A DNA stretch of 64,000 bases. Origin: Candidatus Altimarinota bacterium (GTDB taxonomy: Bacteria > Patescibacteriota > Gracilibacteria > BD1-5 > UBA2023). How positions within the stretch are numbered: position 1 is the stretch's first letter; each line of letters opens with the position of its first letter. The translations under genes and the position numbers were made by a program. The notes under the pieces were generated by a model that was given only the letters and a program-made list of their open reading frames with translations, had not been told where the DNA came from and ran no database searches. The stretch spans positions 1 through 64,000 of the forward strand of contig JAQTWP010000005.1 in the NCBI GenBank assembly GCA_028689205.1, read 5' to 3'. Positions 1-64,000 of the stretch are shown piece after piece.

Positions 1-40
1 GAAGATTCCTGCTTTCGCAGGAATGACAGATATATTGTTG
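1..40. repeat. dRS3-like palindromic repeat
   Basis: An 8-bp stem (ATTCCTGC / GCAGGAAT, 5-12 and 17-24) with a 4-nt loop is followed by GACAG. The same plan (ATTCC arm, short loop, GGAAT arm, then GACAG) recurs near 9378, 18396 and 19266. It resembles the neisserial dRS3 element (ATTCCC-N8-GGGAAT). The arms differ between copies but stay complementary. Confidence 0.7.
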
Positions 41-63
41 TCATTTGGATCCCGCAGACGGGA

Positions 64-240
64 GAGAAATCCCTTTAAGTCGATATATATGAAACAAATA
101 TAATAGAAAATTACTAAACTTTAAGTTCTAATATAAATGTTCTCAGTGTCATAAGTGAATCAAAAAGGGATTTCTCTTTGTCACTCGAAATGACAAAAAA
201 AGTCAAAATAACAAAAGAAAAGTCGAAATGACTATAAAGT
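64..240. repeat. Inverted-repeat intergenic stretch with GTC/AAATGAC repeats
   Basis: GAGAAATCCCTTT at 64-76 recurs inverted as AAAGGGATTTCTC at 164-176, a perfect 13-bp inverted repeat. Several short repeats of the type TCGAAATGAC / GTCAAAATAAC follow (185-232). No gene is visible in 1-244. The motifs match those around the GIY-YIG gene at 9.0-9.5 kb, so this looks like the same dispersed repeat family. Confidence 0.55.
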
Positions 241-244
241 TTAT

Positions 245-955
245 TTATTCCAAAAACGCTGTCAGGCTTGTTAAAATTGCCGCGAACAAGAAAATAATTA
301 CAGTTAGCCAGCGGTTATTTGAATTTTTATGAATTACAGGAAGTAAATCGGAAGCTCAAATATAAAGCAAGCTTCATCATGCAATTGCTAATAATGAATA
401 GCTATAATCTCAAATATTAGTATTTTTTAATACATAAAATGTTAGAATTATTCAAACAGGTGCTGATAATCAAAATAAAATTAACATAATATATTGAACT
501 TTTTTCGTAAACCTTGAATGAGACAGTAATCATGCGATAGAAAAGGAAACTGGTATTTGGTGAATTAGAATTGATATGAAGAAAGAATATCAGATTTTTT
601 CTCAGATATTAAGTCATGCTCCAATTCCGAGTCAATCAAAAAAAGTATGAATACAAATTGCTACAAGTGAGATAATTGAAAGATTATGATAATGACAATC
701 GTGCTCTACGCAAGAATGAACCATTAAAATGTTTTCTATAAGGTATGTGAATAAAAATCAGCCTATAAAAAATAGTGCATTATTTTTTGAGTTCATTATC
801 ACATCAGGAAAAACATGTACCAAACTTGTTGCAATCATAACTCATGCACCAATTGCAATAATCATACTAAGTACTTGTTTTGAAAGAATTTTATATCTAA
901 GTAAGAAAATTCAAGATATACTTATTAGAAATAATACTAAATTTATAAAAATCAT
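245..955 (-). CDS. ZIP family metal transporter
   Basis: This is a 236-aa membrane protein of the ZIP (ZupT/COG0428) family, expected to import Zn2+ or other divalent metals. The family signature is present: TM IV carries HTFFDGLGIG and TM V carries HQIPVSFSIAG, the His/Asp/Gly metal path. A His/Cys-rich loop (HSCVEHDCHYH) between TMs III and IV is typical of a metal-sensing loop. About seven to eight hydrophobic segments are seen, matching the usual length for bacterial ZIPs. The ATG at 955 is the first in frame after an upstream stop. The gene is monocistronic and divergent from secE. Confidence 0.88.
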
Positions 956-1124
956 TTTATTCGACGATTATTTTGTACAGAATTTATTTTATTATACTAT
1001 TTTTTAGAACCATTTTGTCAAATCATACATTTTTTGAATTTTTTCTTTGACGAATTTTGATTTTTTCATATAATCCCTCTGTTTTTATCGGAAAAATACC
1101 TATTTATTGAATTACTTATTTTCT

Positions 1125-1442
1125 ATGTTCAAATTTTTAAAAGAGTCTAAAAAAGAATTCCAACACGTTGTTCGGCCAACCAATAAAGAAACTAAAAAAT
1201 ATTTTAGTATAGTTTCTATTTCAATTATTGTTTTAACTTTATTCTTATATATTGTTTGAACAGTTTTTAGTTGAGGTTTATTTGCTTTGAAAGATGCTAT
1301 TAATCCACCAAAAATCCAACAAACTAATACAAGTAGTAATACACCTACAGATTTAAAACTTTGAACTTGATCTGTTTGAACTACAGATTTATCTGGATCT
1401 ACTTCTGTTACTCCAACTGTCGCTACTTGAGCTGCAAAATAA
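1125..1442 (+). CDS. secE: Preprotein translocase subunit SecE
   Basis: SecE of the SecYEG channel, 105 aa. The short amphipathic N-terminus (FLKESKKEFQHVVRPTNKET) precedes a single TM segment at about residues 27-48, the usual SecE-plus-conserved-helix arrangement. A low-complexity Thr/Ser/Pro tail of about 45 residues extends beyond the core and is unusual. It lies 27 nt upstream of nusG, the classic secE-nusG pair. In most bacteria rplK-rplA follow, but here rplK lies on the other strand near 4.6 kb. Confidence 0.9.
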
Positions 1443-1469
1443 TTTTATTTAAATATTAAAATATAAAAC

Positions 1470-2021
1470 ATGTTTTCTAGTATAACACAAAACGATTGAG
1501 AGTGGTATGTAATTAGAGTTATATCAGGAACTGAAGAGAATGTAAGACAATCTCTTTTGCAAAGAAGAGAAGCATTTAATCTAGAGAATTTTTTATTAGA
1601 AATTTTCGTTCCAACTCACGACAGCGTAACTGTAAAAACTAACTGAGAAAAAGTAAAGAAAAAGAAAAATATTTTCCCAGGTTATATACTTGTTAAAATG
1701 ATTGTTACTAATGAAAGTTGGTATATTGTTAGAAATACTCCAAATGTAACTTGATTCTTATGAGCAGGTACTGTACCAGTTCCAGTTAGATGAGAAGAAT
1801 TAGAACAATTAAAATGAGTTCTTTCTCAAAAAAGTGAAGAATACAAAACAAACTTCAAACTTGGTGATTTCATTGTTGTTTCTACTTGACCTTTTGAATG
1901 AAGTGATTGAAAAATTATTGAAATTAATCAAGAAAAATGAGTACTTAAAGTTAATGTAAATATTCTTGGTCGCGATACACCTTTAGAACTTGATTTTGCT
2001 AATGCTAAAGCAAAAAAATAG
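1470..2021 (+). CDS. nusG: Transcription termination/antitermination factor NusG
   Basis: NusG, 183 aa, binds RNA polymerase and couples transcription with Rho or the ribosome. The NGN domain (about residues 10-110) starts with EWYVIRVISGTE and includes FPGYILVKM and VRNTPNVTGFLG. The KOW domain (about 128-165) contains FKLGDFIVVSTGPFEGSDGKI. Many conserved glycines (GTE, GFLG, GPFEG) are encoded by TGA. Length is normal for the family. Confidence 0.96.
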
Positions 2022-2039
2022 TATTAATAAATTTTTTTA

Positions 2040-2723
2040 ATGAAATATACTTCTTATGTACTTTCTGTAATCTGAATAGTTCTTCTTCTTAATATCTTTC
2101 TTTCTTATTCTTCTGGTACTTATAGAACTTTTCTTAAGGATACAAAATCAAAAATGATGTGAGTCACAAATGAAGAGGTTATTGTTAAAATGAATAAGGA
2201 TCAAATTGAGATTAATACAAAAATACTTAATTCAATTGATAAACTAAATGATAATCTTGATAAGATTGGAAAAAAAGAAATAACTAGAGAAATAACTATT
2301 AATAGTTGATCTACGTCATCTTGAAATACAATTTCTTGAAATGAATTACTTGATTTACCTGGAACACTTGTTGGTAAATTAATGCCAAAAATCAATCCCA
2401 AAAAAATTGAGAACGAATGAGTTTTTTGAATTAAAAATGAAAAATTCTATGAAGCAATAAAATATGCAACGTACTATGATGAAAAGAAAAAAATAAAAAT
2501 TTTCGTTTTTGATAAGTCGTATCCTGATATGTTAAGTAATTTCAAACTTACGAATCTTTATAAAATAAATGAAGCAGACACGTTCTTTGGTTATACTTTT
2601 TTCCTTAATCCATTGAAAAAAGACTTGAGTAACAGATTTGTAACTTTATTTGAATGAAATGCTGTTTGATTTGAAGTTGAAAAAACGAACTATGAAATAC
2701 TTAAAAAAAGCTTACTAAACTAA
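2040..2723 (+). CDS. Hypothetical exported or membrane-anchored protein
   Basis: A 227-aa protein I do not recognise. Residues 1-24 form a hydrophobic export signal or anchor (SVIGIVLLLNIFL). A charged, coil-like stretch rich in Lys/Asn/Asp follows (about 35-75), then a mixed alpha/beta part with no motif I can name. It sits between nusG (18 nt gap) and greA (23 nt gap) on the same strand and is probably co-transcribed with them. No lipobox cysteine is present. Confidence 0.8.
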
Positions 2724-2746
2724 TTTAATTACTAATATTCTATACT

Positions 2747-3235
2747 ATGATATCTAAGAAAATATTACTTACAAAAGAATGATTGCTTGAATTACAACAA
2801 GAATTATTTTATTTAAAAGATACAAAAAGAGTTGAAGTTGCAGATAAATTAAAAGAAGCAATTTCATATTGAGATTTATCAGAAAATTCTGAATATGAAG
2901 ATGCTCGTAATGAACAAGCTCAACTTGAACTTAGAGTGCAAGATATTGAAGATATCTTAAAGAATTATGAATTAGTTGATAATAAAGAAGGAGGGAAAAA
3001 AGAGAAAAGAGTTAATATCTGAAGTTCAGTAGTAATTAAGCATACTTCAGATGCTCATAAATGAGAAAAAGAAACTTATAAAATAGTTGGTACTACAGAA
3101 TCTGATATTTATGAAAATAAAATTTCTAATGAATCTCCAATGGGTAAAGCAATTCTATGAAGTAGTGTTGGACAAATTGTATCTGTTAAATCTCCAGCTT
3201 GAGTTTTTGAATATGAAATTTTAGAAATTAAATAA
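2747..3235 (+). CDS. greA: Transcription elongation factor GreA
   Basis: GreA, 162 aa, stimulates transcript cleavage by backtracked RNA polymerase. The N-terminal coiled coil (1-78) has the acidic tip motif [18 protein letters not shown], whose Asp/Glu coordinate Mg2+ in the secondary channel. The C-terminal FKBP-like domain ends with [16 protein letters not shown] and a family-typical SPAG turn. Length is standard. Same strand as secE-nusG. Confidence 0.96.
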
Positions 3236-3242
3236 TTATTAA

Positions 3243-3665
3243 ATGAATTGATTATTTTATAATAATATTCTACTCGTTCCTGTTTTTACATGGATTTTTT
3301 CTGTGATTCTAAAATGAATTTATCTTAAATCAATTAATAAGTTCTCTATCAGTAATTCGCTATGATCATGATGAATGCCTTCTGTTCATTCTGCTTTGGT
3401 TACTAGTATTACAACTGCTATATGAGTTAAATATTGAGTTTTCTGACCTAATAGTGATTTATTTGCAGCAAGTGTAGTATTTTCAATGATTATAATATAT
3501 GATGCAATTAATGTAAGATTTGAAGCTTGATTACATGCCAAAACTCTTAATGAACTTACAGGTAAACAATACAATTTCAATGAATCTATCTGACATTTGC
3601 CAAAAGAAGCTTTCGTATGAAGTCTAATTTGAATTTTTTCAGCATATATTCTTATGATGATATAA
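3243..3665 (+). CDS. YuiD-like divergent PAP2 family membrane protein (DUF212)
   Basis: A 140-aa integral membrane protein of the DUF212/COG1963 family, related to acid phosphatase/PAP2. The family signature GGMPSVHSALVTS is present near residue 43, and YDAINVRFEAG near residue 94 matches the conserved Asp/Arg motif. Four hydrophobic segments are visible. The substrate is unknown; the family is assumed to act on lipid phosphates. Starts 7 nt after greA and is closed by a terminator at 3686. Confidence 0.85.
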
Positions 3666-3685
3666 TTAAAATTAATTCAAATTTA

Positions 3686-3717
3686 AAAACAGTATAGTAG
3701 TTCTATGCTGTTTTTTT
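3686..3717 (+). terminator. Intrinsic terminator after the secE-yuiD operon
   Basis: A 10-bp stem AACAGTATAG / CTATGCTGTT (one G-U) with a 5-nt loop is followed by seven Ts. Confidence 0.8.
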
Positions 3718-3800
3718 ATAAAGTTTTTATTTTAAGAGTAATACTATCCCCAGAACTCTAATTCTAAAAAACTCAATGATTGAACTTTTTGTAAGCACTA

Positions 3801-3838
3801 AAAAAGAGCTTACATTCAGGGAGAACGAGCTCTTTTTT
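3801..3838. terminator. Bidirectional terminator-like hairpin
   Basis: A 10-bp stem AAAAAGAGCT / AGCTCTTTTT encloses a 17-nt loop. Poly-A on one side and poly-T on the other would allow action on either strand. Confidence 0.55.
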
Positions 3839-3863
3839 ATCTTAAAATCTTTGTTTTTCGCTT

Positions 3864-3997
3864 TTGGTAGTCCCACGGGGAATTGTTCTTCCTCGCTTGC
3901 TATCGCGCGCTGCCAGAGACGGGACGGGGCCGGAAGACAAAACGTTGTCTTCCTAAATTTGTTTCACAAATTTTCCCCTCTATTCAATTCCCCGTGG
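3864..3997. mobile_element. GC-rich inverted-repeat element carrying a copy of the tRNA-Glu 3' end
   Basis: Positions 3864-3885 duplicate 22 bp at the 3' end of the neighbouring tRNA-Glu (4058-4079). The core of this copy, CCACGGGGAATTG (3873-3885), recurs inverted at 3985-3997, so about 125 bp are bounded by perfect 13-bp inverted repeats. The interior contains a GC-rich stretch (3892-3938) unlike the rest of the window and a perfect palindrome around GACAAAACGTTGTC. No integrase or credible ORF is present. It could be a remnant att region or a small non-autonomous element. The type call is inference. Confidence 0.45.
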
Positions 3998-4013
3998 TAA
4001 AATTATCTATGAA

Positions 4014-4050
4014 ATCAAAAAGCCACCCGTTTTCACAGGTGGATTTTTTA
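4014..4050. terminator. Terminator of tRNA-Glu (bidirectional hairpin)
   Basis: CCACC (4023-4027) pairs with GGTGG (4038-4042). On the minus strand it is followed by CTTTTT, suiting the tRNA 17 nt upstream. The plus strand also ends in six Ts. Confidence 0.7.
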
Positions 4051-4058
4051 GATTTCAT

Positions 4059-4133
4059 TGGTAGTCCCACGGGGAATTGAACCCCGGTTTCAGCCTTGAG
4101 AAGGCCACGTCCTAACCACTAGACGATGGGACC
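4059..4133 (-). tRNA. tRNA-Glu (anticodon CTC)
   Basis: A full cloverleaf is visible: acceptor GGTCCCA / TGGGACT with G-U at pair 1; D arm GTCT-AGTGGTTA-GGAC; anticodon stem TGGCC/GGCTG around loop TTCTCAA (anticodon CTC, reading GAG); T arm CGGGG-TTCAATT-CCCCG. The CCA end is encoded. The D-arm sequence is typical of tRNA-Glu. Confidence 0.93.
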
Positions 4134-4148
4134 GAATATTATATTTTG

Positions 4149-4541
4149 TTATTCACTTAATAGTTTTTCAGAGATTTTAATATAAAAATCATCTAGGTAT
4201 CATTTATTAGAAAAAGCCATTATTCTTTGGTATTTTTCTCTTGTAATTCATGGAACTTGAAGTAAAAACATTGAGAGTGAATCTTGTCATCTTCATGGAA
4301 GTGAACATAGTTTATCATTCTTTGATGTTGGTCTGTAAGTTCATTTTCAATTTAAATCCAGTATATTCCCAATTGCTATAATAAATTCATTTGTTTTACT
4401 TTCTATTCAAGTTTCTTTAATAAAAAAATCATGAACATCTCATATTGATTCGAAGGCTCTTGGATCTTCTGGTGAATCTAGAGAAGTTAGTTTTTCGAAT
4501 TCTTCAAGACATGTAATTATTTTAAAATTACTCAAATCCAT
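4149..4541 (-). CDS. Hypothetical protein
   Basis: A 130-aa soluble acidic protein with no signal or TM segment, not recognised. It opens with MDLSNFKIITCLEEFEK and is mostly alpha-helical by composition, with Trp absent and one central Pro-containing loop. Eight glycines are encoded by TGA, so it uses the local code. It lies 57 nt downstream of rplK on the same strand, separated by a terminator, and just upstream of tRNA-Glu. Confidence 0.75.
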
Positions 4542-4547
4542 TTATTT

Positions 4548-4586
4548 AAAAAAAAATAAAATAGAGCCTGAAAATTAATCAAGCCC
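4548..4586 (-). terminator. Intrinsic terminator after rplK
   Basis: On the minus strand GGGCTTGA pairs with TCAGGCTC (two G-U pairs) over a short AT loop, followed by a long T-rich run (4563-4550). Confidence 0.7.
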
Positions 4587-4598
4587 TATAATAGAAAA

Positions 4599-5036
4599 TT
4601 ATTTTTGTAAATCAGTTGTAATACCCATAGATCTTGCAGAACCGGCAACTATATTAAGAGCCATATCCATATCATTTGCATTAAGATCAACCATTTTAAG
4701 ATCAGCAATTTTTTTCATTTGATCAATAGTTAGGTGACCAACTTTTTCTTTATGAGGAACTTTAGAACCACTTTCTAATTTTAATTCTTGTTTTATTAAG
4801 AATGTCATTGGTGGTTGTTTAGTATAGAAATCAAAAGTTCTGTCATCATAAATGTTGATTACAGTTGGAAGAACAGTACCTAGTCTATCTCTAGTTGCAT
4901 CATTGAATTGTTTACAGAATTCAGCAATTTGGATACCTGTAGGTCATAGAGCAGTACCGACTGGAGGAGCTGGAGTGATTTGACCTGCCTTAAGTTGTAA
5001 TTTTACAACCTTGGCTGGTTTTCTTTTTGGAGCCAT
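4599..5036 (-). CDS. rplK: 50S ribosomal protein L11 (uL11)
   Basis: uL11, 145 aa, of the GTPase-associated centre. The N-terminal domain has the conserved KLQLKAGQITPAPPVGTALG and FCKQFND segments. The C-terminal RNA-binding domain has FLIKQELKLESGSKVPHKEKVG and ends IVAGSARSMGITTD, the family's end. Length is normal. It is separated from nusG and no rplA is adjacent, which breaks the usual nusG-rplK-rplA order. Confidence 0.97.
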
Positions 5037-5188
5037 TTTTTAAATAAATTATAAATATATGATACGGAAATATGGAGAAATATAACCGATATTTGTTTCG
5101 AAGCGCGTTTATTATATTTATTTTTCGAGAAAATCAATATTATTTTATATATAAACATTCTTCAATTATAAAATTCTATAACTAGTAT

Positions 5189-5218
5189 TTGACAAATTAA
5201 AAGTATTGAATATATATT
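5189..5218 (+). promoter_or_regulatory. Sigma70-like promoter of the 5263 gene
   Basis: TTGACA at 5189-5194 with TATATA (5211-5216, 16-bp spacer) or TATATT (5213-5218, 18-bp spacer). Confidence 0.55.
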
Positions 5219-5262
5219 TACTACCCGATATAAAAATATCACTGTTCAGAATGGAGGTTGTT

Positions 5263-5700
5263 ATGAAAAAAATATTCTTATCAATAATGATTAATGTCGT
5301 TATTTTGTTGCCTTTTTTGTTTATTTTTATTTCAGGAAATCATTTTTTTGTTTATAATTATTTCGGTAATTATACAATCTTATTAACAGCTTTTTCTTAT
5401 ATTGTTTTTATTATTTTTAGTGTATATTATTATTATGGTTATTCTGTAATAGAATTTAATAGTTGCAGAATTTTCTGGGATAACTCTTACTTTTTTTTAC
5501 TATTATTATGTTCTTTTTTATTTACTAATAATATGATTAAACTAAGAAACATAGATGAATTTATTACTTTTTTTCTACTTATATGCAGTTATTCACTTAT
5601 TTTTTCTTTTTCCTCTAGTATTTGTATTGCTCATATGATTTTAATTAATCCAAATAAAAAATATATAAAATTCTTTAATAAGGTATTGTGGTTTTTATAA
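5263..5700 (+). CDS. Small polytopic membrane protein, possibly imported
   Basis: A 145-aa protein with four strongly hydrophobic segments (about 5-25, 35-60, 75-92, 105-130), rich in Phe/Ile/Tyr, family not recognised. The start is set by a GGAGG Shine-Dalgarno sequence 6 nt upstream (ATGGAGGTTGTTATG); an earlier ATG at 5206 has none. Most genes in the window have no such site. All three internal glycines are GGN and no TGA occurs in frame, unlike every neighbour. It has its own promoter and perfect terminator. These traits suggest transfer from a standard-code donor, though three glycines are few. Confidence 0.7.
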   Translation: MKKIFLSIMINVVILLPFLFIFISGNHFFVYNYFGNYTILLTAFSYIVFIIFSVYYYYGYSVIEFNSCRIFWDNSYFFLLLLCSFLFTNNMIKLRNIDEFITFFLLICSYSLIFSFSSSICIAHMILINPNKKYIKFFNKVLWFL

Positions 5701-5727
5701 GGGGAAATTAGAAATGGAGGAATAATG

Positions 5728-5760
5728 AAAAACCTCTCACGATGTGAGAGGTTTTTTCTT
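5728..5760 (+). terminator. Strong intrinsic terminator
   Basis: Perfect stem AACCTCTCAC / GTGAGAGGTT with a 3-nt loop, then TTTTCTTTT. A second GGAGG-ATG lies immediately before it (5717-5727) and opens a 24-codon reading frame through the hairpin. Confidence 0.9.
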
Positions 5761-5835
5761 TTAATTTTCATAAAAAATTTTTATCAATGGGTTTTTTAAC
5801 TATAATGATTAAGTTAGATAATAATTAGAGTAATA

Positions 5836-6864
5836 ATGGCTATAAAATCATCAAAAAATGAAGATAAAATAGAAAGAGTAATTGCTACTTGAGAAAAAAT
5901 TGAAGATACACAGAATGAAGTAAAACTACGTCCAAAATTAATTGAGGAATATGTTTGACAAGAAGCTATTAAATCTCATCTTTCAATAGCTATAAAATCA
6001 GCACAAATACGCAAAGAACCTCTTGAACATGTTCTTCTTTATTGACCTCCAGGTCTTGGTAAAACTACTCTTTCTCTTATTATAGCTCATGAAATGAATG
6101 TTAATCTAAAACATACTTCTGGCCCAGCAATAGAAAAACAAGCTGATATTGTTTCAATACTTACCTCTATTCAAGAATGAGATATATTGTTTATTGATGA
6201 AATTCATCGTCTAAAACCTCAGATTGAAGAAATTCTATATTGAGCAATGGAAGATTTTTCTATTGATATTATGATTGGAACTGGTACTGGGGCAACTTCT
6301 ATTAAAATGGATATTCCAAAATTCACTCTTGTTTGAGCTACAACTAAGTTATCTATGCTTTCAAGTCCACTACGCGATAGATTTGGTAATATTATGAAGC
6401 TTGATTTTTATAATGATGCAGAACTTGCAATAATTGTTAAAAGATCTTTCGGAATTCTTAATTGCACTATATCTAACTGAGATATTTATGATATAGTAGC
6501 AAAAAAAAGTAGATGAACACCAAGAATAGCTAATAGATTCGTGAAAATTGTTAGAGATTATGTAACTGTAGGAAGTGATATAGAATCAAGACTTTGAATT
6601 GATAATATTTTCGTTTCCCTTTGAGTAGATGATAGGTGACTAGATATTCTTGATAGGAAAATTCTAGGAAGCCTTGCAGATAATTTCTGAGGTCGTCCTG
6701 TTTGACTTAATACTCTTGCTTCAATGGTTTGAGAAGAAGAAGATACAATTGAAGATGTTATCGAACCTTATCTTCTTAAAATTTGATTTATAGAACGTAC
6801 AGCAAGAGGTAGACAAATTACTGAGGCAGGGAAGTCCCATTTGGATAAATCAAGGAAACTTTAA
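5836..6864 (+). CDS. ruvB: Holliday junction branch migration helicase RuvB
   Basis: RuvB, 342 aa, is the hexameric AAA+ motor of RuvABC. Walker [10 protein letters not shown] is at 70-78, Walker B DEIH at 121-124, sensor region [18 protein letters not shown] near 169-186 with the arginine finger. The C-terminal winged helix has the conserved GGRPVGLNTLA and RTARGRQIT. The segment after SGPAIE (KQADIVSIL) differs slightly from the common GDLAAIL form. Length is standard. ruvA and ruvC are not in this window. Confidence 0.97.
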
Positions 6865-6886
6865 TTTAATACTTAATTTTTTATAT

Positions 6887-7573
6887 ATGAACGGATATTT
6901 ATGAGTTGAGCCAATGGCTACTACAACTAATACTTTTATGACAAAGGTCTATAACTGGATGTCAGTTGCACTTCTTATTTCTTGAGGACTTGCATATTAT
7001 ATAGGTACGAATATTGCGATATTAAAAATGATTATGCCTTATTTTATACCGCTTATTATTTTGGAATTAGTAGTTGTTATGATTCTTTCTTGGGCTATAA
7101 ATAGAATATGATTCATTGTTGCTATAATACTTTTTATAATATATTCTGCACTTAATTGAATAACTCTTTCTGTAATTTTTCAGGTTTATACTTGAGCCAT
7201 GATAGCGAACACTTTTATAATTACAGCTTGAACTTTTCTTTTTATGAGCGCTTATTGATATTATACAAAAGCAGATTTAACTGGTTTCTGAACCTTCCTT
7301 ATAATGTGATTATTCTGACTTATTCTTGCCTCTATAGTTAATTTTTTCTTGAAAAGTAATATGTTTGACTATATATTATCTTGGGCTTGAGTATTAATAT
7401 TCACAGGACTTATTGCATATGATACTCAAAAAATTAAACAAATATGAGAATGAGTTTGAACTAGTTCTTCAGATTGAATTAATAAACGTGCAATTATATG
7501 AGCATTAGCTCTGTATCTTGATTTTATTAACTTATTCTTGTTTATACTTAGATTATTTAATAGAAGAGATTAA
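6887..7573 (+). CDS. Bax inhibitor-1 / YccA family membrane protein
   Basis: A 228-aa protein with seven TM segments of the BI-1/YccA (UPF0005) superfamily. The diagnostic features are YNWMSVALLISGGLAYY at the start of TM1, LNGITLSVI in the middle and AYDTQKIKQ near residue 175 with the conserved Asp. The C-terminal helix ends in ALYLDFINLFLFILRLF as in the family. Members are pH-sensitive calcium-leak channels or FtsH-linked regulators. 22 nt after ruvB; a terminator follows. Confidence 0.92.
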
Positions 7574-7596
7574 TTTGAATTTAAAATTCATAAACC

Positions 7597-7630
7597 AAAA
7601 AAATCAGGAAACCTATTTCCTGATTTTTTT
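7597..7630. terminator. Bidirectional intrinsic terminator
   Basis: An 11-bp perfect stem AAATCAGGAAA / TTTCCTGATTT with a 4-nt loop and T-runs on both strands lies between two convergent genes. Confidence 0.9.
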
Positions 7631-7651
7631 ATTCTTTTAAGATATAAACTA

Positions 7652-8857
7652 TTATTCAAATCTTAGAGCATCTATTGGTTTCAATCTTGCTGCTTTTCTA
7701 GCTGGTAGAATACCAAATACTATTCAAATCATAACTACACTTCAGAATGCCATAAATATTGAATTGGTCGTTATTACTGAGGTTAGTAGACTTTTGATAG
7801 CATTAACTATAACGAAACTCAGCGCAACTCATATTCATCATGCGACTACACTTATAAGTAAAGCTTCAATAAGAAACTGCATTAATATGTCCGTCTTAGT
7901 AGCTCATATTGCTTTACGAATACCGATTTCTCTAGTTCTTTCTGTAACAGAAACAAGCATTATATTCATTACTCATATTCATCCGACCAATAATGAAATC
8001 ATAGCAATTCAAGCTAGAAACATAGTCATTGTACCAGTTACTGCAGTTATTGAAGAAAGCATTTCAGACATTGAACTTACAGAAAAAGGAGCATCAGCTG
8101 AGTCTTTGGTTTTTGTATATTTAAGAAGCTCACTGGTAATGTATGTTTGATAAAAATCTGTTTTTGTTGAATCATCAACTTCAATATCAATTGATGAATA
8201 ATAATGAGTTCCTATAATTTTATTCATTACAGTACTAATGGGTAAGAATATTCTTCTATTAGCCTGTGAATTATCCTGAAGTGTTCAGACAACTGTATAA
8301 ATCCCATCTTCAAGTTTAATTTCTTTCCCTATTGGATCAATTGTTCCTGAACCAAATGCATCTGTAGTTATAGTATATCATACAACGGCAACTTTTTTAT
8401 TAGCTTTAATATCTTCGTCAGTAATGAATCTTCAATTAGAAAGCTCTATTCATTTAATATCTTTATAAAGACTTTCTACTCAAACAATACTTGAATTCGT
8501 ATTATAAGTTCAATAAATAAATTGTTTAGAAGTTGTTACAGTTGGAGAGACTTTTTTTACTCATGGAATACTTGCTACAAAATTAATAAATCCATCATCT
8601 AAAAGGTCACTTGATGATCATCATCATTGGACTCAGCCAACTTTTGAAGTATTAGATCAACCAGGACTAACTGTTATTAGATTGGCACCCATGCTATTGA
8701 ATCTATCAGTAATTGAGGAGGATGTCCCTTCTCATATTGCCAGCATTGTTATTATAGAAAAAACTCAGATAATAATACCTAGCATACTTAGTGCTGACCT
8801 AAGTTTATTACTCCATAGAGCGGCTATCGCAGATGTGAAATATTCAGTTAATGCCAT
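7652..8857 (-). CDS. MacB-type ABC transporter permease
   Basis: A 401-aa permease with MacB_PCD and FtsX domains. TM1 lies at about 17-40 after the typical ALWSNKLRSALSMLGI start. A large extracytoplasmic region (45-270) contains the FINFVASIPGVKKVSPT core. TMs 2-4 follow at about 280-385, with the FtsX signature [20 protein letters not shown] and ARKAARLKPIDALRFE at the end. It would transmit ATPase-driven conformational change to the adaptor. The cognate ATPase (9538-10209) is split from it by a GIY-YIG gene with repeats. Confidence 0.93.
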
Positions 8858-8883
8858 AATTTAGTTTTTAGTTAAAAGTTTGA

Positions 8884-9040
8884 ATTTGTCATTCCTAACA
8901 TCGTTTCTTGTTATTCTCGTCAAAATTGGAATTCAGAATTAATTATATCCTCAATTTTTGTCATTCCGCACTTCAAGGTGAATTGAATTTTATTCAAGAG
9001 AGTGACAACCTGGGTTGTGATGCGGAATCCAGGATAATTA
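8884..9040. repeat. dRS3-like repeat block left of the GIY-YIG gene
   Basis: The block has two TGTCATTCC-type motifs (8887, 8959) and a long inverted repeat TTCCGCA...TGCGGAA (about 8963-9026) around AAGGTGAATTG/TTCAAGAGAGTGACAACC. It matches the style of repeats at 1-240, 9360-9500, 18396 and 19266. No coding capacity. Confidence 0.55.
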
Positions 9041-9048
9041 CATCCTCC

Positions 9049-9336
9049 TTATAATAATTCATCATACAAATCTTTCCATTCTGGATTATTGCTTTCAATT
9101 AATTCCAACTTCCAATTTCTATTCCATTTTTTAAGTCTTTTTTCTCTTTCAATTGCATCTCTTATATCACTAAATACTTCAAAATGAACTAAGTTACATA
9201 TTCAATATTTACTACTAAATCATTTGTATATTCAATTTTTATGTTCATAAACTCTTTTTAATAAATCAGAAGTAACTCCAATATATAGTGTTCAATTCTT
9301 AGAGCTTGCAAGAATGTAAGTATAGTATTGATTCAT
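9049..9336 (-). CDS. GIY-YIG nuclease superfamily protein (COG2827-like)
   Basis: A 95-aa single-domain GIY-YIG protein of the type called putative endonuclease, related to the UvrC N-terminal domain. The core is TYILASSKNGTLYIGVTSDL (6-25), followed by the catalytic Arg28 in LLKRVYEH and a metal-binding Glu in IEREKRLKKW. It ends NPEWKDLYDELL as in the family. It lies between the ATPase and permease of an export operon, flanked by dRS3-like repeats, which suggests arrival with the repeats. No biological role is established. Confidence 0.9.
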
Positions 9337-9361
9337 AAAAGATATTTCAAATATTATTCTT

Positions 9362-9503
9362 GTTCAGCTTGCCTGGGTTCCCGTTTTCACGGGAATGACA
9401 GAGGTTGTGATTATTTCAATAGATTTCTCCACTTCGGTCGAAATGACAGGAAAAGATGTCGAAATGACAGGAAAAAATGTCGAAATGACAGATTAGAAAT
9501 TTT
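9362..9503. repeat. dRS3-like palindrome plus three tandem GTCGAAATGACAG motifs
   Basis: A stem around TTCCCGTTTTCACGGGAATGACAG (about 9378-9401) is followed by three copies of GTCGAAATGACAG at about 9438, 9458 and 9479, roughly 20 nt apart. Noncoding; a short plus-strand reading frame across it is only a product of the repeats. Confidence 0.7.
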
Positions 9504-9537
9504 TCTCTAAAGACTAAAGATTATTAACTATAAATGT

Positions 9538-10209
9538 CTATACTATCATACCATCTTTTATGAATATGTGTTTTTTAGCGAATTTATCTACTTCTGCAGA
9601 ATGTGTAATAATAAGAATTGTTTTTCATTCTTCATTAAGTTTTGCAATTATTTCCATTACATCACTTCATGTTTTACTATCAAGTGCTCATGTTGGTTCA
9701 TCTCAAAGTATTAAAAGAGGATCTGTAACAATTGCTCTTGCAATAGCTACTCTCTGTTGTTGTCATCCAGACATTTCACTTGGAAGCGAGTTGATTTTAT
9801 CTTTTAATCAAACTTTAGTTAATGCTTCAATTGCCAATTGTTTTCTTAATTTGGCTGGAACTCATTGATAAACAAGAGGTAACATAACTTGTCTTAGAGC
9901 CGTAGTCTTTGATAATAGGTTATAACTCTGAAAAATAAAACCAATATTCCTTCTTCTAAGTAAAGCTTGTTCATCATCAGTTGATTTGGAAATATCAACT
10001 CAATTAAAGAAATAATTCCCAGTTGTTGGATTATCAAGCATTCATATTATATTCATAAGCGTAGACTTACCACTTCCAGACTCTCACATTATTGATGCAA
10101 ATTCTCATTTATTTAATACGAAATCTACTCACTTGAGTACTTCTAATTCTTCATCTCAAACATTGTAAATTTTTTTAATTCATGTCATTCTAATAACATT
10201 TTCGGTCAT
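9538..10209 (-). CDS. MacB/LolD-type ABC transporter ATPase
   Basis: A 223-aa ATPase of the MacB/LolD branch. Walker [10 protein letters not shown] is at 42-50, Q-loop FIFQSYNLL at 91-99, signature SGGQQQR at 147-153, Walker B LILGDEP about 166-172, D-loop GALDS and H-loop ITHS. The Walker B has a Gly where Ala is common. It energises export together with the permease at 7652-8857. 30 nt downstream of the lipoprotein gene and in one apparent operon with the adaptor. Confidence 0.95.
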
Positions 10210-10239
10210 TATTTTTTTATTATAAATTATAAGTAAGAT

Positions 10240-10695
10240 TTATTTTATAGCTCAAGTTCATGTTCATCTTAATCATCAAATCATTGTGCTTCAAGAAAAA
10301 ACAGATGGGTATTTTGCTTCAAGTTCTTTCATTATTTCATCAGACTTTGCTGTATCTCAAAGTCTTCTAGCTTCCATAGAATCAGTTAATTTTTGTCTAT
10401 CTTCTTCTGTTAATTGAGGGAATCTAGAATTAATACTTCAGCTTCATATTCTAGATCAAGAGCCAGATCTCTGTCAATTAGGTCTTTCTGATCAACTTCA
10501 GAATCTTTGTAAATTACCACTTCACATTTTATCTCATGAGCGACTTTTAAGTCTTATTATATCATTAGGTGCTCATCAGTTTTTGGCTCCTCATATTCAT
10601 TTTGTTCATCTTTGTGATTGAGATGTAAAAGGATTTGTACAGGAAACGAGAATTATACTTGTTGTTAATACTGATATTAAAATAATTTTTTTCAT
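10240..10695 (-). CDS. Gly/Ser/Arg-rich lipoprotein in the export operon
   Basis: A 151-aa protein with a lipoprotein signal: MKK start, hydrophobic core and lipobox ILVSC with Cys19. The mature part up to about residue 90 is low complexity, dominated by Gly, Ser, Arg and Asn (many Gly as TGA). A short helical segment follows with LTEEDRQKLTDSMEARR, an LTxxDxxxL pattern like the LTxxQ motifs of the secreted proteins at 13.3-15 kb. Family unknown. Its place between adaptor and ATPase suggests a role in the same export system. Confidence 0.8.
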
Positions 10696-10746
10696 AAAAA
10701 ATAAGTTAAAATATAAAATAAATTTTTAAATTAATTAAAAGTAATT

Positions 10747-12879
10747 CTACATACCTGGAGGTGGTCATCATTGATCTCATGATGAAGATGAAGATTGTTT
10801 TGTAGAACTACTAGAAGAGTTAGATTTCCTATTTCATCCAGGAGAAAATAAACTTGTTGTTGATGTTTTTACTGTTGAAGTTATTTTTTTGATAATTATA
10901 TCTCATTTACTAAGTCATTCTGTGATTTCTATATTAGCATCATCTGTAATTCAAATTGCAACTTCTTTTTTTATTTCTTGTCAATTTTCTTTAACTATAA
11001 CATAACTTACTCCAGAAGTAGTTTCTATATATGAAGTAGGTATAATTATGATATCATTTTTACCTTCTACAATAATTGAGACTTTTGCTGTCATAGAACT
11101 ATAAATTTCTGCATCTCATTTATCAAGTGTAATTTTAATTGTATATGATGTTACACCAGAAATCTTGCTTGGAGTAGAATCTTTTTCACTTATGTTTCAT
11201 ATAAATTCTTTATCTAAATATGAATCAAAAACAATTTTTGCTTTCTGTCATATACTAATTTTTACTATATCAAGTTGATCAAGAGTTGCAGATATTTCTA
11301 TTAAATTAGGATTTTCTATATAAATATACTTTTGTTCATCTGCAGTAAGATTATCTCAAACTTGAAAATCTATTTTTCTAATTGTTCAATCAAAAGGAGC
11401 AGTAAGTTCATACTTCTCAAGTCATTCACGAGCATTTTCAAGTGATAAACTTGCTTTTGTAACTGAATTTCTTGCTTGAGATAATTCAACAGATGTGGCT
11501 CAGGATTTTATAACTTTAAGGCTTTCTCTTGCATATTCAAGTGAATTCTCAGCACTTGCAATATCAAGGTTTTTTTGTTTAATTTGAGATTCATAATTAT
11601 TAGCACTATAATCTCTATCAGAATATAGCTTATCAAGATCACTATTTAATTGTACTGTTGTTGTATTTTTTAATTTAGATAAACTAAGTTCTGCATCAAT
11701 TATTGATTGTTTTTTTGAATTAACTGTATTGGTACTTTGTGCTTTTTTTAATTCTGGATCAGTAAGTTTTAGAATATTAGCAATTGTTGATTTTAGAGTA
11801 GAATAATTGGATTGAGAAGAATTGGTAATTGAAGAAAAAACCGAAGATTTACTATCTATGTCACTTTGGCTAAAATTAGAAGATATAATACTTGCATTCA
11901 TCATTTCTTGACCATCTTTACCAAGATTAGTCATTTTATCATAACTAAGTAATAGTTTATTAAGAAAATCAATCATTTCTTGAGAAGTTTGACTACTGGA
12001 ATTAAGTCATTCATAGGAAGTTTTTGTAATTAAAAACTGTGAATTAGCATCTCTCCAATCATTTTCTGCTTTTACTTTCAAAGAAGAATCTTTTGCTCCA
12101 AGATATACTTCATACGAATCATTTTTACTTTTATTACTATCACTAATTCAAAGTATTACATCTGAATCATATAGTGAATTTTCCATATCTATAATTTGTT
12201 TTTTGGCATTTGTATATGCATCACTTATGGTTTTATTGAGATCAACATCATAATCTGTAAGTCACTTTTCTTCTTGAACAAGAAGTGTAGCTAATTCATT
12301 TTTTGAATTAATAAGTGATGATTCTTTATTAGCAATATCTTGCGCATTGTTCTCTATAGCTAATTTTTTTTGTACTATTTGGCTATCATAATCTTTCATC
12401 TTATTTGCCTTATCTGCCACTAGATTATTAAGGTCATTTTGAAGTGAAGGAATTTTATTTTCTGCAATGGTAACATTATTTTCTGAATTAAGAATATCTT
12501 TGTATTCTGGTCAATTAAGTAAATCTGCTAGTTTTATTTGAGCATCACTAAGAGATAATTCAGCTTGCTTGATAGTATTATTTATATCAACCTTGTCTAA
12601 TTCTGCAATAAGTTGTCATTTTTTAACACTACTTCAATCTTTGAAATATAACTTAGTAACCGTACCTATTTGATTGAATTTTAGAGTTTGTTCATCTACA
12701 AGAGCTGCATTACCTGTAACTTTTATAGAATTTTCTATGCTTCAAGTTGATACTGTATATTCTTTATTTACAGTAATAGTTTTGCTGGTTGTACTAAAAT
12801 AATAACTATAGATTGAATATCATATTCAAACAATAATTATATACATAATGATTTTTTTAATAGAGAAAAACTTTTTCAT
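10747..12879 (-). CDS. HlyD/MacA-type periplasmic adaptor with a very long coiled coil
   Basis: A membrane-fusion protein of 710 aa, much longer than the usual 370-450. A single TM anchor lies at about 10-28. A split lipoyl domain flanks a long coiled coil: the first half ends FKDGSSVKKGQLIAELDK (near 90) and the second resumes at TAPFDGTIRKIDFQVGDNL. The region between (about 100-485) is Lys/Asn/Ser-rich heptad sequence. A beta-barrel domain follows, then a Gly/Pro/Ser-rich tail ending GPPPGM. First gene of the export operon; its promoter has GTAAA-type boxes (12921-12942). Confidence 0.9.
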
Positions 12880-12910
12880 ACAACTTATTTTTTAAATATT
12901 AATAATGCTT

Positions 12911-12942
12911 AGTATATTAGTCAATGTAAAGTCAATGTAAAA
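12911..12942 (-). promoter_or_regulatory. Export-operon promoter with Cpx-like direct repeats
   Basis: Plus-strand repeats TCAATGTAAAG (12921-12931) and TCAATGTAAAA (12932-12942) have an exact 11-bp period (GTAAA-N6-GTAAA). They lie directly upstream of a minus-strand -10, TATACT (12916-12911), in place of a -35. The layout matches promoters at 14053, 15184 and 17169. Confidence 0.75.
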
Positions 12943-12969
12943 TATAAAATATTAGTATTTTATATAGCA

Positions 12970-12995
12970 AAAAAGTCAGGAGCTAAATCCTGACC
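12970..12995 (-). terminator. Intrinsic terminator of the 13001 gene
   Basis: A 7-bp stem GTCAGGA / TCCTGAC with a 6-nt loop is followed on the minus strand by TTTTTT. It insulates the export promoter from upstream transcription. Confidence 0.8.
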
Positions 12996-13000
12996 TTAAA

Positions 13001-13165
13001 TTATTTTATTATATTTAATACTAAATTTTTTCATATAGAAGTTCTTTCCAGTGCAAAATTTCATTTATTTATATCCTCTTTGCTTAAAGAGTTTTCTATA
13101 CTACATCAAACTGCTATTTGAGAAATAATTCTCAAAATTCAATTATCATTAATGTTTCATAACAT
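13001..13165 (-). CDS. Small hypothetical protein
   Basis: A 54-aa protein starting MLGNINDNGILRI, with one Cys and no signal or TM segment. Five glycines are read from TGA. It is followed at once by a terminator (12970-12995) and preceded by one (13207-13240), which supports a separate transcription unit. No family recognised; could be a small regulator or a chance frame. Confidence 0.45.
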
Positions 13166-13206
13166 ATTTATATTTATTTATTTGTTAAATTACTCGTATA
13201 AAAAAT

Positions 13207-13240
13207 AAAAACCTTCCTTATTTTTCAAAAGAAGGTTTTT
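13207..13240 (-). terminator. Intrinsic terminator after the 13256 gene
   Basis: A 10-bp stem AAAAACCTTC / GAAGGTTTTT with a 14-nt loop and T-rich continuation on the minus strand. Confidence 0.8.
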
Positions 13241-13255
13241 ATTAGAGAATAATAA

Positions 13256-13906
13256 TTATTTGCTTCATTTCTCTCATCTATCTCATTTCTCTCATTTCTC
13301 TCATCTATCTCATCAATTTTTCATCATTCATTTATTAGTACTCATAAATGTATCAAGAGTTGTTTGTTCAGCTTCAGTTAGTGCAGTTCAAGCTTTTTTC
13401 TTTTCAAGAATTGGTTTGATTTCTGCCATCTTAGCTTCCATTTCAACTTTTTGAGCTTCCATTTTAACTCTTTCCTCTTTCTGAGCAGCTCTTTCTACTT
13501 TAATAGCTTCAAGAGTTACTTTTTCAGAATCTGTTAATGTTTCTCAATTAATTAGTTTATCAATCACATTTTCTTTTGCATCTCTTTCTACTTTCTGAGC
13601 TTCTTTTTTAGCGTCAAGAAAAGTTTTTTTCTCCGCATCAGTCATTGATTCTAATTGAGTTTTCTCAGTTTCAGTTAATTGTGCTCAAGGTCATTTCATT
13701 CAAACAAATCACATTCATTCACCTTTTTCGAACTCTCTATTTTCTGCTCATGTTCAAGAAAATCATTTATGTCATCCGAATTTTTGTGATAGGGAATTAC
13801 CAATTTTATTAGTAAGTCAAGATCCTGTTTGGCTATCAGCATATGCGAATGCTCAAGATGCCAAAGCTGTTGCTATTACTGCAACTGTTATTATTTTTGT
13901 TTTCAT
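13256..13906 (-). CDS. Secreted CpxP/Spy-like repeat protein with collagen-like tail
   Basis: A 216-aa exported protein: signal peptide 1-23 (probable cleavage after AFAYA). The mature part has three LTxxE(Q/K)xxL motifs: LTETEKTQL (77), LTDSEKVTL (124) and LTEAEQTTL (177), with charged helices between them. This resembles the LTxxQ repeats of the envelope-stress proteins CpxP and Spy, though overall homology is unproven. The last 18 residues are Gly-Asp/Glu-Arg/Lys triplets (GDRGEKGEKGDRGEKG), collagen-like. Its promoter carries GTAAA-type boxes, linking it to the two-component system at 15.2-17.1 kb. Confidence 0.82.
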
Positions 13907-14032
13907 AGGTAATTATTTATATATTAAAGTAAAAAAGTATTAGTATTTTCTATAAGTTATATCTCTTTCTTCTTATATTATTATTAATTAAGGTCGGGAA
14001 AGATTTTTCTTATAGAATTATGTTAAGGCCTT

Positions 14033-14046
14033 GTAACCGAAGTTAC
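14033..14046 (-). promoter_or_regulatory. UUCG-capped stem-loop at the predicted transcript start
   Basis: On the minus strand GTAAC-TTCG-GTTAC is a perfect 5-bp stem with a UUCG tetraloop. It starts about 7 nt after the -10 at 14058-14053, so the mRNA of the 13906 gene would begin with this hairpin. It may stabilise the transcript. Confidence 0.5.
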
Positions 14047-14052
14047 GCAAGC

Positions 14053-14090
14053 ATTATATATATCGTATGTAAAACTTCTGTAAAAATCTT
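14053..14090 (-). promoter_or_regulatory. Promoter of the 13256-13906 gene with Cpx-like repeats
   Basis: The minus-strand -10 TATAAT (14058-14053) is preceded by ACATACGATATA, and two direct TTTTACA boxes 11 bp apart lie in the -35 zone (TGTAAAA on the plus strand at 14068 and 14079). The core ACATACGATATATATAAT is identical to the promoter at 15184, although the downstream genes differ. Confidence 0.75.
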
Positions 14091-14099
14091 ATAAAAAAT

Positions 14100-14138
14100 A
14101 AAGACTGCTATTTTTTTCTTTTAAATAGCAGTCTTTAA
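14100..14138 (-). terminator. Intrinsic terminator after the 14160 gene
   Basis: A 14-bp perfect stem AAAGACTGCTATTT / AAATAGCAGTCTTT with a 9-nt loop, followed on the minus strand by TATTTTTTATAAG. Confidence 0.9.
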
Positions 14139-14159
14139 TAGATATTATCATCAATATTA

Positions 14160-14975
14160 TTATTGTAATAATGAATCTATATTTATATTTTCATCAGTTG
14201 TATCTGAATTGAGTAATTCATTTATCATAATTTTTAATTCTTCATAAGTTTCAATATAGATATCTTTTCTAGAGTTAGTTGAATTTTCCATTTTTGTAAT
14301 CAAAGCATCAACTTTACCTGAAAGTATTTGAAGTTTACTTTCATTCATATTTTTTAGTTTTGTTTCTATATTTGTATAAGAAGTTCATTTTATTCTCTTA
14401 AAATCATCTTTTGTTTTTTTATTTGTAATATTATTAAGACTTCAAGTTCAATTTATTCTCTTAAAATCATCTTTTGTTTTTTTATTTGTAATATTATTAA
14501 GACTTCAAGTTCAATTTAATTCTTTTCTTTCTTTATTTATTTCTCATGATCACATTTGTGGTTTATTTGCTTCGAATTGATCTAGAGTAGATTGTTCGTC
14601 TGAAGTTAAAGTAACTCATGTTTTCTTTTTTTCTAAAATAGTTTTAATTTCATCCATTTTAGCTTTTTGCTCATCAGTCATTCCAGAGCCAAATTCTCAT
14701 TTTGGTGGGATTTGTTTTCATGAGTCAGAATTCATTTCTCAAGTTCAGAATTTTTCTTTTCATCAATCTTTATTGAAGCAAGATTTCATATTTTCTAATG
14801 TAGTTTGTTCACTAGTTGTAAGAATTGTTCATGCTTCTTTTTTATCAAGTATAGTTTTAATTACTTCTTTATTTACTGACTTACAATTTACTGAAGAATC
14901 TGCATATGTTGTAGAAAGGAATCAGATTGTTGTAATTCCTGCTATTGTAAGAGTTGTTATAATTTTTGTTTTCAT
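14160..14975 (-). CDS. Secreted CpxP/Spy-like repeat protein with an internal 63-bp duplication
   Basis: A 271-aa exported protein. The signal peptide (1-25) is near identical at its start to that of the 13906 gene (MKTKIIT...), so the two look like diverged paralogues. It has LTTSEQTTL and LTSDEQSTL motifs followed by helices, plus ILEKKK(A/T)G shared with the paralogue. A 21-residue unit beginning GTGSLNNITNKKTKDDF is perfectly repeated. A helical C-terminus ends DSLLQ. The promoter (15184) shares an 18-nt core with that of the paralogue. Confidence 0.82.
14396..14521. repeat. Perfect 63-bp in-frame tandem duplication
   Basis: Two adjacent 63-nt copies lie inside the 14160-14975 gene, encoding 21 residues each. 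They are identical or nearly so at the nucleotide level, which means recent duplication or active slippage. Confidence 0.85.
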
Positions 14976-15142
14976 ATTTATTAAAAAGTTAAAAATAAAT
15001 GATATTAATTATTTTCAAATTATCAGAAATAATTTGAAGTATGAATTTTGATTTATTAAAAATTTAAAATCTTTTTCTTCGACTATTATCGAATTTCTAT
15101 AAAAGATAACTTTAAATAAATCTAATTCCTTAGTTAAAATTA

Positions 15143-15187
15143 AAAATAACCGTCAATATTGTTAAATTCAATTTTGTACGGTTATTA
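15143..15187 (-). promoter_or_regulatory. Leader stem-loop of the 14975 transcript
   Basis: On the minus strand AATAACCGT pairs with ACGGTTATT across a 25-nt AT-rich loop, followed by TTTAATTTT. It begins at the -10/start-site region of the 15184 promoter, so it sits at the mRNA 5' end. It could be a stabilising stem or an attenuator. Confidence 0.45.
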
Positions 15188-15216
15188 TATATATCGTATG
15201 TAAGGGAAATGTAAAA
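15184..15216 (-). promoter_or_regulatory. Promoter of the 14160-14975 gene with Cpx-like repeats
   Basis: Minus-strand -10 TATAAT (15189-15184); plus-strand boxes TATGTAAGG (15197) and AATGTAAAA (15208) are 11 bp apart. The arrangement and the ACATACGATATATATAAT core are as at 14053. Confidence 0.75.
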
Positions 15217-15219
15217 AAT

Positions 15220-16488
15220 TTAAAACTTTATTAAAAATTTGGTTTCTGCTCATTTGTGGCTTGTAACCTCAATTTTCCAGTTATAAATATCAGCTATTTT
15301 TTTAACTATTGATAATCCTATACCAGAAGAATTCTCTTCTCTTCATTCACTTTCTTGATAGAATCTATCAAATATTTTTGAAATATTTTCACCATTGATT
15401 CATTTTCAGGTATCTTTTATTTCTAAAGAATTCTTGTCTATGGTAATTATTATCTTACCAAGGGGTTTATTATATTTGATAGCATTAGTGAAAAAATTGG
15501 TGAAAAATATATTAAAATATTCCTGATTAATTTCTAATTCTAATACTGTATTTTCAATTATTTCAATTTTCAAATGTTTCTCCTCTATAGCTTCCTCAAA
15601 AGTTTTTACTATATTTTTAATTGAAATATTAAGGTTTACTTTTGATTTTTCTGTATCTCATTTCAAAGTAGAGAGACTTATAAGTGCCTGAATAAGATTA
15701 TTCATTTTATCTAATTCTATGATGCTTTCTTGCGAGGCTTCGTCATAGTTCTTCTTTAATTTTGCAAGTTGCAGATAACTCTTGATAACAGAAATTGGAG
15801 TTTTGAGCTCGTGACCAGCATTGTGTATGAATTGTTCCATATTAGATATATTTTCTTCTACTGGCTTGAGCGTTCTTGATACGAATTTCAGACTTATATA
15901 ATAAATAAGAATAGACAGAAGAATTGCAAAGAATAAATATTCACTAAGATCAATTAAAATATTATTAAGACTAACTCTTGATTCAACGAATAAAAGAATT
16001 GATAGCTTATTATTAATTCTTTTATTCGTAAAAAAATACTCTTGAGAGTTGTATATAAATGAACTATTTTTACTTTGTGCAATAGTATTTAGTATACTTT
16101 CATATAATTCATCATCTATTATTGGTGAAAATACAATTTCTCCCGAGATATTGTTATAAATGAAAAAATTCTGTATTCTGATTTTTCTGGATTTATTATT
16201 CAAATCTGGTCAATTTTCTCAAAAAGGAATTTGCGGTCTAGTTATATTTCAGAATATATCATTTCAGTTAAGAATAGCATTTTCAAAATTAGGATTTTCC
16301 TTAATTGATTTACTTAACATTTCTCCTTGAACATCTAATCTTCATATTTCACTTCTTTGATAATCAATATATTTAAAAACCAAAAAAGACATTTCTAGAA
16401 ATATAACTATAAAAAATATAGAAATAGTAAACAGAAAAGCTATTTTTTTCTTTTCTTTTGAAAGATTATTAGAAGTGTTTATTTGCAT
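15220..16488 (-). CDS. Sensor histidine kinase (Cpx/EnvZ class)
   Basis: A 422-aa membrane kinase. TM1 is at 16-39 and TM2 at 182-203, enclosing an extracytoplasmic sensor of about 140 residues. HisKA has HNAGHELKTP with phospho-acceptor His226. The HATPase domain shows an N box (FFTNAIKYN), G1 (DTGKGI), F box (FDRFYQ) and G2 (GIGLSIVKKI). No HAMP is obvious. It starts 1 nt after the response regulator stop. The neighbouring regulon suggests it senses envelope or secretion stress. Confidence 0.95.
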
Positions 16489-16489
16489 A

Positions 16490-17146
16490 TTATTTAATTA
16501 AGTAACCGAATCATTTTCTTGTTTCTATAATTTCTGCTCAGATTTTTTTCCTTAGAGTTCCAATATGAACATCAACTGTTCTTGAGAGCATATGAGAATC
16601 AAAATCTCACCATACATTTTCGAATAATGTTTTCCTGTCTATTGGAGTTCATTTGTTCTGAGCAAGGAATTTCAGTAAATCGAATTCTATAGTTGATAAT
16701 TGTATTTCTTCTCCACCTTTTGTAACTAATCTTTTATTTGGATTAATTTCGATATTACCAATAATAATATTAGAATTTTTATTAGAAAAATTCCTTCTAT
16801 TAAGTGCTTCAATTCTTGATATAAGTTCTTCAAAATCAAAAGGTTTACCAAGATAATCATCAGCTCATAAATTAAGTCCAGTTACTACATCAGTTGTAGT
16901 ATTCCTTGAAGTCAATATTAGAATCGGAGTATTAATTTCCTTTTCTCTAAGTTCTTTGCAAATCGTTAATCAATCTTTACCTGGAAGATTAATATCAAGA
17001 ATTATTACATCATAATGATTATCAAGAATTACTTGCATTCACATAATTCAATCAAATGCAACATCTGCTTTTATTGATTTTAGACCAAAATATTCTTTTA
17101 TATTCTTGGCCAAAGCTCTGTTATCTTCTACTATTAATACTTTCAT
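16490..17146 (-). CDS. OmpR/PhoB-family response regulator
   Basis: A 218-aa regulator. The receiver domain has the acidic pocket VEDN, phospho-acceptor Asp51 in VIILDINLPGKDG, the switch Thr in ILTSR and Lys in LGKPFDFEEL. The C-terminal winged helix (about 125-218) has LSTIEFDLLKFL, SRTVDVHIGTLRKKI and a final RKGFGYLIK wing. This class binds direct repeats of 10-11 bp. Three such repeats lie in its own promoter (17181-17210) and pairs lie at three neighbouring promoters, so it is probably autoregulated and controls 7.6-15 kb. Confidence 0.96.
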
Positions 17147-17168
17147 AATTATTAAGTTAATTGCGAGG

Positions 17169-17210
17169 ATTGTATTTTATTTATGTAAAGATTATGTAAA
17201 GGTTATGTAA
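17169..17210 (-). promoter_or_regulatory. Autoregulatory promoter of the two-component operon
   Basis: Three direct copies of TTATGTAAAG (17181, 17192 and a shortened one at 17203) have an exact 11-bp period. A minus-strand -10 TACAAT (17174-17169) lies 9 nt from the first TGTAAA. The boxes replace the -35, as in promoters activated by OmpR-family regulators. Confidence 0.8.
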
Positions 17211-17444
17211 TTTTTTTTAATTTTAATAATTCATTATTTGACTATTTTCTTTTTGTAAAAGCGTATATATGCGAAATATAGTATAAAAAAATGACTAAAA
17301 GTCAATTCATACAAGTGAAGATAGGGTATAGTGTAAGTTATTATTTAAATGAATTATTTGTATAGTAAGGGTATTTTGATATAATAAATTTTATTTAAAA
17401 TAAGTTCAATAATTCAATTAGAATTTACTATTTAATTCAATAAA

Positions 17445-18203
17445 ATGCAAAATTCTCCAAATAATTTTTATGAAACAGAAGAAAATATAAATGAAAAACT
17501 TAAATTAAAATTAGAAAAAATCAAAACTTTTTTTCTAAATGCAAAGAATACATATTGAATTGATTTTGTTCTTTCTAGGGAATTAGATAATATAGATTTT
17601 GAAAAAGTAAAAATAATACTTATTTGAGATAATCCATGAGAAAAGGAATTAAAGAATAATGAATTTTTCTCTTCTGAATGAACCGCCTGAAAAATGGCGA
17701 GAGATTTATTTAATTGAGTTTATTCTCAAGAATCATTTACTAAGGAAGTACTTGTTCTTAATAAGACGCTTTTTCATACAAATCGTACTCATCAATTAAA
17801 AGATAGTAAGTGAGTAGTGCTTCTAAAAGAATCCCAGATTCTAATGGCAGATTTCCTTTTTGATTTTTTGAAAGAAAAAAAAGTTCCAGTAATTGTAGTA
17901 TGATTCGCTCAAATGGAATGATTTTTCAAACCTTTTTTTGATATTTTCAAAAAGAAATGAGAAGAATTGAAATTGCTCGATTCAATATTCGTAAGCCCTC
18001 ACTTCAGTATGTCAAAGATATTCTGTAAACATAAAAATGAGCATTGGAATGAACTTATAGATTTATTTCTTCTAAAATACCCATACTTAGAAACAGATAA
18101 ATGAAACATATCATCAAAAGCATTCTATGCTTCTTGAAATAGAGAAATCTTCAAAGATTTCTTAGAAATGGTTGTCTTGAAACAAGGATTAATGGATTAT
18201 TAG
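17445..18203 (+). CDS. Uracil-DNA glycosylase superfamily-like protein
   Basis: A 252-aa soluble protein. IILIGDNPGEKE (about 57-68) matches motif A of the UDG fold (GxDPGxxE type), VLVLNKTLFHTN the strand after it, and SPHFSMSK (about 190) the motif B region. The spacing fits single-domain family members that excise uracil or related bases. Assignment rests on motifs only, and motif B lacks the usual HPS order. Divergent from the two-component operon; a 240-nt AT-rich intergenic region lies upstream. Confidence 0.65.
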
Positions 18204-18218
18204 TTTGTATAAAGTAAA

Positions 18219-18248
18219 TAAAAAAATCCCACCTTGCGATGGAATTTC
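18219..18248 (-). terminator. Terminator of tRNA-Trp
   Basis: On the minus strand AATTCCATC pairs with GGTGGGATT (two G-U pairs and one mismatch) around GCAA, followed by TTTTTT. 13 nt downstream of the tRNA. Confidence 0.65.
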
Positions 18249-18261
18249 TTTAAATCTTAAT

Positions 18262-18336
18262 TGGCAGCCCCACTGTGAATCGAACACAGCTCGCAGGATT
18301 TGGAATCCTGAATTCTAACCGATGAACTATGGGGCT
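18262..18336 (-). tRNA. tRNA-Trp (anticodon CCA)
   Basis: Acceptor AGCCCCA / TGGGGCT, discriminator G and encoded CCA. Anticodon arm CAGGA-TTCCAAA-TCCTG (anticodon CCA, A37 A38). T arm CTGTG-TTCGATT-CACAG. A CCA rather than TCA anticodon means tryptophan is read from TGG only, consistent with TGA coding for Gly rather than Trp. Confidence 0.93.
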
Positions 18337-18395
18337 ATAAATCAAAACTTCTTTTGGAGAAGTTTTGATAAATTGGTTAATTATCTATTTTATAG

Positions 18396-18421
18396 ATTCC
18401 TGGTCGTAGCCAGGAATGACA
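18396..18421. repeat. dRS3-like palindromic repeat
   Basis: ATTCCTGG (18396-18403) and CCAGGAAT (18410-18417) flank a 6-nt loop, followed by GACAGG. It lies in the gap after tsf. Confidence 0.7.
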
Positions 18422-18428
18422 GGAAGAA

Positions 18429-19214
18429 TTATATAGAAAATCTCTTGAAAGATACTATTGAATTTTCACCAATAAAATCTTTAACTTTTAAGTCTGGATT
18501 AACTACGAATTGTTGAGTAAGTAGAGCATTTTCTTCTCTGAACTTAGTCATTTTACCATCAATAATTTTTAACATTATTTCTGCTGGTTTACCAGTGTTT
18601 TTTGGATCTTGTTGCATTATTTCTAATTGAATAGATTTTTCTTTTGCAACAATTTCATCACTAATATCAGTTGGGCTTAGTACATCTGGGTTAGTTGCAG
18701 TAACGTGCATTGCAACTTGTTTTAGTTTTTCTGAATCAGTTCAAGCTTTTGCAACAATTACTGCTGCAACTTTGTTATTAGAATGAACATATGATTCAAT
18801 TACTTCTCACTCGAATTTAGTAAGAGCAAGAATTCTCATATTTTCACCAACTTTTAATTGGTATTCAGCTGATTTTAGAACTTCTGCTTGAGCAATTGCT
18901 TCTTCCTCGGAATTAGTTTTTCTTAATTCAATGAATTTAGTTAGCATTTCATCAAAAGTTTCATTTCTAGAAACGAAATCCGTTTCACAACTTACGGCAA
19001 CTACATAAGTAGCATTACCTTCAGTAACTATTTTGATTTTACCTTCTAGAGTTTCATTATCAGCTCTTTTTGCTGCTTTTGAAATTCATTTTTTTCTTAG
19101 TATGTCAATTGCTAAGTCAATATCACCGTTTGATTCAGTAAGTGCATTTTTGCAATCTACCATACCAACTCAAGTAATATCTCTAAGTTCTTTAACTTGT
19201 TGTGCTGTTATCAT
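18429..19214 (-). CDS. tsf: Elongation factor Ts
   Basis: EF-Ts, 261 aa, the nucleotide-exchange factor for EF-Tu. It starts with the UBA-like domain VKELRDITGVGMVDCKNAL, in which the TDVGMM-type motif is GVGMVDCK. The core contains VAVSCETDFVSRNE, the conserved EF-Tu contact, and VAMHVTATNPDVLSPTDI. It ends with a shortened dimerisation region. It lies downstream of rpsB with one small membrane-protein gene between them, a variant of the common rpsB-tsf pair. Confidence 0.96.
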
Positions 19215-19260
19215 ATTTTATTAAAGTTATTTAAATAAAATTTAAAGTGTTTTATATTAT

Positions 19261-19290
19261 ACTGGATTCCCATTTTCATGGGAATGACAG
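19261..19290. repeat. dRS3-like palindromic repeat
   Basis: ATTCCCA, loop TTTTCA, TGGGAAT, then GACAG (19266-19290). It lies between tsf and the 19299 gene. Confidence 0.7.
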
Positions 19291-19298
19291 TTTTGAAA

Positions 19299-19691
19299 TT
19301 ATTTTCTTTCTTTCATTTTATCTCAAACCCATATTATGAGTGATTTTAGGAAAGTTAATTCATATATTTCTCAAAGGTAAGCTTTGTATCAAACAAAAAC
19401 TCAGAATCAAGTGTATACAATTAAGAATAATCAACCAAGTCAGACGAATCTGAGTGATCAAGTTATAAGAAGTAGTATTCAAGATAAGAAATTCATTAGT
19501 AAGAATATTACATATAATATTCATCACTGTTTCATGTGGAATTTAAGGAATTCTGTATCTTTTTGCATAAAAAATGGAGCAAGAAAAAGAAAATGTGCGT
19601 AGCATACTGCTGCAAGAATTCTATCTTCTTTTGATGGTTTCCCATCTTCTTCTCATTCTTCTAGGAAAAATTTATCTTTATCGAAATCCAT
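19299..19691 (-). CDS. Small membrane protein between rpsB and tsf
   Basis: A 130-aa protein with an acidic cytosolic N-terminus (about 1-25) and three to four TM segments from residue 26 on. The pattern ILAAVCYAHFLFLAPFFMQKDTEFLKFHMKQG, with a helix-breaking loop then two TMs, resembles DUF4870/Tic20-like proteins; this is tentative. Glycines of the hydrophobic half are mostly TGA. Same strand as rpsB and tsf, 24 nt after rpsB, so probably co-transcribed. Confidence 0.8.
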
Positions 19692-19715
19692 AGTATTAAC
19701 TTAATTTATTAAAAT

Positions 19716-20495
19716 TTAAGCTTGTTTTGGAGTGTCTGTTCTTGGGAATTCTCTTTTGATTGGATTAGGGTTTCTTGGTGTGAATTTTTTACCTTCTTCA
19801 GCTTCAAAAGGTTTTGCAATTTTTTTGCGAGTTAATATTGGTCTAATGTAATCAAAAATGAATTTGATTGCTTTGATAGAATTAACATTACAAGGAACGA
19901 AGTTAGTACAAGAATCTATATCACCTGTAGAACCTAGAAGTGCATATGATGGGATTTTTAATTTTGCACTTTCTGTAAGAGCAAGTCATTCATAATGACC
20001 ATCAATTACGAAAACTGCATCTGGAGCTTTTCTTAATTCTTTAAGTCCTTCGTAAGCTTTTCTTAATTTTTCTAATTCTTTAATTTTGATTGCTTTTTCT
20101 TTTTTACTTAACATATCAAGAACTCAAGTTTCTAGATCTTTTTCTAATTTGTTGTAAGTTGTAATTCTCTTTTTAAGAGTAGAGAAGTTAGTTAGAAGTC
20201 CTGGAACCCATTTATCATTAACATAATGATGTCCAGTTGAGATAGCTAATTCTTTTACAAGACCACGAGCTTGAAGTTTAGTACCTACTATTAGAATTTC
20301 TTTTCAAGTTTCTGAAAGTTTAGTAAGAGTTTCTTTTAATTCTTCTAATTTCTTTTCAGTTTTATAAAGGTCAAAAACGTGAATACCGTTTTGAACTCCA
20401 TATATATAATCTCTCATTTTAGGAGACCAATATTGACGTTTGTTTGATATATGCACAGCATTATCAAGCATATCTTTTATAAGTGTATCAGACAT
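19716..20495 (-). CDS. rpsB: 30S ribosomal protein S2 (uS2)
   Basis: uS2, 259 aa. Conserved segments: NAVHISNKRQYWSPKMRDYIYGVQNGIHVFDLYKT at the N-terminus, GGMLTN-type motif as PGLLTNFSTLKKRI, and PDAVFVIDGHYE. A Lys/Pro-rich tail follows. I prefer the ATG at 20495; an in-frame ATG at 20528 would add 11 residues of no conserved sequence. The GGH motif usual near the N-terminus is altered to VHISNK. Confidence 0.95.
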
Positions 20496-20590
20496 AAGTA
20501 ATTGTTTTAAAAAAATAATCCTTGGCATTTTTGTATTTGAAGTATAGTTTAGGTCTTATAAGCCCAGGAATATACTTTATTTATAAATAC

Positions 20591-20630
20591 AAAAACGTGA
20601 CTTGTTTTCATTTTCCGAAAAAAGTCACGT
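20591..20630 (-). terminator. Intrinsic terminator of the 20647 gene
   Basis: An 8-bp stem ACGTGACT / AGTCACGT with a 20-nt loop, followed on the minus strand by TTTTTG. Confidence 0.65.
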
Positions 20631-20646
20631 GTATTATATTGATATT

Positions 20647-21657
20647 TTATTTATTGCAAGCTTTTTTTGGAGTAAAAATTTTATCAAGATTCGAGGTATA
20701 ATATCAAGAATTTAATAAGAATAAAAAGCTTTCAAAAACCTCATCTTTATTTCTTCATTTTAGTAGTTTTTCATATTCAATTTTTTGGTTATCGGACATT
20801 TCTATATTCTCATTATAAACTTTGAGAGCTTGTCATCATAGATTGGTTGCTATACAAGATAGTTTATTAGAATTATTAATTTCAATATTAAAAATAACGT
20901 TAATTAATCAATCATTAATATTAATACGGGTTACTGCATAATGTCAGTCTTGCCTTACATTAGTTACGCTATATTCTGAGTTTCATGTCAAAGGATTAAT
21001 TATATCAAAGTGATCAGGATGTTCAATAAATCCTAGAGTTGCTAGACTTCAATCATCTTTATCAAATACATTTTTAACTCACTCTTCTTTAAGGCATAAA
21101 GATACATCTCATAATTTATCAAATATATAAGGAAGAGTATCGCTCATATGAATAATATGTTCGAGATTATTAATGTCAGCGTTAGACCCAATTCCTGAAG
21201 AATTTTGAGTATATCAAGATAGCTCATTCATTATTTTTTCTAATTCATCGTGTGATTTTGCTATTGTAACATCAGTACTTTTTGCTTGTGTTGTAATATT
21301 TTTTGGATTAATTTTTGGCTTAATTACTAATTCTAATTCACCATCTTCATCATCAAAGAAATTATCAAAAACTATTCTCCTTTCTTTTTTTTCTGTTTTC
21401 TGTTTTGTATTTCAGTCAATCCAATCTAGAAAATTCTCTCAATCTGCAGAAATACAAGTTTTTGGTTCTGGCGAAATCCTATTTTCAACTCTCTCTACTA
21501 TATTTGAATTAATCCTAGATATGTCTGGTATTCATTGAGTAGGTTTGTAATTTTTTGGCCAACCTGGTTTTTCTGCTCAGTCAAAGTTCTCAAGTCATAA
21601 ATCTTCAGGTTTCAAAATTATTCCTGAATTGTTATCTGAAAAAGGTTTATTTCACAT
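20647..21657 (-). CDS. Hypothetical cytosolic protein
   Basis: A 336-aa soluble protein with no signal or TM segment, not recognised. Residues 1-130 are low-complexity and charged, probably disordered, with proline-rich stretches. From about 130 a more ordered region starts with a helix (SHDELEKIMNELSGY) and continues with alternating strands (SVTNVRQDGHYAVTRININDGLINVIFNI). The latter part could be a beta-rich fold. The start codon ATG is followed directly by a TGA glycine. Convergent with rpsB, divergent from gatB. Confidence 0.75.
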
Positions 21658-21797
21658 AAATAAGTAATTATCTTTTATTAGATGGATTGTATCATAAGTA
21701 TGACAAAAAATGCAAATTTTTAACACTTTTGCATTTGCTTTTTGAAGCAAAATATATAAAATCTCGCCAATATTATTTTTAAATATAAATATACAAT

Positions 21798-23255
21798 ATG
21801 TACGAAAAATACGAAATAGTTATGTGATTAGAGACTCATATAAGAATAAAATCTCAAACAAAAATGTTCTGTAGTTGTAAAAATTCATTAGAATTAGCAT
21901 GAGAACCAAATGAAAGTACTTGTCCTGTTTGTATGTGATTCCCAGGAATGCTTCCTGTATTAAATGAAGAAGTTGTTAATCTTGCTGTGAGAGCCGGTCA
22001 TGCTATGAAATGTATTATCAATGAAAAGTCAGAATTTGACAGGAAATCTTACTTTTATCCTGATTCTCCTTCTGGTTATCAGATTACTCAACTTTATCAT
22101 CCGATAGTTGAGCACTGAGAAGTTAGAACTTTTGTTAACTGAGAATTAGTGACTTTTAGGATTAATAGAATGCATATTGAGAATGATGCTGGTAAACTTG
22201 TGCATGCCTGAACTAAAACTCTTTGTGATTATAATAGAGCAGGGGGTCCACTTATGGAAATTGTTACTGAGCCGGATTTTCGTTCAAAAGAAGAAGTAAT
22301 TGCATATCTTGAAGAATTACAAAAAATTATTAGATTCTCTTGAGCTTCTAATGCTGATATGGATAAATGACAACTTAGATGTGATGTGAATATTTCACTT
22401 AGATTACATGGAGAAAATGTTCTAAATAACAGAGTAGAAATTAAGAATATGAACTCATTTGCTGCGATATGAAGAGCAATTGATACAGAATTCAAACGTC
22501 AAGTTAAATTATATGAAAAATGAGAGAAAGTTGAACAAGAAACAAGGTGATGGAATGATGAGAAATGAATTTCTAATTCTTTAAGAAGCAAAGAAGATGC
22601 TATGGATTATAGATATTTCCCCGAGCCAGATTTACCACCCTTAGTTCTTACAAAAGAATATATAGAAGCAAGAAAAATAAATGAACTTCCACTAGATAGA
22701 AGACTTAAATATCTTAATGAATATAAGATTGGTGAAGATGAAGCAAGAATTCTTTCGAATGAAAGAGATATTTCTGATTACTTCGAAAATCTAGTTAAAT
22801 TAACTAATGATCCAAAAAAATCTTGTTCATATGTAACTTCAATTTTAATTAAATCAATATTAGATTATAATAATTCTTCTGCAACTTGAGATAATCTTAA
22901 TTTTTGAAATATCCCATTTGATATATCTGAAATGTCAGAAATTATAATTCTTACAAATAAAGATGAACTTTCTTCTACAAATGCAAAAATTGTAGTTGAA
23001 GAATTATTCAAAAGATGAAATTCTTGAAAAACAAGTGAAATAGTTGATGAATTCTGATTAAGACAAACTAATGATACTTGAGCTCTAGAACAAGTTGTAA
23101 AAAATGTGATAGAAAATAATCCTACTCAATTGGCAGAATATAAGGCATGAAAAGTTAATCTTTTTGGGTACTTTGTTGGTCAAGCTATGAAGGAAAGTAA
23201 ATGACAAGGTAATCCAAAAATTTTCACTGAATTACTTAAGAAATATTTAGATTAA
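21798..23255 (+). CDS. gatB: Asp-tRNA(Asn)/Glu-tRNA(Gln) amidotransferase subunit B
   Basis: GatB, 485 aa, transamidates mischarged Glu-tRNA(Gln) or Asp-tRNA(Asn) with GatA and GatC. It has the start [16 protein letters not shown], zinc ligands CSC...CPVC, the kinase-like core [43 protein letters not shown] and [13 protein letters not shown]. The C-terminal YqeY-like tail starts near residue 330 and ends [16 protein letters not shown]. Length is standard. gatA and gatC are not in the window. Confidence 0.97.
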
Positions 23256-23302
23256 ATTCAATTATAAATCTTATGGAATTCTGATATATAAAACAAAAAG
23301 TT

Positions 23303-23587
23303 ATGGAAACTTGGAAGTCATATTTTCTAAAATTCGATATAGAAAATGATGATTATTATCCAATGGTAAAATTATCAGAAGAAGTATGAGAATTATCAGA
23401 AGCATTCTTGAATTATAAATGAAAATCAAGACCTGCTAAATCCAAACTAAAATCTAAAGACTTATTAAAAGAAGAATTAGCGGATGAATTATCAGACGTT
23501 ATTTGAACAGTTATACTTATGGCTGATGAACTCGGAATTGATCTAGAAAAAACAATTGAGAGAAAATGGTTTGATAAGAATAAGTAA
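23303..23587 (+). CDS. MazG-like nucleotide pyrophosphohydrolase
   Basis: A 94-aa protein of the MazG/all-alpha NTP-PPase superfamily. The metal-binding pattern is KLSEEVGELSEAFL (about 25-38) and EELADELSDVIGTVILMADELGID (about 62-85), i.e. ExxE and ExxD. It would hydrolyse noncanonical or stress-related nucleotides to NMP and PPi. 47 nt after gatB. Confidence 0.88.
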
Positions 23588-23695
23588 TTTATTTTTTCTA
23601 TATAACTTTTTATATCTTTCAAGAACTATTATTTTGCAATAAAAAGCATTATGCTATATACTAATTCGGATGTTTATAAATTATCTATTTAATAA

Positions 23696-24886
23696 ATGAA
23701 AGCTTTATACGTTATTTTTTTTGTACCACTTACTTTAATTTTAGTTACTTCCTGTACAGTCCAAAGCGAAGATACTTGAAATAATGATTCGACAATAACA
23801 GAGCAAACTAGTATGGATAGTACTCAAAATATCTCAGTTTTTGTAGATTCTAAAGAACAAAAATGATTTGTTTCTTTGGATAACTGAACAAAGGTTGATA
23901 TTAATAAACTTAAGGAAAGTCCAGATATTATTACTACTGTAGATTGAGAAGATGATTGTGTAAGTAGTATTGTCAATTATGAAGAATCAATTCAAGACTG
24001 AGTTATATTAAAACCACAAACTTTAGACGTTACACTAGATCTTACTAAGATTGGTCAATGAGATGATCTCGCCAAATTAACACAATCTAGAATAGAAACA
24101 CTAAAAACTCTTGTAGATGGAGAATTATATGAATGAGTAAAAATGAATCCAGGAGATTCAATGATATTAAGATTCATATGAACAATTGATTATTGAATTA
24201 ATTGAAAGAATCTTCCATTAAATGACAAAATAAGTATCAAATTATCAGAAAAAGTTGGTAAATCTGTTAAGATTTCGAATATTGAATGTGTAAAAAATAA
24301 AAGAAAAAAACTTATTTATCTAAAAATTAATAGTGAAAATATTTCAATTGATAATTGAGATGATATAGTAAAAAAGAATAAAAATTATAATATCAAGAAT
24401 GAAGTTAATTCAACTCAAAAATTCGAAGTTGCAGATACTGATAGTTTGATAAATATTGTTACAAAAGAATTTGATATGAGATCAGAAAATGATAAATATG
24501 CTAAATGATCATATATTCTCGAATTCCTAGACCAATCAGATATACTAGATTCCAAAGTTTGAAATGTTAATACTTTTATTTTTACTGATGCTAATTTTCA
24601 ACTTCATCCTAATTTTTTGAAGAATTATGCTAATCCATATAATATAAAACTTGATGAAGTATGAGATTTTTCACCCGATGTATACAATGCTCATCCTCAA
24701 TCCTTTTCTAGTTTTTATAGATATCTTGCGACTGACCCGTATATAACTAGTATTAAACAAAAATGTGCTAAAAATAATTCTCTATATTTAATTGGAACTA
24801 AAAGCTGAACTAATAAATACTTTAATAATATTTTAGAGATTTTTTATACTAAACTACTTCCAAATTGTAAAATAATATTTAATTAA
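23696..24886 (+). CDS. Lipoprotein of the protease locus
   Basis: A 396-aa lipoprotein: signal 1-19 and lipobox ILVTSC with Cys20. The mature N-terminus is Ser/Thr/Asn-rich, then mixed alpha/beta. The middle (about 255-310) reads YILEFLDQSDILDSK...NTFIFTDANFQ, which resembles the strand-Asp-x-Ser strand and later TD strand of von Willebrand A folds; this is tentative. Four cysteines lie in the mature part. First of three closely packed genes (12-nt gap, then 1 nt), so probably a partner of the coiled-coil membrane protein and the protease. Confidence 0.85.
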
Positions 24887-24898
24887 CAAAAACAAAAA

Positions 24899-26746
24899 AT
24901 GATTGCAGAAATATTTCAGGAATGAGAAAACTACTTCCAAACTTATCTAAATGACGTTCTAAAACTTAGAGCAAAAAATCTAGAAAAATGACAACCTTTT
25001 AATACTGTTGACAAAGATATTCAAGATAGTGCTTATAATACGCTTATTTCTGATCATATTTCAGAATACAATCAGAAAAAACTATCAATTGAAAATGAAA
25101 TTAAAAAAGTCGAACTTACGATTAATAAAATCAATATTCAATATAATCAAAAAATAAAAGCTCTTGGTTTGTGAGATTCTTCTAATGCAACTCAGATAGT
25201 TGATGTTAAAAAAATGCTTGAAACGAATAAAAGTAAAATTCTTTCTCTAGAAAGTGAATTAAGAGATTTATTTAATGATTTGAATAGTATTAAGAATAAT
25301 TTTGATACTTGAATTAGACAAGCAACCAATCTACAACAAGAGATTTTTAATTCTCTTAAATTATATAGAAATAAATTAGATTTATTATTAACTTCTAATG
25401 ATAAAGAATTAAAAGATTATATTGAAGAAAGAAAAAAAGTTCTTCATGATGAATGTAATATTTTTTCAAAATCTTTAATCTCAAAACTTGATGAATATAA
25501 GGAAGCCTTGATAAGTGATTTAGAAATATATAGACAAAACAAACAAAAGGAATTTGATGATGTTTATAATATAAATGCTTATCTTAAAACATGAGTTAAA
25601 ATGGAAGAAAAAACATCTAAAATCAAAAGTATAAAAGACAAGATAGAAAATGTTAAAACTCATTTAGTAGATACTAATTCAAAAGTTTTTATAAAAAATA
25701 TTTCATGGCTTTTACTACTTTTACTAGTTTCTCTTTATGATTATATTTTCTTGAATAAAATATTTGTTGATATATTCGATGTTCAAGGTTGAGATCCACA
25801 AGGCCTAAAAGATATGCTTTTTGGTGTAATTTCTTGGCTTAATCTTCTATCCGGTTGAGTTCTTCTTCTTCTTGTATTCCTATATACAATGTGATCAAAA
25901 GTATATGAAAAATGATCAAAAATTGAATGAGTATTCATTAAAATGTTGCTTATTTTTATAGTTCTTTGTTTAGTTGTATTCAGTGTTGTAGATATTAAGT
26001 TGTGATGAAATTGAGAAATAATATATAAATTCGTACAAACAGAATGAGTATTTATAGAATTCATTCTAAGATTGCTTATGCTTCCAGTTTTACTTGTTTG
26101 AGATTTTATTTTATTAAAGATGATTATCTGGGAAGATTTTTATTTATGAGATATAATTTTTAAAATATTTCTTTCGCCTTTTTATCTTATATATCTAACA
26201 TTTCAACTTTTCGTAAGTACTTTTAATTATCTTACTTTGTGATTGTTAATTGAGAAAAAAAGAAAAAAAGTTCTTGAGTTAAATTTATTAAATGAGGAAA
26301 ATATCAAAAAATCAATAAATCCGAACATTTTATTTGATATTAATCTTGCTTGAATTATTTTGAATGAAAAATCAATTGAGCCTATGGATTGACAGTATAT
26401 TTCAACTGATTCATTAAGTAATACTCTACCAAGTATTTCAGAATGATTAAAGAATTCTTTCTCAGATTTAAGTAAAATAAATGATTTAGTCAAAACTATT
26501 CAAGTTGATATTAATGATAAAATTAGATGATATTCAGAGATAAGTGTTAAAGAAAAAGCTGACCAAAAAATAAAAATTGATCAACTTAAAACCGAACAAA
26601 CTAATTTTTTACAAAGTTATATAGATTCAAGAAGTAAATTAATAGCTAATCTTCAAACTTCTAATGAATTACTTAATGAAATACAATCTTCTCTAAAAAA
26701 ATGAATAACTAGCTGATATAAAAAATATATTCTATCAAACATATAA
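24899..26746 (+). CDS. Large coiled-coil polytopic membrane protein
   Basis: A 615-aa protein. Residues 1-255 are long Lys/Asn/Leu-rich heptads (coiled coil) with no signal. Five to six TM segments follow at about 258-450, including KNISWLLLLLLVSLYDYIF and a WEDFYLGDII loop. Residues 455-615 form a second helical or coiled-coil region ending in a basic tail. No known family recognised. Both long coiled-coil ends would face the same side if the TM count is even. Tightly coupled to the protease gene (1 nt gap), so it may scaffold that protein. Confidence 0.85.
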
Positions 26747-26747
26747 A

Positions 26748-28895
26748 ATGGCAAAACATATTGAAGAACAAAGTCCCTGGGTTAATGAAGAGTCCAATAT
26801 TGCTTCAGATTCCCTTTATGAAAGTAATATTGGTGAAATTGGTTATAATGATTATCAAATAGCTTCGAATAAAAAAACTATTAAAAATCCAATTTCATCT
26901 TCTCAACTTTGAGATCCAAGTACTACTACCAAAATTCCTTCAAGTTCTGTATGGAAAGAGTTTTTAAAATTCTTAGCTTTTTTGCTTCTGATAATTGGAA
27001 TTGTTTTTTTTATTGCTTATTTATTTAATAAAAACGCACCAACTACTAATTACAGATGAATTATCAAAAAAACTGATATTAACAAACTTAATTCAAAAGA
27101 TTATATTACCGAAGATATTGATGATGAATACTATGAAATAAATACAACTAATAAGGATATTATAAATAACAGCGCAGTTGAGAAGGATTCATTTTTTGAA
27201 TTACAAGCTGCACCTATAAATAATCTTCCAACAAATAGTTGTTCTTGAGCGGATGATTGGGATAAAAAAGCATTATGAGATAATGAATTCGTAGATGATT
27301 ATATTCAAAACAGTAAAAAAATTACAAAAGTAGCAATAATTGATACTTGAATTAATACGAATTTAATTGATTTTAAAGATAATATAGATACAAAAAATTC
27401 AATAAATATTGTAGAACCAAAAGAATCCATAGATGATAAAAATTGACATTGAACAAACATTGCTCTTATAATTCATAGATATGTAAGCACTACTAATTTT
27501 GTTATAATAAAAGCTAATTCAAAAGATAGTAAAAAAATATCATACATTGACACTATAAAATCTATTAATTATGCAATAAAACAAAAACCAGATGTTATTA
27601 ATATAAGTTTTGGTTGAGATATTAAAAAAATTAAACCTCTTCAAAATTCTATATCTAGAGCCAATTCTATTTGAATTATTATTGTAGTTTCTTGATGAAA
27701 TTCTAATTCCGATAAAATTAATCATTTCCCAACCGCATATTCTTGAGTGATAACTACATGAAGTTTTAATGATAAAAATTCAATTTCTGAATTTTCAAAT
27801 AAAACTTCTGATTTTAATTTTCCTGGAGAATGTATATCTACAGCCAATAATGAATTTGTTAACGGAAACAGTTATTCTGCACCAATTCTTTCTGCTACTA
27901 TATTAATGATTAAAATGTTTATTCCTGCAGGAACTTGAAATATTTATTATTCAGATTTAATGAAATCAAATAGTAATAATATAGGTTGATTATTAATTCT
28001 AAGTATTCCCAAATTATTGAATATTTCAGACGATAGTGATGAATATATCAAAAACTTAGAATGAATAAAAAAAGATATAAATAAAACGAGCTTATTTCTT
28101 GATGATTTTAAAGAAAGTATAACCATAGATTCATCTCTTGATTGATATGAAAAAGCTTTGAATACTTTCAAATCTCAATTCAATAAGACGCAAAACGATA
28201 TATTAACAAAATTATCAAGATTAAAAAAGATTTTCAATAAAAAATGAATTACTCTAAAAAACGATGATTTAATTATTGCTGAAATTAATAATGATTTAGC
28301 AGTTGTTAGGGCGTTTTTAGAGTGAGATAAAGTAATTCTAGATATAACATGAGAAAAAAAGCTAGCGCAAACTCTGTGAGTAGATTCTTGTATTGAAAAC
28401 ACCAAAAATATTAAGTGTTGAGAGGGTAGTGGTTCAATATCTAATAAATGTATGAATAAATTCGCTTGATGAAAAAATCTTGTTTGTTGAGTACTAGTTC
28501 CTATTATCAAAGCTTGAACTCAACTTCCTGCGGTATGAAGTTGAAAATATGTAACAATTCTTAATGATCAAGTTAATTTACCAATTTCTATTATTGAATG
28601 AGAAAGCTTTATTTCAAGAGATAATAAACAAATTTGAAAAGTTATCCTAGAAAAATTACCAAGGAAATCTGCCTGAGAAGCTTGATGAAATGTTAATTTT
28701 ATGATTGATTCAGCTTGAACTCTTTCTGTAAAAGTTATAGACATTAATGATAATAATAATGAAGTTCAATCAAGAATAGAAAAACTTCTAAGTACCGAAA
28801 GTTCTAATCAAATAAATTGAGATTTACTAAAAAATACAGAAAAAATAAATGAAATCCAGAATATTCTTGAATTATCCTTAATAAAACTTAATTAA
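26748..28895 (+). CDS. Membrane-anchored subtilisin-like protease fused to an Hsp70-type substrate-binding domain
   Basis: A 715-aa protein. A disordered N-terminus (1-70) precedes one TM (72-93). A peptidase S8 domain (about 190-395) has the full triad: Asp199 in VAIIDTG, His234 in NGHGTN, Ser375 in GNSYSAP, and oxyanion Asn318 in SGGN. A helical linker (430-515) follows. Residues 528-670 align by eye with the DnaK substrate-binding beta domain: VILDITGEKKLAQTLG, GVLVPIIKAGTQLP, DNKQIGKVIL and VNFMIDSAGTLSVKVIDIND. A ~30-residue insert holds cysteines 548, 557, 568 and 580. No Hsp70 ATPase domain is present. Fused function (substrate capture plus cleavage outside the cell) is inference. Confidence 0.88.
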
Positions 28896-28938
28896 ATTAT
28901 TCTTTTTAAAACAATCCGAAATATAATAATTTAATAAT

Positions 28939-28972
28939 AAAAAATTACTTTGTAAATCAAAGTAATTTTTTT
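28939..28972 (+). terminator. Intrinsic terminator of the protease operon
   Basis: A 10-bp perfect stem AATTACTTTG / CAAAGTAATT with a 5-nt loop, then a T-run. Confidence 0.9.
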
Positions 28973-29023
28973 ATACTAGAGGTATTAATTCAAACAAATT
29001 TTATTTAACTTTTAAATTTATAT

Positions 29024-29881
29024 ATGGCAATAATTAATTTTAGGTCAGCTTACGAAGCTATATTCAAATCATTCAATGTTTCTGCAGATACAGAATTAGT
29101 ATCCAAACTAGAATCCGATTGAATTCAAAAAATGATAATAATTAAAAGATCATGGTTTTTCGGATTATTCATTTCTTGGATGTTCGTGTTAATGTTTATT
29201 ATAATGATAGCGAATTCATATTTAATTTATGTTAATTTTGCTAATTTTACAGTTTCGTGAATACTTATATCTGTACTTATATTCAATATACTTTATCGGA
29301 TATTTTCAGTTTTTTTATATTTTTCAAAATTCAAAAAAATATATTGAGTAAGAAGTGTGATAGTAGATACAAAAGTAATCAAAGAACATTTAAATGATTG
29401 AGATTTAGCTTTTTCAAAATTTTTTAATCAAACTATTTTTAATTATTTTATACTTGTTTTAATTACGTTATTTACCGCTTATGAAATAGTTTTTGTTTAT
29501 TGATTTAACGAAGTAGGTTTTTTATGATGATTGAATATAATTTTGCTTATTGTACAAATGTTTTTATCTACAAAATTCAAAAAAAGAATGTTGGATCTTG
29601 AAATGGATTTTGCCGTAGTTATCCCTTGAAAGATTATACTATATAATCAAAGTAATCTTTCTAGAGATGTACAAACTATTAATTCTGAAAAAATTAAAAC
29701 AATTACAAGTAAACATGCAAAACTTCTATGATCTATATTTGATTTTGGAGAAATTACAATACTTACTGAATGAGATGAAGCTAATATGTGAGAAATGACA
29801 CTTCAGTATATTGCTTGTCCATCAGAAACTGTTTATGAAATAAATGAATTACTTAGGATGAGTGAAAATAAATGAGAATAA
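29024..29881 (+). CDS. Polytopic membrane protein with a PH-like C-terminal domain
   Basis: A 285-aa protein. After a cytosolic N-terminus (1-42), four TM segments lie at about 43-67, 75-100, 140-160 and 168-188. The C-terminal soluble part (200-285) has the strand pattern SKHAKLLGSIFDFGEITILTEG...MTLQYIACPSETVYEIN, typical of bacterial PH (bPH2/YdbT-like) domains. Role unknown. Own transcription unit after the protease terminator and 33 nt before the HD gene. Confidence 0.82.
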
Positions 29882-29914
29882 AAACTAATTAGTATTATAA
29901 CTAACAAAAAAATT

Positions 29915-31054
29915 ATGATTTGATACCAAATTGGTCTGATATTCAGATGAATATCAATATACCGCTGGAATAACTTTCCTAGAATTGAAACGATTTCTAC
30001 CAATGATAATCTCGCATTTGTGCTTCATACTGTTATGGTTCTTGCTTCTATTCTTGAAGAAAAAGAATGAAAAAAGGTTGATTTAGGTTATATTTTCAAA
30101 AAAACTCTATTTGAATCTTTTGATACTTATATTCTCTCAGATATTAATTCTGATGTACAATATAGAATTAAAAAAAAGAACGCAGCAATGTTTACTCTTC
30201 TTCAAGAAAAAGTAAATAAATTCATGTCCAATCTCGAACTTCCAGAAAAAATAAAAGAAGATATCAAGTTCATAAAAGATAATAAATCAAATCCAAAATA
30301 TGAATTAGAACATTCACTATTCCAATTCGCAAAATTATGGGTTGCTTATTATGAAGCTTACTTTAATGGTAAAATATATAATGATGTATATGAACCAATT
30401 CTATGTAATATGAAAGAAAGAATTAATAAAAAAGAAAATGCAATTTTTCTCAAATATTTGAATGTTGATAAGCAGGAAAATGAATTAGAAAAATATTTAC
30501 TTAATATTCGTCGTTTACAATTCAATTTTAGATGGAATAGAATGAAAAGAAAATTCCCAGTTTCTGTTATGTCTCATTTATATATTTGTTTTTTCTTATC
30601 ATATTTAATAGGTAATATTGAATGAAAAAGTGAAGAAGAAGTTCTAAAATTAATGAAAATATCATTATTCCATGATATTCCAGAGGCGATTACAGGTGAT
30701 ATTGTAACTCCTACCAAAAAAGCTGTTAAATGATTCGATGTTATACTTGCTGAAGTAGAAAAAGATATGCTTGAAGAATACTTACTTGTTTATATTAATA
30801 AATACAAATTCAAGAATGAATATACTCAATTAATGCTTGAGCCATTTGATTGAGAACTAGGTAAACTTGCAAAAGTAGCTGATATTTTTTCTGCTTTATT
30901 CGAAGCTAGAATAGAGAATAGTCCTGAATACAGCAAAACTTATCAAAATATCAAAAGATTCCTACATACAATACCTTATACTTCTATTAATTATATTCTC
31001 AAATTCTGAGTAGATTACTTCGATGATAATATTGAAGAAATGATTCATTTATAA
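29915..31054 (+). CDS. HD-domain protein (YfbR/HD_3-like phosphohydrolase)
   Basis: A 379-aa cytosolic protein. The first half has FVLHTVMVLASILEEKEG (near 33), an HD-like start. The second half has MSHLYICFFLSYL and SLFHDIPEAITGDIVTPTKK (about 235-260), the HD motif and ensuing DIPE as in YfbR-type 5'-nucleotidases, and LAKVADIFSALFEAR with the distal Asp. Two HD-like halves suggest duplication. Substrate unknown. Confidence 0.82.
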
Positions 31055-31083
31055 AATTAAACTAGTTTTTTATAATCTTTAAT

Positions 31084-31110
31084 TTGAATTATTAGATTTT
31101 TATATATAAT
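31084..31110 (+). promoter_or_regulatory. Possible promoter of ndk
   Basis: TTGAAT (31084-31089), 15-bp spacer, TATAAT (31105-31110). The start codon is 31 nt downstream. Confidence 0.45.
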
Positions 31111-31140
31111 CTTCGCGTTTTATTAATTTAACAAAATATT

Positions 31141-31584
31141 ATGATACAAAAAACATTAATTCTACTAAAACCAGATGCAGTTCAAAAAAACTTAATTGGT
31201 CAAATTATTGGTAGATTCGAAACTAAAGGACTAAAAGTTATTGGACTTAAAATGATGAATCTAGATGATAAATTAATTAATGAACATTATGGGTTCTTAG
31301 CTGACAAACCTTTTTTCCCAAAAATCGTAAGCTATATGACTGCTGGTCCAGTTGTTGCACTTGCTATAGAATGAGAAGATTCTGTTGCAACTATAAGACA
31401 ATTAGTTGGAGCAACTAATCCTATAGAAGCTACTCCAGGTTCTATAAGAGCTGATTATGCCAAAAATATCGATAATAATATTATACATGCTTCAGACAGT
31501 CCAGAAACTGCGGAAATTGAATTAAATAGATTCTTCAATGTTTCAACTGAACTTTTTGATTATACTAGAACTTTAGCTAATTAA
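31141..31584 (+). CDS. ndk: Nucleoside diphosphate kinase
   Basis: Ndk, 147 aa, transfers gamma-phosphate between NTPs and NDPs. It starts QKTLILLKPDAVQKNLIGQI, has the conserved VVALAIEG strand, GATNPIEATPGSIRADYA, and the active-site His in NIIHASDSPETAEIEL. Standard length and complete. Confidence 0.98.
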
Positions 31585-31606
31585 TTAGTTATCTTAATTT
31601 AAAATA

Positions 31607-32542
31607 ATGAAAACAAGTTTTTGTGCATTACTTTTTGAAAAAGAAATAAGAAGAGTCGATATGTATGTATCGGCTCTTTTTAAAGATAAATCAAGAACGT
31701 ATATCCAGCGCCTAATAGAAAAAGAGTGTATTATGATAAATAATAAAATAGCATCTAAAAACGATAAAGTTAGAAGATGAGATGAACTTTCTGTTACCTT
31801 CGAAACTGATAAAATGACTATTGAATCAGAAAATATCCCTCTTGAGATAATCTATGAAAATGAAGACTTCGCAATTGTGAACAAGGAAGCCTGAATTAAT
31901 GTTCATCCTGTTCCATGATTCTGAGGTAATTCTTGAACTATGGTTAATGCACTTCTACATCATATGAAATGATTATCAGTTATAGGTTGAATAGAAAGAC
32001 CTTGAATAGTACATAGACTTGATAAGGATACCTCGGGAGTTATTATTATAGCAAAAAGCGACAGAAGTATGCATTCGATACAAGTTCTTATGAATAAGAG
32101 ACTTGTATCAAAAACTTATCTTGCAGTTGTTGTTGGTATTATAAAAGATAGGGAAGGGTATATAGAATCCTACATAGGTAGAGATCAAAATGATAGAAAG
32201 ATTATGACAGTTGTTAATCCAACCAATCCTAAACTAGCTAAAACAAAGTTCAAGGTTCTATGATATATTGATAACGCGTATTCCCTAGTAGAGGTTGACT
32301 TGCTTACTTGAAGAACTCATCAGATAAGAGTCCATTTCTCTAGTATCGGTTATCCAATAATTGGTGACAAAACGTATGGTATTCCCAAGATTAATGAAGA
32401 AATATTCAATGAATATTGATTGTCTAGACAATTCCTACATGCTTATAAAATAGCTTTTGATTTATTTGGTAAGTCATATTCTTTTACTTGAGAGCTTAAG
32501 AAAGATTTGAAGTCAATATATAATAAAGTAAAGTTTATTTAA
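31607..32542 (+). CDS. RluA/RluD-family pseudouridine synthase
   Basis: A 311-aa enzyme with an N-terminal S4 domain (about 15-75, MYVSALFKDKSRTYIQRLIEKECIMIN) and the RluA catalytic domain. Catalytic motif GIVHRLDKDTSG holds the Asp nucleophile. INVHPVPG, LTGRTHQIRVHF and IIGDKTYG are also conserved. It would modify large-subunit rRNA, but the target position cannot be read from sequence. Overlaps the convergent 32539 gene by 4 nt. Confidence 0.94.
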
Positions 32543-33357
32543 GAAAATACTGCAGTTCAGAGATAATAGAATTTTATATTTTTGTTTATCTGGAATATAT
32601 TTTTGTTTAATCTTCAATCTAGATCATCTGTCTCTTTGAATTTATATTCATAAGAATTGTCAAAGGCAGAAATACTGACGTTCAAATTAACTAATCATTC
32701 ACTTAATAAATTCATTCAAACTCAACAATTTATTCAATTTCAAGTCTTACTACTTACTCAGATTGTACATATATCCTGATAAATTTTATCCATAGAAGGC
32801 ATGCTTGAATTTCAGATTATTCAGTTTCAGTTATCAGCCAGTGCAAAGTGTAGGATTATTTTATCTCTGACTAATCTTATATGAATTCATAGATATGCTT
32901 CATTTGTTGAATGATCCATGGAATTTTTCATCATTTCAGCTAATATTACCATAAACGTAGTCAAATAAGATTTATTTCTTTTTAAGGAAATAAACATATC
33001 TTCAAGTAATTTGAATATATGTTTTTTTATTGTTTGGTATTGCTTTCTTCTTGATTTATTAGTATTTTCTCAGTCATCTGTTCAAAAAATGTATGTAGGG
33101 AAAGAAAAATTTATTACTCATTCTAAATCTTCTTCTTGATTAAAAAAATATTCCGTTTCACCTAATTCTGTAACTCTTATTACTTTTCAACTTGGTCAAG
33201 ATACATGATATTTTTTCAATTGTTCATTTACTCTATTATTTGTAGAACTTTGCACAAATAAATTTTGTCATCAATTTAAAAATGGTTTTAAATCATTTTT
33301 TATTCAATCTAAGACATTCAGAGGAATTATCTTTTCATTTCATTGGTTATCATTCAT
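32539..33357 (-). CDS. GHKL-fold ATPase, histidine-kinase-like
   Basis: A 272-aa soluble protein. The C-terminal half has the GHKL ATP site: N box VILAEMMKNSMDHST (about 140), G1 ADNGNGI (about 175), and GNGINCGVGMNLLSEG (about 210) as the G2/lid. No DHp domain, so not a classical sensor kinase. The N-terminal 130 residues are unrecognised. It could be an RsbW-like regulator. It ends the second MacAB-type operon, 18 nt after the ATPase gene. Confidence 0.75.
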
Positions 33358-33375
33358 TATTTATACAATTTTAGA

Positions 33376-34080
33376 TTATATCTTATAATCCTCACTTAAA
33401 ACTTGTCCATCTTTTAGATATATTATCCTATCGGCATATTCTGCTACGTCAACCGCATGAGTAACCATAATAATTGTTTTTCATTCGTTTTTAAAATCAG
33501 TAATTATTTTCATAATTTCATTGGTTGTCGCACTATCTAGATTACCTGTAGGTTCATCTGCAAGGAGAATTTCAGGCTTATTTATTAGAGATCTTGCAAT
33601 TGCAACTCTTTGTTGTTGTCAACCAGATAGTTCTCATGGACGAGAATATAGCTTATCTTCTAATCATACTTTTTTTAGAATATCTATAGATTCTTTGACT
33701 CTTTTTTCATTGCTAATTCATGCATATACGCTTGGTAATCATACATTTTCTATAGAATTAAGTTTGGGTAAAAGATAGAATTGTTGGAATATGAATCATA
33801 TTTTTTTATTTCTTATAAAAGAAAGAGTTTCATCGTCTTTTATTTCTGATAAATCATCTCATTCAAGGTAATATTTCCCACTAGTTAAAGGATGTAGGAA
33901 TCAAATTATATTAAGTAATGTTGATTTACCGCTTCCAGATTCTCACATTATTGCTACGAATTCATTTTGTTTTATTTTCAGATCAATTCATTTCAAAACT
34001 GGTATCTCAACTCAATTTTCAAGATAATATGATTTATGGAGATTATCCATTTCTATAATATTTTTTTCCTTTGGTTTCAT
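33376..34080 (-). CDS. MacB/LolD-type ABC transporter ATPase (second system)
   Basis: A 234-aa ATPase. Walker [11 protein letters not shown]-loop FIFQQFYLL, signature [15 protein letters not shown], Walker [15 protein letters not shown] and H-loop MVTHAVDV are all present. A close relative of the ATPase at 9538. It would power the permease at 34724-35914. Confidence 0.95.
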
Positions 34081-34108
34081 GATTCTTTATTTAAAGATTT
34101 TTAATAAG

Positions 34109-34696
34109 TTATTTTAATTCAAACATTGATATTATTTTATCATCTTTTTTAAGAAGATGATAGATTTTTTTAACAGTTTCTCTATATTTTTCCTTTGAAC
34201 AGGTACATTCTTCAATTTCTTCAATATCTAATTCATTCATATCATCTTCACATCATTGACATCTATTCATACTAATTTCATCTTCTGTGAATATTTGTCA
34301 ACCAGGTACTTCGAATATATATGAATAATATCATGATGACTTATTTGGGGTAGTTTTTCAGACATTAAATCATTCAGATTTTGCTTTTTCTAAGAATATA
34401 TTTTCTTCTAGTTCTAGTATGTTTTCTTCGTTTAGAGTTATTAAATTATATCTAGATAAGAATTTTATTCTAAACTCTTCTGTCATTGTTCAGAGCATTC
34501 AATTTCAATATAGACACTGTCAATTTTCTGCATCCCAATATCACGATGGCATTATAGTACAGTCCACTAATCATTTAACTATTTTCTTTAAACTTAGGAT
34601 TTTATCTCACCAAAATATCTCATGACTATCGATGAATCAATTCAATCTTACTTTATTTCAAGAATTAGTTTTATATAGTCAACATTCATTTAACAT
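34109..34696 (-). CDS. Hypothetical Cys-containing protein in the second export operon
   Basis: A 195-aa soluble protein, not recognised. It has a cysteine cluster near residue 155-180, MNRCQGCEDDMNELDIEEIEECTCS, that could bind a metal. A helical Lys-rich C-terminus follows. Trp residues around 30-60 and Gly from TGA throughout. Start: ATG at 34696, with the next gene's stop only 27 nt upstream. Its place between permease and ATPase suggests a link to export. Confidence 0.75.
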
Positions 34697-34723
34697 ATTT
34701 AATTTTTTATTTATTTATATATT

Positions 34724-35914
34724 TTATCTCAATGCATCTACTGGATCCATATTAGATGCGCGACGAGCAGGATATATTCCAAAAAATATTCAAGTAGTTA
34801 ACGCAAATGCCAGTGCAAGAATTATTCAAGATAGTGAATTTACTATTTTATAGGGGCTGAATAAATTAAAAATTGTTATCATTCATCAACCGAGCATAAT
34901 TCATATTAATCAGCCAAACATAGTAAGAATAACGCTTTCTATTAGAAATTGGTTAAGAATATCTTTTTGTCTTGCTCAAATAGATCTCAAAACTCAGATT
35001 TCTTTTTTTCTTTCTGCTACTCATGCAAACATAACATTCATAATTCATATTCATGATACTAGAAGCACAATTGTTCCAACTCAAACTAATAAATATTTGG
35101 TTATAGATGCAACTCAACGGGCTAGAACTAGTATTGTTCATTGATCCCTTACTGCAAAATCATCATCCATTCATTCTTTGATATTATGATTTTTCCTAAG
35201 TAATACTTTTAATTCTTCCATTGCGTCTGCTACAACATTTACACTTCGTGCCAGAAATATCATATTTTTTGGATCAGTTGCGTTTGATAGGAATTTATTA
35301 GTTGTTGCAATTGGCATTATAAGTGAATCATCAAAAGAGAATGGTCCAACTCATCACGAAGAAAGCATAGTTCAAATAATCTTAAATGTTTTACCACTTA
35401 CTTGTATTGATTTTCATACTGGATTAACTCATTCACCGAATATATCATCAACAATTACTTTTCCTATAATTACTACTTTTTCTCATTTTATAGCTTCATT
35501 TGTACTGAAAAATCTTCACTCTTTTATTCCAAGTGGAAGAGCTATGGAAAAGTTCTCGTTTCATGATAATACATTATATTGTTTTTTCTTGTCTTTATAA
35601 CTCACTGAAGCTCTACCAAAAAATAATTCTGTTCCAATAGAAATATGTTTTGAAGTTCTCATTATATATTTTATATCTCTTTCGCTCAATTTTGATTGTC
35701 AATTAGTTGCATTGACAGGAACAACAACTAAAGTCGTAACGTTTAAGAATTTGAATTGATCATCAATAGCTTTACTTACAGTATTTCCAATGGCCACAAC
35801 CATAATTATAGTAAAAACTCCTATCACTATTCCAAGCATACTTAAACCAGATCTAAGTTTATTAGCTCTAAGAGATTTGAATGACAATGTCAGTATTTCT
35901 AGGAATAATAGCAT
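34724..35914 (-). CDS. MacB-type ABC transporter permease (second system)
   Basis: A 396-aa permease. N-terminal SLRANKLRSGLSMLGIVIGVFTIIMVVAIG (about 14-43) includes TM1, then a large extracytoplasmic domain. TMs 2-4 and the FtsX signature WNVMFAGVAERKKEIGVLRS-type sequence lie at 265-385, ending ARRASNMDPVDALR. Same overall plan as the permease at 7652. Confidence 0.93.
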
Positions 35915-35928
35915 ACGAATTAAATAAT

Positions 35929-36438
35929 TTATAAACCTTTATATCTATCCTTTTCTTTATCATAATCTTTTTTCATTTCTCATTGCAGATATGCAAGACA
36001 TCTAAATACTTTTTCATTTACACTATATACCAAATCATTTTTTGATTTTTGTCATTCTTGGATAAAAATTGCAGAAGCTATATTATTACATGGCCTATTA
36101 CCGTCTATCATAAGCTGATTAACTGTAATTATTACAGATTTTCTAATATATTCTACACTTAATATTCAATCAAGATTTCTAACCGCTACTTTTCTTTGGA
36201 ACTCTGTTTTTTCTAATTCCTCATCTTTTCCTTCAAAAACTCTTTTTAATTTTCATAAAGCACTTAGAGTATTTAGAGCAAGTTGTCAGGTTTGATTGAA
36301 TCTTAATATTACATTACTTTCTTTATTTTTCCAATTAAGAATCTCGACAGCTATGTCATAGTTGCCCTTATATGTTGATACTCAAAATTGGTAGGGAAGT
36401 CATGTATCTGGATTATGTCATTTTGTTTCTAAATACAT
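35929..36438 (-). CDS. Hypothetical protein in the second export operon
   Basis: A 169-aa soluble, mainly helical protein (KVAVRNLDGILSVEYIRKSV; SAIFIQEGQKSKNDLVYSV), no signal, family unknown. It sits between the adaptor and the permease genes, 6 nt after the adaptor stop, and is almost certainly translated with them. Two cysteines. A substrate or cytosolic assembly factor are options, with no evidence to choose. Confidence 0.78.
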
Positions 36439-36444
36439 TTTATT

Positions 36445-38430
36445 TTAATTAATTACTTCATCACCTTCTTTTAATCAGCTTATTATTTCTATGTAGTCTC
36501 CGTCTTCTATTCATGTTTTAATCTCTAGTTTTTTTCAAGTTTTGAGATTCACGAATTTTTTATCGTTTTCATCTTTGATAAGCTCAATAGGTAGACTTAA
36601 TATTTGTTTTTTTTCTTCTAAAACAAAATATATCTGAGTAGTATATCATTCTTTTATTTCGGGTATTATTTTATTGAATCTGATTTCGACTTTATATGTA
36701 ACAATTCAATTTATGTCAGTTTCTGCTTTATCAGATATATAACTAACCTTTCCTTCTACTTCGATGTTTTCTAGTGAATTGAATTTGATATTAGTTTTTT
36801 GTCATAATGAAATATTACTTATATCTCATTCTTCAATTCTTGCTTCTACATAAACTGTTCATTTGTTTATAATTGTTACGAAAGCGTTTGTTGGATTTTG
36901 ATTTATTTGAGTACCTATTTTAGTCTGAGTTAATTTTCATATTTTTCAATCTATTGGACTAAAAATAGTTGCATCAATTATTTTTTGCTTGGCTTCTTCT
37001 ACTCATTTTTTGGTGCTTTCAATTGAAACCTTATATGGTTCTAATTCTCTTGGATCAAAGGAATCTGTTTTATAATCAAGGTTTGCTTGAGATATTCATA
37101 TTTGTGAATTAGCAAGATTTATATTTGCTTGAAGCTTAGTTTTGGCTGTAGCTAATTGATTCTGGGAGTTCGTGATTTTTTGAAGAGCTGAATCAATAAT
37201 GTTTTTGTTATTTATTATAACTTTATCATAATTGATTTTGGCGATTTCTAGTTTTAGCTCATAGGAATTAATTATATCATTTTGATTAGATACTTTGTTG
37301 TCAAAATTAGTCTGAGTATTTTTTATTGCTTGTTCATCTAGTATTATCTTAGAAATATTTGTTTTAGTAGAAAGTAAATCCTGGAGAATTCAATTAGTTT
37401 GAGAATCTAGGGTTGATTGATTATAAGTAGAGCTCACAATGGAATTTCTTAGTGTCTCTATAGTCTTTTCTCAAGCTAAAGATATGTTATCAAGCACTGA
37501 TAAAAATAGTTCAACAGTATCGTTTTTAATGCTATTATCAATTTTCCATTCTGATTCAAAAGAATCAAGAGAATATTTTGCAATCCTAAAGCTATTTTCT
37601 GCTTCAATTTTAGTAGATGAATTTTTAGCTCATAAATAAACTTCGAAATGATCATTAAAACTTTTATTGAGATCAGTTACTCAGATAAGCATATCAATAT
37701 TTTTTAGACTTGATTTTATTTGAGGTATTATACTATCAATATCCGTTTGAATCTTTTGTTTGGAATTGAATAAATTAAGATTCTCCTGAGTTATAATTGT
37801 ACTAAGATTATTTTTTACATTTTCTAGGTCATTCTGAGCAGATTCAAAAGCCTTTTGCGAACTTAGATAATCAACTTGGGTAGATTTTTTTGCATTTTCT
37901 AAATCTCTTTGTGAAGATATAAGAGAATCTTCAAGAGTTTTTACTTCGATTTTTCATTGATTAATGTTTGCTTCAAGAGTTGTTTTGCTTGAATTAAGTT
38001 GAGCTCTAGAAATATTTAAATCTCAAATTTGTCACTTACTGGCAAGTTTTGCATTCAAATTAGAATTAGCTGTAGCCAGTACTATATTTGCCTTATCAAG
38101 ATTAATTTTTAGATATTTGTCATCCAATGAAGCTATGTTTTCTCAGGCTTTTATACTATCTCACTCATTTTTATATAATTTCAATAATGTTCAAGATATT
38201 GGGAAATTAATATCGTATTGCTCTTTATAATAAACTTTTCAATCAGCACTTAGATTTGATGTAATGTCTTTTTTCGAAACTATATAAGTCTTTATTTCAA
38301 TTTTATTAGTGGCCTTTATATAGTAATAATATATTCAAGAAATAATTATAATTGATATTATAAATACCATTATAATATTTTTTATATTTTTCTTCTTACT
38401 TCTTGAATTTATTTCATTTAATATTCACAT
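36445..38430 (-). CDS. HlyD/MacA-type adaptor with a very long coiled coil (second system)
   Basis: A 661-aa membrane-fusion protein. TM anchor about 18-38; lipoyl half GTLLKLYKNEGDSIKAGENIASLDD near 78-102; long heptad-rich region to about 475; second lipoyl half ATIFSPIDGKIGKLTQ; then beta-barrel and a C-terminal domain ending DGDYIEIISGLKEGDEVIN. The adaptor is far longer than usual, as in the first system. The start ATG is followed by a TGA glycine. Confidence 0.9.
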
Positions 38431-38500
38431 AAAATTTATCTAATTTTAGAAGTAAATTAAATATCTTATAATGAAAAAAACGAAAAAATCAATAAGTTTT

Positions 38501-40732
38501 TTAATTTCAAGAAAAAGTATAATTATTTAAACCTGGTTGTTTATAAAAAATAGATTTTGTCTGACAATTTTTTGGTGTTGTATAATAATTGAATCTTATC
38601 TCATTAGTTTGGGCAACTTCCGTATTAAGATAGAACTTGAAGAATGTATAATTTGGATTGGAATCATCAACAGAAATGCTGTTTCAGTATGTTTTATTAA
38701 GAGTACTTCACTTAGGTGTGAGTATTCTTACAAATTGTCTATTTTCTCATGCTCACTGAATACCCATGAGCCTCTGTCTTTCTGCTTCATCAGTAATTTT
38801 TAGTTCATTGAAGACCTGTTTTATTGAATCTCTAGTTGTTTCATTGAAGCTATGTCTTGATATTAGACTAAAATCGTTACTGACTTGACATCAAGTAGTT
38901 ATCACTGAATTAACATTGAAATCCCTATAAACATATCTGTCAGATTTGTTTCAAGATATTGATGTAAATACTGGATAAATCCAATTTCATTTATCTGTTT
39001 TCCAGTTTTCAATAATACCTAGGGAATCTATATATTTTTGGATTTTATCATCGCGAGAAGCAATAGGTATTTCTCCTGCAATTAAATTACTCAGGAATAT
39101 TTCAAGATATCAAGTAAAATCTTTTTTTTCAAATAATTTCTTTTCAAAATTTGCACTGAATTTGAAAAGTATATCTTTTGGTGAAATTACTTTTTCGAAT
39201 TTGTTTTCTACAAGAGTTGACATTATTAGAGAAAAATTCTTATCCGAAATATCTGTTCATATTCCATTCATACTAATTGGTCAATATTTTGCAAGTAATT
39301 CTTCTATAATTCATTGATTAATTGCAATTACAGTATCAATTGTTCATCAGCCAGCTTTTTCATAGAAAAAATTAATCTTATTAACGCTGTCTAGGAATAT
39401 TGGTGAATAATTAGCGTCCCTTAATCAATGATTAGGAGAAATTATATTAAGTCATTCTGGCGGAACTTCTTTATATGGAGTTAAGTGCCAATCATAATAA
39501 TAAATATCTTTTTTATCATAGGTTAAGATATTTCATTTATATAATTCAAGTGTAATAACGCTTCATGGAAAACCTCAATTTGCCCTTATTTCGTCCTTGT
39601 TTTGATTCAAGATAAAATATCTCATTGGTTTTGTATCTCATACCATAGTAAGTAACATTTCCTTGTTATTTATTGCAAAAGAAATGTATTTTTCATATTT
39701 GATAAGCAAATCTAGACTTGATTGGAATTTATTATCTAAAGATGGATTTCAAAGACTATCCACTTGAGAATAATAATAGATAACTTTTTTTAGATTTTCA
39801 TCAATTTTAATTAAATTATTAGTTTCTTTTTTGAATAATTCACTGAATTTAATTCAACTTAAACTGCTCAGGGGACTATTTTTATCTCATATTACTTTAG
39901 ATTTTTCAAATGAAAAATCTTCCCATATTAATGCTCAAATAACAGCCGTTTCAGATATTTTTTTACCTCATTTAATTATATTATTAGCTATTTTTATAGA
40001 GTTATTGCTATATAAAAAATTATTACCAATAATATTGGCTGGCATAAAAAGTAAATCAAGTTTCGTGAATTTTCACTTTATTTCTAAAGCTTTTTGTTTT
40101 AAGGCTTGCGAATCTCTAATGGTTTTCAGTCAGTAAATATCTTGATATCATTTTGTTACTTCTGATTGAATATAATTCTTATATCCAATTCACAGAAGTC
40201 ATAGAGAAGTTATAATTATACTTGCTATAATTGTTCAAATTGCTCATCTAGATAATCATTTTTTTATAATTACTTTGTTTGAATTATAGAATTTCCTTAT
40301 TCTTTGTTTTCTTTGAAGTGGTAGTCTATATATATCAGGATAAGTTGTTTTAGTAGGAATTATTTCTAGAAGCCTTATATCAACCATATTTCTTATAACA
40401 TATCATAGAGGTTCTATAATACTTAATGGATCAAATAATATTCTTTGTCTTTTTCTGTTTATAATTGCTAAAAGTGGTATTTTATTATGTTTCTTCTTAA
40501 TAATGTCTGAAAAATTTTCATTAGAAAGTTTCGATACTTTTAGTATTTTTTTTATTCTCAAATCAATTGAAGTTTTGAGTTCAAGATATATATCACTAAA
40601 AAGTTTAGTTTGATTTAATCTAAGAGCTTTGAGTTTGAATCTTGGAAAAAAAACCAATAAGTCTATTGGGTGGGCTTTTTCTCATAATTTTGGTCATGAA
40701 ATGTCATTTATTTTGTCTTTTTCTAATTCCAT
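38501..40732 (-). CDS. DUF4012 membrane protein
   Basis: A 743-aa protein. The first 145 residues are cytosolic; one TM (about 155-180) follows, then a large extracytoplasmic region matching DUF4012: PMRYFILNQNKDEIRANGGFPGSV near 335, then YYYDWHLTPYKEVPPEGL. It ends with a beta-rich part like those seen in cell-surface proteins. Start: the ATG at 40732 leads in frame through two TGA glycines into the body; TTG at 40657 is only an internal codon. Function unknown; DUF4012 proteins are thought to act at the cell envelope. Confidence 0.85.
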
Positions 40733-40840
40733 ATTTATTTGATTTATTGATTATATGGATTTTATCAAAAAATCTATTTATTTGGTTTGACAAAGTAAAA
40801 ATTAGTTGCTTGCTTATTTTAGAATATTAAAGCTCTCTAA

Positions 40841-42028
40841 TTAAAATACAGTTTTTAAGTCTCTTATTGATAAAAGGAAATCTAATAAATGTACTGGTGA
40901 AACTATTTTTCAAATTCTAAATGATGTTCAATCATTGTCATGTCAATATGTTCACCAATTAACGTCGATATAAGTCTCATCTTTTCTTCTAATTGTAAAA
41001 ACGGCATTATAAGATCATCCAGGAGAAAGACTTGCAACCTTAAATAAAACATTATTTAATTCATTTCAATATCAATAAAGACTATTTACAACGTTTCATG
41101 AATTAAATAATTCTTGAAATTCATTAATTTCATAATTAGATGTTTGGACATATCTTTTGTTATAAAAATGATTTTTTCAATCAAAATAATATATTAAAAA
41201 TGGTCATTTGTCTACAATTTTATCTCAGATTAATGTCATAAAATCTATATATTTGAATATTTTATCAAAATTTTCTTCTCAATTTAAGAAATGATCTAAA
41301 ATCTGCTTGGTTTTTGGTGACGATAAAAATATTTTCTTAATTAGAGCTTTATATTCTGACCAATCATTTTGAAAATTAAATTTTAGTTCTGGAATATCTT
41401 CTAAAGTGTTTTTTAATATATAATTAGCAAAAAATCATAAATCTGTAACATCCTCAGCCACTCTTACTGATCAATTTATTCAAGGATGATTAATTGTATT
41501 GAATTTAAGATTCCTATCTGTTAGTTTTGTTTGAAAAGTTGCATCAACATATCATCATGTTTCTTTAATTTTTGACGTTCCCAATAATATTTTTTCTAAA
41601 GATTCTTCAGTATAAATTTCTTTATATAAAATTCATTTTTTTGCAAGACCTAGAACTTTTTGAAAGTCATTAATTCAAATTGCATTAAGATAGCCTTTAT
41701 TAAGAAATATTGGTATTTGGTCGTGATTAAAAACTGAAACTATTGGTAAGTCTGATATATTATCATGATTAATTCTTTTAGGTAAATTAATTATTTTATC
41801 TATTCCGAAAGCTTTAATTTTAATTAAATTAAAAATTCTTTCATTTTTTTCAGCTAATTCTATTCAATTTTCTGTTTTTTCACTGTATCTTAAAATACTA
41901 TCTAAAAGGAATTTAATATGCATTAATACGCTTTCACAATGAGAAATATTCCTAGATGATGTCATTGAATTGATTTCATCTAAAAAAATTTTTTTGTCAT
42001 CAGTAATTAATTCAGTATTTCTTACCAT
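40841..42028 (-). CDS. Hypothetical protein, PAS-like regions possible
   Basis: A 395-aa soluble protein. A stretch near 110-200 (FLNKGYLNAIGINDFQKVLGLAKKGI...) has the order of PAS domains, and a C-terminal part with IRRKDETYIDVNWGTY could be another. Both are weak matches made by eye. The N-terminus has a helical segment with one Cys. It begins 1 nt after the pilB-like stop, so the two are coupled and a pilus or signalling role is plausible. Confidence 0.7.
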
Positions 42029-42029
42029 A

Positions 42030-44768
42030 TTATTTATTATTAAGAGTCATTTTTACTATTTCAAGAACACCAGAAAGGACTTTATAAAGGCCTTCATCAT
42101 TAGTAGTATTTTTTCATGCTAAATCAAGTGTATCAGATAATATTGATTCAATACTAGCTTTTTCATCTTCATGAAAAAAACTTTTTTTGTCAATTACCAT
42201 TTCTTCCAAAGATTGTAAAGATAGTTCAGGAGAATTCAGAATTTTATTTCTATACTCAATTTTTTTTATACTTTCTAATGAATCACTTTCTCATCAAGAA
42301 TATATTGCTCTCATAATTTCCTCTTTTGATAATTCTCAATCAAGTATTCTTCTTATTTCTGCAAGTGATCTTTTTTTCTTAGGAGCCTGTAAACTTCTAG
42401 ATACTCTTAAAACTTCTTCTAATGTTGTAGAATAATCAACTGCTTTCAAAAATCAATCTTCTATCATAGAAGTCATTCCGAATTCACGTGCAAGATCTTC
42501 AATTTCTTTTGCTGTACCATTACTTATAACTAATTTTTTCAAGGTTTCATTTACGCATAATAGTTCATAAATTCCTATTCTTCATTTATATCATGTATAA
42601 TTACAATGATCACATCATATTCATTTTTTGAATTTTATTTTTTTATTTTTAAGTAATTCATCAAGATCTTCAATCATTACTCTGAAAAAATCCAGTACAT
42701 CATCTTTTGGTTTATATTCTTCTTGACACTGAGGACATATTTTCCTTACAAGTCTTTGTGCGATTATAGAAACCAATGTAGAAGATAACATAAATGGTTT
42801 AACTCAGAGATCTCCAAGTCTAGTTATTGATGAAGTTGTATCATTTGCATGTAGGGTTGTAAAAAGAAGATGTCATGTAAGTCACGCACCCATTGCAATT
42901 GATGCAGATTCTGAATCTCTCATTTCTCAATACATTATTATGTCTGGATCTTGCCTTAGTATTGATTTTAGAGCTTGATTATAACCAATTCATTGTTTTT
43001 TTCATTCAGAAATTTTAATTTGAATAACTCAATCTATTATATATTCTGGAGGGTCTTCTGCAGTAACAATATTAACTCACTCTTTATTTAGGTAATTAAT
43101 TGTAGAAAATAGTGTTGTAGTTTTTCAACTACCAGTTGGTCAAGATACTATAATAATTCATGAAGACATTGAAATAACTTTTTCATACTTCATCATTATA
43201 TTTTTACTCATTCATAATTGTTGGAATGTCTGAACTTCATCATTTTGTACTAGAAGCCTAATTACCATTTTATCTCAATAAAGAGTTGGTATTATAGAAA
43301 TTCTCAAATCTACATACTGATTTTTATCTTCATAAAAAACTCTAACTCTTTCATCATGTGTTGCAAAAGGTTTCCAAGCTTCAGAAAATTTAAAGTAATT
43401 TTTTACTGCACTTAATAACACACTTTTACTTTCTGCAGGAAATTCATTTAATTTTATAAGTACTCAATCTATTCTATATCTTACAGCCATTTTTTTTTCA
43501 AATGGTTCAATATGAATATCTGAAGCCCTTTGATCAATTCCAATTTTAATTATATTCACGAATGCATTTATGCTATCATTGCTTGAAAAACTTTTATTAC
43601 TTATACGAAGCATAGGTACTCATTCTTCTGCTTCTTCTTCTATAATTTCTGATTTATTATGAATAGAATTCTCTAGTTCCTTTTTTGAGTTATGTGAATT
43701 TTTTATAAATGTATGAATTTCATTTTCAATTGAAAGTCAGAAAATAATTTTTATTTTTTTATTTATATAAGGTATTCTTTCTTCAGATTTTTTTCATTCA
43801 TTTAATTTTTGGTTTTTGATTCTTTCGTATTTTTCAAATCTGTTTACCAATCAATTGCTTAACGAACTAAGATCTTCTCTTTTTGGATCTGATATTAAAA
43901 TTGTATAAGTAATTTCTTTTAATACTTCATTTTCAATTTTTCAATAAGGCACAAAACTTAACTTAAATAATTCATCTTTTTCAAAACTAAAAAAAAGATT
44001 AATATCCATATATCAAATATCTGGCTTTATCCTTGTTAGTGAATGTTGTTTTGCTAATGCTCTTGTTAAAACTTCGGCATTTGTTACTTTCAAATTATTA
44101 ATAAGAATGTCTCATATTTTTTTATATGATTTTCTTTGGTAGTGTAATACTTTATCTAAATTTTCTTGAGATATAAATCACTCTTTTATTAGAATTTCTC
44201 CAACTCTTTTATTAATGCTTCTTTGATAATCTATATTTTCTTTTAAAACATCTTTTGTAATAAATCTGCCACTTAATAATACTTCTCAAAATGCTCTATT
44301 TTCTCTATAATGGATTTTTAATGCATTATCAAGATTATCTTTTGATATTAGTCATTTTTCAACGAGTAAATCTCATAATTTTTTATAATTATTTTTTTGT
44401 ATCTGCAAAGCTTTATCTAAATTATCCTGTGATAAAAGTCATTTTTCACAAAGTAGATATCAAATTGATTTATTATTTGTATTTTGAATTTCTTTCGCTT
44501 TTAAAAGATTATCTTGTGAAATATGTCATTCCATTACAAGTATTTCTCAAATCGGAACATCTATTCATAATTCATTAGCTACTCTGATGAATTTATTGGG
44601 GTCTATAAATTGTTGTTCTATTAGAATTTGAAGTATTGTTTTTTTAACTCATCTTGAAAAAAGCTCTGTTTGAAATGATAAAGCTTTTCACATACTAATC
44701 TCAGAAATTACTCATTTTTCAATAAGTAATTCTCAGATTCTCATTTTTCTGTTTACTTCTATGGACAT
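42030..44768 (-). CDS. PilB/GspE-type pilus assembly ATPase with many MshEN-like repeats
   Basis: A 912-aa ATPase for type IV pilus extension. The first ~300 residues hold about six repeats of the form GxLLxxxGxISxDNLxxAL, the MshEN (c-di-GMP-binding) pattern; most PilB proteins have one or two. The motor has GPTGSGKTTT (541-550), Asp box, Walker B, GAGLTGHLLFTTLHAND (His box) and the zinc site CPQC...CDHC. A Ser/Lys-rich C-terminus of about 150 residues follows. Many catalytic glycines are TGA. Confidence 0.94.
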
Positions 44769-44952
44769 TTATATATTACAAATTTGTATGATAGTATTTT
44801 ACAATTTTTTTTTTGTTTTTATTATATAGAAATATAAAGAAAAACATTTATTTGTCAATAAGTTTAGATTACAAATTTATTTAATAAAAATTTTGCTTTA
44901 ATATAAAATATATATTACTATATAATTACTTTAATTTAATAATTACTTAAGT

Positions 44953-45525
44953 ATGACTTCAGAGCAAGCTTTTAGTGAGGTATTACAGAATGAGCATGGA
45001 AAATCCATGAATATTAACATACCTGCGAGTATGACTTTTTCTTGAATTTTAAGAGACCTTATTGGTTCATTGATTCAAAATGATACAAAATTCTCTGCTA
45101 AGTGGAAACATCGTATTCAACTTATGGCAGATGAAATAATTAATAATGCAATTGAACATTGATCAGCAGCTTGAGAAGTTGTAAAAATAAAAATTATTCT
45201 TTATAATAATTCTGATATTGAATTATTAGTAGAAGATTCCTGAACTGGTAAAAATAAATTCAAGGCAGAAGATTTATTAGAAAGAGCAAAAGAGTATAAA
45301 GAGTTAATGACAAAAGATCCACTTTCGAATAAAACAATTAGATGAAGATGACTTGCGATGATTGTTCTTAATTGGAGCGATAGCTTTACATATATAAATA
45401 ATGATAAAGGTTGACTTACAGCTAATATGCTAAAAAAATTCACACCAGATTGTGAAGATCCAAAAAAAGATGAAAAAGAATCTTTTTTAAAAAATGAAAT
45501 AAATGTTGAAGCTATGGTTTTTTAA
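44953..45525 (+). CDS. RsbW-like anti-sigma / ATPase domain protein
   Basis: A 190-aa GHKL ATPase of the RsbW/SpoIIAB class. N box QLMADEIINNAIEHG (58-72), G1 VEDSGTGK and GRGLAMIVLNWSD (G2) are present. It starts 3' of a 184-nt region divergent from pilB. Next to an STAS antagonist (45559) and a PP2C phosphatase (45915), so it would be the kinase of a partner switch. Confidence 0.85.
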
Positions 45526-45558
45526 TTAATATAAATTTATAATATAATAAAGGTAAAT

Positions 45559-45891
45559 ATGAAAAGTGTTTTTACAATAAAATTAAGCTGAAAACTAGAT
45601 CAAGTTTCAATTCTAGATTATAATAAAAGTGTAGTAGATCTTATTGATAGTAATACTGAACCTTTTGTAATTGTACTTGAAATGGCAGAGGTAGAATATA
45701 TGAATTCTACAGCTATTTGATATATGGCAGAATGGTACAATATATTTACTCAAAAATGATGAGAAATTGCAATTGTATGAGCTCAAGAAAATATTGAAGA
45801 TACTCTTGATATAGTTTGACTAGCAAGCCGTATTAAAATGTATTCTACAGTAGAATTATTTAAAGCAGATTTTTTAAAGATACATGAATAA
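45559..45891 (+). CDS. STAS-domain anti-sigma factor antagonist
   Basis: A 110-aa SpoIIAA/RsbV-like protein. The phospho-acceptor Ser is in YMNSTAIGYMA (about residues 47-57). Strands FTIKLSGKLDQVSILDY at the start and EIAIVGAQENIEDTLDIVGL complete the STAS fold. It would cycle between phosphorylation by the 44953 kinase and dephosphorylation by the 45915 phosphatase. Confidence 0.9.
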
Positions 45892-45914
45892 ATTAAAAAT
45901 AAAAAATTATAAAA

Positions 45915-48251
45915 ATGAAAATAAAATATAAATTACCAATTTTATATGCTCTAATATGAGTTATAGTTACACTTGGACTAGTAAATATTTTTTCCAATTC
46001 TGAAAAAACTATTATAACTAATATTGAAGATCGTTTTATCCAAACAATAAATAATAAATCATCTGAGATTGATAAATTCCTTTATGATCAGCTTGTTTGA
46101 CTAAAGTCTCTTTCTCTAAATTCTACACTTCAACAATCTATTTCTGATTATCAAAAAAACAAGAATATTTCTTCTATAAATATAGAAAACATATTAAAAG
46201 ATTTCCTTATAATTAATAAGACTTTTGATTATGCAGAGATAATTGATGCTAGCTGAACCGTATTGAATTGAAATGAAATATTATGAAAAGAAAATGTAGA
46301 TAAGTCTTTTGTTGTAAGAGAATCTATAATTAAAAGAATATGAAAAAGTGATGCTGGAGAAAAATATTATCAAGACATTACAAGTGAAATTAAAAATAAT
46401 TCAGTTGGATTATCATATATTATTGAGGATTTAGCTAGGGATTCAGATGGCAATACCTATCTTACTTATATAGTTCCGGTTTTGAAAAGTAATGAAAATA
46501 ATGAAATTAAACTTATATGAATAATTAAAGCCAGATTATCAATTGAGAATATTTCTAATATTTTCGTTGATTTACCTAATTTAGGAAATTCACTTAAAGC
46601 CTATATATATAATCCAAAATGAGAAATTATATCTTCTTTAGATAGAAATAATTATCTTACAAAATTAAGTAATATAAATGCTTCACAAGATAATATAATT
46701 AAAAAAACTCTTGTTCAAGAAGAAGTTCTAGATTGAGATAGTGTTGTTGCAGTTTATAAAAATATGAAAGGATATAAATCTTTTTCTTGATTGTGATGGA
46801 CTATAAAAATGACTCAATCAAAGAATGAATTATTCCAATCTCTTGCCTGATTAAAACAAACTTCAATATACGTTGTCGCATTTATTGTATTTTCTGTAAT
46901 GTTTTTAGCTGCGATAATACAATGGCAATTTATTAATCCTCTTAATAGATTACTAGGGAAAATACGTAAATTCTCAACAGGAGATGATAATGTAGTAATT
47001 GATATTGAGAGCTCAGATGAAATATGAGTTCTAGCATGAGCCTTCAATGATATGATTTACAAAATAAGAGAAAAAACAAAAATACTTAATGAATATAAGA
47101 ATGTTATTGATGCAACTAGTCTTGTGTCAAAAGTTGATCAAAGTTGAAATTTTATATATGTTAATGATATTTTTTGTAATAGTGCAGGATGTGAATTAAA
47201 AGAAATTATTGGGCAACCTCATCAAATAATAAGGCATCCAGATATTTGACCAGAAATATTTAAAGATATTGAGAAATCAATGAAAGCTAAAGAAATATGG
47301 AAATGAGTAATGAAAAACAGAAGAAAAGATGAAAGTGAATATTGGCTTCAATCTGTAATTGCACCAATTTTGGATATGAACAATAATATTGTTGAAATGA
47401 TACTTATTGAAACAGATATTACAGAACTTGAAAAAACTAAACAACAACTAGAAGTTTCATATAATAAACTTCAAGAATCGACAGATGAATTAGTTACTAA
47501 AGAAAGAATTTCAAAAGAATTCGAACTTGCGACTAAGATCCAAGAAGATTTTATGCCTAGACCTTGAGAATTTGACATTGAATGAGTTGAAGTTCATTGT
47601 TGACTAACGTCTGCAACAGAAATCTGATGAGATTTATACGATATCGTAAAAAGCAAGGAAGATCCATCTAAAACAATTTTTTATATATGAGATGTTACAG
47701 GCCATTGACTTATAGCTTGAATTATGATGGCAATTTGTAATTCTCTAATATATAGCCTTGCTCAAAGTTGAAAAAATTCAATTAGAGATATTATTATAAA
47801 ACTTAATAATACATTATTTCATAAACTACCAAGTAAAGTATTTATTACTCTTCTGCTTCTTCAATATGATTCAGCAACTAATAAATTATCTTACGCTTGA
47901 GCTTGACATGAAAGACTTCTGATATATCGTAAAAAGATAGATGAGATAGAAGAAATTAAAACTTGATGAAGTGCAATTTGAATGTTTGCAGATGCTACAA
48001 ATGATGTAAAAGTCAATGAACTTAATCTTGAATCGTGAGATATTGTTCTTATGTATACTGACTGAATCCCAGAAGCTCGCAATCCAGATGAACAATTTTA
48101 TTGAATGGAAAAATTCAAACAAAGTTTCAAAAGTAATGCACATAGGAATGTCCAGGCAATGTATGAATGAATACTTAAAGATCTTTATGATTTCATCAAC
48201 TGAGCAGAAATTCTTGATGATATAACATTTTTTTTAATAAGGAAAAAATAA
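45915..48251 (+). CDS. Membrane PAS-PP2C (RsbU/SpoIIE-like) phosphatase
   Basis: A 778-aa sensor phosphatase. TM1 about 7-27, extracytoplasmic Cache-like sensor to about 315, TM2 317-340, HAMP (NPLNRLLGKIRKFSTG), PAS (about 390-505, with IGQPHQIIRHPDIGPEIF), a coiled coil, and a SpoIIE PP2C domain from about 545. The Mg2+ site is GGDLYDIV (about 570) and GDVTGHGLIAGIMMA. It should reactivate the STAS protein when the sensor binds its unknown ligand. Confidence 0.95.
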
Positions 48252-48282
48252 TTATTCAAACATTACAGAACTTATTTTTTTA

Positions 48283-48311
48283 AAAAGCGGATTTGCATAA
48301 ATCCGCTTTTT
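48283..48311 (+). terminator. Terminator of the partner-switch operon
   Basis: AAAAGCGGATTT / AAATCCGCTTTT, a 12-bp perfect stem, 4-nt loop, T-run. Confidence 0.92.
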
Positions 48312-48347
48312 AATTACTATCAATTTATATAATTTAATAGATAATAT

Positions 48348-49532
48348 ATGACAGAAAATACAATAATTTGTCCAAAATGTTCAACAGTTATTAATTTGGA
48401 TGAAATACAAGCAAAAAAATTCAATGAAGATCTCCAAAAAAATGAAGAAAAACTTAAAAAAGAATTCGAAAAAAGGGAAGAGGAAATCAAGAAAGAAATG
48501 TGGATAAAAGCAATTAAAGCAGCTGAAGACAAAAAAGAATTAGAAACTAAAGATCTTAATTCTCAACTTGATGAATATAAAAAGAAACAAGAGGAAGCTA
48601 TGAAAAATGAGTTAGAGCTTCGTAAAAAAACTAGAGAATTAGAAGATAAAGCAAAAAATCAAGAAATTGAGAATATTAAAAAACTTGATGAAGAAAGAAA
48701 AAAACTTGAAGTAAAAATGTTAGAAGATTCTGCTAAAAAAGAAGAAGAAATGTTTCGTAAAATACAAGAAGATCAAGCTAAACTTCTTGCAGAAAAAGAC
48801 AAACAAATGGATATTCTGCGCAAATCACTTGAAGAAGCTAATCGTAAAGCTATTCAGTGATCTCAACAAATACAGTGAGAAATTCAGGAAAACGAATTAA
48901 AAGAAATCCTAATTCGTAATTTCCCATCTGATACAATTGAAGATGTTCCAACAGGTATTAAATGAGCAGACCTTGTCCATACAGTGTATAATCAAAGATG
49001 ACAAAAAGTTTGAATTATTCTTTGGGAATCAAAAAATACCAAAGCATGGTCAAATGAATGGATAAAGAAACTTAAAGATGATAGAATAATAGCAAAAGCT
49101 GATATTTGTATTATTGTAACTAGTACCTTGCCAGAATGAATAAAAAGTTTTTGACAAATAAATGAAGTTACAGTAACAGAATTTACACATTTTCTACCTG
49201 TTACTTTTATGCTTAGAGATAAGCTTATTTCTATTTTTAATACTTCAAATTTATTAGTTGGTAAAGATGAAAAAATGGAACATCTCTATAATTATCTTTC
49301 ATCAAGTGAATTCAGATCAAAGATAGAAAACATTATAGAAGCATTCAAATCAATGAAGGATGATCTAGAAAGTGAAAAGCGTTCAATGGCAAGAATCTGG
49401 TCAAAAAGAGAAAAAGAATTAGAACGCATAATTAATAATACAAGTTTCTTGTACTGAGATATGCAATGAATAATGGGTAATACATTACAAAAAATAAATT
49501 ACTTAGAACTTAATAGTTGAGAAGAAAATTAA
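48348..49532 (+). CDS. DUF2130 protein
   Basis: A 394-aa protein. The N-terminus has a CPKC zinc-ribbon remnant and a coiled coil (about 25-170, Lys/Glu-rich). The DUF2130 domain follows: ADLVHTVYNQRGQKVGIILWESKNTKAWSNEWIKKLKDD (about 204-242), a restriction-endonuclease-like fold pattern with Glu..Lys. Family proteins are widespread and of unknown function; nuclease activity is inference. Confidence 0.9.
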
Positions 49533-49535
49533 ATT

Positions 49536-50171
49536 ATGAAAATTTGACATATACAATCAACCTCCTGAATTGGAAAAGAAATCTCTAGACAAATAGCTAA
49601 TATGGAATTATTAATTCCTGAAGATTTAGATATTTTTGACTTAGTATTACAAAAGCAGTTTGATGAGTCTTCTTCTCAAGAAGAAGACAATATTCTTCCT
49701 GAAAATAAAAATCTTGACTGAATTGTACTATATACAGATTTTTGATCTGTGAATGATTTTGCAAATCATTTTAGAGAAAATCTTATATGAATTGTCTCTA
49801 TGGTGAATATTGATAAAATTAAACCATTGAAGTTGTGAATTGTTTATACTTGAGAAAAATCAGAAGTTCAAGAGATTATTGATATTTTGAGAATTAATAT
49901 AGATGAAATTTTATGACAAGGGAATAATATTTGAGTAGAATTATTAAATCCTTCGGAACTAAAATCTAAAAAAGTTACTATAAGTTGATATTGAGATATT
50001 ATTGCAAGTAATTTAATTCACACAATTGAAGCTAGATGAATTGATATATGAGAAGATTTTTATTTACCAAAAAATGATAAGAATTGGCATTATAAAGAAT
50101 ATCAAAGTGCCAGATGAAATATAAAAAACTCCAATAAAATCCATTCTAAACCAAAAAAAGCAAGGAGATAA
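49536..50171 (+). CDS. Hypothetical protein
   Basis: A 211-aa soluble protein, 3 nt after DUF2130 and likely coupled. It starts MKIGHIQSTSGIGKEISRQI, which is reminiscent of nucleotide-binding or dehydrogenase-like starts, but no motif is secure. The middle alternates strand and helix (GIVLYTDFGSVNDFANHF; LKLGIVYTGEKSEVQEIIDI). Basic C-terminus KPKKARR. Confidence 0.78.
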
Positions 50172-50182
50172 TATCTTGCTTT
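50157..50182 (+). terminator. Terminator overlapping the 49536 gene stop
   Basis: AAAGCAAG / CTTGCTTT stem around a 10-nt loop; the stop codon lies in the loop. The T-run is weak (TTTAGTGCTTTT). Confidence 0.5.
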
Positions 50183-50231
50183 AGTGCTTTTATTCCTATA
50201 ATTCAAAAAACTATTTTTTAATTTAATTCCA

Positions 50232-50843
50232 ATGTTTCAAAGCTTAATTTCTTTTGATGTTAATATGCTTAATCTTATAATGTGAACAGTGAATCAGAAT
50301 AATTATTTTATGATTTCATTAATAAAAATATTTTCTGACTTTTGAGTTATTTTTGTTGCGTTGTCTTTGGTTTGATTATGGCTTTTTTGAGTGTATAGAA
50401 AAGATAATAAATATAAAAATATTTCATTAATGATTTTTTATACAATTGCTTTTAGTTTTATACTATATATTATCATTAATAAATGATTTCCGCTTAGACC
50501 CAGACCAGAAACTGTTTCATCAATCAGACCTCTTATTGATCATTTACCTGATAATAGCTTCCCATCAGGACATGCAATATTTGCTTGAGCTGCATTAGTT
50601 GGTTTTTTCTTTTTTTGGCCTAACCTAATATATTCTTCTATACTTATTATTGCATCTTTTTTGATGTTTTATTCAAGAATAGCGTCAGGAGTCCATTATC
50701 CATGAGATATTTTAGTAGGGTTTATTCTTTGAATTTTATTTTGATATATTTTTTATACAATCCAAAAAAATTTAAAATCACAAAAATTAATTAATAATAT
50801 AAACAAAAAGATAATTAAATTATTTTCTTTCATAAAATTATAA
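50232..50843 (+). CDS. PAP2 family membrane phosphatase
   Basis: A 203-aa phosphatidic-acid phosphatase type 2 protein with five to six TM segments. The three active-site motifs are KGFPLRPRP (C1), PSGHA (C2) and SRIASGVHYPGD (C3). It may dephosphorylate undecaprenyl pyrophosphate or lipid phosphates at the outer face of the membrane. 1 nt gap to the DedA gene, so both are one unit. Confidence 0.95.
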
Positions 50844-50844
50844 T

Positions 50845-51444
50845 ATGACACAGTTATTTAACAGTATATTAGCTTTTTTCTGAGGCTTAGATTATGCTTC
50901 GATTACTTTTCTTATGGCATTGGAATCTAGTATTTTCCCAGTTCCTTCAGAAGCAGTAATGATACCAGCTTGATACTTAGTTAATAAATGAACTCTAAGT
51001 CTCACGTTTGTAATTTTGTCATGAACATTATGAAGTGTATTATGAGCCATAGTTAATTATTTTGTATTATGACAATTTTTAGGTAAACCTTTTTTATTGA
51101 AATATTGAAAATATATTCTTATAAAAGATGAAGATTATCATAGAACAGAAAAACTTTTTTTGAAAAATGATAAATTGTATACTTTTTTATGAAGATTAAT
51201 TCCCGTAGTAAGACATTTAATATCGATTCCTGCTTGAATTTTTCAAATGAGATTTGATTATTTTGTCTTAATTACAGCACTAGGTGCTTGATTATGGTGT
51301 ACAATTTTGACTTTTTTAGGTTATTATTTTTGAGAAGATATAGTTGTTATAATAGAAAAATATACCAAGACTATTTGAATTGTATCAATATTTATAGTTT
51401 GATTTTATTTGTATTATAAAGTTTTTAGGACAAAAAAATTATAA
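50845..51444 (+). CDS. DedA/SNARE-associated family membrane protein
   Basis: A 199-aa DedA protein. Conserved features: FLMALESSIFPVPSEAVMIPAGYL (E and P motifs) near the start, GSVLGAIVNYFVLG, and FLGRLIPVVRHLISIPAGIFQMRF with the conserved Arg (FxGRxxPxxR). These proteins act as flippases or proton-dependent transporters for undecaprenyl phosphate. The pairing with PAP2 fits C55 lipid-carrier recycling. Confidence 0.95.
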
Positions 51445-51470
51445 GATAAAACTATTGAATTTTTATAAGT

Positions 51471-51498
51471 TTGACACGAAAAATATATGTAGTACTAT
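51471..51498 (+). promoter_or_regulatory. Sigma70-like promoter of the 51531 pilin gene
   Basis: TTGACA (51471-51476), 16-bp spacer, TACTAT (51493-51498); start codon 33 nt further. Confidence 0.6.
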
Positions 51499-51530
51499 CT
51501 TGTTATTATTTATTTTAAAAATAATAAATT

Positions 51531-53129
51531 ATGAATTTTCTTAAAAACAATAATAATTTTAAATTATCTGCATTTACCCTAGTTGAATTAATAGTGGTAA
51601 TAGTTATTCTAGCTATATTATCCACTATAGCATTTCTATCATTTAATACCTATTCATCTTCTGCAAGAGATTCATTAAGAGTTACAAGTATTTCTGATAT
51701 CCAAAAATGATTGGAGCTATACAATCTTAATGCATGAAATTTTCCCCAACCAGAAAATATAAGTTGAACTTGAGTAATTAATTGAATTACATTGAATTAT
51801 GTCTGAGAGATATCAAATTTAATATCAAGAAAAATTAATATTTCATCTTCTCCAAAAGACCCACTTTCTAATAATGATTATATTTATTGAACAACTTTTG
51901 ATTATAAGAATTATCAAATAGCAACAGTTTTAGAAAACTCTCAAACAAATAATAAAATAATAGAATTAACTTATGCGGATAACTGAAACAGGGCAAAAGT
52001 TAGTTGAAATTACAATTGACTTATTAAATTCAGCTCTTGAAGTATAAAATATATAATTAATCTTCCAGGTCTTATATTCAATAGTTGATGAACAATTGAT
52101 ATTATTAATCAAGAACCTTATTTCATAATTAATAATTATGATAATTTACCATATAAATTGACTTCTAATAGTATTATTAATAATAAAACTAAAATTGAAA
52201 CAATTAAGGAATTAACTTGAAAAGATGTTATTCTAACTTGAGTTATAATTAATGAAACTCAAGATCAATTAGATTATTTATCTAATTTACTTTGATATGA
52301 TAAAATCTTGGTTTGAAAGAAAATTTTTTGAGAAAAATATATTATGACCATAGTTAATCTAAAAAAATTATGAATTTATTATTGATATCCAAGTTCACTT
52401 AATAATGTTTCAAATTGATATCAACTTGATAAAGTTGTCAATGATCTTAATAAATTTGACACTATAATACTCTGAGAATGATTAGAAAAAATATGACATT
52501 CTGATCATATTAATACGCAGAATATTTTATCTTGATGAACAGATTGGTATGGTACGCGGCAATGATATAAATGAGAGCCGTATTGATATATATCATTAAT
52601 GCAATCTACGTGATCAATTTTTACTTCAGTTGATGAATGGAAAGCTTTATGAATTAAATGAATATTTTTAGATGAAGCTTGATATGATTATCTAATTCCA
52701 ACTATTAGCTCAATTGAAATAAATGCTAGAATTCATCAAAACGATGTTATAAATTATATTCATCAGAAATGATTAAAAATTATTATAAATTCATGGAATG
52801 TAGATGATGTTTTTTGAACTCTTAATTGAGAGGCTATATCTACTATTAATTCAAATGATTCATACTTAATGGAAAGCTTTGTTTATAATTGGAATGTAGC
52901 TTGATTCTATGATTATGATAATCAATTAATAAAAATAAATAGTGCAAAAAATTATAAAAATAATTTATGAATTAAGCTTTACTGTGTTTGATTATTACCT
53001 AATTTTATAGATATAACTCAAGATAGAATCAATACAATGTATTCTAAGTCTTTATCAAGTTGTGATTATATTCAAATTACAGAAAAAACTTTTTGAGCAA
53101 CCAATCCTATTCTTAATTCTTATTATTAA
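51531..53129 (+). CDS. Type IV prepilin-like protein with a C-terminal glycosidase-like barrel
   Basis: A 532-aa protein. The N-terminus is a prepilin: SAFTLVELIVVIVILAILS (residues 13-31) with the F-T-L-V-E core and Glu5, then a pilin-like head up to about 170. From about 278 on, a (beta/alpha)-barrel-like part begins LGIYYGYPSSL and has DTIILGEGLEK, KGIFLDEAGYDY and a GLKIIINSWNVDDVFG strand; this matches spherulin-4/GH114-type putative glycosidases. Possible catalytic Glu/Asp in FLDEAG. A pilus- or surface-displayed enzyme is inference. Confidence 0.85.
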
Positions 53130-53137
53130 TATAACTT

Positions 53138-56100
53138 ATGAATTTTAAAAGAGATTACATTTTTAAAACAAAACAAGCTCCTTTAAATTCACTTTTTTTA
53201 AAAAAGAATGAATTTAAAGGTTTTACAATAATTGAGCTTACTATTGTAATGGTTATTACTTCTATATTAACTACAATTTGATTTATTGTTTATTCTTGAC
53301 ATCTTTCTTCTGCAAGAGATGCTAATCGTAGTATGGATATGGAGAGTCTTATAGGTTGACTTAGAACATCTAAAATTCGTAATTTCACATACCCTAAATT
53401 AAATGATTATTTTTCAATTGCTAATATGTGAAGCTGATATGTAATGCAATGAAAACTAGATGATAAAATTGATATTGAATGAATTAATAATGTTCAATCA
53501 GACCCTTTACATGAAATTAAATATATATATTCTACAACGAGTAATTGAAGGAATTTTCAAATATGAATGACTTTAGAAAATTGATGAACTCCAATTGCTT
53601 TTGTTGATTGAGATTATAAAACTATTACAAAAAGAATGTTTCCTTCATTAATATTTGCATTAAATTGAAGTTGAATTCTTGATGTTCAGTCTTGAGTTGG
53701 TTCTTATACTTCCTATAGAGATTATTTCGTAGTTAATAAATGAACTTACAATCTTCCATATGATTTTAAAACAGGAAATCCAATTAAGACAGCATTAAAT
53801 TTTGATAACATAGTTAATGAGGATTGAGTAATAATTACATGAGCTAATAGTTATAAAAGTTGTGATGAGATTTATAATGCAAATAAATCTATGTGACCCT
53901 GAGAATACCAATTAATGTCATCGCCCTATATAATGAGTGATACTATATGTTTTTATATATCACCACTTCTAGTATTTGATGAAAATACTAATCTTTCTAC
54001 TCTTGATGACACTACTTTAAAAAATCTATTTTCTGAAACATTAACCTGAGTTGTTGAGAACACGCTAACAGATAAATGGGATATTAATTGATGTAGTTGA
54101 GGCTTAATGAATGTTAATACGTGAACCTTTTTATGATGAAATCAAACATTATCTAATATAGTGTTATCATCAAATACAATATATAAAGTTCCAGCAGGGA
54201 ATTATAATTTAATATGAAACACACAATTAAATACCTGACATATATCTTTTGCAAGTTGAAGTAGTTGTATTTGATTAATTTGAGCTTGAGTTTGATCTAC
54301 AATTTTCACTACTAATTTAACTTGAGGTTGAATATCTAATTACGATTGAGTTATTAATGCAAGATATACAAAAAATATAATTGTAAGCTGATTATCTCTT
54401 ACTAATTCAAGAATAATTAATAGATATAATTATTGAATTATGGTAAGTAATTGAGCTAATAATCTTACTTTGAAAGATATTAATTCATCTAATTCTCAAT
54501 CATGATGAATATCACTTGATTCATATAATGATCATAATTATATGTATAATATAAACTCTTTTAATAATGGTCAGAATTGAATTACAATTTCATATTATGC
54601 GAATTACAATAAATTAGATAATATAAAGAGTTATTCTAATTCCTGAGCATGATTATTGGTTTCTACAAGTGTCGGTAATAATTTATTTAATATAAATACT
54701 TATTCTAATTGAAATTATTGAATTAATTTAGATTCATCTTCTAATTTAAATACATTAGATAATATAAAAAGTTATCTTAATTGATGAAACGGTATTTGAA
54801 TAACTTATAATTCAGACCAGAATACAATAAGTTGAGCACTTAGTTATTCTAATAATTTGAACTGAATACTTATTGATTCTAACTGATCATGAAATATCTT
54901 GAATAATGTTAATTCTTATTCAAATAGTCAAATATGAATCATCTTAGATTCTACTAAAAACACTAAGATTAATAATTCAATAATTTATTCAAATTGAAGT
55001 GATGGAATTAATATTTTCTCTTGAATATCAAATACATTAAGTTGAATAACAACTTATTCAAATTGAAATAATGGTGTTAATATATATTTTTGAATTACAA
55101 ATACATTTAGTTGAATTATAAGTTATTCTAATGTTTCTAATTGACTTTATATGGATACTAGTAGTTGAAATATTATAAATAATACCACATCTAATTGAAA
55201 TGGTAATGCTTGAATTTTACTTAATAAATCAACATATAATACATTAAGTTGATTAATTACTTATTCTAATAGTAATAACTGAATTAATTTTTATAATGTA
55301 AGTCAATATAATAATGCTAACAACATTACTTCTTATTTAAATACCTGAGCTTGAATTAATTTTGATAACGGATCTTTATCTAGTAACTATAATTCAATAA
55401 ATAAATTCAATTCATATTCAAATACTAATTGAATTTATATTTGATCATCTTCTTATAATAATATATTTAATTGAAATATTTATAATAACATTCAAAGATG
55501 AATATTTATTTATTCTATATGAAATATTTTAAATAATTTGAATATATATAATAATAATACCTCAAATACTCTTTATTATGGTTCTATTGAAATCGATGCT
55601 TCTTCAAACGGTAATAAATATAATTCATTAAATAATTTGAATATTTATAATAACTCAAAAAATTGAATGGTTATAAATGCTAATAGCGACAGTAATTTAT
55701 TTAGTAATTTATCAATATTTAATAATTCTTGAGCATGAGTGTATGTTTCATCTTGAGTTGGAACATGAACATTTAATAATTTAAATACCTATAATAATAT
55801 TAGTTGAGTAGAAGATTACGCAAATGTACTTACTAATAAATATTATTGAACTTTTAAATATTTTTGAAATGATTGAAATTCTAATATTACATATCTTAAA
55901 GTATGAACTTTGTCTACATTATGATTCTTAGATTGAACAATAAATACAACATGAACAATGTCTTGTGATTACCATAATAATCCTAACAATGCTTTTTATT
56001 ACTGAGCTAGCTGTATCAATAGATGATCTATTTGAAGTCTTGTAGCACCAATTTTGAATTATACTTATTGAACTTTAACATCCAAACAACAAAGACCAGT

Positions 56101-56194
56101 TAAATGGAATTGAACAGCTTGGGAATTATATTGAACAGCTTGAGTTGATTATAATACATGAAGTTATATATGACAATGGTTGATAATTAAATAA
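53138..56194 (+). CDS. Type IV prepilin-like protein with a large beta-helix
   Basis: A 1018-aa protein. Prepilin signature KGFTIIELTIVMVITSILTT (about 28-47) after an unusually long leader of 27 residues. The pilin head (60-250) is followed by a right-handed beta-helix (about 324-905) of ~22-residue turns rich in Asn/Ser/Gly (NSYSNSxxGIxxDSSxxNxxxN), as in NosD/pectate-lyase PbH1 repeats. A short C-terminal domain ends YIGQWLIIK. It overlaps no gene and begins 8 nt after the preceding pilin. Adhesin or glycan-binding role is inference. Confidence 0.9.
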
Positions 56195-56221
56195 TATTTT
56201 TTATTTTTAACTTTTATTTTT

Positions 56222-57037
56222 ATGATAACTAAATTATTTTCTTGGATTCTAGCTTGAGTCTTTATGCTAAGTCCTTTTGTAGCTAGTGCTGAATATGGTA
56301 TTTATTATTGAACAAGTCAAAAATACGCAAGTAAAACAATCTGATTTAATACAATGATTATCCAGCCATATAATATTGGCTTGTACGAAAATTATACTGG
56401 AAAGAAAATCTGCTATCTTACGGTTGGAGAATTTGATTGAACGGCAGATGAATTAAAAACTCTATGATTAGATTCTTCAAAAGTTTGATTTAACGAGACT
56501 TGGAATAGTTTTATTATGGATATGAGTAGTATTAAACGGCAAGAATATTTAATTAAAGAAGAATTAAAGCTAAAAAATATGTGATGTAATTGATTATTCC
56601 TTGATACTATCTGGCAAGATTGACAGCAAGAATGATGAATACAAATAGTAAAAAAAATGAGAGAAAATTGGAAGGAAGCATACATTATTCCTAATAATGC
56701 ACATTTTATAAGATATGACATTTTAGGTTATATTAATGCTTTTATGTTTGAGAATTTTTGGGAAACTAAAACCACAGTATGAAGTGAAGATGCTCTTTGG
56801 TTAGAAGAACAAATGCAAGAATATCAAAAATTAGTTAAATGAACTAATGTAAGATTAATGGCAATTAGTTATTGAAATCCATTTGTTACAAGAAATAAAG
56901 CTTGGGCGATTAAAGCATGACAATTATCTCTTAAATATTGATTCGAACAAATTTATACTAACACTTATCTGACTAATATTTATTGATACGTAAGTGTGTC
57001 AAATAGATCAATTAAGAAATTACCTTGAGTTAAATAA
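56222..57037 (+). CDS. Secreted GH114-like (endo-alpha-1,4-polygalactosaminidase type) protein
   Basis: A 271-aa protein with a signal peptide (1-23, cleavage after VASA). The body is a TIM-barrel of the GH114/TM1410 type: ICYLTVGEFDG near 63-73, SFIMDMSSIKRQEY (about 96-109) and GLFLDTIWQ (about 124-132) with putative catalytic Asp. Substrate not established; family members cleave galactosaminogalactan. Follows the beta-helix pilin by 27 nt. Confidence 0.82.
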
Positions 57038-57041
57038 TTCT

Positions 57042-58076
57042 TTATCTCAAAAACATAGCATCTCAAAAACTAAAAAATCTATAATTATTATTTTGGGCAT
57101 ATTCATAAATTTCTAGTAGTTTTTCTCTATCATAGAAGGCACTTATAAGCATAATTAAGCTTGATTCTGGTAAGTGGAAGTTAGTTATTATATTATTTAT
57201 GAATTTGAAATTGTATCAAGGATAAATGAAAATATTGGTTTCTTTTTCTCAGGAATTAAGAATTCAATTCATATCTGTCATAGATTCTAATGTTCTTATT
57301 ACTGTAGTTCCAACTGCAATAATATTTTTTCATTCTTGTTTATATTTATTCAGTTTATCTGCAGTTTCTTCGTTGATTTCAATATGTTCATAGTGAATTA
57401 TATGTTCCTCAATGTTTTCTTTTTGTACTGGTTTGAATGTTCAGAGTCAAATATGAAGAAGCACTTTTTCTATTTTTACTCATTTTTTCACAAGTTTTTC
57501 TATTAATCCTTCTGTGAAATGAAGTCCTGCGGTCGGAGCAGCTGCACTTCATTCTTCTTTTGCAAAGATTGTATTATATTGGTCTAAAGTTTGTTCTCAT
57601 TTAACAATATATGGTGGAAGTGGTATACTTCAGATTCTATCTATTTCATCTAGGAATTCTACTCATTCAAGATTAAATTCTATAATTCTTCAAGAATAAG
57701 TTATTTCTTTAATTATTCATTTTAAATTAGAATTTAGGAAAAATATTTCTCTCCCAATTTTTAACCTTTCTCATGGAAAAACTGCACATTCCCAAGTATT
57801 CTGTCATTTTTGGGATAGTAAAAATATCTCTACCTCTTTTTCTTTTCATTTATTAAGAATAATTAGTCAGTTAAGTCTTGCTTTAATTACCTTTGTTTCA
57901 TTGAAAACCAGGACATCATTTTCTCATAGATAATCAACAATATCACAGAAATTCCTTTCTTCAAGGTTTCAAGTTTTTCTATCAATAATCATCAGTTTTG
58001 ATGAATCTCTCGGAGAAGCAGGGAATTGAGCTATATTTTTTGGATCCAGATTATAGTGGAAGTCTGATGTTCTCAT
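57042..58076 (-). CDS. queA: S-adenosylmethionine:tRNA ribosyltransferase-isomerase QueA
   Basis: QueA, 344 aa, makes epoxyqueuosine in tRNA. It starts [26 protein letters not shown] and has [48 protein letters not shown] and [15 protein letters not shown]. Length is standard. Other queuosine genes (tgt, queG) are not in the window. The stop is 4 nt from the convergent GH114-like gene. Confidence 0.97.
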
Positions 58077-58092
58077 TTTAATTTAATTTAGT

Positions 58093-58404
58093 TTATCAAC
58101 AAAATAAAATTGAATTTTCCCAAACATATATGGAATATAAAAGTTCAATTATAAAAAATAAAATTATTAAACCTTTAATTATTACTCATAGAATTTTAGT
58201 TTTACCTTCTTTTATAAGTCTAATTGTTCTTTTTGAATAGAGGAAAATTAAAACTCACCAAACTATAAAAAACACATAGGGAAATACATCGTATGATAAA
58301 TTTTTATCATCACTACAAGCATAAACAAAATCGCTTAAACTGTGTATTAATCAGAGGAATGTGAATATTTTAAATTTTAGATTCATTGCTACTGGAATTA
58401 TCAT
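58093..58404 (-). CDS. Small hypothetical membrane protein
   Basis: A 103-aa protein with three TM segments (about 12-30, 40-57, 72-95) and no recognised family. The start could be ATG 58404 (RBS-like AGGAG 2 nt upstream, too close) or the internal ATG at 58386, which is better spaced from that sequence and makes a 97-aa protein. It shares a short divergent region with the MFS gene. Confidence 0.7.
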
Positions 58405-58504
58405 TTCTCCTAAATTACTTATTTTCTTTAATTATTCAAATTTTATATTTCTATTGATTTTTTGTATTAAACATTATATTGCTTATAATATTTTTTCTTT
58501 TTTT

Positions 58505-59632
58505 ATGAATAAAAAAATTATAATTCTACTTTTCTCTATTTTTCTAGATATTCTTGGCTTTAGTTTCATACTTCCTATTGTTCCTTTTATAGTTAAATGA
58601 TTCTGAGGTAACTCTTTTAGTGTTTGATTAATAGTCGCTTGAGCTGCAGCTTGAATGTTTATTTGATGAATTTTATTTTGAAAACTTTCAGATAAATATG
58701 GTAGAAAAAAAATACTTTCTATCACAATTCTTCTTAATATTCTTTGATACTTGGTATTTGCAGTTTCGTCTAATCTAAAGATATTTTTCATTGCAAGATT
58801 CCTTTGTGGATTAGGTTGATGATGAGTAAGTGTTGTACAGGCTTATATAAGTGATATTTCAAAAGAAAAAGAAAAAATTATAAATATGTGATATGTCTGA
58901 GCTAGTATTGGTTTATGATTTACTCTTTGACCAATTTTTGGATCTTTTATGAGTTCATTAGAACTAAAACATATGTGATTTATATCGGCTTTAATTCTTA
59001 TTATCAGTTTTATTTTCGTATATTTATTTTTACCAGAAGAAAAACCAAAAGTACATAAAGAAACACATTTAAAAGGTACATCAAACAAGCTATTAATATT
59101 GTTTTTAATATATTTTATAACTACAATAACATTCTCTTGAATCCAAACAATTTTTACACTATATCTCAATAGCGAGTTTTTGTTTTCTTCAAAAAACGTA
59201 GGATATGTATTCTGATATATGTGAATTGTTTCAATTATATATCAGATTTTTGGTATAAAATACGCATACAAATATTTAAAAGAGTATTATATGATAATTT
59301 TTTGAATGTTATTTATGTGAGTTTGATTGGTTTTAATTTGATTCAATACTAATATTTTCCTTTTATATATACTATTGATACCTGTTGCAGTTTGATTAAG
59401 TAATATTAATTCTTCTGTTTTTTCACTAGTAACAAATGTCTCAAGTAAAAAAGATTTCTGAAAAAATCTTTGACTGAATACTGCTTTTTGAAGTGTGGCA
59501 GATATAATTTGACCTCTAGTTAGTTGAGCTTTGTACTTAATTTCGAATAATTTGCCATTTTATGTCTTTTGAATAATGTTACTTATAATAATGATTATTT
59601 TTAGCTTTAATAAATCAAAAATAATCTCTTAA
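58505..59632 (+). CDS. MFS transporter
   Basis: A 375-aa major-facilitator protein with 11-12 TM segments. Motif A is FGKLSDKYGRKK in the loop 2/3 region, the drug-efflux type. FCGLGGGGVSVVQAYISD is the typical TM4/5 sequence of the TetA/DHA1 group. Substrate unknown. Starts 100 nt from the divergent 58093 gene. Confidence 0.92.
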
Positions 59633-59648
59633 TATTTTACTAAAAAAT

Positions 59649-60806
59649 ATGAAAATTGCTGTTTTTACTGATACTTTCTTCCCAACTACTAACTGAATTG
59701 TTACAAGTGTTGTAACTTTTTGCAAGGAATTAGCAGATAATTGAAACAAAATTATTATAATAACACCTTATAATAAATGAATTGAAGAATTCAAATACAA
59801 GAATATTGAAGTATATACAGTCAAATGAATTCCAGCAATTTTTTATCCAGATTTTAAAATAACATTTTGATTTACTCCAACATTAATTAAAAAAATTAGA
59901 GATTTCAAACCAGAATTAATACATTTTCATACACAATTTATTATTTGATGGCAAGCTATAATAATGTGAAAACTTCTTAAAGTTCCTGTTGTAGGAACTT
60001 TCCATACATATATTGCAGATGAAAGTTATCTTAATGTAATATGACTTAATGCGAAAGTATTTTGAGATGTGGGATGGAAATATAATAATTTTTTTTATAA
60101 AAAAATTGATAAAGTCCTTGTTCCCAGTCTTAATGCAAAAAGAGAATTAATAAAACATTGAATTGATGTCAGTAATATCGAACTTCTTAGTAATCCTTTG
60201 CCTCAAATTGAAATTTCTGAAGAAAATAAAATTCATCTTCTAGATGATATAAAAACAGAAAATATTGTTCTTTATGTATGAAGATTATCAAAGGAGAAAA
60301 ACGTTTCCATATCAATTGAGTCAATTTATGTAGTTTCAAAAGAAATTCCAGATGTTTTATTTATAATAGTAGGGGATTGACCAGAAAAAAAGAATCTAGA
60401 AAAGCTTGTAAAAAGCCATAATATTGAAAAAAATGTCTTGTTTTTATGAAAAATACCTAATAAGAATTTACTTAATTCAGATGTTTTTGAAAAATCAAAA
60501 ATGTTTCTATCTTCTTCTCCGTCAGAGAATCAGCCAATGACGATTATAGAAGCAATGTATTTTGGTCTTCCTATAGTTTGAGTTGATGAAAAGTGAGTTT
60601 GAGAATTGATTGAAGGTAATTGATTCAAAGCGAAAAATGAGAACTTTTGAGAAATAGCAATATACATAATTAAGTTACTAAAAAAACCTGAATTAAGGAA
60701 TAAAATGTCAGAAGAAAGCAAAAAAATGATAATAAACTTTGATTCAAAAATGCTAGCTAAAAAATTGGAAGGTATTTATAAAAAAATAATTAATAGTAAA
60801 AAATAA
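59649..60806 (+). CDS. GT4-family glycosyltransferase
   Basis: A 385-aa glycosyltransferase of the GT-B fold. The N-terminal Rossmann half starts MKIAVFTDTFFPTTNGIVTSV with HFHTQF (about 98) and TFHTYIADES. The C-terminal donor-binding half has VLYVGRLSKEKN, FIIVGDGPEK, FLSSSPSENQPMTIIEAMYFGLPIVG with EX7E, and VGELIEGNG. Resembles MgtA/PimB-type alpha-mannosyl or glucosyl transferases acting on lipids. Next gene starts 4 nt downstream. Confidence 0.95.
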
Positions 60807-60810
60807 TTAA

Positions 60811-61608
<798 letters not shown>

Positions 61609-61721
61609 AAATAAAGAAATTAATTTAAGTAATTAGTCCTGAATTCTCTGGTAAATTATTCAGTTACTCAAATAATTTAATACAAAGATATATATATATT
61701 TCTAATATTTATTTTTTTTAT

Positions 61722-61749
61722 TTGATTTTAAAAACTTTTTTTATACAAT
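61722..61749 (+). promoter_or_regulatory. Possible promoter of rplY
   Basis: TTGATT (61722-61727), 16-bp spacer, TACAAT (61744-61749); start codon 43 nt later. The preceding intergenic gap (61609-61792) contains no gene. Confidence 0.4.
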
Positions 61750-61792
61750 GCACTCACTTTTTTAAAAAACTTATTATTAAATTGTCTAAAAT

Positions 61793-62419
61793 ATGGAAAA
61801 ATTAGCTTTGAACGCACTAAAGAGAACATTAGAAGGAAGAATAAAAGACTTGAGAGCAGATAAAAAAATACCAGCAGTAGTATATGGTCATAATTATGCA
61901 CCAGTTACTGTTTCACTTGATTATTCAGAATTTTTAAAAACTTTCAGAATATCTGGTAAAACTCATATTATCAAATTATCTATTGACGGTAAACCTCAAG
62001 ATGTAATCGTACATGCTCTTCAATTTCATCCAGTTTCTGGAGATTTCTTACATGTTGATTTTATGGTAATTAATGCAAAAGAAAAACTTCACGTAAAAAT
62101 TCCTCTTAAATTAATTGGTAATGCACCAGCTACTCGTGAATGAGGAATGGTTGATCAATTAATCAGTGAAATAGATGTTAAATGTTTCCCAGCTGATCTT
62201 GTTGATCATTTTGAATTCGATATTTCGAATATGTCAGAATTAGGTCAAGTTGCTCAATTATCAGAAATGAACATTGATCCTAAAAAATACGATGTACAAA
62301 TTGCTATTGATACTCCAATTGTTTCAATCTTTGAACAAAGAGGTGTTGTTATTGAAGAAGAAGCTGTTGCTCCAGCAGATGTACCTGCAACTAAAGAAAC
62401 TAAAAAAGATAGCGAATAA
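61793..62419 (+). CDS. rplY: 50S ribosomal protein bL25 (CTC long form)
   Basis: bL25 with the C-terminal TL5/CTC extension, 208 aa. The N-terminal 5S rRNA-binding domain has RIKDLRADKKIPAVVYGH and FHPVSGDFLHVDFM; the second domain holds VDQLISEIDVKCFPADLVDHFEFDIS. Acidic C-terminus. One TGA glycine (APATREGGMV) sits in the family's conserved G(V/M) turn. Confidence 0.95.
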
Positions 62420-62424
62420 TATCT

Positions 62425-62441
62425 ACCCCTTACGGGTTTTT
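62425..62441 (+). terminator. Weak terminator-like hairpin
   Basis: ACCC / GGGT stem with a 5-nt loop and TTTTT; short. Confidence 0.4.
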
Positions 62442-62457
62442 AATACAAATTTAAATG

Positions 62458-62487
62458 TCCCGTTTATATAAGCGGGATTATTTTTTA
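62458..62487 (+). terminator. Terminator after rplY
   Basis: TCCCG / CGGGA stem with a 10-nt AT loop, then TTATTTTTT. Six to seven pairs. Confidence 0.6.
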
Positions 62488-62499
62488 ACTAAAAAACTT

Positions 62500-62820
62500 A
62501 TGAAAATTGTAATATATTGAGAAAACGAAAATTCTACTAAATTATATGATTTGACTCAAGAAGTTCTAGAATGAATATGATTAAACGATTTTGTTGTTTT
62601 AGAAAAAAATGTAACCGAAGAATATAAAAATAACTTATCAATAAAAAGTGATTACGCTTTTTGTATTGAAGAAGAAAGTATTGATTTCAAAGATATTATT
62701 TTTGAATGACAAATTCCTTCAAAAGAGGAAATTAATTCACTTTTAATTTCACTTATTGGTTGAGAAAGTTCTTGATGATGTCCTTCTGATTGATGTTCTT
62801 CATGTTGAGGAGGTTGTTAA
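62500..62820 (+). CDS. Small protein with a Gly/Cys-rich C-terminus
   Basis: A 106-aa protein, not firmly recognised. The first 95 residues alternate strand and helix (MKIVIYGENENSTKLYDLTQEVLEGIGL), resembling thioredoxin-fold small redox proteins but without an N-terminal CxxC. It ends in GGCPSDGCSSCGGGC: five of the last 15 residues are Cys (94 region), several glycines from TGA. Metal (Zn, Fe-S) or disulfide binding is plausible. Confidence 0.75.
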
Positions 62821-62827
62821 TATAATC

Positions 62828-62864
62828 AAATAAACGGTTTTTTTTAAATCGTTTATTTTTTTTT
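62828..62864 (+). terminator. Intrinsic terminator
   Basis: AAATAAACG / CGTTTATTT stem with T-rich loop, then TTTTTTTT. The next promoter's TTGACA begins inside its end. Confidence 0.85.
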
Positions 62865-62890
62865 GACAATTAAAAAATATAATATATACT
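62863..62890 (+). promoter_or_regulatory. Sigma70-like promoter of the 62947 pilin gene
   Basis: Consensus TTGACA (62863-62868), 16-bp spacer, TATACT (62885-62890). Start codon 57 nt downstream. Confidence 0.7.
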
Positions 62891-62946
62891 TACTCAAAGA
62901 TTTTAAAGAACTATTTCTAAATTTTTCTAATATTTAATTTTTTCAT

Positions 62947-64000
62947 ATGAAAGACAATAAACAAACTCCTTATACATTAAAAAATCCTTCCTCAACTCTA
63001 AAATCTATATTTTGATTCACTCTCACAGAACTAATTATAACCATAGCAATTCTAGCAATCCTATCTACAATTGCTTTCCTTTCATTAATTAACTTCCAGT
63101 CTTCTGCTCGTGATTGAGTAAGAGTAAGTGATATTAGTATGCTTACCAAATCAATGGAAATGTCTAGGATTTGATTATGAAGCTTTCCTTTACCTGATAA
63201 TGCTAAAGAAATTACTTTCAAATCATGAACAGTCTGGACACAATGAAATATTTCAGATTGAGTAATAAGACTTTTAAAAAACTTCAGTAAAAAACCATTA
63301 GATCCAAAATATGAAGTAGAATATTCATATTCTCTAACAACTAACAAACAAGAATATCAAATCTGAGCAATCTCAGAAAAGAATATAGTATATAACTACA
63401 GATCTCCCCTTATTGAAAAAGTTTATGCTTCAGATATTTCCTCAGATTGATTACAGGCATATACCAAATGAAATTATGATCAATTGTTTGTTTCTTCCAA
63501 AGTATGATGAGAATGTTATCTTGTCGCAACTCCATCTCTAATGCTTTCTAGTCTACCAACTTCACTTAAGCTTGAAGATGCATGAAGCAGTGATCTAGTA
63601 TTCAAATGAGAATGAAATCTTCCTTTGTCATATGAAAATCTATCTACCAATAAATCTTTAACTTGATCTTTTGTATTCAAAGATTTTAATGATCCCAGTG
63701 TACTAATATATACATGATGTTTCTTACCAGAAACCCTAACATGAGTACTTGTATTTGCTTCTGATACAAAAAAAGCTTATGAATGAGTTACTTTAAGTAA
63801 CGGCTGACTATCTGATGAAATATCAACAACAATAAATGCTGATAGTCTAGTTAGATTGGGTGTATGAATAGTTAATAATAATCTAAAAACCAAGTGACTT
63901 ACATGAGATAAAATAATAATAGACTATTCAACTGCAATAATGCCAAATTTCACTTGTACAGCTCAACCCATTATGTCTCATGCCAATAGCTTCACTATTT
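62947..64000 (+). CDS. Type IV prepilin-like protein (partial at window end)
   Basis: At least 351 aa, open at the window end. Prepilin signature FGFTLTELIITIAILAIL (about 22-39) with FTLTE core, head start FQSSARDGVRVSDISML as in the 51531 pilin. The stretch up to 150 (SGTVWTQGNISDGVIRLLKNFSKKPLDP) is shared in plan with 51531 (PKDPLSNNDYIYGTTFDYKNYQI-type). Beyond 150 it is a beta-rich part with no known domain. It has its own strong promoter. Confidence 0.9.

What the first reader, a model, noticed from the sequence alone, without database searches (positions are those of the whole stretch)
23696..28895. Three-gene surface module: lipoprotein, coiled-coil membrane scaffold, protease-chaperone
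Gaps are 12 and 1 nt and one strong terminator follows, so the three genes form one unit. The lipoprotein has a possible VWA-like core; the second protein has 5-6 TMs between two long coiled coils; neither has a recognised family. Inference: they assemble a membrane-spanning complex around the protease, possibly for contact with, or digestion of, a host cell.
Basis: partly seen in the sequence, partly recalled or inferred. Interest (0 to 1): 0.8.

Follow-up and report, generated by a model that had tools for sequence, protein, structure and literature searches.

The report
Surface protease with Hsp70 peptide clamp
Three neighbouring genes, found together in two distantly related bacteria of the Gracilibacteria/Absconditabacteria type, encode an outer lipoprotein, a membrane protein with coiled-coil tails, and a membrane-anchored protease carrying the peptide-gripping half of an Hsp70 chaperone without its ATP-driven motor, probably to catch and cut proteins outside the cell.

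Summary
The three genes are real (TGA = Gly), 12 and 1 nt apart, and followed by a strong hairpin-T terminator. The third is a membrane-anchored S8 subtilase (intact Asp/His/Asn/Ser) whose C-terminus is an Hsp70 substrate-binding beta-domain without the ATPase domain. Genes 1 and 2 match no known family. In 353 class genomes the module occurs in one other: G074, placed in another family, with the same order (gaps 21 and 2 nt). Full-length similarity there is strong for protease-SBD (z 39), clear for the lipoprotein (z 11.7) and weak for the coil protein (z 3.5). All six protease cysteines match; four sit in an insertion in the Hsp70 substrate arch. The sister genus has gatB directly followed by the downstream gene, so module and preceding MazG gene are accessory. 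Corrections: no evidence for VWA; four transmembrane helices are shared, so both coiled coils probably lie in the cytoplasm; host contact is untested. Best reading: an ATP-independent, outward-facing capture-and-cut protease, perhaps for scavenging protein; in G074 a nuclease gene follows 25 nt later. Function is inference. It is not an HtrA substitute: G000 has two HtrA-like genes. Predicted structures of proteins 1 and 2 were uninformative.

The parts
23696..24886 (+). Gene 1: orphan lipoprotein, 396 aa, lipobox LVTSC with Cys20; no family
   Evidence: no Pfam hit up to E 10; homologue P0010 in G074, BLAST 6e-10, window-shuffle z 11.7, none of 300 shuffles reach
24899..26746 (+). Gene 2: 615 aa, N-terminal helical/coiled coil (1-268), four conserved TM helices, a fifth membrane-associated helix, C-terminal coil (about 500-614); both coils predicted cytoplasmic
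   Evidence: same architecture in P0009 of G074, sequence similarity weak (z 3.5; TM core alone z 1.9); no family
26748..28895 (+). Gene 3: 715 aa, cytoplasmic tail 1-74, one TM 75-93 (N-in), S8 subtilase 192-397 (D199, H234, N318, S375), helical linker about 430-520, Hsp70 substrate-binding beta-domain about 535-690 with a 4-Cys insertion
   Evidence: homologue P0008 30% identical over 643 columns, BLAST 1e-57, z 39
27342..27872 (+). DNA from the codon of the S8 catalytic Asp199 to that of Ser375
   Evidence: aligned with the solved intracellular subtilase 7y6m; positions
28350..28817 (+). Hsp70 substrate-binding beta-domain (residues about 535-690) including the Cys-rich insertion (C548, C557, C568, C580)
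   Evidence: Pfam HSP70, NCBIfam prok_dnaK 3.2e-11; homologue's domain matches solved SBDs at 6.9e-14; alignment
28943..28974 (+). Intrinsic terminator: perfect 10-bp AT-rich hairpin plus T run
23273..23587 (+). MazG-like gene, part of the same lineage-specific insertion between gatB and the downstream membrane gene; 108 nt before gene 1, probably not part of the module
   Evidence: Pfam MazG-like 4.7e-8; absent at this site in sister genus G011

Best explanation
The three genes form one transcription unit that makes an accessory cell-envelope proteolysis system. Gene 3 is anchored by one TM helix with its S8 protease and an Hsp70-type substrate-binding beta-domain outside the cell. There is no ATPase domain and only a short remnant of the lid, so the clamp would act as an open, ATP-independent docking groove that catches extended or unfolded peptide stretches and holds them near the subtilase site. 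A disulfide-braced insertion stiffens or reshapes the arch over that groove. Gene 1 is an outward-facing lipoprotein partner. Gene 2 is a four-TM protein whose coiled-coil arms lie in the cytoplasm and would organise or regulate the protease, perhaps through its cytoplasmic tail. The most likely use is digestion of proteins outside the cell (nutrient scavenging, possibly from a host). Shown: ORFs, spacing, terminator, domain content, catalytic residues, conserved cysteines, gene order repeated in a second genome, accessory distribution. Inferred: topology, disulfides, peptide binding, complex formation, and the role.
For: Same three-gene order in G074 with gaps 21 and 2 nt; strong protease-SBD and clear lipoprotein homology. 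Catalytic D/H/N/S intact in both. SBD recognised independently in both proteins, with no NBD match; groove positions stay similar (I401/F426/Q433/V436 of DnaK = V545/Y601/Q608/L611). All six cysteines of P0003 align with all six of P0008, as expected for an extracytoplasmic protein. In G074 a TM-anchored SNase gene follows the protease after 25 nt on the same strand, which fits extracellular digestion. Only 2 of 353 class genomes carry it, which fits an accessory rather than a housekeeping role.
Against: No structure, no expression data and no proof of contact between the proteins; both monomer models are uninformative. Gene 2 homology is weak by sequence. The SNase neighbour is seen in one genome only. 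The SBD could bind a partner or the protein itself rather than substrate. DnaK residue numbers and the E. coli DnaK sequence in the alignment come from memory (the solved-structure match does not).
Confidence: 0.42

Rival explanations
1. Envelope quality control: an HtrA-like protease-chaperone that recognises misfolded extracytoplasmic proteins through the SBD and degrades them, with gene 2 reporting to the cytoplasm.
For: The layout N-in TM - serine protease - peptide-binding domain is that of membrane-anchored HtrA, with S8 in place of trypsin-type and SBD in place of PDZ. G074 has no detectable Trypsin_2 protease.
Against: G000 has two Trypsin_2/HtrA-like genes, and G075 (same genus as G074) has neither HtrA nor module. 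A housekeeping function would not be confined to 2 of 353 genomes.
Confidence: 0.22
2. Signalling or maturation system: the protease cleaves one dedicated partner (for instance the lipoprotein or an adhesin), as dentilisin PrtP cleaves PrcA, and gene 2 passes the signal across the membrane.
For: Dentilisin is a three-gene operon of lipoproteins and a subtilase forming a surface complex in which PrtP cleaves PrcA (PMC8167434). Large cytoplasmic coils in gene 2 suggest a cytoplasmic output.
Against: Genes 1 and 2 hit no family, so no relation to PrcA/PrcB was found; an Hsp70 clamp suggests broad rather than dedicated substrates.
Confidence: 0.2
3. Defence or inter-bacterial conflict module (patchy, accessory, protease plus membrane sensor).
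For: Patchy distribution and insertion between core genes; PADLOC 'subtilase' hit for P0008.
Against: The protease is predicted extracytoplasmic (TM, paired cysteines); no defence genes recognised nearby; the PADLOC hit for P0003 is only E 0.044; no relatives in the phage, plasmid or viral collections beyond generic S8.
Confidence: 0.08
4. Two unrelated orphan genes that happen to precede a protease gene (no functional unit).
For: Gene 2 homology with P0009 is weak (z 3.5; TM core alone z 1.9).
Against: Same order, orientation and near-overlap in a genome whose module is only about 25-30% identical; clear lipoprotein homology found only next to clear protease-SBD homology.
Confidence: 0.05

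Closest known systems
Peptidase family S8 (subtilases), incl. mycosins of type VII secretion
   Same: S8 catalytic core with intact Asp/His/Asn/Ser; single-TM membrane anchor as in mycosins
   Different: N-terminal instead of C-terminal anchor; no ESX genes found beside it; TIGR03921 score 66.8 against a cut-off of 278.75; carries a C-terminal Hsp70 SBD
Hsp70/DnaK substrate-binding domain
   Same: Beta-domain region with groove positions and the G.V-L..LP-D..G.L.V...D pattern
   Different: No nucleotide-binding domain, lid reduced to a short helical stretch, about 30-residue insertion with four cysteines in the L1,2 arch, predicted outside the cell
HtrA/DegP (protease-chaperone with PDZ)
   Same: Membrane anchor, extracytoplasmic serine protease, appended peptide-binding domain
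   Different: Different protease fold and different peptide-binding domain; HtrA-like genes coexist in G000
Dentilisin operon prcB-prcA-prtP of Treponema denticola
   Same: Three-gene operon starting with a lipoprotein and ending with a subtilase; surface protease complex (PMC8167434)
   Different: Middle partner is a lipoprotein, not a polytopic coil protein; no Hsp70 domain is described for PrtP; NCBIfam PrtP model 31 bits against a cut-off of 300

Membership tests
Peptidase family S8 | S8 domain above the Pfam gathering score with Asp/His/Ser triad and oxyanion Asn | tested here: met
   96.2 bits vs 21.8; D199, H234, N318, S375 aligned to 7y6m
Peptidase family S8 | Proteolytic activity | not testable with these tools
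   needs purified protein
Hsp70 substrate-binding domain | Sequence match to the SBD-beta region | tested here: met
   Pfam HSP70 32.3 and 54.5 bits vs 20.6, profile 395-526; solved SBDs 6.9e-14
Hsp70 chaperone (full) | N-terminal ATPase (nucleotide-binding) domain | tested here: not met
   no match to profile positions 1-394 in P0003 or P0008; the region is S8 instead
Hsp70 chaperone (full) | Full alpha-helical lid | tested here: not met
   only about 25-60 residues follow the beta-domain
Type VII secretion mycosin | Above NCBIfam TIGR03921 cut-off and ESX neighbours | tested here: not met
   66.8 bits vs 278.75; flanking genes are gatB, MazG, an orphan membrane gene and YfbR-HD
HtrA/DegP | Trypsin_2 protease plus PDZ | tested here: not met
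   no such domains in P0003
Dentilisin complex | PrtP model above cut-off; PrcA/PrcB homologues | tested here: not met
   31 bits vs 300; genes 1 and 2 hit no family
VWA domain (gene 1) | Profile match or Rossmann-like fold with MIDAS motif | tested here: inconclusive
   no Pfam match up to E 10, no solved relative up to E 10, model pLDDT 38.6

The most novel reading that the evidence does not exclude
An Hsp70 peptide clamp that has lost its ATPase motor and moved outside the cell, with a disulfide-braced arch, serves as the substrate-delivery domain of a membrane-anchored subtilase, within a conserved three-protein trans-envelope system whose other two members are new protein families. This would be a mode of Hsp70-domain use independent of ATP.
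Probability: 0.35. Interest if true: 0.8.

Novelty: new variant of a known kind. Interest (0 to 1): 0.6.

Why it matters
Hsp70 substrate-binding domains are normally driven by an attached ATPase, which cannot easily work outside the cell. A protease that has kept only the gripping half, and reinforced it with cysteines, would show how a chaperone clamp can be reused without ATP. It also gives a concrete, testable candidate for how bacteria of the Gracilibacteria type, which lack many biosynthetic pathways, obtain amino acids from outside or from partner cells.

Tried and rejected
VWA fold for gene 1: no profile match and a useless model. Two AlphaFold2 monomers with two-row alignments gave pLDDT 38.6 and 38.8, so no fold search was run. 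HtrA replacement: rejected because G000 has HtrA-like genes. Phage or plasmid origin: only generic S8 hits in phages and plasmids, nothing in viral contigs. Recent import from standard-code bacteria: not supported, since 74-87% of module glycines are TGA in both genomes, similar to or above neighbouring genes. Other subtilases of the class examined as possible hidden modules scored far below the two module proteins with the pair profile, and no lipoprotein or coil partner was found in the loci fetched. Weak class-wide BLAST hits to the lipoprotein (E 1e-4 to 1e-2) were not reproduced by the pair profile. An apparent small 'SBD-only' ORF in G000 turned out to be its ordinary DnaK. EMC3/TMCO1, apolipoprotein and ZorA hits for P0009 are below cut-off or weak and involve coiled coil. 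Literature searches found no description of a subtilase-Hsp70 SBD fusion.

Full report
Observation. The window uses the SR1/Gracilibacteria code (TGA = Gly). Three same-strand ORFs of 396, 615 and 715 aa lie at 23696-24886, 24899-26746 and 26748-28895, separated by 12 and 1 nt. Markov shuffles of the same DNA give open runs of at most 131 codons. A perfect 10-bp hairpin with a T run ends the unit (28943-28974).

What the proteins are. Gene 1 is a lipoprotein with a lipobox and no family in Pfam, NCBIfam, PHROGs or PADLOC. Gene 2 has no family either. Hydropathy gives four strong TM segments and a fifth, weaker one. In the homologue from G074 the fifth is an amphipathic, positively charged helix (moment 0.65-0.73), so four TMs are conserved. 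With a 268-residue N-terminal coil and no signal sequence, an even number of TMs puts both coils in the cytoplasm (inference). Gene 3 is an S8 subtilase with one N-terminal TM and a C-terminal Hsp70 domain. D199, H234, N318 and S375 align with the catalytic and oxyanion residues of a solved subtilase. The Hsp70 match covers only the substrate-binding region; no ATPase domain is present.

Relatives. Searches of the class genomes (353, or 341) with the single proteins and with two-row profiles found the module in one other genome, G074, of another family. There, next to rpoC, lie a lipoprotein (401 aa), a coil-TM-coil protein (527 aa) and an S8-SBD protein (731 aa), with gaps of 21 and 2 nt. Against window-shuffled controls the pairs score z 11.7 (lipoprotein), 3.5 (coil protein) and 39 (protease); the TM core of the coil protein alone scores only 1.9. 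Homology of gene 2 therefore rests mainly on position and architecture. In the sister genus G011, gatB is followed after about 20 nt by the homologue of the gene downstream of the module. The MazG gene and the module are thus a lineage-specific block in G000. G075, in the same genus as G074, lacks the module too. G074 is listed with 6% contamination, so the assignment of that contig to its family was not independently checked; the contig does use code 25 throughout. Glycine is written TGA at 74-87% in all six module genes, similar to or above their neighbours, so the module has long lived in code-25 genomes.

The Hsp70 part. The homologue's domain matches solved Hsp70 SBDs at 6.9e-14, independently of P0003. 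In the alignment the DnaK groove positions I401, F426, Q433 and V436 correspond to V545, Y601, Q608 and L611 (DnaK numbers and the E. coli sequence from memory). Right after the first of these, where DnaK has its L1,2 arch, both proteins carry an insertion with four cysteines. The proteins have exactly six cysteines each and all six align, as expected for disulfides outside the cell. The lid is reduced to a short helical stretch.

How it probably works (inferred). The SBD would act as an open, ATP-free groove holding extended peptide stretches of a substrate close to the subtilase site; the lipoprotein assists outside, and gene 2 organises or senses from inside. In G074 a TM-anchored staphylococcal-nuclease gene follows after 25 nt, which suggests extracellular digestion. 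Rivals are envelope quality control and maturation of a dedicated partner. A pure HtrA replacement is unlikely because G000 has two HtrA-like genes and G075 has neither HtrA nor module.

Comparison with the known. S8 membership is met. Full Hsp70 membership is not met (no ATPase domain, no full lid). Mycosin, HtrA and dentilisin memberships are not met, though dentilisin is a useful functional comparison: a three-gene operon making a surface subtilase complex with lipoproteins (PMC8167434). Papers on Vampirococcus and on groundwater Gracilibacteria mention peptidases in general but no such module (PMC8080830, PMC11452946). No description of a subtilase-Hsp70 SBD fusion was found in the paper library; that is absence from one library, not proof of novelty.

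Limits. No multimer prediction was possible. Both monomer models were too poor to use (pLDDT 38.6 and 38.8).

Noticed in passing
L108 (G074:C28) 8770-8910, minus strand: A very stable long hairpin (-43.5 kcal/mol, z -7.3) followed by a terminator-like stem lies between rpoC and the lipoprotein gene; possibly a structured leader or small RNA.
   Followed up: partly
L108 2604-3713, minus strand: TM-anchored staphylococcal-nuclease-type protein 25 nt after the protease gene in G074, likely in the same transcript.
   Followed up: partly
window 53138-56194 and 51531-53129: Two large proteins with type IV pilin-type N-terminal methylation motifs; the 1018-aa one carries a right-handed beta-helix and 95 TGA glycines, perhaps a pilus-borne adhesin.
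   Followed up: no
window 45915-48251 and 32539-33357: A HAMP-PAS-SpoIIE phosphatase and, separately, a stand-alone protein with a weak HATPase_c match: possible parts of a partner-switching regulator.
   Followed up: no
window 29915-31054: YfbR-like HD nucleotidase with an extra N-terminal region of about 190 residues.
   Followed up: no
window 29024-29881: Membrane protein with no Pfam family, found in 26 of 27 genomes of the family; a core gene of unknown function that marks the empty site in G011.
   Followed up: partly

Follow-up and report, generated by a model that had tools for sequence, protein, structure and literature searches.

A single gene in the 64,000-nucleotide stretch of DNA analysed here (the window; contig C8 of a source genome of 1.25 Mb in 16 contigs) encodes a protease of the S8 (subtilase) family that carries, in the same polypeptide, a domain related to the substrate-binding domain (SBD) of Hsp70 chaperones. 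The same fusion occurs end to end in one further genome, G092, which belongs to another family (353 genomes of the class searched, among the matches listed). It is apparently an undescribed chaperone–protease hybrid. No description of an S8–Hsp70 SBD fusion was found in the open-access literature searched, and its novelty is provisional.

Gene and genetic code

The reading frame coincides exactly with the one given in the preliminary description of this DNA (Table 1). It contains 35 TGA codons and is open only when TGA is read as glycine. Elsewhere in the source genome, on contig C15, lies one ordinary DnaK gene (HSP70 E 2.0e-237) with in-frame TGA codons of its own. An AT-rich hairpin followed by a run of T residues is likely to be the transcription terminator of the protease gene; it is missing from a consensus terminator scan, which demands G-C pairs.

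Table 1. Features of the fusion gene and its upstream partners in the window.
Feature	Position	Strand	Remarks
Lipoprotein-like protein, upstream	23696..24886	+	396 aa with lipobox LVTSC; orthologue, L060 7542-8900
Coiled-coil protein, upstream	24899..26746	+	615 aa; about 5 TM segments; counterpart L060 5937-7520
S8–SBD fusion protease gene	26748..28895	+	715 aa under code 25
Single TM segment, residues ~75-93	26970..27026	+	hydropathy; one also in G092 orthologue
Cys165	27240..27242	+	G092 counterpart, Cys158; may pair with Cys362 (putative)
Peptidase S8 domain, residues 192-397	27321..27938	+	triad D199/H234/S375
Cys362	27831..27833	+	G092 counterpart, Cys377
Helical hairpin between S8 and SBD, residues ~430-498	28035..28241	+	predicted, pLDDT about 74-89
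Four-Cys insert, Cys548/557/568/580	28389..28487	+	at DnaK L1,2 arch site; 4/4 Cys in G092
Hsp70 SBD-beta-like domain, residues 575-690	28470..28817	+	Pfam, NCBIfam, Kar2 match, Foldseek
C-terminal helices, residues ~667-715	28746..28892	+	candidate short lid; predicted, weak
Putative transcription terminator	28939..28971	+	AT-rich hairpin then T run, 3' of protease gene; z -4.16

A membrane-anchored subtilase

Residues 192-397 match Pfam Peptidase_S8 with an E of 2.9e-27 (96.2 bits against a cut-off of 21.8). Its catalytic residues lie in the motifs IIDTG (Asp199), NGHGT (His234) and NGNSYSAP (Ser375) and align with those of other subtilases and of one solved subtilase; the same triad motifs are present in the G092 orthologue. 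Pfam, the alignments and hydropathy all agree with the complete triad behind a single TM segment that had been read from the letters at the outset. By its domain and intact triad the window protein is a subtilase, and proteolytic activity is predicted. The nearest solved structure, an intracellular serine protease (7y6m), shares the catalytic domain and triad. Unlike other S8 subtilases, the fusion combines an N-terminal TM anchor with an Hsp70-type accessory domain, and a Pfam search of the window protein recognised no known subtilase propeptide domain.

Among NCBIfam S8 families the best match is the mycosin model (MycP, TIGR03921), at 66.8 bits for the window protein and 80.3 bits for G092, far below the equivalog cut-off of 278.75 in both cases. 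Mycosins are membrane-anchored subtilases, but in the fusion the anchor is N-terminal and an SBD is present; no type VII secretion genes were found among the fusion-gene neighbours examined.

The S8–SBD part probably sits in an oxidising extracytoplasmic space. The G092 orthologue has a strongly basic N terminus ahead of its TM segment and, since the basic flank of a TM segment stays inside (the positive-inside rule), the N terminus would be cytoplasmic and the S8 and SBD domains would lie outside the membrane. Each of the six cysteines of the window protein has its aligned counterpart among the six of the G092 protein, a pattern that would fit disulfides. Adjacent DsbA-like (Thioredoxin_4) and VKOR genes, an oxidative folding pair, were located in the source genome at L261 and L262 (G000:C10:44232-45197). 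The proposal that the Cys-rich insert points to an oxidising site is favoured by the conserved cysteines and by this pair, and is qualified by G092, in which a DsbA-like match is present but VKOR was not found.

The Hsp70-type substrate-binding domain

Several profiles place the C-terminal tail in the Hsp70 family. The Pfam HSP70 match (E 4.2e-8, 32.3 bits, residues 575-690) exceeds the curated cut-off of 20.6, and the NCBIfam DnaK model TIGR02350 matches the window protein with an E of 3.2e-11. Among solved structures, the SBD of yeast BiP/Kar2 matches the tail best (E 1.5e-9), and an HMM made only from the DnaK SBDs of the lineage scores it at 41.6 bits, against 11.0 for the best of 2000 shuffles. 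Identity to DnaK in the SBD is about 24-30%. The HSP70 profile aligns only at positions 395-508 of 599, which correspond to the substrate-binding beta domain, and no Hsp70 ATPase domain (NBD) was found in the full translated fusion ORF, as the preliminary description had stated. That description had also let the similarity run segment by segment over residues 528-670. The similarity itself stands, at about residues 575-690, whereas the start at 528 was too early and the wording overstated, because residues 548-580 are a Cys-rich insertion with no Hsp70 counterpart; residues from about 529 to 546 may be strand beta-1 of the SBD. The SBD-alpha lid is not recognisable in full, and what is seen are short predicted C-terminal helices with low alignment support.

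An AlphaFold2 model of residues 425-715, made with 35 aligned viral DnaK SBDs, has a mean pLDDT of 68.8, with a confident helical hairpin, SBD strands at 74-90 and the insert below 50. In a Foldseek search of the PDB all 50 rows listed were Hsp70 proteins (E 7e-7 to 6e-6), but the TM-scores were modest, reaching 0.56 at most when normalised to the target, and rmsd values ran from 4 to 13 A. This agreement with the DnaK SBD is partly circular because DnaK rows were in the input alignment. A single-sequence model, made without an alignment, reached a pLDDT of only 41 and was uninformative, so the fold assignment rests mainly on the sequence profiles.

The roles of DnaK residues in the peptide pocket and in NBD contact were taken from the literature (PMC8215388), with the numbering anchored on the source genome's own DnaK. 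Positions Q433, T428, P419, G482 and L484 are kept; I438 (Ile/Phe in the fusions) and V486 are kept or swapped for similar hydrophobic residues; V436 is Leu in both fusions, and A429 is Ile/Met. At the NBD contacts K414/N415/D481 the window protein has A/G/A and G092 has K/G/Y, so that N415 is Gly in both and the Hsp70 residue set is absent, although position 481 varies among the DnaKs of the lineage too. The ATPase contacts have thus been lost in part, while a hydrophobic cleft remains. The insert, at about residues 548-580, takes the place of the L1,2 arch over the peptide cleft. Judged from these substitutions, the cleft would be shallower and the arch bulkier, as in HscA. The domain resembles Hsp70, DnaK and HscA in its sequence profile, in the fold of the aligned part and at several pocket positions, and departs from them in the missing NBD, the four-Cys insert, the changed N415 and D481 positions, the lack of a recognisable full lid and the attached protease.

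Distribution and gene cluster

The G092 fusion (731 aa, L060 3739-5934, 61 TGA codons) is 32% identical to the window protein, aligns with it over residues 99-708 of the latter and matches Pfam S8 with an E of 1.2e-38 (133.6 bits). The absence of C-terminal similarity in orthologues, named in the preliminary description as a refutation, did not occur: the similarity is retained here, and the HSP70 match of the G092 protein (7.9e-15) is stronger than that of the window protein. Both domains score over the curated cut-offs in both proteins. Identity between the two proteins is highest in SBD-beta (38%), followed by the S8 domain (36%), and is 26-33% elsewhere. Profile searches gave no third fusion, either among the matches listed for the class or in 380 sampled genomes of the phylum (E <= 1e-30, at most two candidates scored per genome), which leaves two known members; within this scope a diverged member could escape. 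No SBD shares an ORF with the ordinary subtilases checked in the class (L004, L005, L032-L038 and others). On viral contigs, every ORF behind the 80 SBD matches gave an NBD match as well, and no SBD was present in any of the 81 subtilase ORFs; plasmid and phage records held S8 or DnaK matches only separately. In the S8 tree the fusions sit on long branches with no firm placement. In the SBD tree they group together (SH-aLRT 97), yet on very long branches.

Both genomes share the order lipoprotein, coiled-coil TM protein, protease. In the window the coiled-coil gene ends 1 bp before the protease gene, and the lipoprotein gene ends 12 bp before the coiled-coil gene. The lipoproteins share 25% identity across 310 aligned residues (E 4.7e-10), with a score of 47.0 bits where shuffles gave at most 24.6. 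Strong matches to the lipoprotein profile occur in the two fusion genomes only; the weak, short matches in 16 other genomes (best 3.0e-6) look like signal-peptide or low-complexity similarity. The coiled-coil partners are alike in position and layout; the window's partner gave no profile match and no significant pairwise match to L060 5937-7520. For the latter protein, an EMC3/TMCO1 identity was set aside (18.6 bits against a cut-off of 27.1). The flanks differ, with GatB and a MazG-like protein in the source genome and RpoC (recognised by eye, without a profile) and an SNase-domain protein in G092.

Proposed mechanism and alternatives

We favour, with belief and doubt about evenly balanced, an ATP-independent extracytoplasmic protease in which the SBD clamp captures extended hydrophobic segments and the S8 domain cuts them nearby. 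The N-terminal TM segment would anchor the enzyme with both domains facing outside the membrane. Its targets would be extended hydrophobic stretches in polypeptides that are unfolded or misassembled; the clamp would bind these without ATP and keep them close to the S8 active site, where they would be cut. A loop stapled by putative disulfides may take the place of one flank of the arch that covers the peptide. The protease probably works with the upstream lipoprotein and coiled-coil membrane protein. The SBD of Hsp70 normally relies on ATP-driven coupling to the NBD; a clamp without an ATPase partner would therefore bind at equilibrium, with no cycling. Because V436L and Ile/Met at 429 make the pocket shallower than in DnaK, the clamp may be a poor general trap for unfolded protein, and the insert at the arch could block or restrict the cleft. 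HtrA/DegP, in which an extracytoplasmic protease that needs no ATP is joined to a peptide-binding PDZ domain, offers an analogy only, as its protease fold and binding domain are unrelated to those of the fusion; neither a trypsin-like protease nor a PDZ domain was matched by Pfam in the window protein at E up to 10.

More tentatively, and with somewhat less than even confidence, the redox-stapled, ATPase-free Hsp70 clamp could be the substrate receptor of a subtilisin in a lipoprotein/membrane/protease complex, which would constitute a new class of chaperone–protease. If this is true, the SBD of Hsp70 is able to evolve on its own as a separate domain. A natural protein that kept the clamp, dropped the motor and attached a protease offers a ready way to test whether the clamp can act by itself as a peptide receptor. 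Such a protein would also add an apparently undescribed combination to the extracytoplasmic quality-control or predation enzymes of candidate-phyla bacteria that use code 25. Published work describes Gracilibacteria and Absconditabacteria as dependent on a host or as predators (PMC8080830, PMC11452946), and a part for the fusion in such a way of life, as the preliminary description proposed, is conceivable.

The main rival to capture and cutting, possible but rather unlikely in our judgement, is that the SBD is a docking module that holds one specific segment of a partner (the lipoprotein, the coiled-coil membrane protein or a single client), in the manner of HscA with IscU, thereby tethering the protease in a complex or marking one substrate. 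The bulky arch (Ile/Met at 429) and the shallower pocket (Leu at 436) are reminiscent of HscA, for which a single client is known (PMC8215388), the four-Cys insert could narrow specificity, and the lipoprotein family is convincing only in the two fusion genomes; against this, the coiled-coil partners show no recognisable sequence conservation. We consider it improbable that the SBD regulates the protease in cis, binding the protein's own juxtamembrane segment or an activation peptide and so holding the enzyme inactive until another peptide competes for the clamp, a reading suggested by the lack of a known propeptide domain in Pfam and by the conservation of a juxtamembrane stretch of roughly 95 residues (31% identity between the window protein and G092). 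That the SBD is a relic fold, a structural element without peptide binding, would agree with its far divergence from DnaK and its replaced arch, but is very improbable given that no other part of the protein is as well conserved as SBD-beta, which still has Gln433, Thr428 and the hydrophobic pocket. An assembly or translation artefact joining two genes, conceivable for a recoded genome in 16 contigs, can be dismissed: the fusion is real because the independent and distantly related G092 has the same protein, with the same domain order, in the same three-gene cluster.

Other observations in the two genomes

The gene adjoining the G092 fusion (L060 2604-3713) encodes a protein with two TM segments and a staphylococcal nuclease domain (5.2e-22), which may be another enzyme of degradation at the surface. 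In the window, a Type II/IV secretion ATPase (T2SSE, 8.6e-104) is encoded at 42030-44768, with a DUF4012 protein nearby (38501-40732), and a HAMP-PAS-SpoIIE phosphatase protein at 45915-48251. Two adjacent proteins (51531-53129 and 53138-56194) bear N-terminal methylation (pilin-like) motifs, and the second of them, of 1018 aa and with 95 TGA codons in its gene, contains a right-handed beta-helix region.

What the first reader, a model, noticed from the sequence alone, without database searches (positions are those of the whole stretch)
51531..57037. Prepilin domains used to display a glycosidase-like barrel and a beta-helix
Two consecutive proteins start with a class III/IV prepilin signature and continue into very large domains (532 and 1018 aa) not found in major pilins. 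A secreted GH114-like protein follows on the same strand. Inference: a surface glycan-processing apparatus displayed through the type IV pilus machinery.
Basis: partly seen in the sequence, partly recalled or inferred. Interest (0 to 1): 0.7.

Follow-up and report, generated by a model that had tools for sequence, protein, structure and literature searches.

The report
Pilins carrying glycosidase-like and beta-helix cargo
A tiny bacterium (Candidatus Gracilibacteria, which reads the stop codon TGA as glycine) builds pilus subunits with large extra domains on their ends, one related to enzymes that cut biofilm sugars, which may help it work its way through the sugar coat of neighbouring cells.

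Summary
Under genetic code 25, 51531-57037 encodes three co-directional genes 8 and 27 bases apart. ORF1 (532 aa) and ORF2 (1018 aa) are prepilins above Pfam's N_methyl cutoff; ORF3 (271 aa) is a secreted GH114/PelA-like protein. All lie in a 1.25 Mb Gracilibacteria-type genome with one prepilin peptidase, several pilus ATPases and about 32 prepilins, some 20 with a large C-terminal domain. They are 'modular pilins', a known kind. New here: (1) the ORF1 cargo is a distant Spherulin4 (GH135-type) relative with invariant candidate acids D381 and E448; the same family occurs as secreted bacterial proteins and in phage tail-fibre-type proteins. (2) 18 own-genome prepilins share an identical 24-aa stem with divergent synonymous codons; cargo moves between carrier types. 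(3) The ORF2-ORF3 pair is conserved in another family of the order. Families GH135, GH114 and GH166 all cut alpha-1,4-galactosamine polymers, so the likeliest role is cutting or gripping a Pel/GAG-like matrix of neighbours. Verdict: a real new variant of a known kind; function inferred.

The parts
51531..53129 (+). ORF1: modular prepilin with Spherulin4/GH135-like cargo, 532 aa (code 25)
51531..51572 (+). ORF1 leader peptide (14 aa), predicted cleavage after Ala14
   Evidence: Ala at -1 occurs in other prepilins of the genome
51573..51644 (+). ORF1 24-aa stem FTLVELIVVIVILAILSTIAFLSF, identical in 18 prepilins of the genome
51645..52361 (+). ORF1 pilin head plus connector ('carrier'), homologous to carriers of other modular pilins
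52362..53126 (+). ORF1 cargo, residues 278-532, Spherulin4-like
52671..52673 (+). Asp381, candidate catalytic nucleophile (GIFLDE motif)
   Evidence: 39 of 39, but the motif was part of the search pattern; role inferred from PMC12054363
52872..52874 (+). Glu448, candidate acid/base (LMESF motif)
   Evidence: 39 of 39; not part of the search pattern; role inferred
53138..56194 (+). ORF2: modular prepilin with right-handed beta-helix repeats, 1018 aa
53222..53293 (+). ORF2 stem FTIIELTIVMVITSILTTIGFIVY, after a 28-aa leader ending in Gly
54107..55852 (+). ORF2 beta-helix repeat region, about residues 324-905, period about 24 aa
55853..56191 (+). ORF2 C-terminal tail, conserved in G031
56222..57037 (+). 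ORF3: secreted GH114/PelA (GH166)-like protein, 271 aa; signal peptide MITKLFSWILAGVFMLSPFVASA by inspection
56603..56605 (+). ORF3 Asp128, candidate nucleophile (GLFLDT motif)
56750..56752 (+). ORF3 Glu177, candidate acid/base (MFENF motif), aligned with a Glu of PelA
50845..51444 (+). context: VTT/DedA-family membrane protein; a VTT gene also lies next to ORF3 homologues in two other genomes
50232..50843 (+). context: PAP2-family phosphatase
62947..63999 (+). context: start of a further modular prepilin (1600 aa, continues beyond the window to 67746 of contig C8), List-Bact repeats

Best explanation
ORF1 and ORF2 are low-abundance 'modular pilins': a class III signal peptide and a 24-residue helix let the type IV pilus machine process and assemble them, and a pilin head plus connector holds a large C-terminal cargo outside the cell, probably at or near the pilus tip. 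The ORF1 cargo is a Spherulin4/GH135-like domain with candidate catalytic acids D381 and E448. The ORF2 cargo is a right-handed beta-helix, probably a glycan-binding or docking rod. ORF3 is exported by the general (Sec) route and is a GH114/GH166-like enzyme that works beside, or docked on, ORF2. Together they cut and grip an alpha-1,4-galactosamine-type (Pel- or GAG-like) matrix polysaccharide of a neighbour or host, clearing a path for this probably host-dependent cell. Shown: gene structure, prepilin signatures, domain families, conserved acids, shared stems, carrier/cargo exchange and ORF2-ORF3 pairing. Inferred: assembly into pili, tip position, catalysis, substrate, target and host dependence.
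For: Prepilin signatures above cutoff. Own genome has Peptidase_A24 just over its cutoff, 8 T2SSE and 8 T2SSF matches. 18 prepilins share an identical 24-aa stem with 17 distinct 72-mers, median 59/72 identical bases, so the protein, not the DNA, is held fixed. The prepilin C6_127315, close to an ATPase gene on C6, has a TGA fraction of glycine codons of 0.08, like translation genes of the window (0.10-0.33, assigned by inspection), against 0.95 for ORF1 and 0.85 for ORF2, which fits a highly expressed major pilin and rare minor pilins. Cargo: Spherulin4 hits in 9 of 12 family members, best 2e-6; reciprocal hit of the family profile on a bona fide Spherulin4 protein, E 3e-5. E448, D443, R400, Y284, N291 and W370 are invariant in 39 sequences although outside the search patterns. 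The family also occurs in phage tail-fibre-type proteins. ORF3 matches PelA and its homologues pass the GH114 cutoff. The ORF2-ORF3 pair is conserved. GH114, GH135 and GH166 are all endo-alpha-1,4-galactosaminidase families (PMC12054363), and fungal GAG clusters carry GH135 plus GH114 (PMC11356417). No PelF-family gene in the own genome.
Against: No structure could be predicted. The Spherulin4 scores are below Pfam's cutoff (best 28.0 against 30.2), the ORF1 cargo alone has no Pfam hit, and no solved structure was found by sequence. Profile comparison of the ORF1 cargo with ORF3 is weak (probability 19% or less). ORF1 occurs apart from ORF2-ORF3 in G010, G020 and G070, so the trio may be a local coincidence; one shared genome among about 150 relatives is little co-occurrence. 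Ala at -1 of ORF1 is less usual than Gly. Conservation of D381, E382, D386 and N420 is partly built in by the search pattern. A binding-only role is possible. The genome is about 94% complete, so absence of PelF is not certain.
Confidence: 0.5

Rival explanations
1. Pure adhesins: modular pilins whose cargo binds host glycans without cutting them, with the barrel used as a lectin.
For: Other own-genome pilins carry LamG, LRR, cadherin-like and Fib_succ_major cargo, typical of binding; in Streptococcus sanguinis PilB the cargo is an adhesin (PMC8179133), and in TM7x PilX2, a pilin with an extra C-terminal domain, contributes to host binding (PMC12206443). Phage tail fibres, where the family also occurs, bind receptors.
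Against: The candidate catalytic acids are invariant across bacterial, phage and Gracilibacteria members (with the stated bias for D381); free-standing secreted homologues in several phyla look like enzymes.
Confidence: 0.27
2. Processing of the cell's own surface polysaccharide, as PelA and Sph3 do in Pel and GAG biosynthesis.
For: GH135, GH114 and GH166 enzymes sit in biosynthetic clusters (PMC11356417, PMC9894940); PAP2 and VTT genes lie just upstream and glycosyltransferase-like genes a few kb downstream (by inspection).
Against: No PelF-family gene in the genome; no synthase or deacetylase seen in the immediate neighbourhood; placing the enzyme on a pilus suggests a target away from the cell.
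Confidence: 0.12
3. Domain shuffling with little selected function: pilin carriers pick up phage-derived surface domains as a changing antigenic or receptor coat.
For: Exchange of carrier and cargo, patchy distribution (3 of 147 relatives with a good match), relatives in phage tail-fibre-type proteins.
Against: 55-60% identity of the cargo across genera with conserved candidate active-site residues; the carrier-cargo junction region is conserved between ORF1 and G070.
Confidence: 0.08
4. An ordinary pseudopilin-dependent secretion system in which ORF1 and ORF2 are large pseudopilins that help export ORF3.
For: N-termini also match GspG-type models weakly; ORF3 is encoded beside ORF2 in two genomes.
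Against: ORF3 has its own signal peptide and, in a cell presumed to have a single membrane, needs no further export step; cargo-bearing pseudopilins of this size are not part of known type II systems (own knowledge).
Confidence: 0.03

Closest known systems
Modular type IV pilins (Streptococcus sanguinis PilB and PilC; TM7x PilX1 and PilX2 as pilins with extra C-terminal domains; PMC8179133, PMC12206443)
   Same: class III signal peptide and hydrophobic alpha1 helix followed by a pilin head and a large C-terminal functional module
   Different: cargo is a Spherulin4/GH135-like domain or a beta-helix with a paired secreted glycosidase-like protein; some 20 large variants in one small genome, most sharing one stem
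GH135 Spherulin4/Sph3 (fungal GAG N-acetylgalactosaminidase)
   Same: Pfam PF12138 similarity, GIFLDE motif, candidate Asp/Glu pair, external membrane-tethered placement
   Different: sub-cutoff similarity only; tethered by a pilin stem, in a bacterium, activity untested
GH114 (Ega3) and GH166 (PelA hydrolase domain)
   Same: ORF3 matches PelA chains, its homologues pass the GH114 cutoff, Asp128 and Glu177 align
   Different: free-standing 271-aa secreted protein without deacetylase domain or pel cluster, paired with a beta-helix pilin
ETEC CofB/CofJ (minor pilin plus secreted partner at the pilus tip, as described in PMC8179133)
   Same: a large minor pilin with a secreted partner protein
   Different: ORF3 is glycosidase-like; no sequence relation was tested; physical docking is a hypothesis
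Phage tail fibres and tailspikes with glycan-degrading domains
   Same: the ORF1 cargo family is found in phage tail-fibre-type proteins; beta-helix is a common tailspike fold (own knowledge)
   Different: here mounted on type IV pilin carriers in a cell

Membership tests
Modular type IV pilins | N-terminal class III prepilin signature (N_methyl) | tested here: met
   ORF1 23.6 and ORF2 23.5 bits, cutoff 21.2
Modular type IV pilins | extra C-terminal module not specific to pilus biology | tested here: met
   Spherulin4-like cargo; Beta_helix
Modular type IV pilins | assembly machinery in the same genome (prepilin peptidase, ATPase, PilC) | tested here: met
   peptidase only marginally over cutoff (26.6 against 26.5 bits)
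Modular type IV pilins | incorporation into filaments | not testable with these tools
   needs proteomics of sheared pili
Spherulin4 / GH135 (ORF1 cargo) | match to Pfam PF12138 above its cutoff | tested here: not met
   best family member 28.0 bits against 30.2; ORF1 cargo itself no hit: related, not filed as a member
Spherulin4 / GH135 (ORF1 cargo) | catalytic Asp and Glu | tested here: inconclusive
   D381 and E448 invariant in 39 relatives, but correspondence to Sph3 residues not shown by structure
Spherulin4 / GH135 (ORF1 cargo) | (beta/alpha)8 barrel fold | not testable with these tools
GH114 (ORF3) | match to Pfam PF03537 above its cutoff | tested here: inconclusive
   ORF3 itself no hit; two close homologues 33.7 and 30.8 bits, cutoff 27
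GH166 / PelA hydrolase (ORF3) | sequence homology to the PelA hydrolase domain with catalytic Asp and Glu aligned | tested here: met
   E 1.6e-10 to PelA chains; D128 and E177 aligned with Asp and Glu
GH166 / PelA hydrolase (ORF3) | endo-alpha-1,4-(N-acetyl)galactosaminidase activity | not testable with these tools
   needs an assay
Right-handed beta-helix (ORF2) | Beta_helix repeats above cutoff with regular period | tested here: met
   54.1 bits, cutoff 25.9, 5 stretches; 24-residue period

The most novel reading that the evidence does not exclude
Gracilibacteria use type IV pili as a retractable display platform with exchangeable tips: one conserved stem and carrier set, many cargos, including glycan-degrading domains of the same family that phages mount on tail fibres, so that the pilus acts as a cellular counterpart of a phage tailspike that cuts through a neighbour's matrix before attachment or predation.
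Probability: 0.3. Interest if true: 0.8.

Novelty: new variant of a known kind. Interest (0 to 1): 0.58.

Why it matters
If the ORF1 cargo is active, it would extend modular pilins from adhesion to glycan cutting on a pilus, and would suggest how cells with tiny genomes and a probably host-dependent life get through the matrix of other cells. The set of prepilins with one frozen stem and exchangeable cargo offers a natural system to ask how pilins are engineered by evolution, and the link to phage tail-fibre-type proteins gives a testable shared toolkit for surface glycans. It also makes concrete, cheap biochemical tests possible without culturing the organism.

Tried and rejected
Table 11 reading rejected. 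Direct sequence link of the ORF1 cargo to solved structures: none (a homeobox hit at E 0.23 is chance). Profile link between ORF1 cargo and ORF3: weak. GH114 family in the class: 22 of 353 genomes; no prepilin-type N-terminus was found in the ORFs of the fetched GH114 loci. Relatives of ORF3 in viral contigs: none. A phage origin of the cargo in Gracilibacteria is not shown: in the tree the Gracilibacteria rows are one group (100/100), but their place between phage and bacterial rows depends on the root. Recent gene duplication or gene conversion as the cause of identical stems rejected, because synonymous sites differ. Promoter scan uninformative: fewer hits than in shuffles. No paper with both 'spherulin' and 'tail fiber'.
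Full report
What is there. The window is contig C8, bases 1-64000, of a 1.25 Mb genome in 16 contigs, 94% complete. Its relatives in the same family are named Candidatus Gracilibacteria in public records. Genes read properly only with TGA as glycine: 14 ORFs of at least 100 aa with table 11, 91 with code 25, and TGA codons of ORF1 coincide with glycines conserved in standard-code homologues. At 51531-57037 three genes follow each other 8 and 27 bases apart on the + strand: ORF1 (532 aa), ORF2 (1018 aa) and ORF3 (271 aa).

Prepilins. ORF1 and ORF2 pass the N_methyl cutoff. ORF1 has Ala before the cleavage site and ORF2 has Gly; Ala at this position recurs in several other prepilins of the genome, so it does not argue against processing. 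The genome has Peptidase_A24 (26.6 bits against a cutoff of 26.5), 8 T2SSE and 8 T2SSF matches, one T2SSE inside the window (42033-44768, minus strand). I count 32 prepilin genes, 22 with a mature length over 250 aa (after leaving out one duplicate and one spurious ORF). A count of 30 by the six-frame family search is within the range of relatives (3 to 76), so the number is not exceptional.

Carrier and cargo. Pfam finds different cargos on these pilins: Fib_succ_major (several), Laminin_G_3 (three), LRR_5, Lcl_C, FecR, cadherin-like, fibrinogen-C-like, List-Bact repeats, and Beta_helix in ORF2. Eighteen prepilins share an identical 24-aa stem, coded by 17 different 72-mers with a median of 59 of 72 identical bases: selection on the protein, not recent copying. 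The stem of ORF1 is nearer to co-resident pilins (32 of 35) than to the stems of the orthologous fusions. The region between stem and cargo is also shared: the ORF1 carrier is 37-43% identical to the carriers of pilins with LRR, cadherin-like, Lcl_C and weakly Fib_succ_major-like cargo. In G010 (and the near-identical G020 fusion) the same cargo (59% identical to that of ORF1) sits on a different carrier, whose nearest relatives in the window genome are Fib_succ_major and LamG pilins (38-42%; 26% to the ORF1 carrier). Hence cargo has moved between carriers. The fraction of glycine codons that are TGA is 0.08 in C6_127315, 0.10 in the window's L25-like gene, 0.95 in ORF1 and 0.85 in ORF2 (window median 0.755). 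I read this, as inference, as C6_127315 being a highly expressed major pilin and the modular pilins being rare.

ORF1 cargo. Residues 278-532 recur, fused to a prepilin, in G010, G020 and G070; 3 of 147 relatives have a strong match. Thirteen further bacterial loci, from Acidobacteria, Blastocatellia, Terriglobia, a cyanobacterial, a Bacteroidota and two Latescibacterota MAGs, carry the domain without a prepilin N-terminus, mostly behind a signal-peptide-like N-terminus. Nine of twelve aligned members hit Pfam Spherulin4 (best E 2e-6, 28.0 bits, cutoff 30.2), and the family profile finds a bona fide Spherulin4 protein from another genome of the phylum at E 3e-5. The link is therefore real but distant. 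Thirty-four viral-contig loci also hold relatives: free proteins of about 310 aa, and domains within tail-fibre-type proteins with collagen, gp53-like and other tail or virion modules; one phage record annotates the protein as a tail fiber protein. In 39 sequences D381, E382, D386, R400, N420, D443, E448, Y284, N291 and W370 are all invariant. The search patterns contained the D381-D386 and N420 motifs, so those are biased; E448, D443, R400, Y284, N291 and W370 are not.

ORF2 and ORF3. ORF2 has five Beta_helix stretches and a 24-residue period. ORF3 has an evident signal peptide and matches PelA (E 1.6e-10; 1.7e-12 with the family profile); homologues from G031 and G041 pass the GH114 cutoff. 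In G031, of another family of the order, an 818-aa beta-helix prepilin (40% identical to ORF2) is directly followed by the gene for an ORF3 homologue (51%): the pair is conserved. In G041 and G070 the ORF3 homologue lies next to a VTT gene, as a VTT gene precedes ORF1 in the window. In G010, G020 and G070 the ORF1 fusion has other neighbours.

How it most likely works. Modular pilins are an established kind, in which a module is grafted on a pilin for display by the filament (PMC8179133); in TM7x a pilin with an extra C-terminal domain contributes to host binding (PMC12206443). GH114, GH135 and GH166 are all endo-galactosaminidases with a common barrel, Asp nucleophile and Glu acid/base (PMC12054363), and ascomycete GAG clusters hold a GH135 with a membrane segment beside a GH114 (PMC11356417). 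The window combines a GH135-like domain on a pilin stem with a secreted GH114/GH166-like protein. The simplest reading is a pilus-borne and a secreted glycosidase for a galactosamine-type matrix. The genome has no PelF-family gene, so a foreign matrix is the likelier target; Gracilibacteria are thought to be host-dependent (PMC11452946). All steps from assembly onward are inference.

Limits. The relation between ORF1 cargo and ORF3 is not shown by profile comparison. Co-occurrence of ORF1 and ORF3 among relatives is weak. Absence statements hold for incomplete genomes and sampled species.

Noticed in passing
62947-63999 (continues to 67746 of contig C8, L047): A third prepilin in the window starts here: 1600 aa with Listeria-Bacteroides repeats (PF09479), cut by the window end.
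   Followed up: partly
42033-44768, minus strand: A 912-aa protein with a T2SSE ATPase domain and a weak DUF4388 match in its N-terminal half; no PilC-type match was listed on this contig.
   Followed up: partly
L138-L171: The ORF1 cargo family is common in viral contigs, in tail-fibre-type proteins, and has no PHROG of its own among the free-standing members tested.
   Followed up: partly
26748-28892: A subtilase (Peptidase_S8) protein with a C-terminal stretch that matches HSP70 (E 4e-8), an unusual combination.
   Followed up: no
45915-48251: A 778-aa HAMP-PAS-SpoIIE phosphatase a few genes upstream of the pilin genes.
   Followed up: no
own genome, all prepilin genes: The TGA share of glycine codons varies from 0.08 to 1.0 between prepilin genes and is low in translation genes: a possible expression marker in code-25 genomes.
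   Followed up: partly
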